Positions 1-50,407 of a stretch of 50,407 bases of DNA are shown piece by piece (position 1 is the first letter of the stretch; each line of letters starts with the position of its first letter). This stretch comes from Deltaproteobacteria bacterium (GTDB lineage: Bacteria > Desulfobacterota > B13-G15 > RBG-16-54-18): contig JAFDHG010000008.1 in the NCBI GenBank assembly GCA_019308925.1, positions 1 through 50,407 on the forward strand, read 5' to 3'. The notes beneath the pieces were generated by a model, which worked only from the letters and a program-made list of their open reading frames with translations, had not been told where the DNA came from and did no database searches. Both the position numbers and the translations under genes were made by a program.

Positions 1-260
1 AGCTTCTTCCACTCACATCTTACCAGGAGGTTTCTTTTTGGCTAGATAGTAAATAAATTTTTTCTGTGCTATTATTACTCCTATACCCCTCTAATACTCT
101 GATATATAACGTTGTTGGCTAAGTTGACTTTCTCAGTATTAGTGAAGATCGTATCCATAGGATAAAGATTCCTCATCAGGCACGCTGAGATAATGAAAAA
201 TAAGTAACAATAGTCAACTCCGTCCCCGTCCCTTCCTCTCTCCCCTGATCAGTTAATTTA
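1..260. other. Gene-free left edge
   Basis: This AT-rich stretch holds no convincing gene. An AGGAGG-like sequence near position 26 is followed at once by stops, and no long open frame begins here. Together with the truncated proC copy and the bases up to 462 it makes a gene-free interval of about 460 bases at the window edge. It may be the far flank of the insertion described for the proC repeats. Confidence 0.5.
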
Positions 261-364
261 CAGCCATCACCCCTTCATCTTTGCCAGTTCTTTGGACCGC
301 TGGGTAGCGGAGGCCACAGCCTCCATCACGGCCCCCCTGAACCCCTTGGCCTCCAACGAGGCGA
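261..364 (-). pseudogene. Duplicated 3' end of proC (copy 1)
   Basis: These 104 bases match 1401-1504 at a constant offset of 1140 with one difference (c at 357, t at 1497). Identity decays to a weak match over the next ten bases. The copy holds the last roughly 32 codons of proC and its TGA stop (complement of 267-269) but no more of the gene, so it is a fragment and not a second proC. A toxin-antitoxin-like pair lies between the two copies. The arrangement looks like the product of an insertion or segmental duplication at the proC 3' end. Confidence 0.9.
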
Positions 365-462
365 TCCTCACTAAGTCAAGAAGGGGACGGTGGTAGATGG
401 TCCCCTCGCATTCAATTCTCAGTGGTCATGCCATGGGTTTGTTCTGTCCTAGTTGTCCTTAT

Positions 463-669
463 TTAATTAAGGCCTGACCCCCTTATCTTTTTGCGTAAGC
501 CTGTGCCGATGTTATCGGTAGTTGAACGCTGAGACCTTTTTAATCCGTTGCGTAAGCTTTTAGACTTTTCTTTAATAAATTTAATCTGTTCTGAAAATGA
601 AAGTCCTCTCGTGTCTTCATAATGTTTATCACGAATCTTACGCACCATTTCAACTGCCTTTACTGACAT
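463..669 (-). CDS. Small partner (putative antitoxin) of the PIN protein
   Basis: A 68-residue, basic, mostly helical-looking protein encoded directly downstream of the PIN gene, overlapping it by 20 bases. The ATG at 669 has a good GGGAGG ribosome site about nine bases upstream, inside the end of the PIN gene. The N-terminal 45 residues (starting MSVKAVEMVRKI, then GLSFSEQ and a K/R-rich helix) have the look of antitoxin-type partners of PIN toxins. The last 20 residues are polar and read into a GGGGTCAGG-containing segment, so the original C-terminus may have been replaced. Order is toxin first, antitoxin second, the reverse of many type II modules. The antitoxin role is inferred from size, overlap and neighbour only. 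Confidence 0.55.
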   Translation of the reverse strand: MSVKAVEMVRKIRDKHYEDTRGLSFSEQIKFIKEKSKSLRNGLKRSQRSTTDNIGTGLRKKIRGSGLN

Positions 670-1123
670 ACGTTGTCACCTCCCTTGGTGAGAAAATCAA
701 TATCGTTTTGTATCCCATTTCGATATTAACAGCGTTAAATTTCTGAATCTTCTCAAAATGGACAATATGCTTGAAATTCCAACTCACAACAAGGTCTGCC
801 CCCGCAACGGTTGCAATGGCAATATGGCGGGCATCATTCAGAAAGTTGAAAGGCAGAATTTTATGAACCAAATATGTATCAGCGAGCTCCGCAGCTTCAG
901 TGGTAAGCTCAAGAATATCAAGTGCAGTCTTTTGAAATTCCTCATAAATACCTTTTACTTCATCTGGAGCATCCTGGATTTCTGCTTCAGTAAGCTCAGA
1001 TAAAAGCAATGAAAAAGTGCCTGCCTGAAAATCTCTTAAAAGTCCAAGTGACCATTCCTGAAACTCAGGGTCACAACAACCACCAATGACCGATGTATCC
1101 GCGTAAATAAGAGTTTTTTTCAT
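650..1123 (-). CDS. PIN-domain protein (putative toxin RNase)
   Basis: A 157-residue PIN-fold protein, predicted Mg-dependent ribonuclease. The acidic residues of the PIN active site are visible: D9 in YADTS, E43/E46 in SELTEAE, D97 in NDARH and D110 in GADLVVSWN. The SWNFKHIVH stretch is typical of small stand-alone PIN toxins. The ATG at 1123 has no Shine-Dalgarno sequence. A good promoter ends only six bases upstream, so the transcript may be leaderless. It overlaps the small partner gene at 650-669. With that partner it forms a likely type II toxin-antitoxin pair, here caught between two copies of the proC 3' end. Target RNA cannot be told from sequence. Confidence 0.75.
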   Translation of the reverse strand: MKKTLIYADTSVIGGCCDPEFQEWSLGLLRDFQAGTFSLLLSELTEAEIQDAPDEVKGIYEEFQKTALDILELTTEAAELADTYLVHKILPFNFLNDARHIAIATVAGADLVVSWNFKHIVHFEKIQKFNAVNIEMGYKTILIFSPREVTTYVSKGS

Positions 1124-1129
1124 AACACA

Positions 1130-1158
1130 ATTGTATCATTCATTGTTTCAGCGTTCAA
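1130..1158 (-). promoter_or_regulatory. Sigma-70-type promoter of the PIN module with palindrome
   Basis: On the minus strand TTGAAC (1153-1158) and TACAAT (1130-1135) are separated by exactly 17 bases. The predicted transcription start falls on or next to the PIN start codon at 1123. The perfect 8-base palindrome ACAATTGT (1127-1134) overlaps the -10 box and is a candidate autoregulatory operator. Confidence 0.6.
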
Positions 1159-1400
1159 TTGCGCATAACGTGTGCAGACTAAAAAAATACGACAATATTT
1201 ATCATTCATGCTTTTAGACTGTTGTTATCTGTTGGTGCGACAAAATATTTTTCCATTCTCTTACGCACCCCATACCTTGTCAAGGGCTGACACATCTTCA
1301 TTCCCCACTTCCTTTAGCAAAATAAATATTAAGGAGGATGTTGGGTCTAAAACTATTTTTACTTCTCATACACCCGAAAAAGAAAGGATCTCTTTATTCA

Positions 1401-1504
1401 CAGCCATCACCCCTTCATCTTTGCCAGTTCTTTGGACCGCTGGGTAGCGGAGGCCACAGCCTCCATCACGGCCCCCCTGAACCCCTTGGCCTCCAATGAG
1501 GCGA
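1401..1504 (-). repeat. proC 3'-end repeat (copy 2, within intact proC)
   Basis: This is the partner of 261-364, differing at one base in 104. It lies inside the functional proC gene and includes its stop codon. As the two copies are in direct orientation, they bracket 365-1400 like the arms of an inserted segment. Bases 1159-1400 between the PIN promoter and this copy hold no recognisable gene. Confidence 0.9.
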
Positions 1505-2219
1505 CCCCCGCTATAGTCGTCCCCCCTGGGGAGGCTACTCTGTCCTTCAGATGGGCGGGATGTTCACCCCCTTCTGAGAGGAGCCGGGCAGTTCCGAGGA
1601 CCGTCTGGATCGCCATTTCTAAGGCCTCTTTCCTTGGCAGTCCCATCCGCACCCCTCCATCTGCCAAGGCCTCGATAAAAAGGCAGACATAGGCAGGACC
1701 GCTTGCACTCATACCGGTCACGGCATCCATCAGCGCCTCCGGGAGGACCACCGTGGTGCCCAAGGCATTGAATATCTCCTGGGCCACCTCCAGATCTTCT
1801 GCAGAGGCCTCCCCTCCTTGGGAGAGGGCGATGGCGGACTCCAATACTAGGGCCGCAATATTGGGCATCGCCCTGATGAGGCGCGCGTCCTTGTCTAATA
1901 TAGAAGCGATGGTCCCGAGGGAGACCCCGGCGGCGATGGAGATGAGGAGCTTTGAGGAATCGAGGGCAGGGGCGATTTCTTGGAGGACCCTTTTCAACTC
2001 CTGGGGCTTGACAGCCAGGATGAGGATCTGGACCTGGGAGGCGAGCTGTAGATTATCCTGGACCACCTCCACTTCATAGGTCCTCTTGATGTAGTCCCTT
2101 CTGTCTGGGCGGATGTCACTGGCAGCTATGCCCTCAGCCACCCCCTTTTTTTGGAGACCTCGCAGGATGGCCTCTCCCATGTTCCCAACGCCGATGATTC
2201 CAATCCTTTTCTTCAGCAT
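1407..2219 (-). CDS. proC: Pyrroline-5-carboxylate reductase
   Basis: A 270-residue NAD(P)H-dependent reductase making L-proline from 1-pyrroline-5-carboxylate in the cytoplasm. The Rossmann motif is at the N-terminus (IGIIGVGNMGEAIL). The family core AVKPQEL, RAMPNIAALV, SGPAYV and the C-terminal SPGGTTIAGVASLE signature are all present. The ATG at 2219 was chosen because AAGGAG lies six bases upstream and the protein then begins with the expected Rossmann strand. A longer frame to 2276 adds 19 unrelated residues. Length is normal for the family. The last 32 codons are duplicated at 261-364. The gene stands alone, with a hairpin-bearing repeat upstream. Confidence 0.95.
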   Translation of the reverse strand: MLKKRIGIIGVGNMGEAILRGLQKKGVAEGIAASDIRPDRRDYIKRTYEVEVVQDNLQLASQVQILILAVKPQELKRVLQEIAPALDSSKLLISIAAGVSLGTIASILDKDARLIRAMPNIAALVLESAIALSQGGEASAEDLEVAQEIFNALGTTVVLPEALMDAVTGMSASGPAYVCLFIEALADGGVRMGLPRKEALEMAIQTVLGTARLLSEGGEHPAHLKDRVASPGGTTIAGVASLEAKGFRGAVMEAVASATQRSKELAKMKG

Positions 2220-2245
2220 CTCTATCTCCTTCTTAAACCTTTTCC

Positions 2246-2480
2246 CAAAGAAGGATTCAAGGATTCGAGGGTTCAAGGGTTCAAGTTTTTGTATTGTACC
2301 TTCTGCCAGGTCTTCGACCTGTCCGGCGAGGGGACTCCCTGCACCCCCTAAAAGAGGAAATCTTCATCGGGGTTTCAGGGGGGTAACCCCCCTGAAGTGA
2401 CGACTTGAAGGTCATCTAATCTCAATACTTTTTAAGTATTTCACTTGACCACTGGAATCCTTGACCTCTTGAATCCTGCA
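2246..2480. repeat. Dispersed intergenic repeat with perfect hairpin (copy 1)
   Basis: A non-coding block between proC and the tRNA made of short repeated phrases of the ggttcaaggg/cttgaatcct kind. It contains a perfect hairpin at 2374-2396: a 10-bp TTCAGGGGGG stem with a 3-base loop. Parts recur in another arrangement at 34560-34720, such as the phrase gtatttcact(t/c)gaccact in inverted orientation and aggaaatc...ggtttcaggggg in direct orientation. This behaves like a REP-type or miniature repeat family rather than a gene. Confidence 0.6.
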
Positions 2481-2494
2481 AAAAGATAAAATAT

Positions 2495-2569
2495 TGGTGG
2501 AGATGGGGGGATTCGAACCCCCGACCCTCACGTTGCGAACGTGATGCTCTCCCGCTGAGCTACATCCCC
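2495..2569 (-). tRNA. tRNA-Ala (anticodon CGC)
   Basis: A complete 75-nt cloverleaf with encoded CCA. It has a 7-bp acceptor stem, a D arm, a 5-bp anticodon stem (TCACG/CGTGA) around loop TTCGCAA giving anticodon CGC, and a T arm GGGGG-TTCGAAT-CCCCC. The G3:U70 wobble pair in the acceptor stem is the alanine identity element. This tRNA reads GCG codons. Confidence 0.95.
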
Positions 2570-2582
2570 ACTCGATATCACT

Positions 2583-2945
2583 CTATCCCTTTTCGTTTTC
2601 GAGAAATTCCCTGATTACCCTCTTAAGATCACTCAAGTCTGAGCTCTTCACCACATAGGCATCAGATGCCCAGGTGGTGAGGTCCCTCTTGTAGTCCCCA
2701 TAGGCGGTGCAGATGATCACCGGCAGCTCCTTGTCCTGCTCCCTTATCCTGCTGAGGACCTCCAGCCCCCCCATGCCGGGCATCTTGAGGTCTAGGGTGA
2801 CCAAGTCTGGCCTCAATTTGTCCAGTTTTTCCAAGGCCTCCTCCCCCCCCTCGGCCAGTTCCACCTCATACCCCTCCTCCTCCAACTCCTCTTTGTAGAG
2901 GAGGCGGATGTGCTCCTCGTCATCGACCACCAAGATCCTCTTCAT
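2583..2945 (-). CDS. Single-domain response regulator (CheY-like)
   Basis: A 120-residue receiver domain with nothing attached. The acidic pocket is in VVDDEEH, the phosphorylatable aspartate in VTLDLKMPGM (residue about 51), the conserved threonine in ICTAYG and the lysine in VVKSSD. No DNA-binding or enzymatic output follows, so it acts by protein contact or as a phosphorelay intermediate. The ATG at 2945 is preferred; a GTG three codons upstream (2954) is an alternative because the ribosome site is weak. No cognate kinase is adjacent. Confidence 0.88.
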   Translation of the reverse strand: MKRILVVDDEEHIRLLYKEELEEEGYEVELAEGGEEALEKLDKLRPDLVTLDLKMPGMGGLEVLSRIREQDKELPVIICTAYGDYKRDLTTWASDAYVVKSSDLSDLKRVIREFLENEKG

Positions 2946-3062
2946 ACCTACCACTTAAAAAATATTAACTTATTTCAAGACCCATGTCTATTATAAAATC
3001 CCTGCTTCCTTTCTCTGGCGAAGGTGGGGATGGAGGAAAGCCTCGCTCGTGATACGGACACC

Positions 3063-3091
3063 TTGACAAATTGTATGGGGAGTGATACGAG
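3063..3091 (+). promoter_or_regulatory. Possible sigma-70 promoter for the hcr-like operon
   Basis: A perfect TTGACA (3063-3068) is followed after 17 bases by TACGAG (3086-3091), a weak -10 box. It lies about 150 bases upstream of the hcrC-like start in an otherwise gene-free 293-base gap (2946-3238), which holds nothing else I recognise. Confidence 0.35.
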
Positions 3092-3238
3092 GCCTATAGA
3101 TTACCCTGTCATTCATGATCCTCATAGATATTTTCGGTAAGGTGATGAAACAGAAAGGTTCATGCCGGGCTGTCTCCTATGAGCTGTGTGGAGAGGATTG
3201 GGGGAAACAATCGGGTGTCTCTACGGGAGTAAGGGGGG

Positions 3239-3730
3239 ATGAAAAGAAGCGTTCTGCTGAGGGTAAATGGAGAAACTCACGAGGTATTTATCACGCCTAG
3301 CCGTACACTGCTTGAGGTCCTTAGGCACGACCTGCACCTGACGGGCGCCAAGGAGGCATGCGGAATAGGTGCGTGCGGGGCCTGTTCCGTGCTTGTCAAT
3401 GGGAAGCCCGTAAACTCCTGTATAACCCTCGCGGTAGAGGTGGAGGGACAAGAGATAGAGACGATCGAGGGACTTGCAGAGGCGGGTAATCTTCATCCCC
3501 TCCAAAAGGCTTTTATAGACCACCATGCCTTCCAGTGCGGGTTCTGCACCCCGGGAATGATTATGGCTGCCAAGGCGCTACTGGACAGGAACCCTGAACC
3601 GACTGAAGAAGAGATAAGAAATGCCATATCAGGAAACCTGTGCAGGTGCACGGGCTATGGGAATATCACCAATGCCATATTGAGCGCTGCTGAGAAAATG
3701 AGAAAAAAAGAGAGTAGCGGAGAGCGATGA
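3239..3730 (+). CDS. hcrC: Molybdenum hydroxylase [2Fe-2S] subunit, 4-hydroxybenzoyl-CoA reductase gamma type
   Basis: A 163-residue small subunit of the xanthine oxidase family. The N-terminal plant-ferredoxin-like [2Fe-2S] site is CGIGACGAC with its fourth cysteine in VNSC. The C-terminal helical [2Fe-2S] site is CGFC...CRC. Together they pass electrons between the FAD subunit and the molybdopterin subunit. Length matches HcrC of 4-hydroxybenzoyl-CoA reductase (about 160 residues). Its stop overlaps the start of the large subunit (ATGA), so the two are translationally coupled. Family assignment is firm; substrate rests on the FAD subunit described at 6106. Confidence 0.9.
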   Translation: MKRSVLLRVNGETHEVFITPSRTLLEVLRHDLHLTGAKEACGIGACGACSVLVNGKPVNSCITLAVEVEGQEIETIEGLAEAGNLHPLQKAFIDHHAFQCGFCTPGMIMAAKALLDRNPEPTEEEIRNAISGNLCRCTGYGNITNAILSAAEKMRKKESSGER

Positions 3731-6102
3731 ATGACTTCAGATATATAAAAAAGGGCATCAAGAGGACTGATGGAGGACTGATAGTAACCGGCAGGGCACA
3801 GTATACTGTGGACATAGAACTTCCCGGTATGCTCTACGGGAAGATACTGAGAAGCCCCTATCCCCATGCCCGAATCAAAGACATCAAGACAGGAAGAGCA
3901 GAGGAACTCGAAGGGGTAAAGACGGTAGTCACGGGAAGGGATATCGGCTACCGGAGGTTCTCGTTCATAGATACACCGGCCTACCCTGCAGATCAGACGC
4001 CCCTTGCCGTGGATAAGGTGCGGTTTATTGGCGAGGGGGTTGTTGTTGTGGCTGCCATAAACGAGGAGGTAGCCTCAAAGGCGCTCAATCTCATAGACGT
4101 TGAATATGAGGAACTTCCCAATGTCTTTGATCCCGAGCAGGCACTACAGGAGGGAGCACCAGCCGTCCATGATGTCATAGAACCAAACACCACGACGGCC
4201 TGGGAGGATTTCGGCATCCCCAGAAAAACCAGACCCTATACGGTTGCTAATAACATCTCGAACAAGACTCTCATCGAGTATGGCGACGTAGAAACAGGAT
4301 TTAAAGAGGCGGATTACATCCGGGAGGACCGGTTTGTCGTTCCGGCAACATCCCACGTCGCCATGGAGCCTCATGTCGCAGTGGCACGTTACGAACTCAG
4401 CGGAAAGCTCGATGTGTGGCTCTCCCATATGGGTTATGAGCACAAACGCTTCTGGCTGGCAAAGCTCCTCGATATCCCCATCAGCCGGGTGAGGGTTCAT
4501 AAGACCTACGTCGGTGGAGCCTTCGGGGGTAAAATAAGCCTCTTTCCCTACGAATTCATGGCGGCCTACCTCTCCAAGCTCACCCTCAGACCCGTCAAGA
4601 TCACCCTGTCGAGACAGGAGGCCTTCTCTGTCTGCCCACCAGCGAGGAGGATGATCGTTACCGTGAAGACCGGGGTAAAGCGTGACGGAGGGATCACAGC
4701 CCAGCATGTGAAGGTTATTGATGACGTGGGGGCATACCGGAGCAGCTCACCGACGGCCATGTATCTTGCCCATGTCTTTAGAAACCCGATTTATAATATA
4801 CCCAATGTGAGGCATGAAGCCTTCGGGGTCTACACCAGCAAGCTGCCCACCATAGCGAAACGGGGCCACTCACTGCAGCAAATGAGCTTTGCAGTTGAAT
4901 CACACCTCGACATGATCTGCGAGGACTTAGGTCTTGATAAGGTTGAGATGAGGCTGAAAAACTTCAGGAAGAAGGGCGATGTCCTCCCTAATGGAGACAC
5001 GCTGAGGAGTTACGCCCTGCCCGAATGCCTGAAGCAGGCCGTGGAAAAAATCGGATGGAAAGCAAAGTACGGCAAGAAAGGCTTCAGGGGGTTGGGTATA
5101 GGGACGGCCTCCATGTTTTCGGGTGCTCATAACTTCCCTTTTGCAAGCGCCGCCCTGGTTCGGCTCAACCACGATGGGAGGATCATCCTCTATACGGGAC
5201 AGACGGAGTTCGGGATTGGCGTGGATACCGTGATGGCCCAAATCGTGGCTGAGGTACTCAACTGTCCTTTGGACTACGTGATTGTCAATTCCGGTGACTC
5301 CGAGGTATCCCCTCATGACATTGGCAACTGGTTAAGCGCAGGGATATTTACATCGGGTGAGGCAGTCAGAAGGGCAGCCCTCGATCTCGAGACACAGATG
5401 TTCACCTATGCCGCAGAGGGACTCCAGACGACAGCGGACACCCTTGAGATGCGTGATGGCTGGATCGTATCGCGAGCGGATGAGACAAAGCGGCTCTCCT
5501 TTTCCGATATCTCAAAGTTTGGGATCCAAAGGGCAGGTGGCGACCCGCTCATTGGGAAGGGCTACGTCAAATGTGTTCCCGATGTCTATTTCTGGAAGGG
5601 AGAATTCAACAAGACGGCATCTCTTTCACGGGGAAAGGGTCGCTTTACAGAGGCCTACGGTCTTGCTGCGGCCACAGCCGAGGTAGAGGTTAATCCTGAA
5701 ACGGGAGAGGTAAAGATCATCCAGATCGTCATTGCCGATGATTGCGGCACACCGATAAACGTGGCGTCTGTTGAAGGCCAGATCGTAAGCCAGGCGGTAA
5801 TGGGCATAGGGGATGCGTTATTCGAGGAGATGAGGATGAAAGATGGGATTGTCATGAACCCGAATCTCCTCGAATATAAGATTCCCACCGCAACCGATAT
5901 TCCAAAGATAACCTCCATAATTGTGGACAGTTATGAACCCAGTGGTCCCTTCGGTGCCAAAGAGATCGGTGAAACCTCGAGGGCGGCCGTCATAACGGCC
6001 ATCGCCAATGCCATCTGCAACGCCATAGGAACGAGGATATTTACCCTCCCTCTGACCCCTGACAGGATACGCCAGGCGATATCAGAGACAATGAGGAAAT
6101 GA
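3727..6102 (+). CDS. hcrA: Molybdopterin-binding catalytic subunit, 4-hydroxybenzoyl-CoA reductase alpha type
   Basis: A 791-residue large subunit of the xanthine oxidase family carrying the molybdenum cofactor. The Mo-pterin contact motif GGAFGGK is at residues 263-269. The C-terminal catalytic loop GAKEIGETS places the base-type glutamate at about residue 749. In 4-hydroxybenzoyl-CoA reductase this subunit removes the phenolic hydroxyl to give benzoyl-CoA, using ferredoxin-derived electrons. Related enzymes hydroxylate nicotinate, xanthine or CO. It sits between its two partner subunits in the C-A-B order known for hcr operons. The exact substrate cannot be read from this subunit alone. Confidence 0.85.
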   Translation: MNDFRYIKKGIKRTDGGLIVTGRAQYTVDIELPGMLYGKILRSPYPHARIKDIKTGRAEELEGVKTVVTGRDIGYRRFSFIDTPAYPADQTPLAVDKVRFIGEGVVVVAAINEEVASKALNLIDVEYEELPNVFDPEQALQEGAPAVHDVIEPNTTTAWEDFGIPRKTRPYTVANNISNKTLIEYGDVETGFKEADYIREDRFVVPATSHVAMEPHVAVARYELSGKLDVWLSHMGYEHKRFWLAKLLDIPISRVRVHKTYVGGAFGGKISLFPYEFMAAYLSKLTLRPVKITLSRQEAFSVCPPARRMIVTVKTGVKRDGGITAQHVKVIDDVGAYRSSSPTAMYLAHVFRNPIYNIPNVRHEAFGVYTSKLPTIAKRGHSLQQMSFAVESHLDMICEDLGLDKVEMRLKNFRKKGDVLPNGDTLRSYALPECLKQAVEKIGWKAKYGKKGFRGLGIGTASMFSGAHNFPFASAALVRLNHDGRIILYTGQTEFGIGVDTVMAQIVAEVLNCPLDYVIVNSGDSEVSPHDIGNWLSAGIFTSGEAVRRAALDLETQMFTYAAEGLQTTADTLEMRDGWIVSRADETKRLSFSDISKFGIQRAGGDPLIGKGYVKCVPDVYFWKGEFNKTASLSRGKGRFTEAYGLAAATAEVEVNPETGEVKIIQIVIADDCGTPINVASVEGQIVSQAVMGIGDALFEEMRMKDGIVMNPNLLEYKIPTATDIPKITSIIVDSYEPSGPFGAKEIGETSRAAVITAIANAICNAIGTRIFTLPLTPDRIRQAISETMRK

Positions 6103-6105
6103 ATC

Positions 6106-7035
6106 ATGGCTTCACTGCCAGAATTTGAATACAAAAGACCGAAAGACCTTGAAGAGTTCCTTTTTCTCCTTTCACAGTATGGAGACGAGGCCGCAATCCT
6201 CGCTGGTGGGACAGACTTCATCCCGAGGTTAAAGATGGGATTGAAGCAACCCAAGGTCGTCATAGATATCAAAGGTATAAGCGGCCTTTCGTATGTGCAT
6301 TATGAGGCGGAAGTGATACGGATTGGTGCCCTAACAAGGATTTACGAACTTCATGATAATCCGACCATTCGACGTCACTACCCAGCTTTGTATGAGGCTG
6401 CCATGTCAACAGCCAGTGAAAACATCCGGGCCAGGGGAACCATTGGGGGTAACATACTTCAGGATACACGCTGCATGTACTACAACCAATTCAAACAGTG
6501 GAGGACCTCCTTTAAGCCTTGCTTCAAAAGCAGTGGTGATCGATGCAACGCCGTTAATGGAGGGAATCGGTGTTTCGCCGTGTACTGCGGAGATCTCGCC
6601 CCTGCCCTCATATCTCTCGGTGCCTCCGTGTGCCTCCTGAGTATTGATGCTGAACGAGTGGTACCGCTCGAAAGCATCTTTGTGGGAGACGGACGATCCC
6701 CCTTTTCTCTGCGTCGTGGGGAGGTACTCAAGGATGTTATTATCCCAGCTCCGGAAACGGTGGGCGGATACGAAAAGCTCAGGATCAGGAGTTCTGTAGA
6801 CTATCCCATTGTCTCAGTTGCCCTCAGCATGGATCGGACAGAGAGGGGGAGACTCGTAGTTGGAGCTGTAGCGCCTCAACCTCTCGCTTATGAGTTCTCA
6901 TCCTATAGACGACTGAGCAGCCTGACTGAGAAGGCGTATGAGGATGCAACACCCGTCGCGAATATGCCCTTTTCTCCCCTCTATCGAAAGCGCATGGTCA
7001 GGGTTCTCGCACAGAAACTCTTGGGGAGAATATAA
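6106..7035 (+). CDS. hcrB: FAD subunit with extra [4Fe-4S] insertion, 4-hydroxybenzoyl-CoA reductase beta type
   Basis: A 309-residue FAD-binding subunit of the xanthine oxidase family, with flavin motifs AGGTDFIP (33-40) and TIGGNI (112-117). Right after the second motif comes an insertion with four cysteines at 123, 139, 147 and 156, that is C-x15-C-x7-C-x8-C. This spacing is the same as I recall for the [4Fe-4S] ligands of Thauera HcrB (122, 138, 146, 155), the hallmark separating 4-hydroxybenzoyl-CoA reductases from ordinary CO/xanthine enzymes. The added cluster is thought to let low-potential electrons flow inward for a reduction. The start lies three bases after the large-subunit stop. 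This is the strongest evidence for the substrate class of the operon. Confidence 0.87.
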   Translation: MASLPEFEYKRPKDLEEFLFLLSQYGDEAAILAGGTDFIPRLKMGLKQPKVVIDIKGISGLSYVHYEAEVIRIGALTRIYELHDNPTIRRHYPALYEAAMSTASENIRARGTIGGNILQDTRCMYYNQFKQWRTSFKPCFKSSGDRCNAVNGGNRCFAVYCGDLAPALISLGASVCLLSIDAERVVPLESIFVGDGRSPFSLRRGEVLKDVIIPAPETVGGYEKLRIRSSVDYPIVSVALSMDRTERGRLVVGAVAPQPLAYEFSSYRRLSSLTEKAYEDATPVANMPFSPLYRKRMVRVLAQKLLGRI

Positions 7036-7364
7036 AAACACCATCCCTATATCCTTACGCAATCCGTCACCCTTTCATATCATAACACCTCCCCCCTAAA
7101 CCTCAACACTATAAAGGGGACCAATGTACCTTCTTCTGCTCATGATCCCCTAAAAAACAGGACTTTCCCCCCAAAATCCTCTGGCAAATTGAAGTAAGCT
7201 ATTTATTAATGTTGCAGGCTTACAGAAGATCGAAAGTGGAAAGTCTGTTTTTGAGGAAAGAATGTGGGAACTTTTTTCTTAAAAGATGGCTCATTTCCCC
7301 GTTGAACCCATCACCTTTTATTGGTATCTTATAAGGCACTGACCTGCGAATAAGGAGAAGTTAG
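7036..7364. other. Intergenic region between hcr-like and aro operons
   Basis: This 329-base gap has no gene. It contains a promoter candidate for the aro operon, annotated separately at 7302-7330, and only weak complementarity around the GGGGACC and GATCCCC phrases. No leader peptide rich in aromatic residues, T-box or riboswitch is recognisable. Confidence 0.5.
7302..7330 (+). promoter_or_regulatory. Sigma-70-type promoter of the aro operon
   Basis: TTGAAC (7302-7307) and TATCTT (7325-7330) are 17 bases apart, predicting a start near 7337. The first gene begins at 7365 behind an AAGGAGAAG ribosome site. Confidence 0.5.
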
Positions 7365-8357
7365 ATGAAAAAGGTCTGGGTAAAGGTCGATCCCAAAGAC
7401 AAAGAGATGGTCTTGACCGCCTTGGAAGGGGGGGCGGACGGTATCCTGCTGCTCAAAGGGGGCTCTTCACAGGTGAAAAAGTTGGGAATGATCACTACCA
7501 TCGCCCCTGATGGAGATCTCATATGGGGGAAGGAGGTGATACCTTGGCAGGTGAAGGGGCAGGAGGATGTGGAGAGGGCCTCTGCAATACCTCCGGAGGT
7601 CATCTTAGTGATAGAGGTTGAGGGATGGAAGGTGGTCCCTTGGGAAAACCTGGTGGCCAAGAGGTCGGGAATCTATGCCTTGGTAAAGGGGTATGAGGAG
7701 GCTGAGGCAGCCTTGGGAGTTTTGGAGAAGGGGGTAGAGGGGGTGGTGATCGACACTCATGACCTGGCTGAGATGAAAAAGATCATCAGGCTGGCCAAGA
7801 GGGAGTGTGAGAATCTGCGGCTGGAGGCCGCTGAGGTCTGCAGAATAACCCCCTTGGGCTTGGGGGATAGGGTCTGCATCGATACCTGTACCAAGATGAG
7901 GGAGACAGAGGGGATGTTGGTGGGGAGCAGTAGTGCCGGCCTCTTTCTCATCCATGCGGAGAGCCTCTCTAACCCCTATGTGGAACCCCGCCCCTTCCGT
8001 GTCAACGCTGGGGCCATCCACTCCTATATCCGTGTACCCGGGGACAAGACCAGGTATCTGAGTGAACTGCGTTGGGGGGAGGAACTCCTCATCGTGAACG
8101 CCCAGGGTGGAACACAGGTCACCTATGTGGGGCGGGTGAAGACGGAGCGCCGTCCCCTCATCTTGGTGGAGGCAGAGGTGCAAGGGGGGAGGGCCTCCTG
8201 CATCTTGCAAAACGCCGAGACCGTCCGCTTGGTGTCCCCTTCCGGGGATCCCATCTCCTTGGTCGATCTGAAGGAGGGGGATAGGGTTCTGATCCTCAGG
8301 GAGGCGGGGGGGAGACATTTAGGCCAGTTGATCCATGAGGGGATAGAGGAGGGATGA
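7365..8357 (+). CDS. aroB': 3-dehydroquinate synthase type II (archaeal AroB')
   Basis: A 330-residue protein of the archaeal-type 3-dehydroquinate synthase family. It converts 2-amino-3,7-dideoxy-D-threo-hept-6-ulosonate (ADTH) to 3-dehydroquinate by NAD-dependent oxidative deamination and ring closure. Family landmarks are the N-terminal KKVWVKVDP, the central EAAEVCRITPLGLGDRVCID, and GMLVGSSSAGLFLIHAES followed by PRPFRVNAGAIH. It has no relation to the classical AroB fold. It opens a run of shikimate genes whose starts overlap the preceding stops. With ADTH synthase at 15623 it forms the alternative route that bypasses DAHP synthase. Confidence 0.93.
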   Translation: MKKVWVKVDPKDKEMVLTALEGGADGILLLKGGSSQVKKLGMITTIAPDGDLIWGKEVIPWQVKGQEDVERASAIPPEVILVIEVEGWKVVPWENLVAKRSGIYALVKGYEEAEAALGVLEKGVEGVVIDTHDLAEMKKIIRLAKRECENLRLEAAEVCRITPLGLGDRVCIDTCTKMRETEGMLVGSSSAGLFLIHAESLSNPYVEPRPFRVNAGAIHSYIRVPGDKTRYLSELRWGEELLIVNAQGGTQVTYVGRVKTERRPLILVEAEVQGGRASCILQNAETVRLVSPSGDPISLVDLKEGDRVLILREAGGRHLGQLIHEGIEEG

Positions 8358-9310
8358 TGTCGGAAAAAGGGGGATTGGATGATCTGCGAGGGGAGATAGA
8401 TAAGATAGACCGCCAGATTTTGCCCCTCCTGGATCAGAGGATGGCCTTGGCTCTGCGGATCGGGGAGGTGAAGAGTGGGCTTGGGATGGGAATCCATGAC
8501 CCCGAAAGGGAGACCGGGATCATAAGGGACTTACTCAGCTATTCTCATCGTTATCTGACCCCTCAGGAGATTGAGGAGGTCTACGCAGCCATCTTTCGGA
8601 TCTCACGGTGGAGGCAGGGTGGGAGAGAAAGGGTTGGGGGCCACCTCTGCATTTCCGTCTTGGAATCTGATCCAGAGAGGGCCCGTCAGGGGATGATGAT
8701 GGCGGCAAGGGAGGGGGACTTGGTGGAGCTGAGATTGGATGCCCTGGATGAGATCAGGTTGAATGATCTTCTCCCCTTCACTGAGGGCCTCCTGATTGTA
8801 ACTAATAGGAGGAGGGGGGAGGGTGGGTTTTTCCGGGGAAAAGAGGAGAAACGCATTGCTTACTTGGAGGAGGCTATCAGATATGGAGTGACGTATATCG
8901 ACGTAGAATGGATGTCCCCTGAGCCCTTACGCTCCCGGCTCCTCGGCAAGAAGGGGGAGACAGGAGTCATCCTCTCCTATCACAATCTCCAGAAGACCCC
9001 ACCCCTGGAGGAGCTCCTCTCCCTCTGGGAGGATATGATACAGATAGATGCAGATATCTATAAGATAGTGACCTGGGCGCAAACCCTGGATGACTCCCTG
9101 ACCGTGCTCAGGTTCTTGAGGGAGGCGGGAGGGAGAGGACAAAGGGTCATCTCTCACTGTCTGGGAGAGGAGGGGAAGATCAGCAGGATCTTGGCCCCCC
9201 TCTTTGGCTCCTTTATGGCCTTTGCCTCCCCGGAGGGAGGAGAAGAGGCAGCCCCGGGGCAGCTGAGGGCAGGTCAGATGCGCCGGGTCTGGGAGGTCCT
9301 GATGAAGTGA
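8354..9310 (+). CDS. aroQ-aroD: Chorismate mutase / type I 3-dehydroquinate dehydratase fusion
   Basis: A 318-residue bifunctional protein. Residues 8-88 are an AroQ-type chorismate mutase helix bundle (LRGEIDKIDRQIL, then RIGEVK and DPERE). Residues 97-316 are a class I 3-dehydroquinate dehydratase, with ELRLD (125-129), the TNRRRGEGG loop, general-base H210 in SYHNL and Schiff-base K237 in YKIVTWA. The fusion joins an early step (3-dehydroquinate to 3-dehydroshikimate) to the first step after chorismate toward Phe/Tyr. The start ATGATG overlaps the stop of the upstream gene. Confidence 0.9.
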   Translation: MMSEKGGLDDLRGEIDKIDRQILPLLDQRMALALRIGEVKSGLGMGIHDPERETGIIRDLLSYSHRYLTPQEIEEVYAAIFRISRWRQGGRERVGGHLCISVLESDPERARQGMMMAAREGDLVELRLDALDEIRLNDLLPFTEGLLIVTNRRRGEGGFFRGKEEKRIAYLEEAIRYGVTYIDVEWMSPEPLRSRLLGKKGETGVILSYHNLQKTPPLEELLSLWEDMIQIDADIYKIVTWAQTLDDSLTVLRFLREAGGRGQRVISHCLGEEGKISRILAPLFGSFMAFASPEGGEEAAPGQLRAGQMRRVWEVLMK

Positions 9311-10116
9311 GGGAATACGGGATCATCGGATATCCCTTGCAATATACCCTGAGTCCTCCCATACACAACGCCGCCTTTCAGGCCTTGGGTATCCCCGCCC
9401 GCTATAGGGCCTATCCAGTGAAAGATATCCAAGAGGGAGTGAGGCTCATCAGGGAGATACCTTTGGAAGGGGTCAGCATCACCATCCCCCATAAGATGGC
9501 CATCATGAATCTGCTGGATGGCTTGGATGAGGTGGCCTCCCAGATAAGTGCAGTGAACACCGTAGTAAGACAAGGGCGAGGATTCATCGGCTATAATACA
9601 GATTGGATAGGGGCGGTGAGGGCCTTGGAGGAGGTGACCTCTCTGCAAGGTAGACGAGTCTTGTTGGTTGGGGCAGGAGGGGGTGCCAGGGCCGTGGCCT
9701 ACGGCGTCCGCAGCCGTGGGGGGGAGCTGTGGGTGACCAGCAAGGACGGAGAGAAGGGTGAGGTCTTAGCCCATAGCTTTGGCGGACAATTTTTACCCTG
9801 GGATCAGAGGGGGAAATTCTCTCTGGGTGTGGTGGTCAACGCCACCCCCCTGGGTGGGAATGGCCTGGAGGACCTTCTCCCCCTTCCTACTGAGGCCTTG
9901 CATGAGGGCATGGTGGTGATGGATTTGGTCTATCACCCTTTAAAGACCAGACTCCTCAGGGAGGCCCAGGGGCGGGGATGCAGAACTATAGATGGTCTCA
10001 GGATGTTGCTCTATCAAGGTGGGGAGCAGTTTGCCCTCTGGACCGGGGAGAGTCCACCCTGGGAGGTGATGGAGGAAGTCATCTATGGCCAGGATAAGGC
10101 CGACAAAGGGGCTTGA
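9307..10116 (+). CDS. aroE: Shikimate dehydrogenase
   Basis: A 269-residue NADPH-dependent enzyme reducing 3-dehydroshikimate to shikimate. Substrate-binding motifs are YTLSPPIHNAAF near the N-terminus, the catalytic lysine in SITIPHK and NTDWIGA. The nucleotide site is GAGGGARAVAYG. Start is the GTG at 9307, overlapping the TGA of the previous gene, consistent with translational coupling. Length is normal. The reading frame overlaps the following aroA by 32 bases. Confidence 0.93.
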   Translation: MREYGIIGYPLQYTLSPPIHNAAFQALGIPARYRAYPVKDIQEGVRLIREIPLEGVSITIPHKMAIMNLLDGLDEVASQISAVNTVVRQGRGFIGYNTDWIGAVRALEEVTSLQGRRVLLVGAGGGARAVAYGVRSRGGELWVTSKDGEKGEVLAHSFGGQFLPWDQRGKFSLGVVVNATPLGGNGLEDLLPLPTEALHEGMVVMDLVYHPLKTRLLREAQGRGCRTIDGLRMLLYQGGEQFALWTGESPPWEVMEEVIYGQDKADKGA

Positions 10117-11344
10117 CGCCCAGGTACGCACCCCCGGCTCCAAGAGCTACACCCTGCGGGGGATGGTAACCGGTGTCCTGGCTCAGGGGAAAACGGTCTT
10201 GGCAAACGCCCTCCTCTGTCAGGATACGCAGGTCATGACCAAGGCCCTGACCCTCTTGGGGGCAAAGGTGAAATATCAGGAGGGGGCCTTTTATATCGAA
10301 GGGTGTGAGGGAACCATTAAAAACCCCCAACGTCCCTTGGAGATGGGGAACTCCGGGGCCTCCCTTAGGTTTCTGACCGCCCTAGTGGCCTTGGGGGAGG
10401 GTAGGTACATCATCACCGGGGATGAGCGGATGAGGGAGAGGCCGATACAGGACCTCTTGGACGCCTTGGGGGACTGGGGGGTGAGGGGCCATACCCTTTA
10501 TCAAGATGGTTTCCCCCCCCTGCTCATAGAGACCGGGGGGATCAAAGGGGGTAGGACAAGGCTGAGCGGGGAGAGAAGCAGCCAGTTCCTTTCAGCCCTC
10601 CTTTTGGTGGCTCCCTATGCCCAGGCCGAGGTAGAGATAGAGGTCCTGGAAAAGTTGGTGTCCAGACCCTATGTAGACCTCACCTTGGATGTGATGGAGA
10701 CCTTCGGCGTAAGGGTCCAGAGGGATGGCTACCGCCGTTTTAAGGTATCTCCCGAAGGGGGTTATAGGGGGAGGGAATATCCGATAGAGGGGGATTGGTC
10801 ATCTGCCTCCTACTTCTTCGCTGCAGCAGCCATCACCCAAGGGAGGGTCAAGGTCTATGGCCTTAGCCCCCATTCTTTTCAGGGGGACCAAGGGTTCTTG
10901 CAGATCCTGCAAGAGATGGGTTGTGGGGTTGAAGTGGGGGACGAGTGGGTCGAGGTAAAGGGGGAAAGGCTGCAGGGCCTGGAGGTGCAAATGGGGGATA
11001 TGCCCGATCTAGTCCCCACCTTAGCGGTCATTGCCTCCTTCGCCCAGGGGGAGACCATCATCCGGGGTGTACCTCACCTCAGAGTAAAGGAGTCGGACCG
11101 TATCAAGACATTGGCAAACGAATTGTGCAAGGTGGGGGTAAAGGTTAAGGAGATGGAGGATGGCCTGGCCATCGAGGGGGGAAGGCCCCATGCGGGGAGG
11201 ATAGAGAGCCGAAGGGATCATCGCATCGCTATGGCCTTTGGCGTCATGGGGCTGGCAATCCCGGGGATTGAGATCGAAGGGCAAGATTGTGTGGGCAAGT
11301 CTTATCCCTCCTTCTGGGAGGAGTTGGAGAGGATAGCTGGGTGA
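10085..11344 (+). CDS. aroA: 3-phosphoshikimate 1-carboxyvinyltransferase (EPSP synthase)
   Basis: A 419-residue enzyme condensing shikimate-3-phosphate with phosphoenolpyruvate. Motifs in order: TPGSKSYTLR near the N-terminus, GNSGASLRFL (variant of the usual GNAGTAMR loop), SSQFLSALL, LRVKESDRI and the C-terminal DHRIAMAFG. The GNSG loop and SKSYT variant set it apart from proteobacterial class I enzymes and resemble archaeal or Gram-positive forms. Starts within the end of aroE; its TGA overlaps the GTG of aroK. Confidence 0.93.
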   Translation: MARIRPTKGLDAQVRTPGSKSYTLRGMVTGVLAQGKTVLANALLCQDTQVMTKALTLLGAKVKYQEGAFYIEGCEGTIKNPQRPLEMGNSGASLRFLTALVALGEGRYIITGDERMRERPIQDLLDALGDWGVRGHTLYQDGFPPLLIETGGIKGGRTRLSGERSSQFLSALLLVAPYAQAEVEIEVLEKLVSRPYVDLTLDVMETFGVRVQRDGYRRFKVSPEGGYRGREYPIEGDWSSASYFFAAAAITQGRVKVYGLSPHSFQGDQGFLQILQEMGCGVEVGDEWVEVKGERLQGLEVQMGDMPDLVPTLAVIASFAQGETIIRGVPHLRVKESDRIKTLANELCKVGVKVKEMEDGLAIEGGRPHAGRIESRRDHRIAMAFGVMGLAIPGIEIEGQDCVGKSYPSFWEELERIAG

Positions 11345-11862
11345 ACTTAGTCCTCATCGGGTTCAGGGGGACTGGAAAGACCACCGTAGGTAAGAAGCTG
11401 GCCCAACGGCTGGGCTTGGGGTACATCGACACCGATGAGTCTCTGGAGGATACCTGCGGTATCAGCATCAAGGAGTTTGTGGAGAAGTTCGGGTGGCGAG
11501 AGTTTCGCAGAAAGGAGAAGGAGGTGGTAAAGGGGCTTTTTCCCTTGGACGGTTATGTCATTGCCGCGGGAGGAGGGGTAGTTCTGGATGAGGAGAACAT
11601 CCGCAATCTAAAGAGGAACGGGCGAACCATCCTCCTAACCGCTGATCCAGAGACCATCCTGGATAGGTTGAGGAAAGACCCCCTCACCGGGGGGCGCCGC
11701 CCTCCCTTGAGCAGGGATCTCTGGGAGCGGGAGATCAGGGATCTGATCCAGATGAGGACCCCCTCTTATCTGAACTCGGCTGATTATGTGATCGAAACCA
11801 CTCAACTGGGGGTAGAGGAGGTGGTAGAGGTCATCATCCAATGGTGGGAGGGATTAAAATGA
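11341..11862 (+). CDS. aroK: Shikimate kinase
   Basis: A 173-residue P-loop kinase phosphorylating shikimate at O3 with ATP. Walker A is GFRGTGKTT at residues 7-15. The shikimate-binding DTD follows in YIDTDESLE, and GGGVVLDEE gives the substrate-binding glycine triad. The lid is [12 protein letters not shown]-like. The GTG at 11341 was chosen because it overlaps the aroA stop (GTGA) and yields the normal length. The open frame back to 11287 would add 18 residues lying in the aroA end. Confidence 0.92.
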
Positions 11863-12929
11863 GCGGGAGCTCCTTTGGGGTCCTGTTCCGGGTGACCACA
11901 TGGGGTGAGTCCCATGGGGAGGCCATCGGGGTGGTAGTGGATGGGTGCCCCCCCAGTATACCCCTGAGTGAAGAAGATGTGCAGAAAGACCTAGACCGCC
12001 GCCGGCCCGGCCAAAAGGGGACTTCACCCAGGGGGGAATCAGATCGGGTCCAGATCCTTTCAGGCCTCTATCAGGGGATAACCACGGGCACCCCCATAGC
12101 GATGATCGTCTACAATAGAGATGTAGACTCCCGCCCTTATGAGGAACTGGAGGGGGCCTTCAGGCCTGGCCACGCCGACTACACCTATTATAAAAAATAC
12201 GGGATCAGGGACCCCAGGGGTGGGGGTCGGGCCTCGGCTAGGGAGACGGTGGCCAGGGTGGCTGCGGGGGCGGTGGCCAAGAAGGTTTTGGAGGGAAAGG
12301 GGATAACGGTAACAGCCTATACCTTGGAAATGGGAGGGGTACAGGCTGAGGTGATGGATTTAGAGAAGGCAGGGCACAACTGGCTCTGTTGCCCTGATCA
12401 GAAGGCCTTAGCGCGGATGGAGGAGAGGCTTGCCCAGGTCCAAGGGGCAGGTGATTCAATAGGGGGGGTAGTTGGGATTTCAGCGCGAGGATGCCCACCC
12501 GGCCTAGGGGAGCCGGTCTTCGACAAACTCGATGCCGATCTGGCCAAGGCGATCATGGGGATTGGGGCGGTAAAGGGGATAGAGATAGGGGCTGGATTTG
12601 CGGCGGCCAGGATGCTCGGCTCTCAACACAATGACGGGATGACTTCTGAGGGGTTCAAAAGCAACCATGCTGGGGGGGTTCTGGGAGGGATATCGACTGG
12701 GGAAGAGATATGGATCCGCGCCGCGATAAAGCCCATCCCCTCTATCTCCCTTCCCCAGGAGACGGTAGATGAAAAGGGGAGGAAAAGGACCATAGTGGTC
12801 AAAGGGAGGTATGATGTCTGCGCCATCCCCAGGGTATTGCCGGTCTGTGAGGCCATGGTGAGGTTGGTTTTGGTAGACCATCTCTTGCGCCAGGAGGCCA
12901 TAAGGTATGTTTCTGAAGAGGGGTCTTAG
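11859..12929 (+). CDS. aroC: Chorismate synthase
   Basis: A 356-residue FMN-dependent enzyme making chorismate from EPSP. Signature stretches are TTWGESHG near the N-terminus, [17 protein letters not shown] and [14 protein letters not shown]. Start is ATG 11859, which overlaps the aroK stop (ATGA) and has GGGAGG seven bases upstream. An ATG at 11841 in the same frame is less well placed. The end of the gene overlaps the following histidine kinase by 23 bases, tying the sensor to the biosynthetic operon. Confidence 0.94.
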
Positions 12930-14127
12930 GTTTCTTGCCCTGGTGGTCTTCATCTTTGTGGTGGTGGTGCTCCTTGCCCGCAGCAGCATCTTGGAACTGC
13001 GAACCAGGGCGGAAGAGGGGTTTGTCCACAAGAGATTGACGGAGCTACGGGAGGTGGCTGTTGGGGGGTATTCCCTACAAGACCCCACCTACCTAGTGAC
13101 CCCCAAAGGGGAGGTCCGTCCCCTGGGGGGAGATATCCCTCTGGAAGGGGTTCAGGACATCCTTTTATATCTGTCTCCTAACCCCGGGGGGGTTCACCGT
13201 GCGGGAGAGTATTGGGTGTATCTCCCCTTGGAAGATGATGGGTTCCTCCTCTCATGCACCCCGTATCAGGAGGTCATCGCCTGGACCGCAGGTTTTGAGG
13301 CCAGGGAGACGAGGAACGTGATCCTGGTCACGGTGGCCTTTGGGGTCTTCACCCTGGTCTGGATGTGGGCGGACAGGAGGGCCTTGGTTGCCGCCCAGAA
13401 GGCGCAGATGGTGGAGGAGTTGGAGAGGATGGTCCAGGAAAGGACCGAGGCCTTGAAGAGGATGAACCGCCTGGCAAGGCTTGGGGAGTTCGCCGCCAGC
13501 ATGGCCCATGAGATCCGCAACCCCCTTGGTTCCCTGGTTACTGCTTCCAAACTCCTACCTGATGCCTCTGGGCAAGAGCAGGAGGATCTGGTAGGGGTGA
13601 TAAAGAGGGAATCGACCCGGCTGGACCGCATCCTCACAGATTTTCTCCTCTTCTCAAAAGACCCCCGTCTTAATATCAGGATGAACCTCCTACACCCCCT
13701 CCTGCAGCGGACCTTAGAGGGGCTGAAAAGGGGTGAGGAATTCCAGAAGGTGAGGATTGAATATCGACTGGACCCCCAGGTGAAGGAGGTTCCCTGCGAC
13801 CCCGAGCAGCTGGAGCAGGTCTTTTGGAACATCGCCCTCAATGGGGCTCAGGCCATGGGGGGCGAAGGGGAACTGCTGATCTCCACCCGTCGCCATGGCC
13901 GCTGGGTGGAGATATCCTTTCGGGACACAGGCCCGGGGATACCACCAGAGAAGCGGGAGCAGATTTTCGAACCCTTTTATACGGAGAAGCGGAGGGGGAC
14001 AGGGTTGGGACTTTCCATTGCCAGCAGGATCGTGGAGGCCCACGGAGGATTTATCCAGGTGGCCAGCGAAGCAAGTTCCTGGAGCCTCTTTACCATCTCC
14101 CTCCCTTTGTTGCAGGATGGGGGATGA
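12907..14127 (+). CDS. Membrane sensor histidine kinase
   Basis: A 406-residue kinase. Transmembrane helix 1 spans about 8-26 and helix 2 about 136-155, leaving a roughly 110-residue extracytoplasmic sensor domain with no family I recognise. A coiled linker (165-185) leads to the HisKA box with H201 in [10 protein letters not shown], then an ATPase domain with N box [15 protein letters not shown] and GTGLGLSIA. Its start lies inside the end of aroC and its stop overlaps the start of the NtrC-type regulator, so sensor and regulator form a coupled pair within the aro operon. It resembles AtoS/ZraS-type partners of sigma-54 activators. The signal is unknown. Confidence 0.88.
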
Positions 14128-15476
14128 TGGCAATGGAACCCAAAGGTCACATCTTGGTGGTGGATGATGAGCCTTCCATGAGGACGGCCCTCTCCATCCT
14201 CCTGAGGAGGGAGGGTTATCAAGTCTCTCAGGCAGGTGATGGAAGGGAGGCCCTAAAGATATTGGCGCGGGGGCAGTACGATATGGTCCTCACCGATCTG
14301 AAGATGGAGAGAGTAGATGGGATGGAGCTGCTGCGCCAGGTGAAGACCATTAACCCCCATACGGAGGTCCTCATCTTCACCGCTTACGGAACAATAGCCT
14401 CCGCTGTAGAGGCGATGAAGCTGGGGGCCTACGACTATATCGGCAAGCCCTTCGATGAAGAAGAGCTTCTCCTGAAAGTGGCCAGGGCCCTGGAGCGCAA
14501 GGCCCTGGTGAGGGAGGTTCAGAAGTTGCGTGCGGAGCTCAAGGGGCAGAGGGGGATGGAGGAGATCATCGCCAAAAGCGAAGGGATGGGGGGGGTCTTG
14601 GCGAAGGTAGCTCAGGTTGCATCCACCGAGGCCACCGTCCTGATTGAGGGGGAGAGCGGTACAGGGAAAGAGCTCGTCGCCTGGGCCATCCACCAGGGTA
14701 GCCCCCGGCGACATCGTCCCTTCATCCCCATCAACTGTAGCACCTTTCCCGAGACCCTCCTGGAGAGCGAGTTATTCGGATATGAGAAGGGGGCCTTCAC
14801 CGGGGCGGAGAGGGGACGCAAGGGGCTCTTTGAGGCAGCCCACCAGGGGACCCTCTTTTTGGATGAGATCGGGGATATGCCCCTCCCCCTCCAAGGGAAG
14901 CTCCTGCGGGTCCTCCAAGAGGGGGAGGTGAGGAGATTGGGGAGCACCACCCATATTCAGGTCGATGTTCGCATCTTGACCGCCACCAACAAAAAGATCG
15001 AGACCTTGGTGGCCCAAGGCATCCTGCGAGATGACCTCTTCTACCGCCTCAATGTGCTCAGGATCTATATACCCCCCCTGCGGGAGAGGCCCGATGACAT
15101 CATCCCCTTGGCCCATCACTTTTTGGAGATCTATCGAAAAAGGGCCAAAAAGGAGATCAGGGGGTTTACCCACGAGGCAGTGCAGGTCCTGCTCAATCAT
15201 CCCTGGCCTGGGAATGTACGGGAGCTGGAAAATGCGGTGGAAAGGGGGGTAATCCTAGCCCACTCCCCCTACATCAGCTTGCATGACCTCTCCCTTGATC
15301 TTCCTCCTTCTGAGGTAAGAAATGAGGGAGGGGTTACCTTGAAAGAGCTTCAGCGACGTCACATCCTTTCCGTCTTGGAGCGGCATGCTGGGAATCAGGC
15401 CAAGGCGGCCAAAGAGCTGGGGATTGGGCGCAACACCCTATGGAGGCGGTTGAAGGGGTATGGACTCCTACCATAG
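14124..15476 (+). CDS. NtrC-family sigma-54-dependent response regulator
   Basis: A 450-residue activator. The receiver domain has phospho-acceptor D58 in VLTDLKM. The AAA+ domain (about 147-385) has Walker A GESGTGKE and the sigma-54 contact loop GAFTGA at 223-228. The C-terminal Fis-type helix-turn-helix (about 405-447) includes NQAKAAKELGIGRNTLWRRL. Start is ATG 14124, overlapping the kinase stop. A longer open frame from 13824 runs through kinase sequence and is rejected. A near-consensus sigma-54 promoter lies 97 bases downstream, in front of the ADTH synthase gene, making that gene the most obvious target. Confidence 0.93.
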   Translation: MMAMEPKGHILVVDDEPSMRTALSILLRREGYQVSQAGDGREALKILARGQYDMVLTDLKMERVDGMELLRQVKTINPHTEVLIFTAYGTIASAVEAMKLGAYDYIGKPFDEEELLLKVARALERKALVREVQKLRAELKGQRGMEEIIAKSEGMGGVLAKVAQVASTEATVLIEGESGTGKELVAWAIHQGSPRRHRPFIPINCSTFPETLLESELFGYEKGAFTGAERGRKGLFEAAHQGTLFLDEIGDMPLPLQGKLLRVLQEGEVRRLGSTTHIQVDVRILTATNKKIETLVAQGILRDDLFYRLNVLRIYIPPLRERPDDIIPLAHHFLEIYRKRAKKEIRGFTHEAVQVLLNHPWPGNVRELENAVERGVILAHSPYISLHDLSLDLPPSEVRNEGGVTLKELQRRHILSVLERHAGNQAKAAKELGIGRNTLWRRLKGYGLLP

Positions 15477-15573
15477 TTCCAATTTTTAACTATGTATTCC
15501 AATATGGGACAAATCACCTTTACTATTTTACAAATTTTCTCATTAAATCAATTAGTTAAAGATCTCAACTCAC

Positions 15574-15589
15574 TGGTACAAATATTGCT
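15574..15589 (+). promoter_or_regulatory. Sigma-54 promoter upstream of ADTH synthase
   Basis: TGGTAC-AAATA-TTGCT matches the sigma-54 consensus TGGCAC-N5-TTGCW at ten of the eleven defined positions, with GG and GC ten bases apart. The predicted transcription start is near 15599, and the ADTH synthase start codon is at 15623. Upstream, TTCCAAT occurs twice (15477-15483 and 15497-15503), 20 bases apart, a candidate activator site on one helix face. Confidence 0.72.
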
Positions 15590-15622
15590 TAAAAACTCTT
15601 TTTTAATAAGGAGGTGAGAGGG

Positions 15623-16411
15623 ATGGTAGGAAAAGAGGTGCGCCTGGCAAGGATATTTCACCCCATTTCCCGGAAAACGGTCATCGTCCCTCTTGATCAC
15701 GGGGTGACACAGGGGCCCTTACCGGGCCTCACAGACATGAGAAAGGTGCTGAGGGAGGTGGCCGAGGGAGGGGCAGATGCTGTGATCCTCCACCAGGGCA
15801 ATGTCCGCTTAGGACCTTGGGGAAACGGGGAAAGGGTGGGGTTGATCGTGCACCTTTCAGCAAGTACAACTCTCTCGCCCGAACCCCTGAGAAAGGTCTT
15901 GGTTTGTAAGGTGGAAGAGGCCCTCCGGCTTGGGGCGGACGCTGTCTCCTTCCATCTCAATCTGGGAAACCCTTATGAGGGGGAGATGATCAGGGAGTTG
16001 GGGATGGTGGTAGGGGAGTGTATCCAATGGGGGCTTCCCCTTTTGGCCATGGTCTATGTCCGGGGGCCCGGGATAGAGGATGAACGTCACCCGCAGCTGG
16101 TGGGACATGCGGCCCGAGTGGCGGCAGAGTTGGGGGCTGATCTGGTAAAGGTGGATTACACCGGTGACCCCTTCTCCTTCCGAGAGGTGAGCGATGAGTG
16201 CCCTATCCCTGTGGTCATTGCCGGGGGGACAAAGGGGGGGGAACGGGAATTGCTGGAGATGGTCAAAGGGGCCTTAGAGGGGGGTGCCAGGGGTGTCTCT
16301 ATTGGGAGGAATGTGTTTCAACATGACAGCCCCAAGAAGATGGTGCAGGCCATCTGTGCTTTGGTCCACCAGGGGGCAACGGTCCAGGAGGCCCTGAAGC
16401 TGTTGGAATAG
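15623..16411 (+). CDS. aroA': 2-amino-3,7-dideoxy-D-threo-hept-6-ulosonate (ADTH) synthase
   Basis: A 262-residue class I aldolase of the DhnA/FbaB family. Active-site residues are D25 in VPLDHG, Y146 in MVYVRG and the Schiff-base lysine K176 in DLVKVDYTGDP. In archaea the enzyme joins L-aspartate semialdehyde to a three-carbon unit from 6-deoxy-5-ketofructose-1-phosphate to make ADTH, the substrate of the type II dehydroquinate synthase found at 7365. That neighbour makes this role much likelier than fructose-bisphosphate aldolase. ATG 15623 was chosen over GTG 15614 because AAGGAGGTGA sits just upstream. It lies behind a sigma-54 promoter. Confidence 0.85.
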   Translation: MVGKEVRLARIFHPISRKTVIVPLDHGVTQGPLPGLTDMRKVLREVAEGGADAVILHQGNVRLGPWGNGERVGLIVHLSASTTLSPEPLRKVLVCKVEEALRLGADAVSFHLNLGNPYEGEMIRELGMVVGECIQWGLPLLAMVYVRGPGIEDERHPQLVGHAARVAAELGADLVKVDYTGDPFSFREVSDECPIPVVIAGGTKGGERELLEMVKGALEGGARGVSIGRNVFQHDSPKKMVQAICALVHQGATVQEALKLLE

Positions 16412-16508
16412 GTAAAAAAATTCATTTTCACAAGGAGGTTGCAATTAATCTAAGGGAATCTACAAACTAAAAACCGATCAAAGAACTAAAAAGGGAGGAG
16501 GTATTTTT

Positions 16509-17705
16509 ATGAAGGCATTCAAAAATCATGGAGCATTGACAATTCTCTTGGCTCTCTGTTTTATCCTTTCATGGCCGTTGCTTATCCACTCAGCCGAAAA
16601 GGCCCCCTATAAGATCGGGGTCAACCTCGAGCTGACCGGCCCGTGGGCGGAGGTGTGCAAGACCGTAAAGATGGCCATAGTGATGGAGGTGGAGCGGATC
16701 AATAAAATGGGTGGGGTTGATGGGCATCCCCTGGAGCTAATCATACAGGATAACGGCTTTGATCTGGGCAGGGCTGCGGCAAACATGACCAAGTTCGCCC
16801 GTGACAAGGAGATCCTGGTAGTTTTGGGCCCCTTTGAGGACCCCCTCCAGGCCACCACCAGGGCCATCGCCGAAAGGGAAGAGATCACCAACATCATTTT
16901 TTGTCCTTCCAACCCCATGGTGCGTGCCTTAAAGCAGCGCTGGTCATTCAATATCGCCCACAGTGATATTGTCGTCTCTCAAAAGTTGGTGGATCTCTGT
17001 CTGGCCAGAGGATACAAAAGGGCCCTTGTCTTCTACGCTTCGCATCCCTTGGCCCAGAGCCTGGCTGGGTACTTCAAGAAATTCGGAGAGAAGAAAGGGA
17101 TGAAGGTCATCATCTCCAAGGAGACCCATAAGCCGACTGACATTGACATGACTCCCCAACTCATCAAGCTCAAGCCGATCATCGAACGGGAAGGGATAGA
17201 CGTCTTCTACGCATCTACTGCTGGTCCTCCAGGGCCAATTATCTGTAAGAATCTGCGGGCCCTGGGGATCAAGACCCCGATCATCGGGACTCATGCCTTT
17301 GGATTCAATTTTATCATCGCCCTTGGGGGAAAAGCAATGGAAGGGGTGGAGTTCGGGGCTGGAAAGCCTGTGGTCCCCTATCAACTCGATAAGGACGACC
17401 CAGTTCGCCCCATCGTCATAGATTTCGACAAGCGGATGAGGGCCCGCTATGGGGTAGGGGCTGATCAGATAGCTGGCCATGCCCACGATGCCATCTGGCT
17501 TATCTATGATGCCCTGAAGAGGTGTAAAGGTAAGGTCACCAGGGCACGGTTCAGGGATGCCCTGGAAAACACCAAGGGGTTTAAGGCGTGCCATGGCATC
17601 TACAACTACAGCCCCACAGACCACAATGGTCTGAGCAAAAAGGATATGGTCTTCATCAGGATTGAAGGAGGTAAATTCAAGCGGATCACGTTCCCAGGGT
17701 TCTAA
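16509..17705 (+). CDS. livK: Branched-chain-amino-acid-type ABC transporter substrate-binding protein
   Basis: A 398-residue periplasmic binding protein. A signal peptide covers about residues 1-30 (basic MKAFKNH, hydrophobic core, cleavage near HSA). The mature part has the type I periplasmic fold of the Leu/Ile/Val family (PYKIGVNLELTGPWAE, then ERINKMGGVDGHPLELIIQDN). The start has a strong GGGAGGAGG ribosome site. It leads a five-gene transporter; a hairpin terminator separates it from livH. Such systems carry aliphatic amino acids but also aromatic acids or amides. The position directly after aromatic amino-acid genes hints at a related substrate, which is inference. Confidence 0.88.
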   Translation: MKAFKNHGALTILLALCFILSWPLLIHSAEKAPYKIGVNLELTGPWAEVCKTVKMAIVMEVERINKMGGVDGHPLELIIQDNGFDLGRAAANMTKFARDKEILVVLGPFEDPLQATTRAIAEREEITNIIFCPSNPMVRALKQRWSFNIAHSDIVVSQKLVDLCLARGYKRALVFYASHPLAQSLAGYFKKFGEKKGMKVIISKETHKPTDIDMTPQLIKLKPIIEREGIDVFYASTAGPPGPIICKNLRALGIKTPIIGTHAFGFNFIIALGGKAMEGVEFGAGKPVVPYQLDKDDPVRPIVIDFDKRMRARYGVGADQIAGHAHDAIWLIYDALKRCKGKVTRARFRDALENTKGFKACHGIYNYSPTDHNGLSKKDMVFIRIEGGKFKRITFPGF

Positions 17706-17742
17706 TAAGGGTTGAAAGTAAGATACGTAATTGTCACGGTTG

Positions 17743-17780
17743 AGGGGTGGAAGGATATGAGGATTCGCTCACCCCTTTTT
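17743..17780 (+). terminator. Attenuating hairpin between livK and livH
   Basis: AGGGGTG (17743-17749) pairs with CACCCCT (17770-17776) across a 20-base loop, followed by TTTTT. Its position between the binding-protein gene and the membrane genes fits partial termination that would raise binding-protein levels over the permease. Confidence 0.5.
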
Positions 17781-17794
17781 AAACGGAGGGTTTC

Positions 17795-18685
17795 ATGACC
17801 CCTTGGGTATATATCCCACAACTTCTTGCCGCTGGCATCACCATGGGGGCCATCTATGCCCTGGTTGCCCTGGGATTTGTCACTATTGTGAGGGCCTCAC
17901 AGATCATAAACTTCGCCCAGGGGGAGTTCGTCATGTTAGGCGGGGTGATTACCTTCTTTTTTATCAAAGGGGCCGGGCTCTCCTACCCCCTGGCGGCCCT
18001 GATGGCTGTGATCGCAGTCGTCGTCATCGGCTTCCTCCTCCATGTACTGGTCATCTACCCCCTGCGAAAGACTTCAGTCCTCATACCCCTTATGGCGACC
18101 CTGGGAGCATCCATCTTCCTCAGCAACACCAGTGGCTTGATCTTCGGGATGTTGCCCAAGGCCCTCCCCCCTTTCTCAGGAGAGAACCCTCTGAAGGTTG
18201 GTGGAATTCATGTCGCCCCCCAGAGCCTTTGGGTCCTTGGAGTCACCTTCCTCCTGCTACTGTCCCTCTATCTCCTTTCCCACCGGACATTATTGGGAAA
18301 GGCCATGGAGGCAAGTTCCACCGATCCCTTGGGGGCTGACCTATTGGGTATTTCGAGAAACCTCATGGTCTTTTTAGCCTTTGGGGTGAGTGCGGGGGTA
18401 GGGGCCATTGCCGGAATACTTATTACACCAATATTTTATACGAGCTACAGTTCAGGGACATTACTGGGGCTAAAGGGTTTTGTCGCTGCTGTCTTGGGCG
18501 GCTGGGGTAAAAACAGCGGTGCAGTCCTTGGTGGTTTTGCCCTGGGGATTGTGGAATCCTTAAGTATTGCCTTCATCCCTTCGGGCTATAAGGATGGGGT
18601 GGCCTTTGTGGTTCTGTTGCTCATCCTCTATTTTAGGCCCAAAGGGATCCTGGGTTCACCCTTTATCGATAGTCGCCGATGGTAG
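17795..18685 (+). CDS. livH: Branched-chain-amino-acid-type ABC transporter permease (LivH)
   Basis: A 296-residue inner-membrane permease with about eight hydrophobic helices. Family landmarks are GITMGAIYALVALGF at the start, NFAQGEFVMLGG, the coupling region EASSTDPLGADLLGI, and GFVAAVLGGWG with IVESLS near the C-terminus. It pairs with LivM to form the channel. GGAGGG precedes the ATG. Its end overlaps the start of livM by seven bases. Confidence 0.93.
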   Translation: MTPWVYIPQLLAAGITMGAIYALVALGFVTIVRASQIINFAQGEFVMLGGVITFFFIKGAGLSYPLAALMAVIAVVVIGFLLHVLVIYPLRKTSVLIPLMATLGASIFLSNTSGLIFGMLPKALPPFSGENPLKVGGIHVAPQSLWVLGVTFLLLLSLYLLSHRTLLGKAMEASSTDPLGADLLGISRNLMVFLAFGVSAGVGAIAGILITPIFYTSYSSGTLLGLKGFVAAVLGGWGKNSGAVLGGFALGIVESLSIAFIPSGYKDGVAFVVLLLILYFRPKGILGSPFIDSRRW

Positions 18686-19758
18686 AAGAATATAAGATAG
18701 AGTATAGAAAGAGAGATATTCTCTATACAGCCGGCCTGTGGCTGATTTCTCTGATCTTGCCTGATCCCCACCTTCCATACAGAAGGGAGTTTGTTAGAAA
18801 GAGGGATCTCTTTTATTTGGGGGCCATTTTGCTGCTTCCTTTGATCTGGTCTGAACCTCACTTCCACTATCTCATGGTCCTGGCGGGGATCTACGCCATT
18901 TTGACCCTGGGATTGAGCCTCTTTCTTGGCTATGCCGGGCAGATCTCTCTGGGACATGCCGCCTTCTTCGGAATCGGGGCCTATACCACTGCTATCCTCA
19001 CCACCCGCTATGCCTTCCCCACCTTTGGGGCCTTTTGGGCCTCCGCTTTAGTAGCTACCGCCTTTGCCTACTTCATCGGCAGACCCATCCTCAAGCTCAA
19101 GGGGTACTTCTTGGCCCTGGCCACCCTGGGGTTTGGGGAGATATTTTTGGTCATCGTCAAGGAATCGAGGGGCCTCACCGGCGGGGTCAGCGGGATCTTC
19201 GGCGTCCCCTATTTCTCCCTGGCTGGATTCACCTTCGACACTTATCTTAAACAATACTATCTGGTCTGGGTGGTTCTCATCGGGCTACTCCTCTTTTCGA
19301 AAAACCTGGTTCGTTCCAAGATGGGCAGGGCCCTTTTGGCTGTTGCGGCGAGTGAGGATGCTGCCTACAGCGTAGGGATCAATGTGGCTCAGATTAAGAT
19401 AGGGGTATTTGTTATTGGGGCTGCCTTTGCTGGATTTGCGGGGAGCCTGTTTGCCTGCATTATGTCCATAGCCAATCCTGAGGCCTTCGGGCTGAACCTC
19501 TCGGTCCTTATCGTTATGATGGTTATCATGGGAGGTATGGGCAACCTCTATGGCCCAATCGCCGGGGCCATCTTGCTCACCTGGCTCATGGACATCCTGG
19601 GGGGCTATCAAGAATATAGCCTTCCCATCTTTGGGGTGATCTTGATCCTTTTGCTCATCTTTTTCCCCGACGGTGTCGGGACCCGTCTGAATGTTAGGTT
19701 GATATACCTCATTAGCTACTGGGGGAGGAAGAGGAGGAGGGAAAGGGTGGATATCTGA
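18679..19758 (+). CDS. livM: Branched-chain-amino-acid-type ABC transporter permease (LivM)
   Basis: A 359-residue permease. The N-terminal 50 residues are unusually charged (EEYKIEYRKRD, then REFVRKRD) around one extra hydrophobic segment. The conserved core begins at YAILTLGLSLFLGYAGQISLGHAAFFGIGAY. Further signatures are LATLGFGEIF, GGVSGIFGVP, the coupling loop AVAASEDAAYSVGIN and MVIMGGMGNLYGP. The stop overlaps the livG start (TGATG). A decayed paralogous fragment of this gene lies at 24761-24868. Confidence 0.93.
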   Translation: MVEEYKIEYRKRDILYTAGLWLISLILPDPHLPYRREFVRKRDLFYLGAILLLPLIWSEPHFHYLMVLAGIYAILTLGLSLFLGYAGQISLGHAAFFGIGAYTTAILTTRYAFPTFGAFWASALVATAFAYFIGRPILKLKGYFLALATLGFGEIFLVIVKESRGLTGGVSGIFGVPYFSLAGFTFDTYLKQYYLVWVVLIGLLLFSKNLVRSKMGRALLAVAASEDAAYSVGINVAQIKIGVFVIGAAFAGFAGSLFACIMSIANPEAFGLNLSVLIVMMVIMGGMGNLYGPIAGAILLTWLMDILGGYQEYSLPIFGVILILLLIFFPDGVGTRLNVRLIYLISYWGRKRRRERVDI

Positions 19759-20528
19759 TGTCACTCCTATCGGTCGAGAAAGTAATCAAGAGCTACGATG
19801 GCGTCCTTGCCCTGAACAGGGTTTCGCTGCATGTTCGAAAAGGGACTATTATGGGGCTCATTGGCCCCAATGGAGCAGGGAAGAGCACCCTCTTCCATTT
19901 GATCACTGGTGTGGAAAGGCCTACCTCGGGGAGGATCTACTTTAAGGGGATAGATATTACCTCCATGGAATCCCATGAGATTTCTCTGTTAGGGGTGGGG
20001 AGGACCTTTCAGACACTCCAGGTCTGGGGAAACATGACCGTTGTAGAAAACATACTGACAGGGATGCACACAAGATTGAAAGGTGAATTTCTCTCCTGTG
20101 GACTTTGGCTCCCCTGGATCAAAAGGGCAGAAGAAAGGGCGTTAAAGGAGGCCAAGGAAATCCTGGAATTCCTTGGTCTATTGGGCAGGTGGAAATGGCC
20201 CGCCTTTCAACTCTCCTTTGGTCAACAGAAGATGCTTGAGATGGGTCGGGCCCTGGCCATGAAGCCAGAGCTCCTTCTCCTGGACGAACCAGCGGCTGGG
20301 CTGACCCCTGCCGAGGTAGGACAACTTTCGGAAAGGATATGCCAACTCAGAGAGAAAGGGATCACCACCCTCGTCGTAGAGCATCACATGGGGATGGTGA
20401 TGGAGATAGCGGTTGAGGTAGCAGTGCTCCATAATGGTGAGCTCATCGCCGAAGGAAGTCCTGATGTAGTGAGAAGAAATCCCCGAGTCATTGAGACATA
20501 CCTGAAAAGCAGGGGGGTTGATGCTTAA
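19758..20528 (+). CDS. livG: ABC transporter ATPase LivG
   Basis: A 256-residue ATPase. Walker A is GPNGAGKST, the signature is LSFGQQKMLEMGRAL and Walker B is LLLLDEPAAGL. The switch histidine follows in VVEHHMG. The RTFQ Q-loop is intact, with the LivG-type insertion between Q-loop and signature. Works as a pair with LivF in the cytoplasm. Confidence 0.94.
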   Translation: MSLLSVEKVIKSYDGVLALNRVSLHVRKGTIMGLIGPNGAGKSTLFHLITGVERPTSGRIYFKGIDITSMESHEISLLGVGRTFQTLQVWGNMTVVENILTGMHTRLKGEFLSCGLWLPWIKRAEERALKEAKEILEFLGLLGRWKWPAFQLSFGQQKMLEMGRALAMKPELLLLDEPAAGLTPAEVGQLSERICQLREKGITTLVVEHHMGMVMEIAVEVAVLHNGELIAEGSPDVVRRNPRVIETYLKSRGVDA

Positions 20529-21222
20529 GATAAGAAAACTGATTGTCCATTACGGACCATTCATTGCGCTCAACAAGATCTCCCTGAAAGTCAAAGGAGG
20601 GGAAATCGTTAGTCTCATCGGCCCCAACAGGGCAGGAAAGACCACCCTTCTGCTCACCATATCCGGGATCTTGGAGACGACTGAGGGAAGGATCTCTTTC
20701 CAAGGGGAAGATATCGCAAACCTAGATTCCCATAAGATTGTATCCAGAGGGATTGGGCATGTCCCCCAGGGACGCCACATCTTCCCCACCCTCTCCGTAT
20801 TCGACAACCTTATGATGGGGGCATATATCAGGAGGAAGGCCAGAGAAGAGGTAGAGGAAGACTTAGAGTGGATATATCAACTCTTTCCTATATTAAAAGA
20901 GAGGAGACATCAGAGGGCCGGTACCCTCAGCGGGGGTGAACAGCAGATGTTGGCCATAGGCAGGGCATTGATGGGGCATCCTCAATTGCTGATGTTGGAT
21001 GAACCTTCCTCGGGGCTTGCCCCTCGATATATCGATGAGATCTTTGCCACCTTTCAGGAGATGAATAAAAGGGGGCTGACCCTCTTCATTGTTGAACAGG
21101 AGATTCAGTTATCACTGGCCATCTCCCACCGGGGATATATCCTACGAAATGGCCGTCTGATCAAAGGGGGAACCTCATCGTCCCTCATGGAGAGCCGGGA
21201 GGTAAAAAACCTATGTATGTGA
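20521..21222 (+). CDS. livF: ABC transporter ATPase LivF
   Basis: A 233-residue ATPase. Walker A reads GPNRAGKTT, with Arg where LivF usually has Gly but with the P-loop lysine intact. The signature is LSGGEQQMLAIGRAL and Walker B is LLMLDEPSSGLAP. The last 20 residues (ESREVKNLCM end) depart from the usual family ending of the VRxAYLG kind. By contrast the livF relic at 24867-24996 keeps the usual KALYLG ending. The ATG at 20521 overlaps the end of livG by eight bases; a TTG three bases upstream is less likely. Confidence 0.92.
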   Translation: MLKIRKLIVHYGPFIALNKISLKVKGGEIVSLIGPNRAGKTTLLLTISGILETTEGRISFQGEDIANLDSHKIVSRGIGHVPQGRHIFPTLSVFDNLMMGAYIRRKAREEVEEDLEWIYQLFPILKERRHQRAGTLSGGEQQMLAIGRALMGHPQLLMLDEPSSGLAPRYIDEIFATFQEMNKRGLTLFIVEQEIQLSLAISHRGYILRNGRLIKGGTSSSLMESREVKNLCM

Positions 21223-21359
21223 GATGATATAAGGAAATATATGAGGCCAGGTATTTAATTAATAACGGTATCTATCTCCAATGGTACCCGAAAGGTATGA
21301 TGGGAATGAAACCATGGAAAAACTGACGAAGTATAATCTAACTGCCAGAAGTTTAAAGA

Positions 21360-21737
21360 TTATTTATTCGAAATGGGAAAGCCCTTATCCGATGAGTTGA
21401 TGGCCTGGGACAGGAAGTCAAACCATTTGTTCTGGAGGGCGATCCTCCTTCTGGGAATGATGGCGATGGGTGCAAACCGTAAGGTGAAAGATTTTTCATG
21501 CTGATCACGGAAGGTGAGGTTGAAGAGGACGGTATCTGATCCATAGTAATTGTCTCGGGTGAGGGAGATCTTATCCATTTTGGAAAAAGGGACCCTTAAA
21601 TCGATCTCTTCACCTCCCTTTTCCTCGGGCACCGTGAAGAATAACACATTGCCCTCGACCCATAAGCGGCCCTTCCGCCTGGATCCTTTGACCGGGAGAC
21701 CTCCGTAGTAATATGTTTTGCAGGGCCGAGGAAGCAT
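21360..21737 (-). CDS. Unknown 125-residue protein
   Basis: I do not recognise this family. It is soluble, beta-rich in appearance, with alternating strands (RLWVEGNVLFFTV, EIDLRVPFSKMDKISL, VLFNLTFRD, FTLRFAP) and a C-terminal helix (KWFDFLSQAI). That outline is loosely like a small PH/GRAM-type beta barrel. It is transcribed toward livF and divergently from the U32 gene. A strong promoter is placed so close that the message would carry only a few untranslated bases. Part of its 3' sequence recurs as a relic at 24601-24760, so the gene belonged to an ancestral unit that was duplicated with liv genes. Confidence 0.6.
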   Translation of the reverse strand: MLPRPCKTYYYGGLPVKGSRRKGRLWVEGNVLFFTVPEEKGGEEIDLRVPFSKMDKISLTRDNYYGSDTVLFNLTFRDQHEKSFTLRFAPIAIIPRRRIALQNKWFDFLSQAINSSDKGFPISNK

Positions 21738-21748
21738 CTTCGAAAATT

Positions 21749-21777
21749 ACTATAGCACTAAGACTCCTCTTCGTCAA
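21749..21777 (-). promoter_or_regulatory. Strong sigma-70-type promoter, nearly leaderless gene
   Basis: On the minus strand TTGACG (21772-21777) and TATAGT (21749-21754) are 17 bases apart. The start codon at 21737 lies only 11 bases beyond the -10 box and has no clear Shine-Dalgarno sequence, so the leader would be about four bases. Confidence 0.6.
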
Positions 21778-21850
21778 TTGGGATTGAATGTGAATAGATA
21801 TACTCGGCCTCTCTTGAAAATTAATGGCCTACGTGTTAAATAGAATCATT

Positions 21851-23116
21851 ATGAAACTACGGGTAGGAGCCAATTGGGATATTTCATTTCTTGACGCAAT
21901 AAAAGGGACATCGGTGGATGTCCTCTTTGGCAAACTTCCCTTCGATATTGTGGGAGGGGCGAGACCTGGGTTCGTCCTTCCCCAAGTGGATAGAACAGAT
22001 GTGCAACAATACATTCAGGCCTGTCATGAAAGGGGATTGGAGTTTAGTTACCTGCTGAACGCCCCCTGTCTTGGAAACCTCCAATATTCCAGAAAGGGTT
22101 ATCGACAATTGATAGACCTTCTAGAATGGATCGACCGATCTGGGGCCGATTCAGTCATTATCGGCGTCCCATACCTCATCGATCTCGTACGGAAACGCTT
22201 TCCCCGGCTCAAGGTCAAGGTCTCCACCACAGCCCGGGTCAATACCACCCGAAAAGCCCTTCAATATGAAGAGATGGGCATCGAGGAAATCATCATCGAT
22301 GAGCACATCAATCGGGAGTTCAAAACTCTAGAGGCGATCAGAAAGGCGGTGAGTTGTAACTTGGAGCTGATCGTTAACAATATCTGTCTCTGGCAATGTC
22401 CTTATAATTACGAACACGTCAACCACGATGGCCATGCCTCAAGGGAAGGGGAGCAAGAAAATTACTGCTATCTCCAGTATCCAGGTTATCTCTGCCTTTA
22501 TAGAAAACTGACGGATCCTGTAGAGCTCCTGAAATCCCCATGGATTAGGCCCGAGGATATTCACTATTATGAGGATCTGGGTTACAATCATTTCAAAATC
22601 ACAGAACGGTTTAAACGGACTCCCCTTCTGCTCGAACATGTTCGGGCCTATGAAAAACGCCATTATGATGGAAATCTCTTAGATCTCTTTACCCTCCCAA
22701 GAAAGGGGGCATTCACCCCTATCCATCTGGAGTACTTTATCAAACCTGAACATATCAACATCATGAAGGTCTCTGAATTAAGGAATGTATTTGACTTAGA
22801 GGTTCGGGAACTCATTCAAATCGACAATAATAAGTTGGATGGCTTTCTTGAACATTTTAAGACAAAGGACTGCAATCAGACCACCTGTTCTCAGTGCCGC
22901 TACTGTGAAGGGGTTTTTGAAAAGGTGGCGGTGGTGAACAAACCTGAATCGAAGAGGGCCGCCCAAAGGGTAAAAGATTTCTCTGAAAAGCTCATTACCG
23001 GAGAGATCTTTGAAATACCCAAATCCCATTTTATCTTCCGTATTCCATTTATCAAGTCCCTTCTAAAACAACTTCTCAAGTGGCGATTAAAAAAAGACCA
23101 ACAAATTTATCCATAG
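21851..23116 (+). CDS. U32-family (UbiU/UbiV/collagenase-like) Fe-S protein
   Basis: A 421-residue TIM-barrel-type U32 protein beginning MKLRVGANWD, the usual start of UbiV-like members. ATG 21851 is preferred over ATG 21824, though neither has a clear ribosome site. Two cysteine sets are visible. C179, C183, C206 and C215 occupy the region where U32 proteins bind a [4Fe-4S] cluster. A C-terminal C-x4-C-x2-C-x2-C group (341-352) could hold a second. U32 proteins include oxygen-independent quinone hydroxylases (UbiU/UbiV) and RNA hydroxylases. It is followed after 12 bases by a B12-type radical SAM gene, so the two probably act in one pathway. Product unknown. Confidence 0.75.
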   Translation: MKLRVGANWDISFLDAIKGTSVDVLFGKLPFDIVGGARPGFVLPQVDRTDVQQYIQACHERGLEFSYLLNAPCLGNLQYSRKGYRQLIDLLEWIDRSGADSVIIGVPYLIDLVRKRFPRLKVKVSTTARVNTTRKALQYEEMGIEEIIIDEHINREFKTLEAIRKAVSCNLELIVNNICLWQCPYNYEHVNHDGHASREGEQENYCYLQYPGYLCLYRKLTDPVELLKSPWIRPEDIHYYEDLGYNHFKITERFKRTPLLLEHVRAYEKRHYDGNLLDLFTLPRKGAFTPIHLEYFIKPEHINIMKVSELRNVFDLEVRELIQIDNNKLDGFLEHFKTKDCNQTTCSQCRYCEGVFEKVAVVNKPESKRAAQRVKDFSEKLITGEIFEIPKSHFIFRIPFIKSLLKQLLKWRLKKDQQIYP

Positions 23117-23128
23117 GGAGATCAAGAG

Positions 23129-24637
23129 ATGAGGTTTTTGTTAGTCGATCCACCCCATAAGATCTGGACCATCCTCAGGGCTTGGACACCCTCCCCGGGA
23201 TGTCTTCAGATATTGGCCTACTTAGAAAGAGAAGGATTCGATATCGATTACATGGACTGCACACTCAACGATAACCCATGGGGCGATCTGGAGGAAAAGG
23301 TCCGGAAGGAAAAACCTGATGTCATTGGCATCTCCGTCAACTGCACAGCCTTCCTCTATGATGGGATGAATGCCGCCAATTTGATAAAGGCGGTTAGCCC
23401 TCAATCGATCATCATTATGGGGGGTGAACATCCTTCCTTTATGGCAGAGGAGACGCTCAGGGATTGCCCTGCCATTGACTTCATCTGCGTCGGGGAGGGC
23501 GAGGTGACCCTCACTGAGTTTCTGCGAGCAGTGGAGAAGAACGGACAGGACCTCTCTAAGGTCTTAGGCTTGGCCTACCTCAATGAAAAGGGAGAATTCG
23601 TCTATACCGGAGACCGTCCTTTCATCGAGGATCTCGATATCCTTCCGATGCCTGCTTATCACCTCGCCAAGATGGAACATCCCTTTGTGAACCTCCCCTC
23701 TGAAGGGCAGAGGGGACTTGTGGTCAATTTTTCAAGGGGATGTACATGGGATTGTATCTTCTGTTCAGAGTCGGCCTTTTATAAACGAACGTGGAGGAGA
23801 AGAAGCCCAAAATTGATCGCTGACGAATTCGAGCTCCTCAAAGAGAAATACAATCGGGATACATTCTATGTGGGCGACAATACCTTCAATATCACCAAGG
23901 ATCAAAGCATTGGCTTCATTGAGGAGATGCTCAAGAGGAAGACAAATCAGCGCTTCTGGTTACAATCCAGGGCTGACCTCATCATCCGGGATGAAGATTT
24001 ACTGGACGGTTACAGGGAGGCAGGTGTATATCAGTTTATGATGGGACTCGAATATCATAAGGATTCTGTGCTCAAAGATATCCGAAAGCGCCACTCGGTA
24101 GATCAAGCCCGAAAGGCCATGAGACTCCTTAAGAAACATAAACTGATGGTGATGGCGACCCTGCTCATCGGCCATTGGGAAGAGACAGAAGAAGACCGTA
24201 AGGGTTTTCTAAAATTCTTCGGGAAATATGTGGATCATTTTGGACTAAACCTGATCACCCCCCTTCCTGGAACGCCGTTTTTTTATAAAATGAAAGAGAT
24301 GGGAAGAATAGAGGACTGGGATTACCGTAATTACGATTATATTCACGCTGTCATGCCGACCAAAGAGGCCGACAACCTGGAGCAGGTAAACCTCATCTAT
24401 AAAGATATCATGAGGCGCTACTATTGGCAACCTCTGGAGTTATTGAAGCTGTTCTCTCCCAATCCGATTTTGAGGCATCACCATCGGTATTACATCACCA
24501 AAGTGGCCTTCAATATCATGATGCATGAGGTCTTTGGAACGCCGATGTGGGTACAACCCAACTACCAAGAGTATAAAGACTATTTGGTAGACAGGGAAGG
24601 GGCATTACCCGGAGAGTTGATGACCTTGGCCAAGTAA
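23129..24637 (+). CDS. B12-binding-domain radical SAM protein (BchE/HpnJ-like)
   Basis: A 502-residue protein. Residues 1-135 form a cobalamin-binding-like Rossmann domain (FLLVDPPHK, DVIGISVNCTA, IIIMGGEHPSF), without a clear DxHxxG histidine. Residues about 195-400 are a radical SAM barrel with the cluster cysteines C205, C209 and C212 (SRGCTWDCIFC). Layout and C-terminal helices resemble anaerobic cyclases and P-methylases such as BchE. It has a GGGAG ribosome site and is paired with the U32 gene. The last dozen codons and the stop align without gaps to sequence antisense to the 125-residue gene at 21381-21420, so the C-terminus may have been created by a rearrangement. Confidence 0.78.
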   Translation: MRFLLVDPPHKIWTILRAWTPSPGCLQILAYLEREGFDIDYMDCTLNDNPWGDLEEKVRKEKPDVIGISVNCTAFLYDGMNAANLIKAVSPQSIIIMGGEHPSFMAEETLRDCPAIDFICVGEGEVTLTEFLRAVEKNGQDLSKVLGLAYLNEKGEFVYTGDRPFIEDLDILPMPAYHLAKMEHPFVNLPSEGQRGLVVNFSRGCTWDCIFCSESAFYKRTWRRRSPKLIADEFELLKEKYNRDTFYVGDNTFNITKDQSIGFIEEMLKRKTNQRFWLQSRADLIIRDEDLLDGYREAGVYQFMMGLEYHKDSVLKDIRKRHSVDQARKAMRLLKKHKLMVMATLLIGHWEETEEDRKGFLKFFGKYVDHFGLNLITPLPGTPFFYKMKEMGRIEDWDYRNYDYIHAVMPTKEADNLEQVNLIYKDIMRRYYWQPLELLKLFSPNPILRHHHRYYITKVAFNIMMHEVFGTPMWVQPNYQEYKDYLVDREGALPGELMTLAK

Positions 24638-24760
24638 TCGAACTATTCCCTCTGGAGGGCAATCCTCCTTCTGGAGATGAGGGTAATAAGGACAAACTTC
24701 AAGGTGAAAGATTTTTCAATCTGACCTCGAAAGGTGAGGTTGAAGAGGTTGGTGTCTCCT
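24601..24760 (-). pseudogene. Relic of the 125-residue gene (3' part)
   Basis: Aligned without gaps at a constant offset of 3220 to 21381-21540, the 3' half of the intact gene. Identity is roughly 70-80 percent, with perfect blocks such as tctggagggc and aaggtgaggttgaagagg. Start and stop are missing. It begins inside the end of the radical SAM gene and joins abruptly to livM-like sequence at 24761. Confidence 0.75.
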
Positions 24761-24996
24761 TTGATCTGGCCTGCCCCTCACTCCCATCATCTAATGGTCC
24801 TGGCGGGGATCTCGCCATCCTAGCCCTGGGGTTGAGCCTCTTCTTGGGGTACGTCGGCTAGATCTTTCTGGCCATATCCCACCGAGGATACCTCATGCGC
24901 AATGGCTGGTTGATCAAAGAAGGCCCTGCAGCGCAACTGAAGGAGAGCCCAGAGGTAAAGGCCCTCTACCTGGGCCAGGGTGGTAAAATGTCTTGA
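24761..24996 (+). pseudogene. livM-livF relic joined by a microhomology deletion
   Basis: Bases 24761-24870 match livM 18841-18950. The relic frame is broken by a one-base loss (atctcgcc against atctacgcc) and a TAG. Bases 24867-24996 match the 3' end of livF from 21114 and still read as a clean livF C-terminus ending KALYLGQGGKMS. The join falls on CTGG, present at the matching place in both intact genes (18949 and 21114), so about 2.16 kb covering the rest of livM, livG and most of livF was lost. The relic is from a paralogous transporter. Confidence 0.8.
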
Positions 24997-25021
24997 CTTC
25001 GCGCTCCCTGAAAGTTATATA
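24993..25021 (+). promoter_or_regulatory. Sigma-70-type promoter of the lutA-like operon
   Basis: TTGACT (24993-24998) and TATATA (25016-25021) are 17 bases apart. The -35 box contains the stop codon of the livF relic, so this promoter was built on decayed coding sequence. The LutA-like gene starts at 25062 behind AAGGGAG. Confidence 0.6.
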
Positions 25022-25061
25022 AATTTAATTTCTACAAACTGATAGAGAAAAAGGGAGCTTC

Positions 25062-26072
25062 ATGCCAAAAAGAGGGGAAAGGCTTGTCCCGGAAGGGCTG
25101 CTCCTGCTCAGGAACAACATCCTTACCAAAGGGAACATCTTCGGCGCCTCCTCCAAGGCCAAGTGGGCCTCAGGGCTGGGGCTTCCCTCCCAGGGGGAGA
25201 CGATATTTTTCGCCGGATGTGGTTATCAGTTTTTAGGTGGGGCCGAGGCCACCTTGTCAGCCGTTAGGGCCCTGGACAAGAGGGGGCTGGCCTGGGAGAA
25301 GACCCTGGGGGTTACCAAATTCCTCAATAGGCTGGGGATAAACGTGGGAGAGCTATACGGCAAGCTGACCCTTCAGGCCCGCCTATCCGGCGAACCCCTG
25401 CGCTGTGCAGTCGAGGTACTGCGGAGGATGGGGATGGAATTCGGCTATCTCTCAGAAGAGGAACCCTGTTGCGGTGCCCCCCTCTACTATGCCGGTTTCC
25501 AGGAGGAGTTCGCCGCTCGGACGGCCGAAACACGCCAGACCTTGCAAAACAGAGGGATCAAGAGGGTCATCGGGATAGTCCCCTCCTGTACCTATGCCCT
25601 GCGGGAGCTCTTCCCCCGCTTCCTGAAGGGGTGGGGAATGGAGGTACACCACTTCTTGGAGGTGGTGTGGGAGGGGATCAAAGGGGGGATGAAGTTCCGC
25701 CTACCGCAGGAGGTCAGGGTCACCTACCATGACCCCTGCGTCTTGTCCAGGTACCTCGGCCTGATTGAGGAACCCCGGGAGATCCTGCGCCGCATCGAGG
25801 GGGTGGAGTTGTTGGAGGTGGAGCACACCAGGGGGGAGTGGTCCACCTGTTGTGGAGGGGGAGGAGGATTTGAGGTGATCTTTCCCGAGGTGAGCCATAT
25901 CCTGGCCGTCAACAGGGTGAAGGAGCTCCTGCAGACCGGTGCCTCGATCATCGTCACCTCCTGCCCTGGCTGTCTCATCCAGCTCAAGGAGGGGGTCAAA
26001 GAACTAAAGGCACGGGGGGTGGAGGTCATGGATATGGCCCAATTGCTCCGCAGCGCCCTGCCGGAGGGGTGA
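25062..26072 (+). CDS. (Fe-S)-binding CCG-domain protein, LutA/GlpC/HdrD-like
   Basis: A 336-residue protein with two cysteine-rich CCG domains: FAGCG...CCGAPL...VPSC in the first half, HDPC...CCGGGGG...CPGC in the second. These motifs bind special [4Fe-4S] clusters in heterodisulfide reductase HdrB/D, GlpC and lactate-oxidising LutA. There is no ferredoxin domain of its own; that function is in the next gene, one base after its stop. The pair resembles LutA-LutB or membrane-linked electron-transfer modules that deliver electrons to menaquinone. The neighbouring menG supports a quinone link; substrate is not evident. Confidence 0.85.
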   Translation: MPKRGERLVPEGLLLLRNNILTKGNIFGASSKAKWASGLGLPSQGETIFFAGCGYQFLGGAEATLSAVRALDKRGLAWEKTLGVTKFLNRLGINVGELYGKLTLQARLSGEPLRCAVEVLRRMGMEFGYLSEEEPCCGAPLYYAGFQEEFAARTAETRQTLQNRGIKRVIGIVPSCTYALRELFPRFLKGWGMEVHHFLEVVWEGIKGGMKFRLPQEVRVTYHDPCVLSRYLGLIEEPREILRRIEGVELLEVEHTRGEWSTCCGGGGGFEVIFPEVSHILAVNRVKELLQTGASIIVTSCPGCLIQLKEGVKELKARGVEVMDMAQLLRSALPEG

Positions 26073-26073
26073 G

Positions 26074-27273
26074 ATGCCCGAATTCAAGGCCTACAAAGAG
26101 AGATTGAGAAAGGCCGCCCGTGATCCAAAGATCAGTTTGGCCCTAGAGAGGGCCATCAGGAGCTATCGTAAAAATGTTGATGAGGCCCTGAAGAAATTCC
26201 CCCATACCCTGGAGTTGGCCGAGGAGGTCAGGCGGATCAAGGAGGAGTCCATCTCCCGCATGGAGGACTTGGTCGAGCAGGCGTGTGAGACCATCCGAGA
26301 GAACAAGGGTGTGGCCTTTGTGGCCCGCACCCCTCAGGAGGCCCTGAAGATCATCGATGATATTGTGGGTTCTGGTAAACTCATCGTCAAGGGGAAGAGC
26401 TTAACCGGGGAGGAGATAGAGCTCCGCGAACACCTCGAGGAGCAGGGGAACGAGGTCTACGAGACAGACCTGGGGGAATATATTATCCAGCTATTGGGGA
26501 CAAGGCCGATGCACCTGCTTGCCCCGGCCATCCATGTCCCCAAGGAGGATGTGGCCAAACTCCTATCCCGGGTCACCGGGCATGAGGTCCCCCCGGATAT
26601 CAAGGCCGAGGTGGCCACGGTGAGGGAGATCCTGCGGGATAAGTTCTTCCGCGCCGATGTGGGGATGAGCGGTGCCAATGTGCTAGCGGCGGACACCGGC
26701 ACCCTCTTTCAGATAGAAAACGAGGGGAACATCCGACTCTCAACCTCCGCCCCTCCTGTCTACATCGCCCTGGTGGGTATGGAGAAGGTGGTCCCGACCA
26801 TAGAGGAGGCCTTCAAGGTAGCAGAGGTGACTTGGAGGTTTGCCGGCTATACAATCCCTGCCTATGTTAACCTCGTCTCCAACCCCAGTAAGACAGGAGA
26901 CATCGAGAAGACCACCACCTATGGGGCCCACGGCCCCAAGGAGATGTACGTGATCTTTCTGGATGCAGGGCGCAGCCAGCTCGCCAAAGACCCCGTGTTC
27001 CGGGAGGCCCTCTATTGCCTGCGCTGTGGCGGCTGTCTCTACGAGTGCCCCCTCTTTGCCGCCACTGCTGGCTACTTCGGTGACAAGTACTTCGGCAGCA
27101 TCGGGGCCATCTGGACCGCCTTTGTCACCGGAGATCTAGTCAAGGCTGCCCCCCTGACTTACTCCTGCCTCAACTGTGGGCGGTGCAAGGTGCGTTGCCC
27201 CATGAAGATCGATGCCTCCCAGATGTGCCTGGAGCTGAGGAGACGGATCGTAGAAGGATCACCGACAGACTGA
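26074..27273 (+). CDS. LUD-domain iron-sulfur protein, LutB-like
   Basis: A 399-residue protein. Residues about 60-290 are a LUD domain (VAFVARTPQEAL, GKLIVKGKSLTGEEI, GMSGANVLAADTGTLF with NEGN). Residues about 305-385 carry two [4Fe-4S] motifs, CLRCGGCLYECP and CLNCGRCKVRCP. In Bacillus, LutB together with LutA and LutC oxidises lactate; here no LutC is adjacent. The family is widely used for ferredoxin-to-quinone or substrate-to-quinone electron transfer. Its TGA overlaps the start of menG, so all three genes are coupled. Confidence 0.85.
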   Translation: MPEFKAYKERLRKAARDPKISLALERAIRSYRKNVDEALKKFPHTLELAEEVRRIKEESISRMEDLVEQACETIRENKGVAFVARTPQEALKIIDDIVGSGKLIVKGKSLTGEEIELREHLEEQGNEVYETDLGEYIIQLLGTRPMHLLAPAIHVPKEDVAKLLSRVTGHEVPPDIKAEVATVREILRDKFFRADVGMSGANVLAADTGTLFQIENEGNIRLSTSAPPVYIALVGMEKVVPTIEEAFKVAEVTWRFAGYTIPAYVNLVSNPSKTGDIEKTTTYGAHGPKEMYVIFLDAGRSQLAKDPVFREALYCLRCGGCLYECPLFAATAGYFGDKYFGSIGAIWTAFVTGDLVKAAPLTYSCLNCGRCKVRCPMKIDASQMCLELRRRIVEGSPTD

Positions 27274-27956
27274 TGGAAAAACGGGAGTTTGTGCGCCGCA
27301 GCTTTGCCTCCATCGCGGTCAGTTACGACCTGCTGAACACCCTGCTCAGCTTCTGCCTGGATAGGTGGTGGAGGAGAGAGGCCGTAAAGGTCCTAGGTCA
27401 TTTGGACAAGGGGCTTGTGCTGGACGCCTGTGCTGGGACCATGCGGTTGGGGAAGAACTTTTTGCGCAGGTGGCCTAAGGCAAGGGTGTTGGCCCTCGAT
27501 TTCTCCCTGGAGATGCTGAGGGGGGGGATAAAGAGGACGAAGAACTCTTCCATCATCCCGGTATGCGGTGACGCCGAGGGGCTTCCCTTTCGAGACGAGA
27601 CCTTCGACAGGGTAGCAGTAGGCTTCGGGGTCAGGAACCTGGAGGACCCACAGAGGGGGGTCGAGGAGCTGTTCCGGGTCCTCAAGAGGGGAGGGAGATT
27701 GGTGATCCTGGAGTTCGGAAGACCCACCCTACCCGTATTCAAGGATCTCTATCGATGGTACCTCTCGCGGGTCATCCCCTGGATTGGGGGGCTCATCTCC
27801 CGCCAAAAGGAGACCTATCGCTACTTGCACGATTCCATCATGGCCTTTTATGAGCTGGAGGAACTGGTGGCCGTGATGAAGAAAGCGGGCTTCTCCCAGA
27901 TCCGCTGCCGTGAACTGACTTTGGGCATCGCCAACCTGTACATAGGGGAGAAATAA
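27273..27956 (+). CDS. menG: Demethylmenaquinone methyltransferase (UbiE/MenG family)
   Basis: A 227-residue SAM-dependent methyltransferase. Family signatures are FVRRSFASIAVSYDLLNTLLS at the start, the SAM loop in VLDACAGTMRLG (variant of the usual LDVAxGTGD), and FDRVAVGFGVRN with RVLKRGGRLVILEF. The end YLHDSIMAF...AGFSQIRCRELTLGIANLYIG is typical. It methylates the ring of demethylmenaquinone (or a related quinone). The ATG at 27273 overlaps the previous stop; a longer frame from 27183 lies within lutB. The relaxed SAM loop is the only deviation. Confidence 0.85.
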   Translation: MEKREFVRRSFASIAVSYDLLNTLLSFCLDRWWRREAVKVLGHLDKGLVLDACAGTMRLGKNFLRRWPKARVLALDFSLEMLRGGIKRTKNSSIIPVCGDAEGLPFRDETFDRVAVGFGVRNLEDPQRGVEELFRVLKRGGRLVILEFGRPTLPVFKDLYRWYLSRVIPWIGGLISRQKETYRYLHDSIMAFYELEELVAVMKKAGFSQIRCRELTLGIANLYIGEK

Positions 27957-28045
27957 AAGGGGGCACCCATTAAAGGGCACCCTGTCAAGAGAAAATACCT
28001 CTCCATCGCAAAAATGATATTTTTTGCAGGGTGGAGGTAAGTCGT

Positions 28046-29473
28046 ATGATGTTGAAGATGAAGTATTATTGGATCATAACGATTTTTATACTCATACAAT
28101 TGTTTCTTTCAGCCTGCGCCACCTTCCCTTATTATAGTCACTATAATGTAAAAGCCGATCCTCAAAAGAAAATAACACACAAGCCAAAAGCTCCTTCAGG
28201 TGCTTATTTGGCTTCAGAGGATGTTCAGTGGGAAGTTGATTGGCAGTGTCGAAACAACTGGCAGTTTGACAAGAATACGATGTTTTTTAACCCAATTGAT
28301 GCCTGCCCAAAAAATGATAATAACTTTATCGGCATTGCTATCTCAGGAGGTGGAAGCCGTTCCGCGGTATTTTCTGCAGCAGTATTTTTTGAATTGGAAC
28401 GCTACGGAATTCTCCAACAAGTTGATGTAATATCTTCTGTTTCTGGAGGTTCATTTACGGCAGCATATTACGTACTCAGTTGTGATGACGCGCGGAATTG
28501 TCCACCTACCGTGGAAGGACCCGATAGGTTTAAGTGGGATCCAAAGGATGTGTTTCCAAAGCTGGAAAGGAACTTTATTGCCAGATGGATATCAAACTCG
28601 TTTTGGATTGAAAATATAGTACGTTATTGGTTAACTTATTATGACCGTACCGATGTTATGGTGGAAACTATCGCAGACAATTTGTATGATAATTCTTTGT
28701 TAGGAGGTAAAGGTTTTCGTTTCCAAGATTTGAACCCTCAAAGACCTTATTTGATTATCAATGCTACCAATAATACGGAAAATGTTAGTGAAACACGGAT
28801 CTTTTCTTTTACAAGGCAACACTTTGATGAGCTTCAATCAAGTTTAGATAGATACCCAATTGCCAATGCCGTCATGGCTTCATCTGCGTTTCCAGCAGTT
28901 TTTCAGTCCGTAACACTGAAAGATTTCTCTAAGAAAGATGATCAGTATGTCCACCTCTTTGATGGTGGTGCATCTGATAACCTTGGCATATCATCTTTAA
29001 GGGAGATCCTGGAAAGGAACAATGATAGCGACTCAAAAAAATTAATAATTCTCATTGACGCATATAATCCAACCCACGGGAAAAATCCAAGAGATCCAAA
29101 TCCAAGAAGTTTTATTGATTACTTTGTTGATACAAACTTTCTCGATGCATACGAGACTTTAATGGCTGAATTGCGTCATGGAAAGACGAATGAGCTCCAA
29201 AAATGGTTGGAGGAAAACAATGGAAAACTGGTTCATCTGCAATTTTCAGACTTGAAAGAGAATCATCCTGAGCTATATGAAACCGTGAAGAAAATAGAAA
29301 CAAACTTATATATAAAGCGAAATGAAGCAGCTTGCTTAAAGCATGCTGCTAGAATTTTAGTGCGAGAAAAAATGGATGAGTTAAGAAATAATAGCCTTTG
29401 GGAAGGTTTAATTCAATTTCCTCCGAGAAAAGGATATGAACTTCAACCATGTACAACGAAGCGAGAAAAATAG
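28046..29473 (+). CDS. Patatin-like phospholipase lipoprotein
   Basis: A 475-residue acyl hydrolase. Residues 1-24 are a lipoprotein signal ending in LSAC, with Cys24 the lipid-bearing residue. The patatin-type oxyanion loop is SGGGSRS (100-106). The nucleophile serine is S133 in SSVSGGSF, and the catalytic aspartate is D306 in FDGGASDN. The ATG at 28046 has GGAGG eight bases upstream; a GTG at 28031 lies upstream of that site. Codon use is far more AT-rich than that of flanking genes, suggesting acquisition by transfer. It stands alone. The likely role is membrane-lipid or ester hydrolysis at the periplasmic face; a toxin role cannot be excluded. Confidence 0.85.
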   Translation: MMLKMKYYWIITIFILIQLFLSACATFPYYSHYNVKADPQKKITHKPKAPSGAYLASEDVQWEVDWQCRNNWQFDKNTMFFNPIDACPKNDNNFIGIAISGGGSRSAVFSAAVFFELERYGILQQVDVISSVSGGSFTAAYYVLSCDDARNCPPTVEGPDRFKWDPKDVFPKLERNFIARWISNSFWIENIVRYWLTYYDRTDVMVETIADNLYDNSLLGGKGFRFQDLNPQRPYLIINATNNTENVSETRIFSFTRQHFDELQSSLDRYPIANAVMASSAFPAVFQSVTLKDFSKKDDQYVHLFDGGASDNLGISSLREILERNNDSDSKKLIILIDAYNPTHGKNPRDPNPRSFIDYFVDTNFLDAYETLMAELRHGKTNELQKWLEENNGKLVHLQFSDLKENHPELYETVKKIETNLYIKRNEAACLKHAARILVREKMDELRNNSLWEGLIQFPPRKGYELQPCTTKREK

Positions 29474-29571
29474 CAGGAAACTTCCATTTATTTACATTAT
29501 AACGGGTATTGCGATAGGTTTGTTTTCATTTCAATAATTTTGTCATATATGCTAATAGGTTATTATAAATC

Positions 29572-30513
29572 GTGAGGGGACTTTTTAGGTTCCAGGCGAG
29601 GAACGGTTTGATCTTCAACCGAACAGGTAGGGTCAGGGACGATTTCTACGTTTTGGGCCATCCCTGGTCGCCCGTCTACCTTTTGGATGGATGGCGGCCG
29701 GTTCTTTTTGAGGCCGGCTTCTGCTGTCTGGGTAGAATCTACGAGGAGGCCATTCGGGCGGTTTTAGGAAGGTGCAGACCAGAGATTCTTTTTATTACCC
29801 ATGTCCACTACGACCACTGCGGTGCGACGTTCTACCTCAAGAAGGTCTTTCCCGGGCTCCAGGTGGCCGCGTCATCAATAGCAGCCCAGATCATAGAGCG
29901 ACCAAACGCCCAAAAACTGATGAGAACCTTGAGCCAAAACGTAATTTCGTTGGTTACTGGGGTGGATAGGACCAAGCTGCTTAATGAGCCCTTCGAGCCA
30001 TTTAAAGTGGATATGATCTTAAGCGATGGACAGGTGGTTGAGCTTGAAGAGGGTTTGACCGTTCAAGTTCTGGCAACCCCTGGCCACACCCGCGATCTTC
30101 TAAGCTACTATATACCAGAAAAAAAGATTCTCATCGCCACCGAGGCTGCAGGTTGCGCTGATCTGACCGGTCACATCGTCACGGAGTTCCTAGTTGACTA
30201 TGAAACCTACCTAGCTGGGCTGAAGCGCCTGGCTGCCTTAGAGGTGGAGGTCTTATGTCAGGGGCACCACTTTGTCTTTGTCGGTGCGGCGGTCAAGGAC
30301 TTTTTTGCCCGCTCTATCGAATCGACCGAGAGGTTCAGAGCCAGAGTGGAAGAGCTTTTGCGGGCCGAAAGGGGATCAGTCGAGCGAGTCGTGGCCCGGA
30401 TTAAGGCTGAAGAGCACGACGACAAACCGTTGCCTAAACAGCCAGAAAAGGCCTACCTACTTAACTTAAGGGCCCGGGTGAACCATTTAGCTGAGAGACT
30501 TAGGGATATTTAG
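29572..30513 (+). CDS. Metallo-beta-lactamase-fold hydrolase
   Basis: A 313-residue protein with the metal motif HVHYDH (H77, H79, D81, H82), a further histidine in ATPGHTRD and another in CQGHHF. Glyoxalase-II or lactonase-like members of this family have this size, with a C-terminal helical extension (here about 225-313) over the active site. Start is the GTG at 29572, with no strong ribosome site. It has no operon partner, so substrate is open. Confidence 0.8.
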   Translation: MRGLFRFQARNGLIFNRTGRVRDDFYVLGHPWSPVYLLDGWRPVLFEAGFCCLGRIYEEAIRAVLGRCRPEILFITHVHYDHCGATFYLKKVFPGLQVAASSIAAQIIERPNAQKLMRTLSQNVISLVTGVDRTKLLNEPFEPFKVDMILSDGQVVELEEGLTVQVLATPGHTRDLLSYYIPEKKILIATEAAGCADLTGHIVTEFLVDYETYLAGLKRLAALEVEVLCQGHHFVFVGAAVKDFFARSIESTERFRARVEELLRAERGSVERVVARIKAEEHDDKPLPKQPEKAYLLNLRARVNHLAERLRDI

Positions 30514-30834
30514 TGGCCAAGGGCCAGACCCTGGCTTCTTACGGTGCAGTGGCACCTTGCTTTGAAGGGCGTAAGTACAGAGGGAGGGGTCAGGTATTGC
30601 ACTATACCATTTGATTTCCTATATTGTTCTCACAGCGTGACTAAAAGTGTAAAGGTTGCCAGCCAGGTGGTCTGGAAATTGGGTGACAGGTAACCCCTCC
30701 GATTTGTTGTCCTCCGGCCCTTTTGGGCTTGAGTCTCTTTGCCATTCATGCAATACTCCATTGTGTAACTTTAATACGATCCTTAAACACGCACCAGAAG
30801 GTCAAGCGCCGTTTTTATGTAAGGACGAATCTTC
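30514..30834. other. Intergenic region with small hairpin and GGGGTCAGG phrase
   Basis: This 321-base gap has no supported gene; a 119-codon frame at 30656 overlaps the next gene and has no family features. Just after the previous stop is a small hairpin, GCCAG-ACC-CTGGC. At about 30583-30625 lies the phrase gaggggtcaggtattgca followed by an AT-rich run. From memory this phrase often accompanies REP/IS200-type elements, but no transposase is present. Confidence 0.35.
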
Positions 30835-31545
30835 ATGTTCAATCCCCCGTTTTCAGGTTCCATTCCCATCTATATTGCGCTGGGGCTGCTTATCGTTAGC
30901 CTTGCGCTACTCATTGGATTCATCTACAAACGAGTGCAGCGCCTCATTCGTCGTCTGCGGCGCAGACCTGTGGCCCGGGTCGGTGTCGTTACCAGCACGC
31001 TGCACCTGCTCCTGATTCTGCTGGCGATTGCTGTCGCGGCCGCCCTCTTGTTCCTGTTTGCATTTATCCAGTCCTACACCGCCTTCACACACCGCGAACT
31101 GGCTGCCACGGTGTATTGTGCATCAGTGCCCGATGCGAAAGACGAGGCGATCCTTGAGCTTGTGACGCTTGAATCGCCAACCGTCGCCCACCTTCGTCAA
31201 TATCGGCTGCATGGCCAACAATGGGCCATTGAGGGGCACATTTTAAAGTGGGACGACTGGCTCAACTTCCTCGGCCTTCGCACGATGTACAAACTCACAC
31301 GTGTGCGCGGTCGTTACCTTCGGGCCAAGGACGAAGTGAACAAGCCTGCTACCGTGTATAGTTTGGTTGCCAACGAAGAGGATCCCCGCTGGCGCTGGAT
31401 GTACGAATATGGTGCACGCCTACCCTTTGTACATGCTGTTTACGGCAACACGGTATTCACCTTTCCCTCCGCAGCCAAGACCTTTCGAATCTACGTAACC
31501 ACATCGGGCTTTATGATTGAAGAAGGGGAGGAAGAAAAAGAATAA
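30835..31545 (+). CDS. Two-helix membrane protein of unknown function
   Basis: A 236-residue protein with transmembrane segments at about 10-27 and 55-77, joined by a very basic loop (RVQRLIRRLRRRP). A 155-residue C-terminal domain follows, predicted outside the cytoplasm by the positive-inside rule. That domain has a mixed strand/helix pattern (TVYCASVPD, WAIEGHILKWDDWL, TMYKLTRVRGRYL) and no cysteine pairs or enzymatic motif I know. Similar short proteins occur singly in deltaproteobacteria, sometimes misnamed efflux pumps. Base composition is balanced, unlike the AT-rich patatin gene nearby. Confidence 0.65.
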   Translation: MFNPPFSGSIPIYIALGLLIVSLALLIGFIYKRVQRLIRRLRRRPVARVGVVTSTLHLLLILLAIAVAAALLFLFAFIQSYTAFTHRELAATVYCASVPDAKDEAILELVTLESPTVAHLRQYRLHGQQWAIEGHILKWDDWLNFLGLRTMYKLTRVRGRYLRAKDEVNKPATVYSLVANEEDPRWRWMYEYGARLPFVHAVYGNTVFTFPSAAKTFRIYVTTSGFMIEEGEEEKE

Positions 31546-31752
31546 AACCCAGCTCTTCAGTTCTGCGCCCTAACCAGCATGGCGGGGACACGGTTATAAT
31601 GTAATACCTTACCTTAGATTTCTTTACGCTAGCCACAAAAATCATTGACTCCTGGAGGTCAAAAGAGTAAACTATTTTTTAGTTGGAAATATCACGACAA
31701 GATCAACAGTTTAAGACTGTTTCGGTCACCATGCGAGAAAAGGAGTCTCGTC

Positions 31753-32058
31753 ATGGAGGAAGAACGGGAAAGGAGAACTGCTATCCGGGTTCTCTCGATG
31801 AATCTGGTCTATGTAGATCCGGAAAAGACAAGCTCAGTCGTCCACAGTCTGGGGAGGACCCTGGAATTGAATCTGGCGGGGGCAACCGTCGAGGTGGTGG
31901 ATCAACTTCCTGTTGGGACCCTCCTCGAGCTTGAGCTCGCCATCGGCGAAACGCTCATTACCCTTAGAGGCCAAGTGAAGAATGTCCAACCTTCTGAGTC
32001 TGACCTTTACCGCGTCGGTATCCAGTTTATACCACCGGGCACGGTGCGCCTGGCTTGA
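31753..32058 (+). CDS. PilZ-like domain protein
   Basis: A 101-residue single-domain protein resembling PilZ c-di-GMP receptors. A basic RRTAIR stretch (R8-x3-R12) stands where PilZ has its RxxxR ligand. The second motif, usually D/NxSxxG, reads NLAGATVEV and looks one residue short. The rest follows the fold (VGTLLELELAIGE, LRGQVKNVQ, YRVGIQFI). Binding of c-di-GMP is therefore uncertain. The ATG at 31753 with AAGGAG upstream is preferred over an open frame from 31645. The GGDEF protein at 38205 could be its c-di-GMP source; this is inference. Confidence 0.65.
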   Translation: MEEERERRTAIRVLSMNLVYVDPEKTSSVVHSLGRTLELNLAGATVEVVDQLPVGTLLELELAIGETLITLRGQVKNVQPSESDLYRVGIQFIPPGTVRLA

Positions 32059-32258
32059 TCACCTCAGGCAGGCATGGACTCATATAAAATCTGGCCAATG
32101 GGTGATTCTACCCCTTTCACCTTAGATCGTCATCCCGATCTTAATCTCATCTTCCGGAAGACCCAGGCTCAGGTAACCCAAGACCTTGTAGTCTAGAAAT
32201 CTACTAAATTCAAGGTATTAGGCAGGTCATCTTGGAAGTCTGCTTAAGGATTTCATTG

Positions 32259-34409
32259 TCAGCCTTTGGCCCCATATTTTTCTATGAGGGCCTGAGTCTC
32301 TGCGTCCGACAGGTCAAACTTGGCCAGGGTCTCTTGTGTGGGGACGCCATTTCGATCATAACCTTTTTCTTTATATACGGCATCGCATAGTTCTTGGTAC
32401 TGTTTCTGGCGGATGCCGATAAGGAGATCAAGTCGTTGCTGGAGGTTTATGGGCAACCTCTCCTTACTACCTAGCATCTCAGCCAATTGATTATCGTAGC
32501 GTTCCTGCCGCGACCTGTATTCTTCAACAAAGACAGGGCTCATGGCGCGCAAAGGGATCTGATCGTGCCCTCGGGTACCTACACCATGCCTGAGATTTAT
32601 GAGTTTCTGCAAGGTGTAAAGACGTTCTGAATCTTTGAGTAGATCATCTAAGGTCTTGTTGATCCCCACAGTCCCGTTGTAGTATTCTACAAAGTATTGG
32701 GCGCTGGGAAGGTTTTTGGCTGGCTCAGGGGTATTGGCGGCCTCTGGATGTCGCACATCGATCCAAGGAAGCTTGCACAGTCCTGTAGCGTTAAACCAGG
32801 TGCGAAACAGTGGGAACCACTTAAGGGCCTTCGCCTTCAGTTCGAAGGTAGGCAGCTCGTTGTGTACCTGATCCATGAATATCATCCAAGCCTCATCATG
32901 CTGTGCCCCTTTGAGGGCGAAGCCGTACCCCCCCTGCTGGGCCAGCGACTCTTTGGTAATGTACATAGAAAACTCAAGTCCCTTGCATTCCATTCCAAAT
33001 TTTCTCAATTCTTGGAGTATGGTATCTTTATCCCCGTTATTGTTACGACCGTAGGTCTCAGCGACCCAACCCTTAAGGAAACGGACTCCCTTTCCAGCTA
33101 TTTTCCCGAATCCCTCCCCTGAGGCAATCTCGTGGACCAGACGTAGTACCCTCTCACTATCTCCCCACATGAGGGGATGGCCGATATCATCGGTCGTTAA
33201 GAATCCACGTTGGAAACATTCCATGAGAAACGCCATGGTAACCCCTGTCGAGATGGTATCGAGGCCATACTCGTCACAGTACCAGTTATACTCTAGGGCG
33301 AACTGGGGATCGAAGATGCCTGTTGCTGGTCCGATAGCTGCTGTCTCGTATTCCGGGCCATCTACACTTACCTTCCTGCCTCTGTAGGGGCCCGATTTTA
33401 GGGTGATATCCTCCACACCTTTGGCACAGGCGAGGTTGCATCCATAATAACATCCGTCCTGGTATCCAGAGGAAAAATACTCCTTTTTAAAGACGCCGCT
33501 ATAGAGACGGTGAGCCTCTTCATGGGTACCCACCTGATAGTTGTGAACCGGCAGTATATCGTATTTATTCATGTAGTCAATGAGGACAATGGTTCCCCAT
33601 GCCCTGAGGTTCATATAGCAGGGATCCTGGGTCCTGATAACATGTTTCAGCTTACGCCCAGCTTCTTTAACCATCTCTGGGTTGGCAGGACGATTGGCCT
33701 TGGACCTAGGGAGGCTATTTGTGACTACAATGGCCTTTAACCCTTTGTGCCTCATCACAGTCCCTGTGCCGCCCCGACCTGCCTGCTTTGAGCGGACACG
33801 CCTGCGCCTGGTGTCGTAAAATAGGCTGTTGATGATACCAAAGGAGGAATTTTTTCCTCCTATGCCAGTAGCGATTGCAGCGACATTTTCAGGCCCTTTC
33901 CCCTGGCAAAGGGTCTCCATCAGTTCGGTTGCATAGCTTATGGCACCCTCTCCCTGGGGGGCTTTAATCAGTCTGATCTTTCCTGCATCTCCATCAATAA
34001 TGAGGACTACCTCCTCAGGGGCGATACCTGTGATCGCCAAGGCATCGAAACCGGAAAGCTTGAGCAGTGGGGCAAAGTGTCCCCCAACATTGGAGTCGAT
34101 GAAGGTCCCTGTCAGGGGAGAGATGGTGCCTGCTATGAATTTTCCAGTGCCTGGGAAGAGGGGTTCTGCCCCCAATGGCCCTCCAGCAAGGACAAGGATG
34201 TTCTCTGGACTGTCATAACGGGTCTTTTCATTGGTCCCATCCCAAATCAGTTTTAAGGCATACCCCCGACCCCCAATCCACCTCTCCTTGAAGTCATCGG
34301 GTAGTATCTCAGTCTCTATCCTGCTACCCGTAAGGTCAACCCTCAGTATCCTGTCAGTATATCCCCGGACTATCTCAGCAGGGGTGTAGTCCATTTCGGC
34401 AATAATCAT
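32259..34409 (-). CDS. aor: Tungsten-dependent aldehyde:ferredoxin oxidoreductase family protein
   Basis: A 716-residue enzyme with the N-terminal AOR fold (GYTDRILRVDLTG, WIGGRGYALKLI), tungstopterin contacts (GRGGTGTVMRHKGLKAIVV) and the family ending GYDRNGVPT. It oxidises aldehydes to acids, or the reverse, with ferredoxin. The cluster motif is C-x3-C-x3-C (GCYYGCNLAC) with a later cysteine in ATGLCKLPW, while classical AOR has C-x2-C-x3-C. It is about 100 residues longer than archaeal AOR. ATG 34409 with GGAG eight bases upstream is preferred over TTG 34430. It stands alone and opposite to its neighbours. A link to aromatic aldehyde or acid metabolism with the hcr operon is possible but unproven. 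Confidence 0.85.
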   Translation of the reverse strand: MIIAEMDYTPAEIVRGYTDRILRVDLTGSRIETEILPDDFKERWIGGRGYALKLIWDGTNEKTRYDSPENILVLAGGPLGAEPLFPGTGKFIAGTISPLTGTFIDSNVGGHFAPLLKLSGFDALAITGIAPEEVVLIIDGDAGKIRLIKAPQGEGAISYATELMETLCQGKGPENVAAIATGIGGKNSSFGIINSLFYDTRRRRVRSKQAGRGGTGTVMRHKGLKAIVVTNSLPRSKANRPANPEMVKEAGRKLKHVIRTQDPCYMNLRAWGTIVLIDYMNKYDILPVHNYQVGTHEEAHRLYSGVFKKEYFSSGYQDGCYYGCNLACAKGVEDITLKSGPYRGRKVSVDGPEYETAAIGPATGIFDPQFALEYNWYCDEYGLDTISTGVTMAFLMECFQRGFLTTDDIGHPLMWGDSERVLRLVHEIASGEGFGKIAGKGVRFLKGWVAETYGRNNNGDKDTILQELRKFGMECKGLEFSMYITKESLAQQGGYGFALKGAQHDEAWMIFMDQVHNELPTFELKAKALKWFPLFRTWFNATGLCKLPWIDVRHPEAANTPEPAKNLPSAQYFVEYYNGTVGINKTLDDLLKDSERLYTLQKLINLRHGVGTRGHDQIPLRAMSPVFVEEYRSRQERYDNQLAEMLGSKERLPINLQQRLDLLIGIRQKQYQELCDAVYKEKGYDRNGVPTQETLAKFDLSDAETQALIEKYGAKG

Positions 34410-34444
34410 GGATTCGGCTCCGTCGAACAAAATAATATGAACCT

Positions 34445-34473
34445 AAATTAATAAAGCAGGGTTTGTATGTCAA
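34445..34473 (-). promoter_or_regulatory. Sigma-70-type promoter of the aor gene
   Basis: On the minus strand a perfect TTGACA (34468-34473) is followed after 17 bases by TAATTT (34445-34450). The predicted start is about 30 bases upstream of the ATG at 34409. Confidence 0.55.
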
Positions 34474-34559
34474 GGATTATAACCACCTTTTTTTCTTGAA
34501 CACCTCGGCCCGAAGATATAATTAAACTTGGTTCTTCTCCAAAAAAGTTGCTAAAAAGG

Positions 34560-34720
34560 CGCCAATAGATACAGGGTTCCAGGGGCCAAGGGGTCCAGTG
34601 GTCGAGTGAAATACGCTAAAATCCTTCATTTTGAACCCTTGACCCCTTGAATCCTCCAAAAAAAGGAAATCCCTTATCGTAGGTTTCAGGGGGCAAGTGA
34701 CAAAAAACGTCACTTTAATG
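34560..34720. repeat. Dispersed intergenic repeat (copy 2)
   Basis: Related to 2246-2480: it carries ccagtggtcgagtgaaatac (inverted match to the first copy), ttgaacccttgaccccttga and ggtttcaggggg. It has its own hairpin, AAGTGAC-AAAAAAC-GTCACTT, at about 34695-34715. It fills most of the 442-base gap between aor and the hybrid kinase. A TTGAAC/TATAAT pair at 34496-34522 with a short 15-base spacer points rightward into it. Confidence 0.5.
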
Positions 34721-34810
34721 GGCAATAAAAGCTACGTTATCTATATCTATTCCCTTGTTCTCATAACCTATGAACTTATAAAGACTTCTACAAAGGGAAA
34801 CTCTCAAGTT

Positions 34811-34826
34811 TGGCATAAAATATGCT
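34811..34826 (+). promoter_or_regulatory. Sigma-54-like promoter of the signalling/pseudopilus operon
   Basis: TGGCAT-AAAAT-ATGCT matches TGGCAC-N5-TTGCW with GG and GC ten bases apart. It overlaps the first in-frame ATG (34822), so transcription from it would start near 34836 and exclude that codon. Translation would then use ATG 34852, which has AAGGGAG nine bases upstream. Confidence 0.6.
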
Positions 34827-34851
34827 TAAACACCAAAGGGAGCATTTGAGG

Positions 34852-37800
34852 ATGGTAATGATCGCAAAAAAGAAGATCTTGCGCATGCAAGCCGCCCCAA
34901 AAGAGATCACCGGGCTCAAACGGCCACAGGAGGTGCTGCGAGAGAGCGAGGAGAGATACCGCGCGCTCTTTGAACACTCCAGAGATGCGATCTATATTAC
35001 TACTCGAGAGGGCAGGTTGGTTGACGTTAACCAAACCTTTTTGGATCTCTTTGGCCATACCAGGGAAGAGTTGGAGGGGCTGGACGTGCGTGAGACATAC
35101 GTTAATCCCGATGACCGGCTAAGATTTCGGCAGGCGATAGAGCAAAAGGGATCTGTTAGGGACTACGAGCTGAAGTTACGCAAGAAGGATGGGGCAGAGA
35201 TGGAATGTCTGCTCACTGCGACTGTGCGAAGGGATAATGAAGGAAACATTCTGGGATACCAGGGTATCATCCGCGACATCACCGAGCGCAAGCGGATGGA
35301 GGAAGCATTACGAGAGAGCGAATCTAAATTTAGAGCAATCTTTAACAACGCAGCTACAGGGATAGACGTTGTAGATCCGGAAGGGCATTTTATCAACGTA
35401 AATGATCAATTGGCCAAAATGCTTGGATACACAAAAGAAGAGCTTTTACAACTTAGTGCCCTTGACATTACCCACCCTGAAGACAAGAAAACCAGTGAGC
35501 AGCAGCTAAAGCTACTCGCTGAAGGAGAAATAGATTACTACCGTATTGAAAAACGATACATCCGAAAAGATGGTAGTATAATGTGGGGAGACCTTTCAGT
35601 AACGCCTATTCTAGACGATCATGGCAAGATTGTAGCAATTACCGCCGTTATTGCAGATGTCACCGAACGCAAGCAGGCAGAGGAAAGGATCTTCAGGCAA
35701 AGTGCTATGTTGGATGCAATCAACAAGGTCTTTAGAGAGACGTTGACGAGTGAAACTGATGAAGAGGTGGCCAGCACTTGTCTTACTGTAGCCGAGTATT
35801 TGACTGGTAGCAAGTTTGGTTTTGTCGGTGAAGTTAATCAGGCCAATCGCTTTAATACCATTGCCTTGAGTGACTCAGGTTGGGATGCCTGTAGAATGCC
35901 GAGGTCCGATGCAGTGGCGAAGATTGAAGACATGGAGATACGTGGAATATGGGGCAGAGTGCTCAAGGATGAACAATCCCTAATAGTCAACGATCCTGCC
36001 TCCCACCCTGACCGAGTCGGGATTCCTGAAGGTCATCCGCCGGTGACCTCCTTCCTGGGCGTTCCATTGAAACATGCGGGTAAGACTATCGGCATGATCG
36101 GTCTGGCCAACAAAGAATCGGGCTATGATCTGGATGATCAGCAAGCCGTAGAAACCCTATCCGTTGCCTTTGTTGAAGCATTGAATCGCAAGCGGGCGGA
36201 GGAGGCACTGTATAAGCAGGCACAAATTTTATCTTCTATCCAGGATACAATTGTGATTATCACTCCGGAGATGAAAACCATTTACGCCAACCAAACGGCC
36301 AAGGACTTGTTTGGTGACAGGCCGGAGATGTTCACGGAACCGTGCTACCGCTTTTTTAAAAAGAGAGACAATGTGTGTGAAGATTGTCCTGTAATTAAGG
36401 TCTTTAAGGATAAAAAGACACACAAGGCAATTATGAAATCCTATGATAAGGATGGTCGAGAGATGTGGCGTTACAATACGGCCTTTCCCTTCTATAATCA
36501 AGACGGTCGTCTTATTGCCGCAATAGAGATAGTCACCGATTATACAGCTCAAAAGATGGCTGAGATAGCTCTGGAAAAGGCCAAAGAGGAAGCCGAGGTA
36601 GCCACTAAGGCTAAGACTGAATTTCTTGCCAGCATGAGCCACGAGATTCGAACACCAATGAATGCAATTATCGGAATGGCCGATCTGCTGTGTGAGACCC
36701 CTTTGACACCTGAGCAGCAGCAATATGTCCAGATCTTCCAGTCAGCCGGGGAAAACCTTTTAAACGTCATCAACGACATCCTTGACATTTCCAAGGTGGA
36801 AGCGGGCCAGATTCATCTTGAAACAACCGACTTTGACCTTAGCGATATGATTGAGAAGATATGCGAAGTGATGGCCATTCGCGCCCATGAAAAGGGTCTG
36901 GAGCTGATTTATAATGTTATGCCGGATGTCCCGACCGCACTCCTGGGTGACCCGGTCCGCCTGCGTCAGATACTGATAAACCTTGTCGGAAATGCCATCA
37001 AGTTCACCGAAAAGGGTGAGGTGCTCATTCAGGTCAAAAGACAGGAGACAGGAGACAGAAGTCAGAAGTCAGAAGACGCAGAAGCTGAATTATTATTTTT
37101 AGTAACTGACACCGGGATCGGTTTACCCCCGGAAAAAATAGAGACTATTTTTGACAGTTTCACGCAAGCTGACTCTTCCACAACCCGTAGGTATGGTGGG
37201 ACGGGACTCGGTCTGGCCATCTCAAAACAACTGGTGGAACTCATGGGTGGACATATAATGGTGGAAAGCAAACCGGGTCAGGGGAGCACCTTTTCATTTA
37301 CTGCAAAGTTTGCGATTCAGACCGAACCAAAAGAACGTATGGAGAAAATTCCAGTGGACATAAAAGGACTTAAGGTACTTATAGTCGATGACAACGACAC
37401 GAATCGCATGGTATTGGGAAATACACTTTCCAGATTAGGTGCCATGGTAACAGAGGCGGACAGCGGCGAGCATGGATTTGCAGAATTCAAGCGTGCCATG
37501 AAGGCAGCCAATCCATATCAACTGGCAATAATTGACTGTCGTATGCCGGGCATGGACGGATTCGAGCTGGCACGACACATAAAAGAAAGTATGGAGGACA
37601 TTAAGAACACGGCCATTATGATGCTCACTTCAGATAACAGGAGCGGCGATCTTGCCCGATGCAAGGAACTTGACATAACGTTTTATTTGGTAAAACCCGT
37701 GAAAAAGGCAGAACTGCTGGATGCTATTGCTGACATATTGGGCCGCAAAATGAAACCTGTTGTTGGCAAAATTCCCGGGGTAAAGCCCGCCGACTTCGCT

Positions 37801-38187
37801 AAAATCCGCTTCCTGAACGTCCTGCTTGTTGAGGATTCCGCGGACAACCGTCTGCTTATCCAATCCTATTTCAAGAGGCCTCAAGATCATATAGACATAG
37901 CCGAAAACGGCGCGATCGCTGTTGAAAAGTTCAAGTCAGGGAAATACAATCTTGTGCTTATGGATGTACAGATGCCGGTAATGGATGGTTATACTGCCAC
38001 CCGTGAAATAAGGAAGTGGGAGCGGGAAAATGGGAGAAAGGAGACACCGATTATTGCCCTTACCGCCCATGCCATGAAAGAAGATATTCAAAAGAGTCTT
38101 GACGCAGGATGCACTGATCACTTGACAAAGCCGATAAGGAAGGCAAAGCTGATGGAGGCAGTTTCTAAATATGCCAATAAGGGTTAG
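34852..38187 (+). CDS. Hybrid sensor histidine kinase: PAS-PAS-GAF-PAS-HisKA-HATPase-REC-REC
   Basis: An 1111-residue cytoplasmic-looking kinase without clear membrane helices. Domains in order: PAS (about 25-145), PAS (155-275), GAF (290-445), PAS (455-570), HisKA with H597 in [10 protein letters not shown], HATPase ([20 protein letters not shown]), REC1 with D895 and REC2 with D1038. The third PAS contains C498, C509 and C512 (CYRFF...CEDC), a cysteine pattern that could bind metal or sense redox. Both receivers keep their acidic pockets, threonine/serine and lysine. The kinase heads an operon with REC-GGDEF, HPt and REC-ATPase genes, so a multistep phosphorelay through the free HPt is likely. 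An ATG at 34822 lies within the putative promoter. Confidence 0.9.
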
Positions 38188-38204
38188 CAAGTAGGGGATA
38201 ATTT

Positions 38205-39188
38205 ATGAGCATACTTATCGTTGATGACTCACAGGATCAGCTATTACTCCTTGAATCTATCCTGAAGGCCGCTGGGCATACAGATATTCTCCTTGCAGGA
38301 TCACCTATTGATGCCTTGAATTATTTGGATATGGACGGTTCTAAAAAGGATGGTGGGGTTGATCTTATCCTGATGGATATTGTAATGCCTGATATAGATG
38401 GTATAGAGGCATGCCGTCTGATCAAGGAGAATGACCATCTTCAGGACATCCCGATTATAATGGTCACGGCAGAAACAGAGGCGGTTCACTTGGAATCGGC
38501 TTTTGACGCAGGGGCTGTAGATTATGTCACCAAACCGATAAACAAGATAGAACTTCTCGCAAGGATTCGCTCAGTCTTGAAACTAAAACACGAGACAGAC
38601 CGGCGCAAGGCCCATGAGCAAGAATTACTCGAGATGACACAAAAGCTTGCTGAGGCCAACCAAAAATTGGAGCGTCTTTCCTATCTTGATGGATTGACTG
38701 GTGTCGCCAACCGTCGTTATTTTGAAAATTTTCTCAATAAGGAGTGGAGGAGTGGGGCACGAAATAATAAGCCACTGTCGCTGATCATGATTGATATAGA
38801 CTTTTTCAAGGCTTATAATGATACCTATGGACATCAATGTGGCGATGACTGTCTTAAACAGGTTGTAAAGGCTTTGAGCCATACATTGAAAAGGCCTAGA
38901 GACTTTCTTGCACGATATGGCGGTGAGGAATTTGTGGCTATCTTGCCTGAAACAGAGATAAAGGGGGCTGCCCACGTGGCAGAAGCTATGCACTCAAATG
39001 TGGAAGCCCTGGGGATTGAACACAGAAGGTCATCGGTCAGTAAAACAGTTACCGTTAGTTTAGGAGTAACATCTACTATCCCAGACTATAATTTAGTACC
39101 TAACGTACTTGTCGCTGAGGCCGACAAAGCGCTCTATCAGGCAAAACAGGAGGGACGTAATCGGGTAGTAACAAGAGAAATCAAATAG
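38205..39188 (+). CDS. Response regulator diguanylate cyclase (REC-GGDEF, PleD/WspR type)
   Basis: A 327-residue protein. The receiver domain has acidic pair DD at 7-8, phosphorylation site D58 in LMDIVMPDID and the lysine in YVTKPIN. A coiled linker (130-158) leads to a GGDEF domain with intact active site GGEEF (239-243), which makes c-di-GMP from two GTP. The product-inhibition site RxxD is present as RPRD (230-233), five residues before the active site. Phosphorylation by the upstream kinase or HPt would activate it. It begins 17 bases after the kinase. Confidence 0.93.
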   Translation: MSILIVDDSQDQLLLLESILKAAGHTDILLAGSPIDALNYLDMDGSKKDGGVDLILMDIVMPDIDGIEACRLIKENDHLQDIPIIMVTAETEAVHLESAFDAGAVDYVTKPINKIELLARIRSVLKLKHETDRRKAHEQELLEMTQKLAEANQKLERLSYLDGLTGVANRRYFENFLNKEWRSGARNNKPLSLIMIDIDFFKAYNDTYGHQCGDDCLKQVVKALSHTLKRPRDFLARYGGEEFVAILPETEIKGAAHVAEAMHSNVEALGIEHRRSSVSKTVTVSLGVTSTIPDYNLVPNVLVAEADKALYQAKQEGRNRVVTREIK

Positions 39189-39247
39189 ATTTAGCACACA
39201 AGTTATAAACTTGGGTCCCGGCTTAACCGGACAAGGAGCGTATAACC

Positions 39248-39571
39248 ATGACACAGGATAACAGCGCGAATCAGAAAAAAATAATTGTCCATGTGGATCC
39301 CGAGATCGAGGATCTTATACCCGGATTTCTTGAAAACAGGCGTAATGATGTAAAAACATTGCAGGAAGCCCTGACTAAAGGTGATTATGAAACTATTCGA
39401 ATTTTGGGCCATAGTATGAAAGGGTCTGGTGGGGGATATGGATTTGACGCCATCACCGAGATAGGCCGATCACTTGAAGATGCCGCAAAGACAAAAAATA
39501 CCGAAGAAACGCGAAGGTGGGTTGACGAACTCTTACACTACCTTGAGCGTGTTGAGGTAGTCTATGAATAG
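39248..39571 (+). CDS. Stand-alone HPt phosphotransfer protein
   Basis: A 107-residue four-helix-type HPt domain. The phospho-accepting histidine is H55 in ILGHSMKGSGGGYGF, followed by the conserved EIGRSLEDAA helix. Free HPt proteins carry phosphate from a hybrid kinase receiver to a final receiver. It sits between two receiver-bearing outputs, the GGDEF protein and the REC-ATPase-REC fusion. It has an AAGGAG ribosome site. In the 59-base gap before it there are two small inverted repeats (CAAGTT-ATA-AACTTG at 39199-39213). Its end overlaps the next gene by eight bases. Confidence 0.9.
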   Translation: MTQDNSANQKKIIVHVDPEIEDLIPGFLENRRNDVKTLQEALTKGDYETIRILGHSMKGSGGGYGFDAITEIGRSLEDAAKTKNTEETRRWVDELLHYLERVEVVYE

Positions 39572-42140
39572 TACCGTAAAGCCCTTAATTTTGGTCATTG
39601 ACAACAATCATGATCAGCTGAGGCTGATGGAACGACTCCTGACGAGCAACGGCTATAATGTGATTTGTGCCGACAGCGGCCTCAAAGGGCTAGAAATTGT
39701 TAAAACCAACAAACCTGATCTTATTCTGCTTGATGTTATGATGCCAAGAATGGATGGCTACGAGGTTTGTTCAAGACTGCAAAAAAACAGCGAAACTGCC
39801 TACATCCCCGTGATATTTATAACCGCCCTGGGAGAAGAACAGGACAAGGCCAGGGCTTTTTCCGTTGGCGCTGTTGACTACCTTGTGAAACCTATTCAAA
39901 AAGAAATCCTTATTCACAAGGCTCGTACACATCTAAAGACGAATACCCAATGGAAGGAACTGCACAAAGATGCTGTCCCATCTGAGGAAGGGATGCAGCC
40001 ATCCTATTTTCTCCAATTCAAGGAATTTCTGTTCGATCAGTTAGATCTTGAGTCTGAAAAGAGGGTTAAATTTTCTGCTATTTCGCCTTCTCAAATTTAT
40101 TTAATCGTTCGTTACCTAGGGATCACAAACAGCCAGATGGCTAAATATATCGCTGATTTTTTAAAACTACCTTATATCTCCCAAATCAACCCTTATGATG
40201 TTCAATTAGGAGTGCTTCCGATACCATTTTGCAGGACAAACCTCGTTGTTGCATTGAGCGATGGGGGTGAAGGGAATACCTTTGCACTGAGCAATCCCTT
40301 TAACTTGGAACTCCTGGATAGTTTAAACAAACTTACAGGGAAGGATCAAACTTTCAAACTCACAATAACCGAACCTGAACATATTGAATTATTATTTAAA
40401 TATGGAGCAGACCTTGGCGGGGAGACACCGGCCAAAAGGGTCGCCATAGCTGAAGACACACAAAAAATTGAGGGGCCTACCAGCGAGTTGATCAAACAGA
40501 TGTCAAAAAAGGAAATTGAAAAACACCCTATTGTCTATATTGCCAACACCATGATCAATAAAGCCGTATTGGAAAGGGCCAGCGACATCCACATAGAACC
40601 CAAGGAGACCGAAACTGTTGTCCGCTTTCGGATTGACGGGGATTTGAGGGATTCTTTTGCCCTGAAAAAGAACACAGGCGTTAAACTCATATCCCGGCTC
40701 AAGGTACTGGGAGGCCTTGATTTGGCTGAGAAAAGGAAGCCTCAGGACGGATCTTTTGCAGCAACCATAAACAACAAGACCTTCAAGTTAAGACTGGCTA
40801 CCACTTCCACACCTAATGGTGAAAGCCTTATTATTCGATTACTGGAACCGAGCGCCAAACCAAAAGACCTGAAAGAACTCGGTATGGCAGATAAACAGGT
40901 CAACACCATGATTGATTTTGCCAAACGAACCCATGGAGTCATCCTGATCGTAGGGCCCACAGGGTCAGGAAAGACTACAACCATTTACAGTTTCCTATTC
41001 CATATAGATTGTAAAACACGAAGCCTGATATCCGCAGAAGACCCTGTGGAATACTATATACCATTTGCCAATCAGCAACAGGTGAATGAAAAGGCCGGGG
41101 TTACCTTTGAATCACTTCTCAAATCAGCTGTGAGGCAGGATCCTGACATATTGTTCTTGGGAGAGATCAGGGATCAATATTCTGCTAAAATGGCAATGGA
41201 CTTTGCCAGCACAGGCCATCTGACCGTCACTACTTTGCATACATCCAATGCTACCACTGCAATTTTCCGTCTTGAAAGACTGGGCATTGATCGGGGTACA
41301 ATGGCAGATCCCCTCATCGGTGTTGTAGCCCAGAGATTGCTGAAAAGGCTTTGTCCGCATTGTAAGAAGATAATCCAGATCTCTCAGGAAGAGATTGATA
41401 TGATTTCGCCATTTACTGATGAGATCCCATCCCAGGTCGCGCATCCTGTCGGATGTCCGAAATGTAACAACACCGGCTACCATGGACGAGAAGGGATATA
41501 TGAAATAATAAAATTTGACCCTGAAATCTCTGAAATGGTTCGCTCAGGCGTGCCTATTTCTGAGATAAGAAACTTTATCAGAGATAGGGGAGATTTTCTT
41601 GTTAGCTACCATGCTGTAGAAAAAGTAAAAGAGCTCCTTTTCTCTCCAAAGGACGTTTATGAAACGGTGCTGGTGGAAGAGTTGGCATTCGAACAAAAGA
41701 GACCTAAAAAAGAAGACCACCGAATGCCTGTCACCGAGAAGAAGATAAAAGATAAGATATCGATCCTCGTTGTGGAGGACGATAAGGATTCTCAAAGATT
41801 GATAGCTCGCTTCCTGGAAAACCATGGCTATACCGTAGTCCTTGCAGAAGATGGCATTGATGCCCTCCTTCAATTGGGCAGACATAAATTTGATCTGATC
41901 ATTTCGGATGTTAACATGCCCAACCTGGATGGCTTTAAATTACTGGAGATGAAGAGTCAAAAAGGGATAGAAGCCCCGGTGATATTTTTGACATCCAGGA
42001 CAGATCCGGAAGATGCGAAAAGGGGACTGGAACTTGGAGCAATGGACTATATCAAGAAGCCAACCCAGAAGGATATATTATTGTTGAGGGTGAAAAATGC
42101 CCTTGAAAACTGCAACAAAGGAGAAGACAAAGGTGGCTGA
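39564..42140 (+). CDS. REC-GspE/PilB ATPase-REC fusion
   Basis: An 858-residue secretion-type ATPase between two receivers. REC-N (5-125) has phospho-site D57 but its acidic pair is IDNN rather than DD. Residues 150-285 match only the second half of a PilB/GspE N-terminal (MshEN-like) domain. The ATPase (305-700) has ASDIHIEP, Walker A GPTGSGKT (464-471), Walker B glutamate E534 in GEIRD, the arginine-rich RLERLG region and zinc cysteines C597, C600, C631 and C634. REC-C (730-850) has D782 and a full pocket. It would power assembly of a pilus or pseudopilus under phosphorelay control. I know no named family with receivers at both ends. Confidence 0.88.
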   Translation: MNSTVKPLILVIDNNHDQLRLMERLLTSNGYNVICADSGLKGLEIVKTNKPDLILLDVMMPRMDGYEVCSRLQKNSETAYIPVIFITALGEEQDKARAFSVGAVDYLVKPIQKEILIHKARTHLKTNTQWKELHKDAVPSEEGMQPSYFLQFKEFLFDQLDLESEKRVKFSAISPSQIYLIVRYLGITNSQMAKYIADFLKLPYISQINPYDVQLGVLPIPFCRTNLVVALSDGGEGNTFALSNPFNLELLDSLNKLTGKDQTFKLTITEPEHIELLFKYGADLGGETPAKRVAIAEDTQKIEGPTSELIKQMSKKEIEKHPIVYIANTMINKAVLERASDIHIEPKETETVVRFRIDGDLRDSFALKKNTGVKLISRLKVLGGLDLAEKRKPQDGSFAATINNKTFKLRLATTSTPNGESLIIRLLEPSAKPKDLKELGMADKQVNTMIDFAKRTHGVILIVGPTGSGKTTTIYSFLFHIDCKTRSLISAEDPVEYYIPFANQQQVNEKAGVTFESLLKSAVRQDPDILFLGEIRDQYSAKMAMDFASTGHLTVTTLHTSNATTAIFRLERLGIDRGTMADPLIGVVAQRLLKRLCPHCKKIIQISQEEIDMISPFTDEIPSQVAHPVGCPKCNNTGYHGREGIYEIIKFDPEISEMVRSGVPISEIRNFIRDRGDFLVSYHAVEKVKELLFSPKDVYETVLVEELAFEQKRPKKEDHRMPVTEKKIKDKISILVVEDDKDSQRLIARFLENHGYTVVLAEDGIDALLQLGRHKFDLIISDVNMPNLDGFKLLEMKSQKGIEAPVIFLTSRTDPEDAKRGLELGAMDYIKKPTQKDILLLRVKNALENCNKGEDKGG

Positions 42141-42648
42141 TGAAAAATTTTTGGGTGCAGTTTGCAAAAGGTGTGGGAAACCGCTCAGCGAGGATGAACA
42201 GGACGCTGATTACTGCAGCAGTTGTATGATCGAGCTTGCAGAGCAGTACGTACCTGAGAAGGCAGAACCACCGCCAATAAAACGTAAAAGGAAAAGCAGG
42301 GCGCGACTGGTGCTTCAATGGATCATTTTCCTGGCATGTATTTCAATAATCGCCATACAATCACCTAAACTAATTTCCGCCTTTAAAGAGGGTAAGCCCC
42401 TCAGACACGGCACATATTCAACAGATGCACAGACTGACCAGTGCATCAAAAACCTCTGGCACATATCCAAGCTGCTGCAAGAAGGCAAGTTGCCTGGCAG
42501 AGATATGGTTTGTCCTGTCAGCAAGAAGCCCTATGTGGTGAAGAAGATAAAAGGAGACACAGTGGTGAGCTGTCCCAATCCAGAACTCCATGGCGTCAAG
42601 GAAATCCGTGTGAGCAAGAAATATCCTATTCCTGAGGTAATAAAATGA
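42133..42648 (+). CDS. Zinc-ribbon membrane protein with pilin-like outer domain
   Basis: A 171-residue protein. An N-terminal zinc ribbon (C11, C14, C28, C31) faces the cytoplasm. A basic stretch (KRKRKSRAR) leads into one membrane helix (59-77). The outer domain has C104, then MCP (C127), Y134 and C147 followed by H153. That pattern recurs in the outer domain of the prepilin encoded next, so it looks like a pilin-type domain on a non-pilin anchor. GTG 42133 is preferred because AAAGGAG lies nine bases upstream; ATG 42097, inside the ATPase gene, has none. It may link the ATPase to the pilus base; I recognise no family. Confidence 0.7.
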   Translation: MADEKFLGAVCKRCGKPLSEDEQDADYCSSCMIELAEQYVPEKAEPPPIKRKRKSRARLVLQWIIFLACISIIAIQSPKLISAFKEGKPLRHGTYSTDAQTDQCIKNLWHISKLLQEGKLPGRDMVCPVSKKPYVVKKIKGDTVVSCPNPELHGVKEIRVSKKYPIPEVIK

Positions 42649-43490
42649 AAATATTTAAAGGCAATCTTAAAGGATTTACCTTGATAGAGATCCTTATGGT
42701 TATAGCCATTGTAGGCCTTTTGGCCTCTGTGGCGCTTCCAGCATATGTGAACTACATCAAGAAGGCACGTTCAACTCAATGTCATGTAAACAGGGATGCT
42801 CTGCAAAAAATAATTGTGCAGTATTGCAATGATAATCCCAATACCGAGCTAAAAAACCTAAAGCAACTGGTAACTGAAGGATACCTGCAGAGTGAACCCA
42901 ACTGCCCATTGGGAGGGGAATATGTATTGATTCCAGCAGAACTTGTTGATTCCTACTACCCAGTAGTGGCATGTTCAATGCATTTCTTGCCAACTACCTC
43001 ACACCCAGTTCCGAAACCTCCAGCTCCCGTACCTCCGACTCCAAAACCTCCTAAACCTCCAGCTCCAGAACCGCCAGTTCCTATACCTCCGAAACCTCCA
43101 GCTCCGAAAAAACCTCTTACGAGCTTAGGGTCTACTTTTAAAGAAATAAGCACGGGTATGATAGATTTAATAGAGGGATTTTATAAGAAAAGGGGTAGAT
43201 ACCCAAGAAGTTGGGGTGATTACAGGTTTACTGATATTGGACTAGATCCTGATGAATGGAGTAAAGGTTACAATGGTATAATTTATAGTCCTGTAGGAAA
43301 CCGAATGCAGATTAAACCTGAAGAGGGATGCACGTTTTACGTAACCGATCTTAAGGGCAAAGAACGTAGGCTTCCGTGGAGCTACAAATGGAATTTAGTA
43401 TATTCTGTTGAAAACAAACAGTGGTATTATCACAGTACTAAAAAGGGCAATGAAATAGACATATCAACTTTGCGGGTAATACAAAAATGA
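42645..43490 (+). CDS. Two-domain type IV prepilin / pseudopilin
   Basis: A 281-residue prepilin. The class III signal is cleaved after G10 (GFTLIE), leaving mature F1 and the conserved E5. The hydrophobic helix spans 11-31. The first outer domain (about 45-115) has cysteines at 46, 61, 87 and 110 with the CPLGGEY motif common in pseudopilins. A proline-rich linker (121-157, PxPPxP repeats) joins a second soluble domain (158-281) with a helix-then-sheet pattern (IDLIEGFYKKRGRYP) that itself looks pilin-like. Its ATG overlaps the previous stop. Minor pilins and adhesion or competence pseudopilins can be modular, but this linker plus second domain is unusual. Confidence 0.85.
   Translation: MKIFKGNLKGFTLIEILMVIAIVGLLASVALPAYVNYIKKARSTQCHVNRDALQKIIVQYCNDNPNTELKNLKQLVTEGYLQSEPNCPLGGEYVLIPAELVDSYYPVVACSMHFLPTTSHPVPKPPAPVPPTPKPPKPPAPEPPVPIPPKPPAPKKPLTSLGSTFKEISTGMIDLIEGFYKKRGRYPRSWGDYRFTDIGLDPDEWSKGYNGIIYSPVGNRMQIKPEEGCTFYVTDLKGKERRLPWSYKWNLVYSVENKQWYYHSTKKGNEIDISTLRVIQK
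43009..43117 (+). repeat. Proline-codon repeat in the prepilin linker
   Basis: Imperfect tandem units around aaacctccagctcc encode the PKPPAP-type linker. The repeat is in frame and could vary linker length by slippage. It is not a CRISPR: units are adjacent, short and coding. Confidence 0.75.
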
Positions 43491-43536
43491 ATAGGCAACA
43501 CGCAAGGTAAGGATTCAGCCACAATCTCTTTTTCCA

Positions 43537-43566
43537 TTGAATTTCCCCTCGGTTCCAAGATATAAT
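43537..43566 (+). promoter_or_regulatory. Sigma-70-type promoter of the radical SAM gene
   Basis: TTGAAT (43537-43542) and a perfect TATAAT (43561-43566) are 18 bases apart. The segment ctcggttccaagatataatta closely matches 34504-34524 upstream of the hybrid kinase, so this promoter context occurs twice in the window. Confidence 0.55.
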
Positions 43567-43601
43567 TAGTCTTCAAAAGATTCCAGGAGATCAGGACATC
43601 T

Positions 43602-44948
43602 ATGAAGATCCTCCTTGTCGCACCAGAGCGGGAGAGGAAAAAGGAGGAGGCCTTTCTCTTCCGACTTGGCTTCTTGAACCTCCCCTATGTGGCCGCTGTG
43701 ACCCCCCCGGATGCCGAGGTGAGGATCGTGGACGAGGCCTATGAACCCGTAAACTTCAATGAAAAGGTCGACCTGGTGGGGATATCGGCTCAGACGCCGG
43801 TGGCCCCCAGGGCCTATCAGATCGCGGAGGAGTTTCGCAAGAGAGGGGTAACGGTGGTGATGGGTGGTGTCCACGCCAGCATACTACCCCAAGAGGCCCT
43901 GGAGCATGTGGACGCGGTGGTGATCGGTGAGGCAGAGGTCACCTGGCCTCAGCTCCTGGAGGACTTCTGCTGTGGCAGATTAAAGAGGGTATACCGAGCC
44001 GATGGGTGGGTAAGGGGTGATGAGATCCCCCTGCCCAGGAGAGAGCTGTTGAACCCTCGCTTCTATTTTCCCCTGAAACTCCTCGAGACGACCCGTGGCT
44101 GTCCCCACCGGTGCGATTTTTGCCAGGTATCCCGTTTCTTCGGCAACCAATATCGAAACCGCCCCCTAAAGGAGATCGCTAAGGAGCTAGAGGCCATGTT
44201 CGGAGCGGGGCCGGTCATGGCCCCTTGGGCCAAGAGGATCCTCTCCTTCATAAGCAGAGACTTACCATATTTTTTAAAGAGGAGGCTTTTGTATATCATC
44301 GATAACAATGTGGTCTCAGACAGGAAATTTGCCATCGAGTTGCTCTCACTATTGAAGGACTACGACCTGCTGTGGTGGGGACATGCCCCGGTCTCCATCG
44401 CCGACGATGATGAACTCCTCCAGCTCTTTGCCGCCAGTGGCTGCACCGCCGTCAACATCGGCTTTGAATCCCTCTCTCCCAAGAACCTGGAGATCATGAA
44501 AAAGGGGTTTAATAAGCCCCATAAATACAGGGAGGCGGTCAGAAAGATCCATGGATATGGGATCGGGATCATGGGGACCTTTGTTGTGGGCCTGGACGAC
44601 GACGACCCAGGGGTATTCCAGAGGACCCTCGATTTCGTCGTGGAGAATAGGCTTGACTGGTCCTTGGCCTTCATCATGACACCATATCCCGGCACGGAGT
44701 CATTTGAGCGGCTGGAAAGGGAGGGTAGGTTCCTGACCAAAGATTGGCAGAAATACGACTCCTTGAACGCCGTCTATCAACCCCTCTTGATGGGCGTGGA
44801 GGAGCTGGAAAAAGGGATGCGGTGGATATGGAAGGAGACCTTTTCCTTAAGGTCCATCTTTCAAAGGATCATCAAACCCCCTCGCATCCACCCCCTCTTC
44901 TACCTCCCCATGAACTGGAGCTTTCACCGGCTTACCAAGAACTGGTAG
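43602..44948 (+). CDS. B12-binding-domain radical SAM protein
   Basis: A 448-residue protein. Residues 1-125 form a cobalamin-binding-like Rossmann domain (MKILLVAPE, LVGISAQTPV, VVMGGVHASI). The radical SAM barrel follows with cluster cysteines C167, C171 and C174 (TTRGCPHRCDFC), then INIGFESLSPKNL and GTFVVGLDDDDP. It is not closely like the other B12 radical SAM protein at 23129. Chemistry could be methylation, cyclisation or methylthiolation; none can be assigned. It has its own promoter and precedes haem/cytochrome genes without a clear functional tie. Confidence 0.8.
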   Translation: MKILLVAPERERKKEEAFLFRLGFLNLPYVAAVTPPDAEVRIVDEAYEPVNFNEKVDLVGISAQTPVAPRAYQIAEEFRKRGVTVVMGGVHASILPQEALEHVDAVVIGEAEVTWPQLLEDFCCGRLKRVYRADGWVRGDEIPLPRRELLNPRFYFPLKLLETTRGCPHRCDFCQVSRFFGNQYRNRPLKEIAKELEAMFGAGPVMAPWAKRILSFISRDLPYFLKRRLLYIIDNNVVSDRKFAIELLSLLKDYDLLWWGHAPVSIADDDELLQLFAASGCTAVNIGFESLSPKNLEIMKKGFNKPHKYREAVRKIHGYGIGIMGTFVVGLDDDDPGVFQRTLDFVVENRLDWSLAFIMTPYPGTESFERLEREGRFLTKDWQKYDSLNAVYQPLLMGVEELEKGMRWIWKETFSLRSIFQRIIKPPRIHPLFYLPMNWSFHRLTKNW

Positions 44949-44989
44949 CCTTTCTATTCACTATTGGTATTGAAAAAGGAGAAAGGTAT

Positions 44990-45040
44990 ATGATAAAAAT
45001 TAGTTATACGGCACAAAGTTATGAATCTTTTTTTCTTTAA
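44990..45040 (+). CDS. 16-codon leader ORF overlapping ccsA
   Basis: A tiny frame beginning MIKISYTAQ, preceded by a strong AAAGGAG (44976-44982) seven bases before its ATG. It ends 20 bases inside ccsA, whose own start has no ribosome site. This is the geometry of translational coupling by a leader peptide. Existence of the peptide is inferred from the ribosome site only. Confidence 0.4.
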   Translation: MIKISYTAQSYESFFL

Positions 45041-45848
45041 TATCACCCTGGTCTTTTACCTCCTTGGCACCATCTCCTATCTCATCTACCTCCTGTTCTC
45101 CAAAGAGAGGGCGGCTTGGGCTGGGAGGTTCCTTCTGGGTCTTGGGTTTATCTCCCATTGCCTTACCCTCGTGATGAGATATAGCGAGGCAGGCCATACT
45201 CCTGTGGTCAACCTCCATGAATCCCTCTCCTTTTTCGCCTGGGCCATTATCGGCTTCTTTTTGCTGTTGCGTCATCGATACAGGGTAGACGTGCTGGGGT
45301 CTTTCATCTCCCCCCTTGCCTTGCTAATGGTCATCTGGGCCGCCATCCTTCCAAAGGAAATCCTTTCCTTGCCCCCCTCCCTCAGGAGTTACTGGCTCCC
45401 CATCCACGTCACCTTCGCCTTTCTAGGAGATGCCATCTTCGCCCTTGCCTTCTGTGCGGGGGTGATCTATCTCATTCAGGAGAGACTCGTCAAGTCCAAG
45501 CGGGCAGGGGCCCTCTCTCAACGGCTTCCCTCTTTGGAGGTCCTCGATGAGATCAACTACCGGTCTCTGACCATCGGCTTCCCCCTGCTCACCATAGGGA
45601 TTATCACCGGTGCGGTGTGGGCGGAGTACGCCTGGGGATCGTACTGGAGTTGGGACCCCAAAGAGACCTGGTCCTTGATCACCTGGCTGCTGTACGCCGC
45701 CCTCTTACATCAACGGCTGACAATGGGGTGGAGGAGGAAAAAGGCGGCCATCATGTCCATTGTGGGGTTCGGGGCAGTCCTGTTCACCTTTCTGGGGGTC
45801 AACCTCCTGCTGGAGGGGCTTCATACCTATGCCGAGTGGTTTAGGTGA
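45021..45848 (+). CDS. ccsA: CcsA/HemX-family cytochrome c assembly membrane protein
   Basis: A 275-residue protein with about eight hydrophobic helices and the haem-handling WWD-type segment AWGSYWSWDPKETW (about 204-217). Conserved histidines are in LHESL, PIHV and GLHTYAEW. Members next to hemA are often called HemX; members with CcsB carry out system II cytochrome c maturation. Which of the two applies is not clear, because no ccsB is present. Its stop is three bases before hemA. Confidence 0.85.
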   Translation: MNLFFFNITLVFYLLGTISYLIYLLFSKERAAWAGRFLLGLGFISHCLTLVMRYSEAGHTPVVNLHESLSFFAWAIIGFFLLLRHRYRVDVLGSFISPLALLMVIWAAILPKEILSLPPSLRSYWLPIHVTFAFLGDAIFALAFCAGVIYLIQERLVKSKRAGALSQRLPSLEVLDEINYRSLTIGFPLLTIGIITGAVWAEYAWGSYWSWDPKETWSLITWLLYAALLHQRLTMGWRRKKAAIMSIVGFGAVLFTFLGVNLLLEGLHTYAEWFR

Positions 45849-45851
45849 TCT

Positions 45852-47123
45852 ATGAGGGAGGTCATACTGGTCGGAGCCAACTACCGTACGGCCCCCCTGG
45901 AGATCAGGGAGAGGATCTCCTTTCCCGAGGAGGGCCTGGATCGATACCTGAAGGCGCTTCAGGATCTTTTCAGCCTTGCCGAGGGGTTGATCCTTTCCAC
46001 CTGCAACCGCGTGGAGATCTATGCAGCGACCAGGGCTCCGGAGCGGGGGGTCAAGGAGATCAAGGGATTTCTTGCCCATCAGCACCATCTCCCCCTGTCG
46101 GAGTTCGAGGGCGCCCTCTATGTCCTCCAAGGCGAGGAGGTGGTAAGACACATCTTTCGGGTGGCCTCTAGCCTCGACTCCATGGTGGTGGGTGAACCCC
46201 AGATATTGGGACAGATAAAGGAGGCCTATCGAATGGCCCACGCCGCCAGGACCACCGGTACCCTGTTGAACAAGTTGCTTCATAGGGCCTTCTCCGTGGC
46301 CAAGAGGGTGAGGACCGAGACCAGCCTCGGGAACCGGGCGGTATCGGTAAGCTTTGTCGCCGTGGAGTTGACTAAAAAGATCTTTGGCCACCTGGAGGGG
46401 AGAGAGGTCTTGATCATCGGGGCGGGGGAGATGTGCGAACTGGCCGCCCAACACCTGGCCCGAGGGGGTGTAAAGAGGGTCATCGTGGCCAACCGGACCT
46501 GGGAGAGGGCCATGGAATTGGCTGAAAGGTTCCACGGTGACGCAATCCCCTTTCCAGAGTTCCCCAACTCCCTCTTGCGGGTGGACATCGTCATTAGTTC
46601 CACAGGTTCGCCGGACTATATCTTGCAGAAGGAAGAGGTCTCCAAGATCATCAGGGAGAGGAAGAATAGACCCCTTTTTTTCATCGATATCGCCGTGCCC
46701 AGGGACATCGACCCGCAGGTGAACTCCATCGATAACGTCTACCTCTATGACATCGATGACCTGCAGGAGGTGGCTGAGGCGAACATCAAGGATCGCCAAC
46801 AAGAGGCTCAAAGGGCCGAAGAGATCGTGACCACGGAGGTGGAGAAATTCTGCTGCTGGTATCAATCCCTGGATGTGGTCCCAACCATCGTCTCGTTAAA
46901 GGAGAAAATTGAGGAGATAAGGAGGAGGGAGTTGGGGAAGACCCTTTCCTCCTTCCCCCAGATCTCAGAAAAAGAGAGAAAGGCCCTGGAGGCCCTCACC
47001 GCTGCTATCGTCAAAAAGATCCTTCACGACCCCATCACCCTACTGAAGAAGACAGGTCAGGACTCCGAAGGGGAGTTATATGTGGACGTGGTGAAGAAAC
47101 TCTTCAAATTGGACGAGGAATAG
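45852..47123 (+). CDS. hemA: Glutamyl-tRNA reductase
   Basis: A 423-residue NADPH-dependent enzyme reducing glutamyl-tRNA to glutamate-1-semialdehyde, the first step of tetrapyrrole synthesis by the C5 route. The catalytic cysteine is C51 in STCNRVEIYA. Further signatures are GEPQILGQIKEAY, the nucleotide motif IIGAGEMCELAAQHL, VANRT and FFIDIAVPRDIDP. The C-terminal dimerisation helix bundle is complete. It is likely cotranscribed with ccsA. Confidence 0.96.
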   Translation: MREVILVGANYRTAPLEIRERISFPEEGLDRYLKALQDLFSLAEGLILSTCNRVEIYAATRAPERGVKEIKGFLAHQHHLPLSEFEGALYVLQGEEVVRHIFRVASSLDSMVVGEPQILGQIKEAYRMAHAARTTGTLLNKLLHRAFSVAKRVRTETSLGNRAVSVSFVAVELTKKIFGHLEGREVLIIGAGEMCELAAQHLARGGVKRVIVANRTWERAMELAERFHGDAIPFPEFPNSLLRVDIVISSTGSPDYILQKEEVSKIIRERKNRPLFFIDIAVPRDIDPQVNSIDNVYLYDIDDLQEVAEANIKDRQQEAQRAEEIVTTEVEKFCCWYQSLDVVPTIVSLKEKIEEIRRRELGKTLSSFPQISEKERKALEALTAAIVKKILHDPITLLKKTGQDSEGELYVDVVKKLFKLDEE

Positions 47124-47129
47124 ACATCC

Positions 47130-48536
47130 ATGAACTGTCGGGCAATCCCCTTTTTTCCCTTTGGATGCGTCAGCTTGATATTGGCCTTCTGCCTCCTTGT
47201 TATTGCCTGCCTTCCCACCCCGGGGATGGCCTATATGAGCGTAGAAGAAGAAAAGGAGCTGGGGGACAAGCTGGCCCAACAACTCCAACAAAATTTGGAG
47301 GTCATTGACGACCCCCTCACCAGGGGATATGTGGACAAGATCGGCAGGCGCCTCTTAGAGGAGGCCCGAGACCACCGGTTCCCCTATCACTTCTACGTCA
47401 TCAAAGAGAGAGAACCCAACGCCTTTGCCATCCCTGGAGGTCATATCTTCGTCAGCAGCGGGCTAATCAGGTTGGTGGACGAGGAGGACGAGTTGGCCGG
47501 GGTCATCGGCCATGAGATCGGCCACTCTGTGCTGAGGCATATCGCCAAGGCGATGGAGAGGGCCAAGCGCATCTCCCTTGCCACTCTGGCGGCCATCATC
47601 GCAGGGGCCTTCCTCTCGCAAGACGCCAAAGGTACTGGTGCCTTGGCCACCAGCGCTATGGCCATGGCCCAATCCTTGATGCTCAAGTATACCAGGGAGA
47701 ACGAGGTGGAGGCGGATCAAAAAGGGACTACGTACATGATGGGTGCGGGGTACGATCCGCGGGCCATGGTGATATTTCTCAAAAAGATCTATCGTTGGCA
47801 GAGGTATGTCTCACCCAACATCCCTACCTACCTCTCCACCCATCCTGGGGTTGATTTCCGGATCACCTACCTTTCGGACATCTTCTTGAGTGCCCCTAAA
47901 CCCCCTTCACCACACCCAGCAGCAGCCGGGGATCTAAAGAAGATCCAAATAAGGCTTTTTATAAAAGAGAGGGGTGCGGTGGCAGGCATCGACCGTTTCT
48001 CCTCCCTGCTGCGGGAAAGACCTGGGGATGTAAACACGCTCTACGGTCTGGGCGTCTCATATGTCATGGCAGGGAGGGCAAAAGAAGCCATCCCCATCTT
48101 GGTTGCGGCACTGAAGGCCTCACCGAAGAATGGATACATCATGCGAGAACTGGGCATTGCCTATTTCCAGGCGAAAGAGGTCGGCAGGGCCCTGCAGACC
48201 TTGCAGTCGACCCTGAATTCCTTTCCCCACGATACTACCATCCTCTATTACTTGGCCCAAGGGCATCAGGAGGAAGGCAGATGGGACCAGTCCCTCTCCC
48301 TCTACCGCCGGGTGCTGGAGTTAGATCCTCAGAAGGTGGAGATCTATCACAACCTAGGCGTGATATACAGCATGAAGGGGCTCCTTGGTCCGGCGCATAA
48401 AAACTTTGGCCTTTATTTTAAAGAGAAGGGGGAAAGGGAGACCGCGCTCTTCCACTTCCGCAAGGCCTGGAGATACTATCAGGATGAGGATGAGAAGAGA
48501 CAACTGGAGGATCTGATAAGGGAGTGTGAGAGGTGA
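47130..48536 (+). CDS. M48 zinc metalloprotease with TPR repeats (BepA-like)
   Basis: A 468-residue periplasmic protease. The N-terminal signal has a possible lipobox VIAC (Cys27) or a type I site after PGMA. The zinc motif is HEIGH (H128, E129, H132), with the third ligand in RENEVEAD (about 192-194) and the preceding FAIPGGHIFVSSGLI typical of BepA/YfgC. From about residue 270 on there are TPR-type helices. Such proteins do quality control of outer-membrane proteins. It follows hemA by six bases. Confidence 0.88.
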   Translation: MNCRAIPFFPFGCVSLILAFCLLVIACLPTPGMAYMSVEEEKELGDKLAQQLQQNLEVIDDPLTRGYVDKIGRRLLEEARDHRFPYHFYVIKEREPNAFAIPGGHIFVSSGLIRLVDEEDELAGVIGHEIGHSVLRHIAKAMERAKRISLATLAAIIAGAFLSQDAKGTGALATSAMAMAQSLMLKYTRENEVEADQKGTTYMMGAGYDPRAMVIFLKKIYRWQRYVSPNIPTYLSTHPGVDFRITYLSDIFLSAPKPPSPHPAAAGDLKKIQIRLFIKERGAVAGIDRFSSLLRERPGDVNTLYGLGVSYVMAGRAKEAIPILVAALKASPKNGYIMRELGIAYFQAKEVGRALQTLQSTLNSFPHDTTILYYLAQGHQEEGRWDQSLSLYRRVLELDPQKVEIYHNLGVIYSMKGLLGPAHKNFGLYFKEKGERETALFHFRKAWRYYQDEDEKRQLEDLIRECER

Positions 48537-48612
48537 TAGGAGGTTGACATATTACTCTTGCCTGTCATAGCATAGGAGACTCACAAAGAAATGGTGAAGG
48601 AAGAGGTGTTCA

Positions 48613-49305
48613 ATGAGGATCAGAAATCCCAATCTACAGGTGATCATAGAGTCACACATAAAAGAGTGGTTCATTAAAGAGAAGGATAAGCTGGAGCGGA
48701 AGAAGAAGATAAGGCCCCTCATCCTTATATCCAGACAACGGGGGGCTGGAGGGCTGTCAGTGGCCGAGCGATTGTCCAAAAAATTAGGGTGGCCCTATTA
48801 TGACAAAAACATCATCAAGGAGATTGCTGATACTCTGGGGGCGGACGAAAGGCATCTGGACTTCTTGGATGAAAGAGACAGAAACACCTTTCAGGAGTTC
48901 GCCAACGTCTTTCGCCGGGACCATGAGGTCTCTCAAGACGAATATGTACAACATTTAAAACGTTTCATTAAAAGTTTGAGTAAAGCTGGAGGGAGTATCA
49001 TCGTGGGCAGGGGGGCCAATTTCATCCTTTCCCCCCAAGATGCCCTGCGGGTCCGCCTGGTGGGTGAACCAGAGATACGTGCGCGGTTTGCAGCCCAGAA
49101 GTACGGTTTTAAAGAGAAGGAAACCATCAAGCTCTTGGATAAATGGGACCGGGAACAGAGAAATTTCATCAAAAGACACTACGACCAAGATATCACTGAC
49201 CACCGGCACTATGATCTGGTGATCAACACCACCAATATCAATCTGGATGGGACCGTGGAGATCATCATCTTGGCATATAAGAAGAAATTCCCTGGGGTGC
49301 TTTAA
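48613..49305 (+). CDS. Cytidylate-kinase-like protein
   Basis: A 230-residue protein of the cytidylate-kinase-like family (the group often named AAA-type Cmk2). After a basic helical N-terminus the core starts at LILISRQRGAGGLSVAERLSKKLG. Where true cytidylate kinase has GxGKST, this family has GAGG without the P-loop lysine. PYYDKNIIKEIA and VGRGANFIL follow as in relatives. In deltaproteobacteria these are common and uncharacterised; a nucleotide-sensing role is possible. It ends in a strong terminator facing nrdJ. Confidence 0.8.
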   Translation: MRIRNPNLQVIIESHIKEWFIKEKDKLERKKKIRPLILISRQRGAGGLSVAERLSKKLGWPYYDKNIIKEIADTLGADERHLDFLDERDRNTFQEFANVFRRDHEVSQDEYVQHLKRFIKSLSKAGGSIIVGRGANFILSPQDALRVRLVGEPEIRARFAAQKYGFKEKETIKLLDKWDREQRNFIKRHYDQDITDHRHYDLVINTTNINLDGTVEIIILAYKKKFPGVL

Positions 49306-49360
49306 TTATAAATCCCCAGACCTTCTCCAAATTACTCAGAAAACAACCTTACTCAAATCC

Positions 49361-49391
49361 TTCCCCTCCCCCATCAAAGGGGGGAGGGGAA
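49361..49391. terminator. Bidirectional hairpin terminator
   Basis: TTCCCCTCCCCC pairs with GGGGGAGGGGAA around a 7-base loop, a 12-bp stem between two convergent genes. Flanking A/T-rich bases are modest, so it could also serve as an RNA end block on both strands. Confidence 0.65.
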
Positions 49392-49413
49392 TAAATTGGA
49401 TTTTCATAGTTAG

Positions 49414-50407
49414 CTAACAAAGCTGATTCAAGCCACAGGTGAGGACCTGTCCCGCCCTGGTACCACTCCGGTAGATGGTAACCCCCTTGCAACCCATTTG
49501 ATAGGCCATGAGGAAGGCCTCTTGGACATCGGCCTTAGTAGCGTGGGAGGGGAAGTTTATGGTCTTTGAGACGGCGTTGTCGGTGTGCCGCTGAAAGGCG
49601 GCCTGCGTCTGGACATGTCGGGAAGGAGGGATATCGAAGGCAGTGACGAAGAGCCGCCGCACCCAAGGGGGTATCTCCTTTTCTGCCTGCAAAAGGCCGG
49701 TCTGTCGTAGGGTATCCTCCAGTTCAGGACGCCAAAACCCTATCTCTTTGGCCAGGCGCAAAAAGAGCGGGTCAATCTCAAAGAGCTCCACATCCTCCAA
49801 GGCCCTCCTGGTATAGCTGAGGGCAAACAGTGGCTCTATCCCTGAGGAACAACCGGCGATAATGCTGAGGGTCCCTGTAGGGGCGATGGTGGTTACGGTG
49901 GCGTTTCTCAAGGGTGGTTTCCCCTCCTGATCGTAGCGGCTCCCGGGAAAATTCGGAAAGGGACCACGACTCTTGGCCAATTCCAGGGAGGCCTCATGTC
50001 CAACCTCTTGGATGAACCCCATCACCTCCTCCCCCAGGCGAATTCCCTCCTCAGAATCATAAGATACCTCCATGAGGATGAGGAAGTGGGCAAACCCCAT
50101 CACCCCCAGGCCGATCTTGCGGTTGCCCCGGCTGAGCTTCTCGATCTGTGGAAGAGGATAGTGATTTATCTCGATGACATCATCGAGGAAGCGGACCGCG
50201 AGGCGTACCGTACGCCTGAGTCTATCCCAATCTATTTCATGACCCTCTGGGCCATTTTGGGTCATCTTTGCCAGATTTATGGAGCCCAAATTGCAGCCCT
50301 CATAGGGGAGGAGGGGTTGTTCCCCACAGGGGTTAGTGCTCTCGATCTGGCCCAGATGAGGGGTGGGGTTACCTCTGTTTATATGGTCGAGAAAGATGAC
50401 ACCTGGC
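49414..50407 (-). CDS. nrdJ: Adenosylcobalamin-dependent ribonucleotide reductase (class II), C-terminal part
   Basis: The frame runs off the right edge, so the N-terminal part is missing. The visible 331 or so residues contain the active-site stretch NPCGEQPLLPYEGCNLGSINLA, FLDDVIEIN, APTGTLSIIAGCSSGIEP and the ending YQMGCKGVTIYRSGTRAGQVL. These place it in class II, making deoxyribonucleotides without oxygen by means of vitamin B12. It ends just after CGLNQLC, a C-x5-C pair that could be the redox-active tail. Many relatives have a long cysteine-rich extension here, which this one lacks. Confidence 0.93.
   Translation of the reverse strand, partial: PGVIFLDHINRGNPTPHLGQIESTNPCGEQPLLPYEGCNLGSINLAKMTQNGPEGHEIDWDRLRRTVRLAVRFLDDVIEINHYPLPQIEKLSRGNRKIGLGVMGFAHFLILMEVSYDSEEGIRLGEEVMGFIQEVGHEASLELAKSRGPFPNFPGSRYDQEGKPPLRNATVTTIAPTGTLSIIAGCSSGIEPLFALSYTRRALEDVELFEIDPLFLRLAKEIGFWRPELEDTLRQTGLLQAEKEIPPWVRRLFVTAFDIPPSRHVQTQAAFQRHTDNAVSKTINFPSHATKADVQEAFLMAYQMGCKGVTIYRSGTRAGQVLTCGLNQLC

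Follow-up and report, generated by a model that had tools for sequence, protein, structure and literature searches.

Does the short spacer upstream of a CCG-domain gene in this deltaproteobacterial contig hold the remains of a second branched-chain amino acid transporter operon, and if so, of which one? The window, by which is meant the whole stretch analysed (50,407 nucleotides of contig JAFDHG010000008.1, assembly GCA_019308925.1), carries one intact livKHMGF operon, here called copy A. Its five genes all belong to the Pfam families expected of the LivKHMGF ABC transporter, and copy A is a predicted transporter. It is followed by a gene for a 125-residue protein (DUF, with no Pfam family match over the cut-off), by a U32-type protein gene, and by a B12-binding radical-SAM gene whose product finds its best NCBIfam match in BchE, below the cut-off of that family. 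Beyond the radical-SAM gene lies the spacer, and then the CCG gene with two genes named here LutB-like and UbiE-like (Table 1). The first-pass annotation, made on the letters alone, read 24601-24996 as the scrambled fossil of a second liv locus, fused from three fragments of the neighbouring one.

Table 1. Features of the locus, in window coordinates
Feature	Position	Strand	Basis or remark
Intact neighbouring livKHMGF operon (copy A)	16509..21222	+	syntenic in G001, G004 and G006
Intact 125-residue gene (21360-21737) with radical-SAM tail remnant (21331-21359)	21331..21737	-	repeat search, blastn
U32-type protein and B12-binding radical-SAM protein, between copy A and the remnant	21824..24637	+	family search
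3' end of the intact B12-binding radical-SAM gene	24551..24637	+	gene 23129-24637; 74%, gapless, to 21331-21537
DUF', C-terminal part of a second copy of the 125-residue gene, with internal stop	24638..24757	-	protein match 24598-24762, 58%, one TAG
livM' remnant (livM bases 151-274)	24749..24871	+	one base lost, CAG to TAG
livF' tail up to its stop TGA (24994-24996)	24868..24996	+	match to livF of copy A and of G005
Possible CCG-LutB-ubiE promoter (TTGACT, 17 bases, TATATA)	24993..25021	+	putative; overlaps the livF' stop codon
CCG-domain, LutB-like and UbiE-like genes	25062..27956	+	CCG from family search; the other two names are our own

The liv pieces in the spacer

Repeat search and blastn (24400-25062 against window 1-23128) recover all three matches that had been reported, including the gapless offset of 3220. 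Positions 24551-24757 match 21331-21537 (74%, E 4e-34), 24749-24871 match 18829-18952 in livM of copy A (80%, one 1-base gap, E 6e-26), and 24868-24959 match 21115-21206 in its livF (74%, E 3e-11). The first of these opens at 24551, still within the radical-SAM gene near its 3' end, and not at 24601 as annotated, and continues into the tail of the 125-residue gene on the opposite strand; in the partner of this match, a diverged copy of the radical-SAM tail precedes the intact DUF gene. The order across 24638-24996 is the tail of the 125-residue gene (DUF'), 123 bases of livM, where 110 had been counted, and the last 129 bases of livF. When 24551-25000 was searched against its own genome (2.40 Mb in 120 contigs), the next best match after self and the DUF' and livM matches was 35 bases long (E 2.6e-4), and the livF match is not listed by this looser whole-genome search. 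Chance was gauged with 200 dinucleotide-preserving shuffles of 24638-25000, which reached at most 32.8 bits against window 1-23128, where the real sequence scores 108, and at most 35.6 bits against the locus of the relative G005, where it scores 155. The similarity of 24638-24996 to liv genes is far beyond chance, and on this point the first reading holds.

Coding capacity has been lost. The livM' piece lacks one base and carries a TAG in frame, and no significant livK, livH or livG match is found by blastn in 24400-25062. Against G005, livF' differs at 3, 3 and 11 of 36 sites each at codon positions 1, 2 and 3, a coding-like distribution, whereas livM' differs at 7, 5 and 10 (of 39, 37 and 38). 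The same bases of the window's copy A livM show 8, 0 and 13 differences from G005. These patterns are read here as pointing to long selection on the remnant, followed by decay.

How were the missing parts lost? CTGG stands at the livM-livF join (24868-24871) and, as had been noticed, at both matching points of copy A (18949-18952 and 21115-21118), where 2166 bases are missing between them. The junction is evident; the event would have been an internal deletion that joined livM base 274 to the livF tail over a short shared sequence and removed about 2.16 kb. What has to be revised is the parent on which this deletion was measured and the length of the shared run. On G005 coordinates 2157 bases are missing, and since G005 reads TCTCTCTGG in livF and TCTCTCTC in livM at the join, a run of 7-9 bases is possible, with CTGG as the minimum. 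A second deletion, ending at livM base 150, may have begun at DUF' or the start of livK; this left end is placed by comparison with a locus from another genome, L088 (discussed below), in which DUF' ends 0-9 bases from the point, 24748-24757, where DUF' homology stops in the window.

The intact counterpart and the parentage of the remnant

A search of relatives for an intact transporter at this place, which had been proposed as a check, found one. G005, a genome of the same family as the window, has livKHMGF free of internal stops about 85 bases upstream of CCG-LutB-ubiE, and no U32, radical-SAM or DUF gene between liv and CCG. Its five liv genes are 69-84% identical to copy A. From 24863 onwards a single alignment joins the window and G005; it covers the livF tail with its stop codon, the spacer and the first part of CCG (176 of 208 aligned bases identical, 9 gap positions). 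The livF'-CCG junction is common to both, and therefore the remnant is read as the leftover of a G005-type operon: 24638-24996 is very probably what erosion has left of an older liv operon, copy B, whose place was immediately before CCG-LutB-ubiE, where G005 still has it. The intact orthologue at the remnant's place comes from this one genome. G008, from a sister family, has CCG-LutB-ubiE, and the 9 kb fetched contain no match to liv, while the contig of G007 ends inside CCG, so that the region upstream of CCG lies beyond it. G005 may have lost copy A or may never have carried it, as rpoB leaves G005 unplaced relative to the window's side of the family.

Could the remnant be a decayed local duplicate of copy A instead? 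The 74-80% DNA identity to an operon on the same contig would invite this reading, and the livM piece, at 80.7% to G005 and 79.8% to the window's copy A over 114 bases, hardly separates the two parents: taken alone it groups with G005 at 79/82, and neither the window's copy A (p=0.19) nor the clade of A copies (p=0.26) is rejected, which leaves its parent undecided. The livF piece does separate them. It is 84.3% identical to G005, 73.1% to the next of the 17 intact operons and 69.4% to the window's copy A; alone it groups with G005 at 100/98.8, and descent from the window's copy A is rejected by the AU test (p=1e-4). With both pieces in one livM and livF DNA tree of the 17 intact operons (unlike base make-up was flagged in seven rows, G005 among them), the remnant and G005 form a clade at 100/99.8, while grouping the remnant with the window's copy A (p=0.001) or with the four A copies (p=0.0026) is rejected. 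The match to G005 also runs on through the spacer into CCG. A local duplicate is thus very improbable. L088, tried as the remnant's parent, is rejected as well (AU p=6e-5). The first-pass annotation was right that a lost, distinct second liv locus lies here, as both the intact operon at the same place in G005 and the tree indicate; its description of the pieces as fragments of the neighbouring locus fails for livF and stays undecided for livM taken alone. Nor are the pieces scrambled, DUF'-livM-livF-CCG being the collinear order of the inferred ancestral array.

Two further explanations were weighed. The pieces are short, and one join carries a short shared sequence (CTGG), as might be expected if fragments alone had been copied in by template switching; against this stand the whole operon at the same place in G005 and the different livM pieces kept in different lineages, and the idea is hardly credible. 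A chimeric assembly of unrelated contig ends comes to mind with any draft genome of 120 contigs. The window is nevertheless collinear with G005 across the livF'-CCG junction, and liv remnants lie at the same place in two more assemblies (G001 and G006), which reduces a chimera to a practically negligible prospect.

Erosion in relatives and the survival of the livF tail

The order from livK to LutB is common to the window, G001, G004 and G006, and extends to UbiE in G004 and G006, the G001 contig ending in LutB. A LutB-like match in G006 (G006:C98:18644-19834) contains one TAA, possibly the gene's own end. The intact radical-SAM gene is 81-85% identical in the three relatives. All four family genomes with this array have copy A present and copy B eroded. 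The state of copy B differs among them: G006 keeps a later piece of livM (15395-15477, livM bases 313-397, corresponding to window livM 18991-19075 at 71%, E 3e-7) followed by the livF tail, the G001 spacer resembles that of G006 (75% over 315 columns, radical-SAM end included), and the G004 spacer has no liv match at E 1e-3, only the CTTGACT block before CCG remaining. The livM pieces and spacers differ between the window, G001 with G006, and G004, so that a single ancestral operon has decayed along at least two routes in these four genomes (the window; G001 with G006), G004 being the furthest gone.

The G006 remnant leads to the same parent. Its livM piece is 71.2% identical to G005 and 70.0% to the next best of the 17 intact operons; both remnants form a clade with G005 (99/98), and a grouping of the G006 remnant with copy A of the same genome is rejected (p=0.003). 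For all four remnant pieces, two from the window and two from G006, G005 ranks first among the 17 intact operons, with a margin of about one point for the livM pieces.

Two candidates in G004 did not survive scrutiny. A second liv operon in the 3.4 kb between its DUF and U32 genes was rejected, this interval holding a restriction-modification insertion (L040 10818-13895) with a BsuBI/PstI-type restriction endonuclease and an Eco57I/N6-type methylase gene; and the stop inside G004 livK is the gene's own end, with no internal stop. In G001 a short repeat lies in the livF-DUF spacer and, as an inverted copy, in the radical-SAM-CCG spacer (L039 15193-15258 and 11546-11610, 79%).

Why should the tail of livF persist where the rest has gone? 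A possible promoter for the CCG-LutB-ubiE genes overlaps the livF' stop codon, with TTGACT at 24993-24998, a spacing of 17 bases and TATATA at 25016-25021. CTTGACT is invariant in all five aligned genomes, including G004, which has no livF'; at the second box the window and G005 have TATATA and G001 and G006 have TATATG, while in G004 no such box can be recognised. A strict consensus scan returned no promoter or terminator in the window or G005, and Rfam no structured RNA at gathering score in 24400-25200. The overlap of this putative promoter with the stop codon is probably what spared the livF tail.

The route to two neighbouring liv operons

A search of the named genomes with two peptide patterns found 19 loci, of which L105 and L106 (20-24% identity) were dropped, leaving 17. 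In twelve of these a match to the 125-residue gene (110-125 residues) follows the radical-SAM gene within 0.3 kb, and the fetched stretch holds no liv match above 33%. In the window (21360-21737) and at 12 of the 17 loci the 125-residue gene stands convergent after the BchE-like B12 radical-SAM gene, and the 3' ends overlap in 9 of the 12. The other five of the 17 are G004, G006 and G001, L101, which is cut by a contig end, and L088. This last locus, from Pseudomonadota bacterium CSMAG_2168, a genome of unstated kinship to the window, reads U32-radSAM-DUF'(truncated)-livKHMGF-DUF, so that two DUF copies and a radical-SAM tail form a direct repeat around liv. The same genome contains an ISNCY-type transposase split over two reading frames to the right of the liv unit (L124 10445-11711), and its contig has a 45-base repeat in three places. 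Elsewhere, in family f9 (L137-L146), 10 of the 11 liv operons belonging to the same subfamily have a livG-livF spacer of about 40 to 450 bases, and no DUF, U32, radical-SAM or CCG match is linked to any of the 11 within the fetched stretch.

L088 shares with the window both the radSAM-DUF'-livK junction and the liv-DUF order, and its gene order is a circular permutation of the window's. In the window, liv-DUF-U32-radSAM-DUF'-liv' has homologous copies flanking an inserted segment in direct order. Campbell-type single-crossover integration leaves flanking homologous copies of this kind, and an L088-like unit recombining with liv-CCG through liv would yield the window's order liv-DUF-U32-radSAM-DUF'-liv'-CCG. 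Incoming DNA carrying U32-radSAM-DUF'-liv-DUF may thus have entered by a single, Campbell-like crossover of liv with liv; copy B would have become redundant once two operons were present, and would then have been whittled away by internal deletions. This single-crossover origin is the likeliest route, at slightly better than even, and is far less certain than the identity of the remnant itself.

Copy A itself may be a mosaic, and its trees agree in part with this origin. Its livKHM group with G005 (99/98 on DNA), and joining them to L088 is rejected (p=0.018 on protein, 0.0097 on DNA); its livGF group with L088 (80/86, and 77/78 on DNA), while joining these to G005 is not rejected (p=0.14 on protein, 0.098 on DNA). 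Single-gene trees mostly agree with these groupings, codon positions 1 and 2 of livG disagreeing, and identity along copy A livK is patchy, bases 600-1100 favouring L088. For the inserted genes, the radical-SAM protein tree puts L088 beside the window (95/92), the tree of U32 and radical-SAM proteins leaves its position open (AU p=0.39), and the DNA tree of the two alone puts it outside the family (99/98). A GGTGTCT common to the remnant and L088, considered as a trace of the region before livK, was dropped, since intact DUF genes have GGTGTC or GGTATC there. A plain crossover at livM/livG predicts an L088-like livM', yet livM' is only 71.1% identical to L088, and gap repair or later conversion would be needed. 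Among present-day assemblies no circular or tandem donor is seen.

The main rival on origin brings in no liv from outside: copies A and B would be a plain tandem duplication within the family, and U32-radSAM-DUF a later insertion. The grouping of copy A livKHM with G005 speaks for it, and the same grouping of livGF stands unrejected. The leaning of livGF towards L088 speaks against it, as does L088 itself, which has no CCG match above 44% and still shares the liv-DUF order and the radSAM-DUF'-livK junction, the latter within 0-9 bases; the best CCG match in the L088 genome is 35%, though with genome completeness unstated this is weak evidence that CCG is absent there. Tandem duplication keeps a substantial share of the probability, well short of even, and the single-crossover origin is preferred. 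The fullest version of the displacement account goes further: the native liv would have been displaced in place by a foreign circular or tandem unit, the two copies would be reciprocal hybrids through gap repair, and the last piece would persist only through the promoter-stop overlap. So much in one reading is rather doubtful.

How does the locus compare with what is known? Bacterial intergenic pseudogene remnants record gene decay by deletion and point change, and the window remnant resembles them in its lost frame, internal deletions, kept synteny and different erosion in relatives. Unlike in the usual case, an intact orthologue and a second decay route are both visible, and the part of livF that is left overlaps a conserved block ahead of the next gene. 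Genes are reportedly displaced in situ in mosaic operons; here, similarly, a native gene set yields to a second copy in or next to its original position, but the remains of the displaced operon still lie beside that copy, for which a foreign origin is suggested. The likeness to Campbell-type integration lies in the two homologous operons flanking an insert and in the permuted order of the L088 unit, the difference in the unseen circular donor and in a mosaic pattern that needs extra conversion. While copy A has the five genes of a LivKHMGF transporter, the remnant encodes none.

The process is ordinary and known in kind; the completeness of the record is unusual. One transporter operon replaced beside its own place can be followed stepwise, from the intact state (G005) and a donor-like one (L088) through three degrees of erosion (the window, G001 with G006, and G004). 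If the reciprocal-hybrid reading were true, the remnant would be more than a dead operon: it would also preserve one half of a recombination event. Synteny and trees can trace short spacer remnants to their true parent, where the nearest copy on the same contig can mislead. On gene content, liv, the U32 protein and the BchE-like radical-SAM protein appear to belong to one shared neighbourhood.
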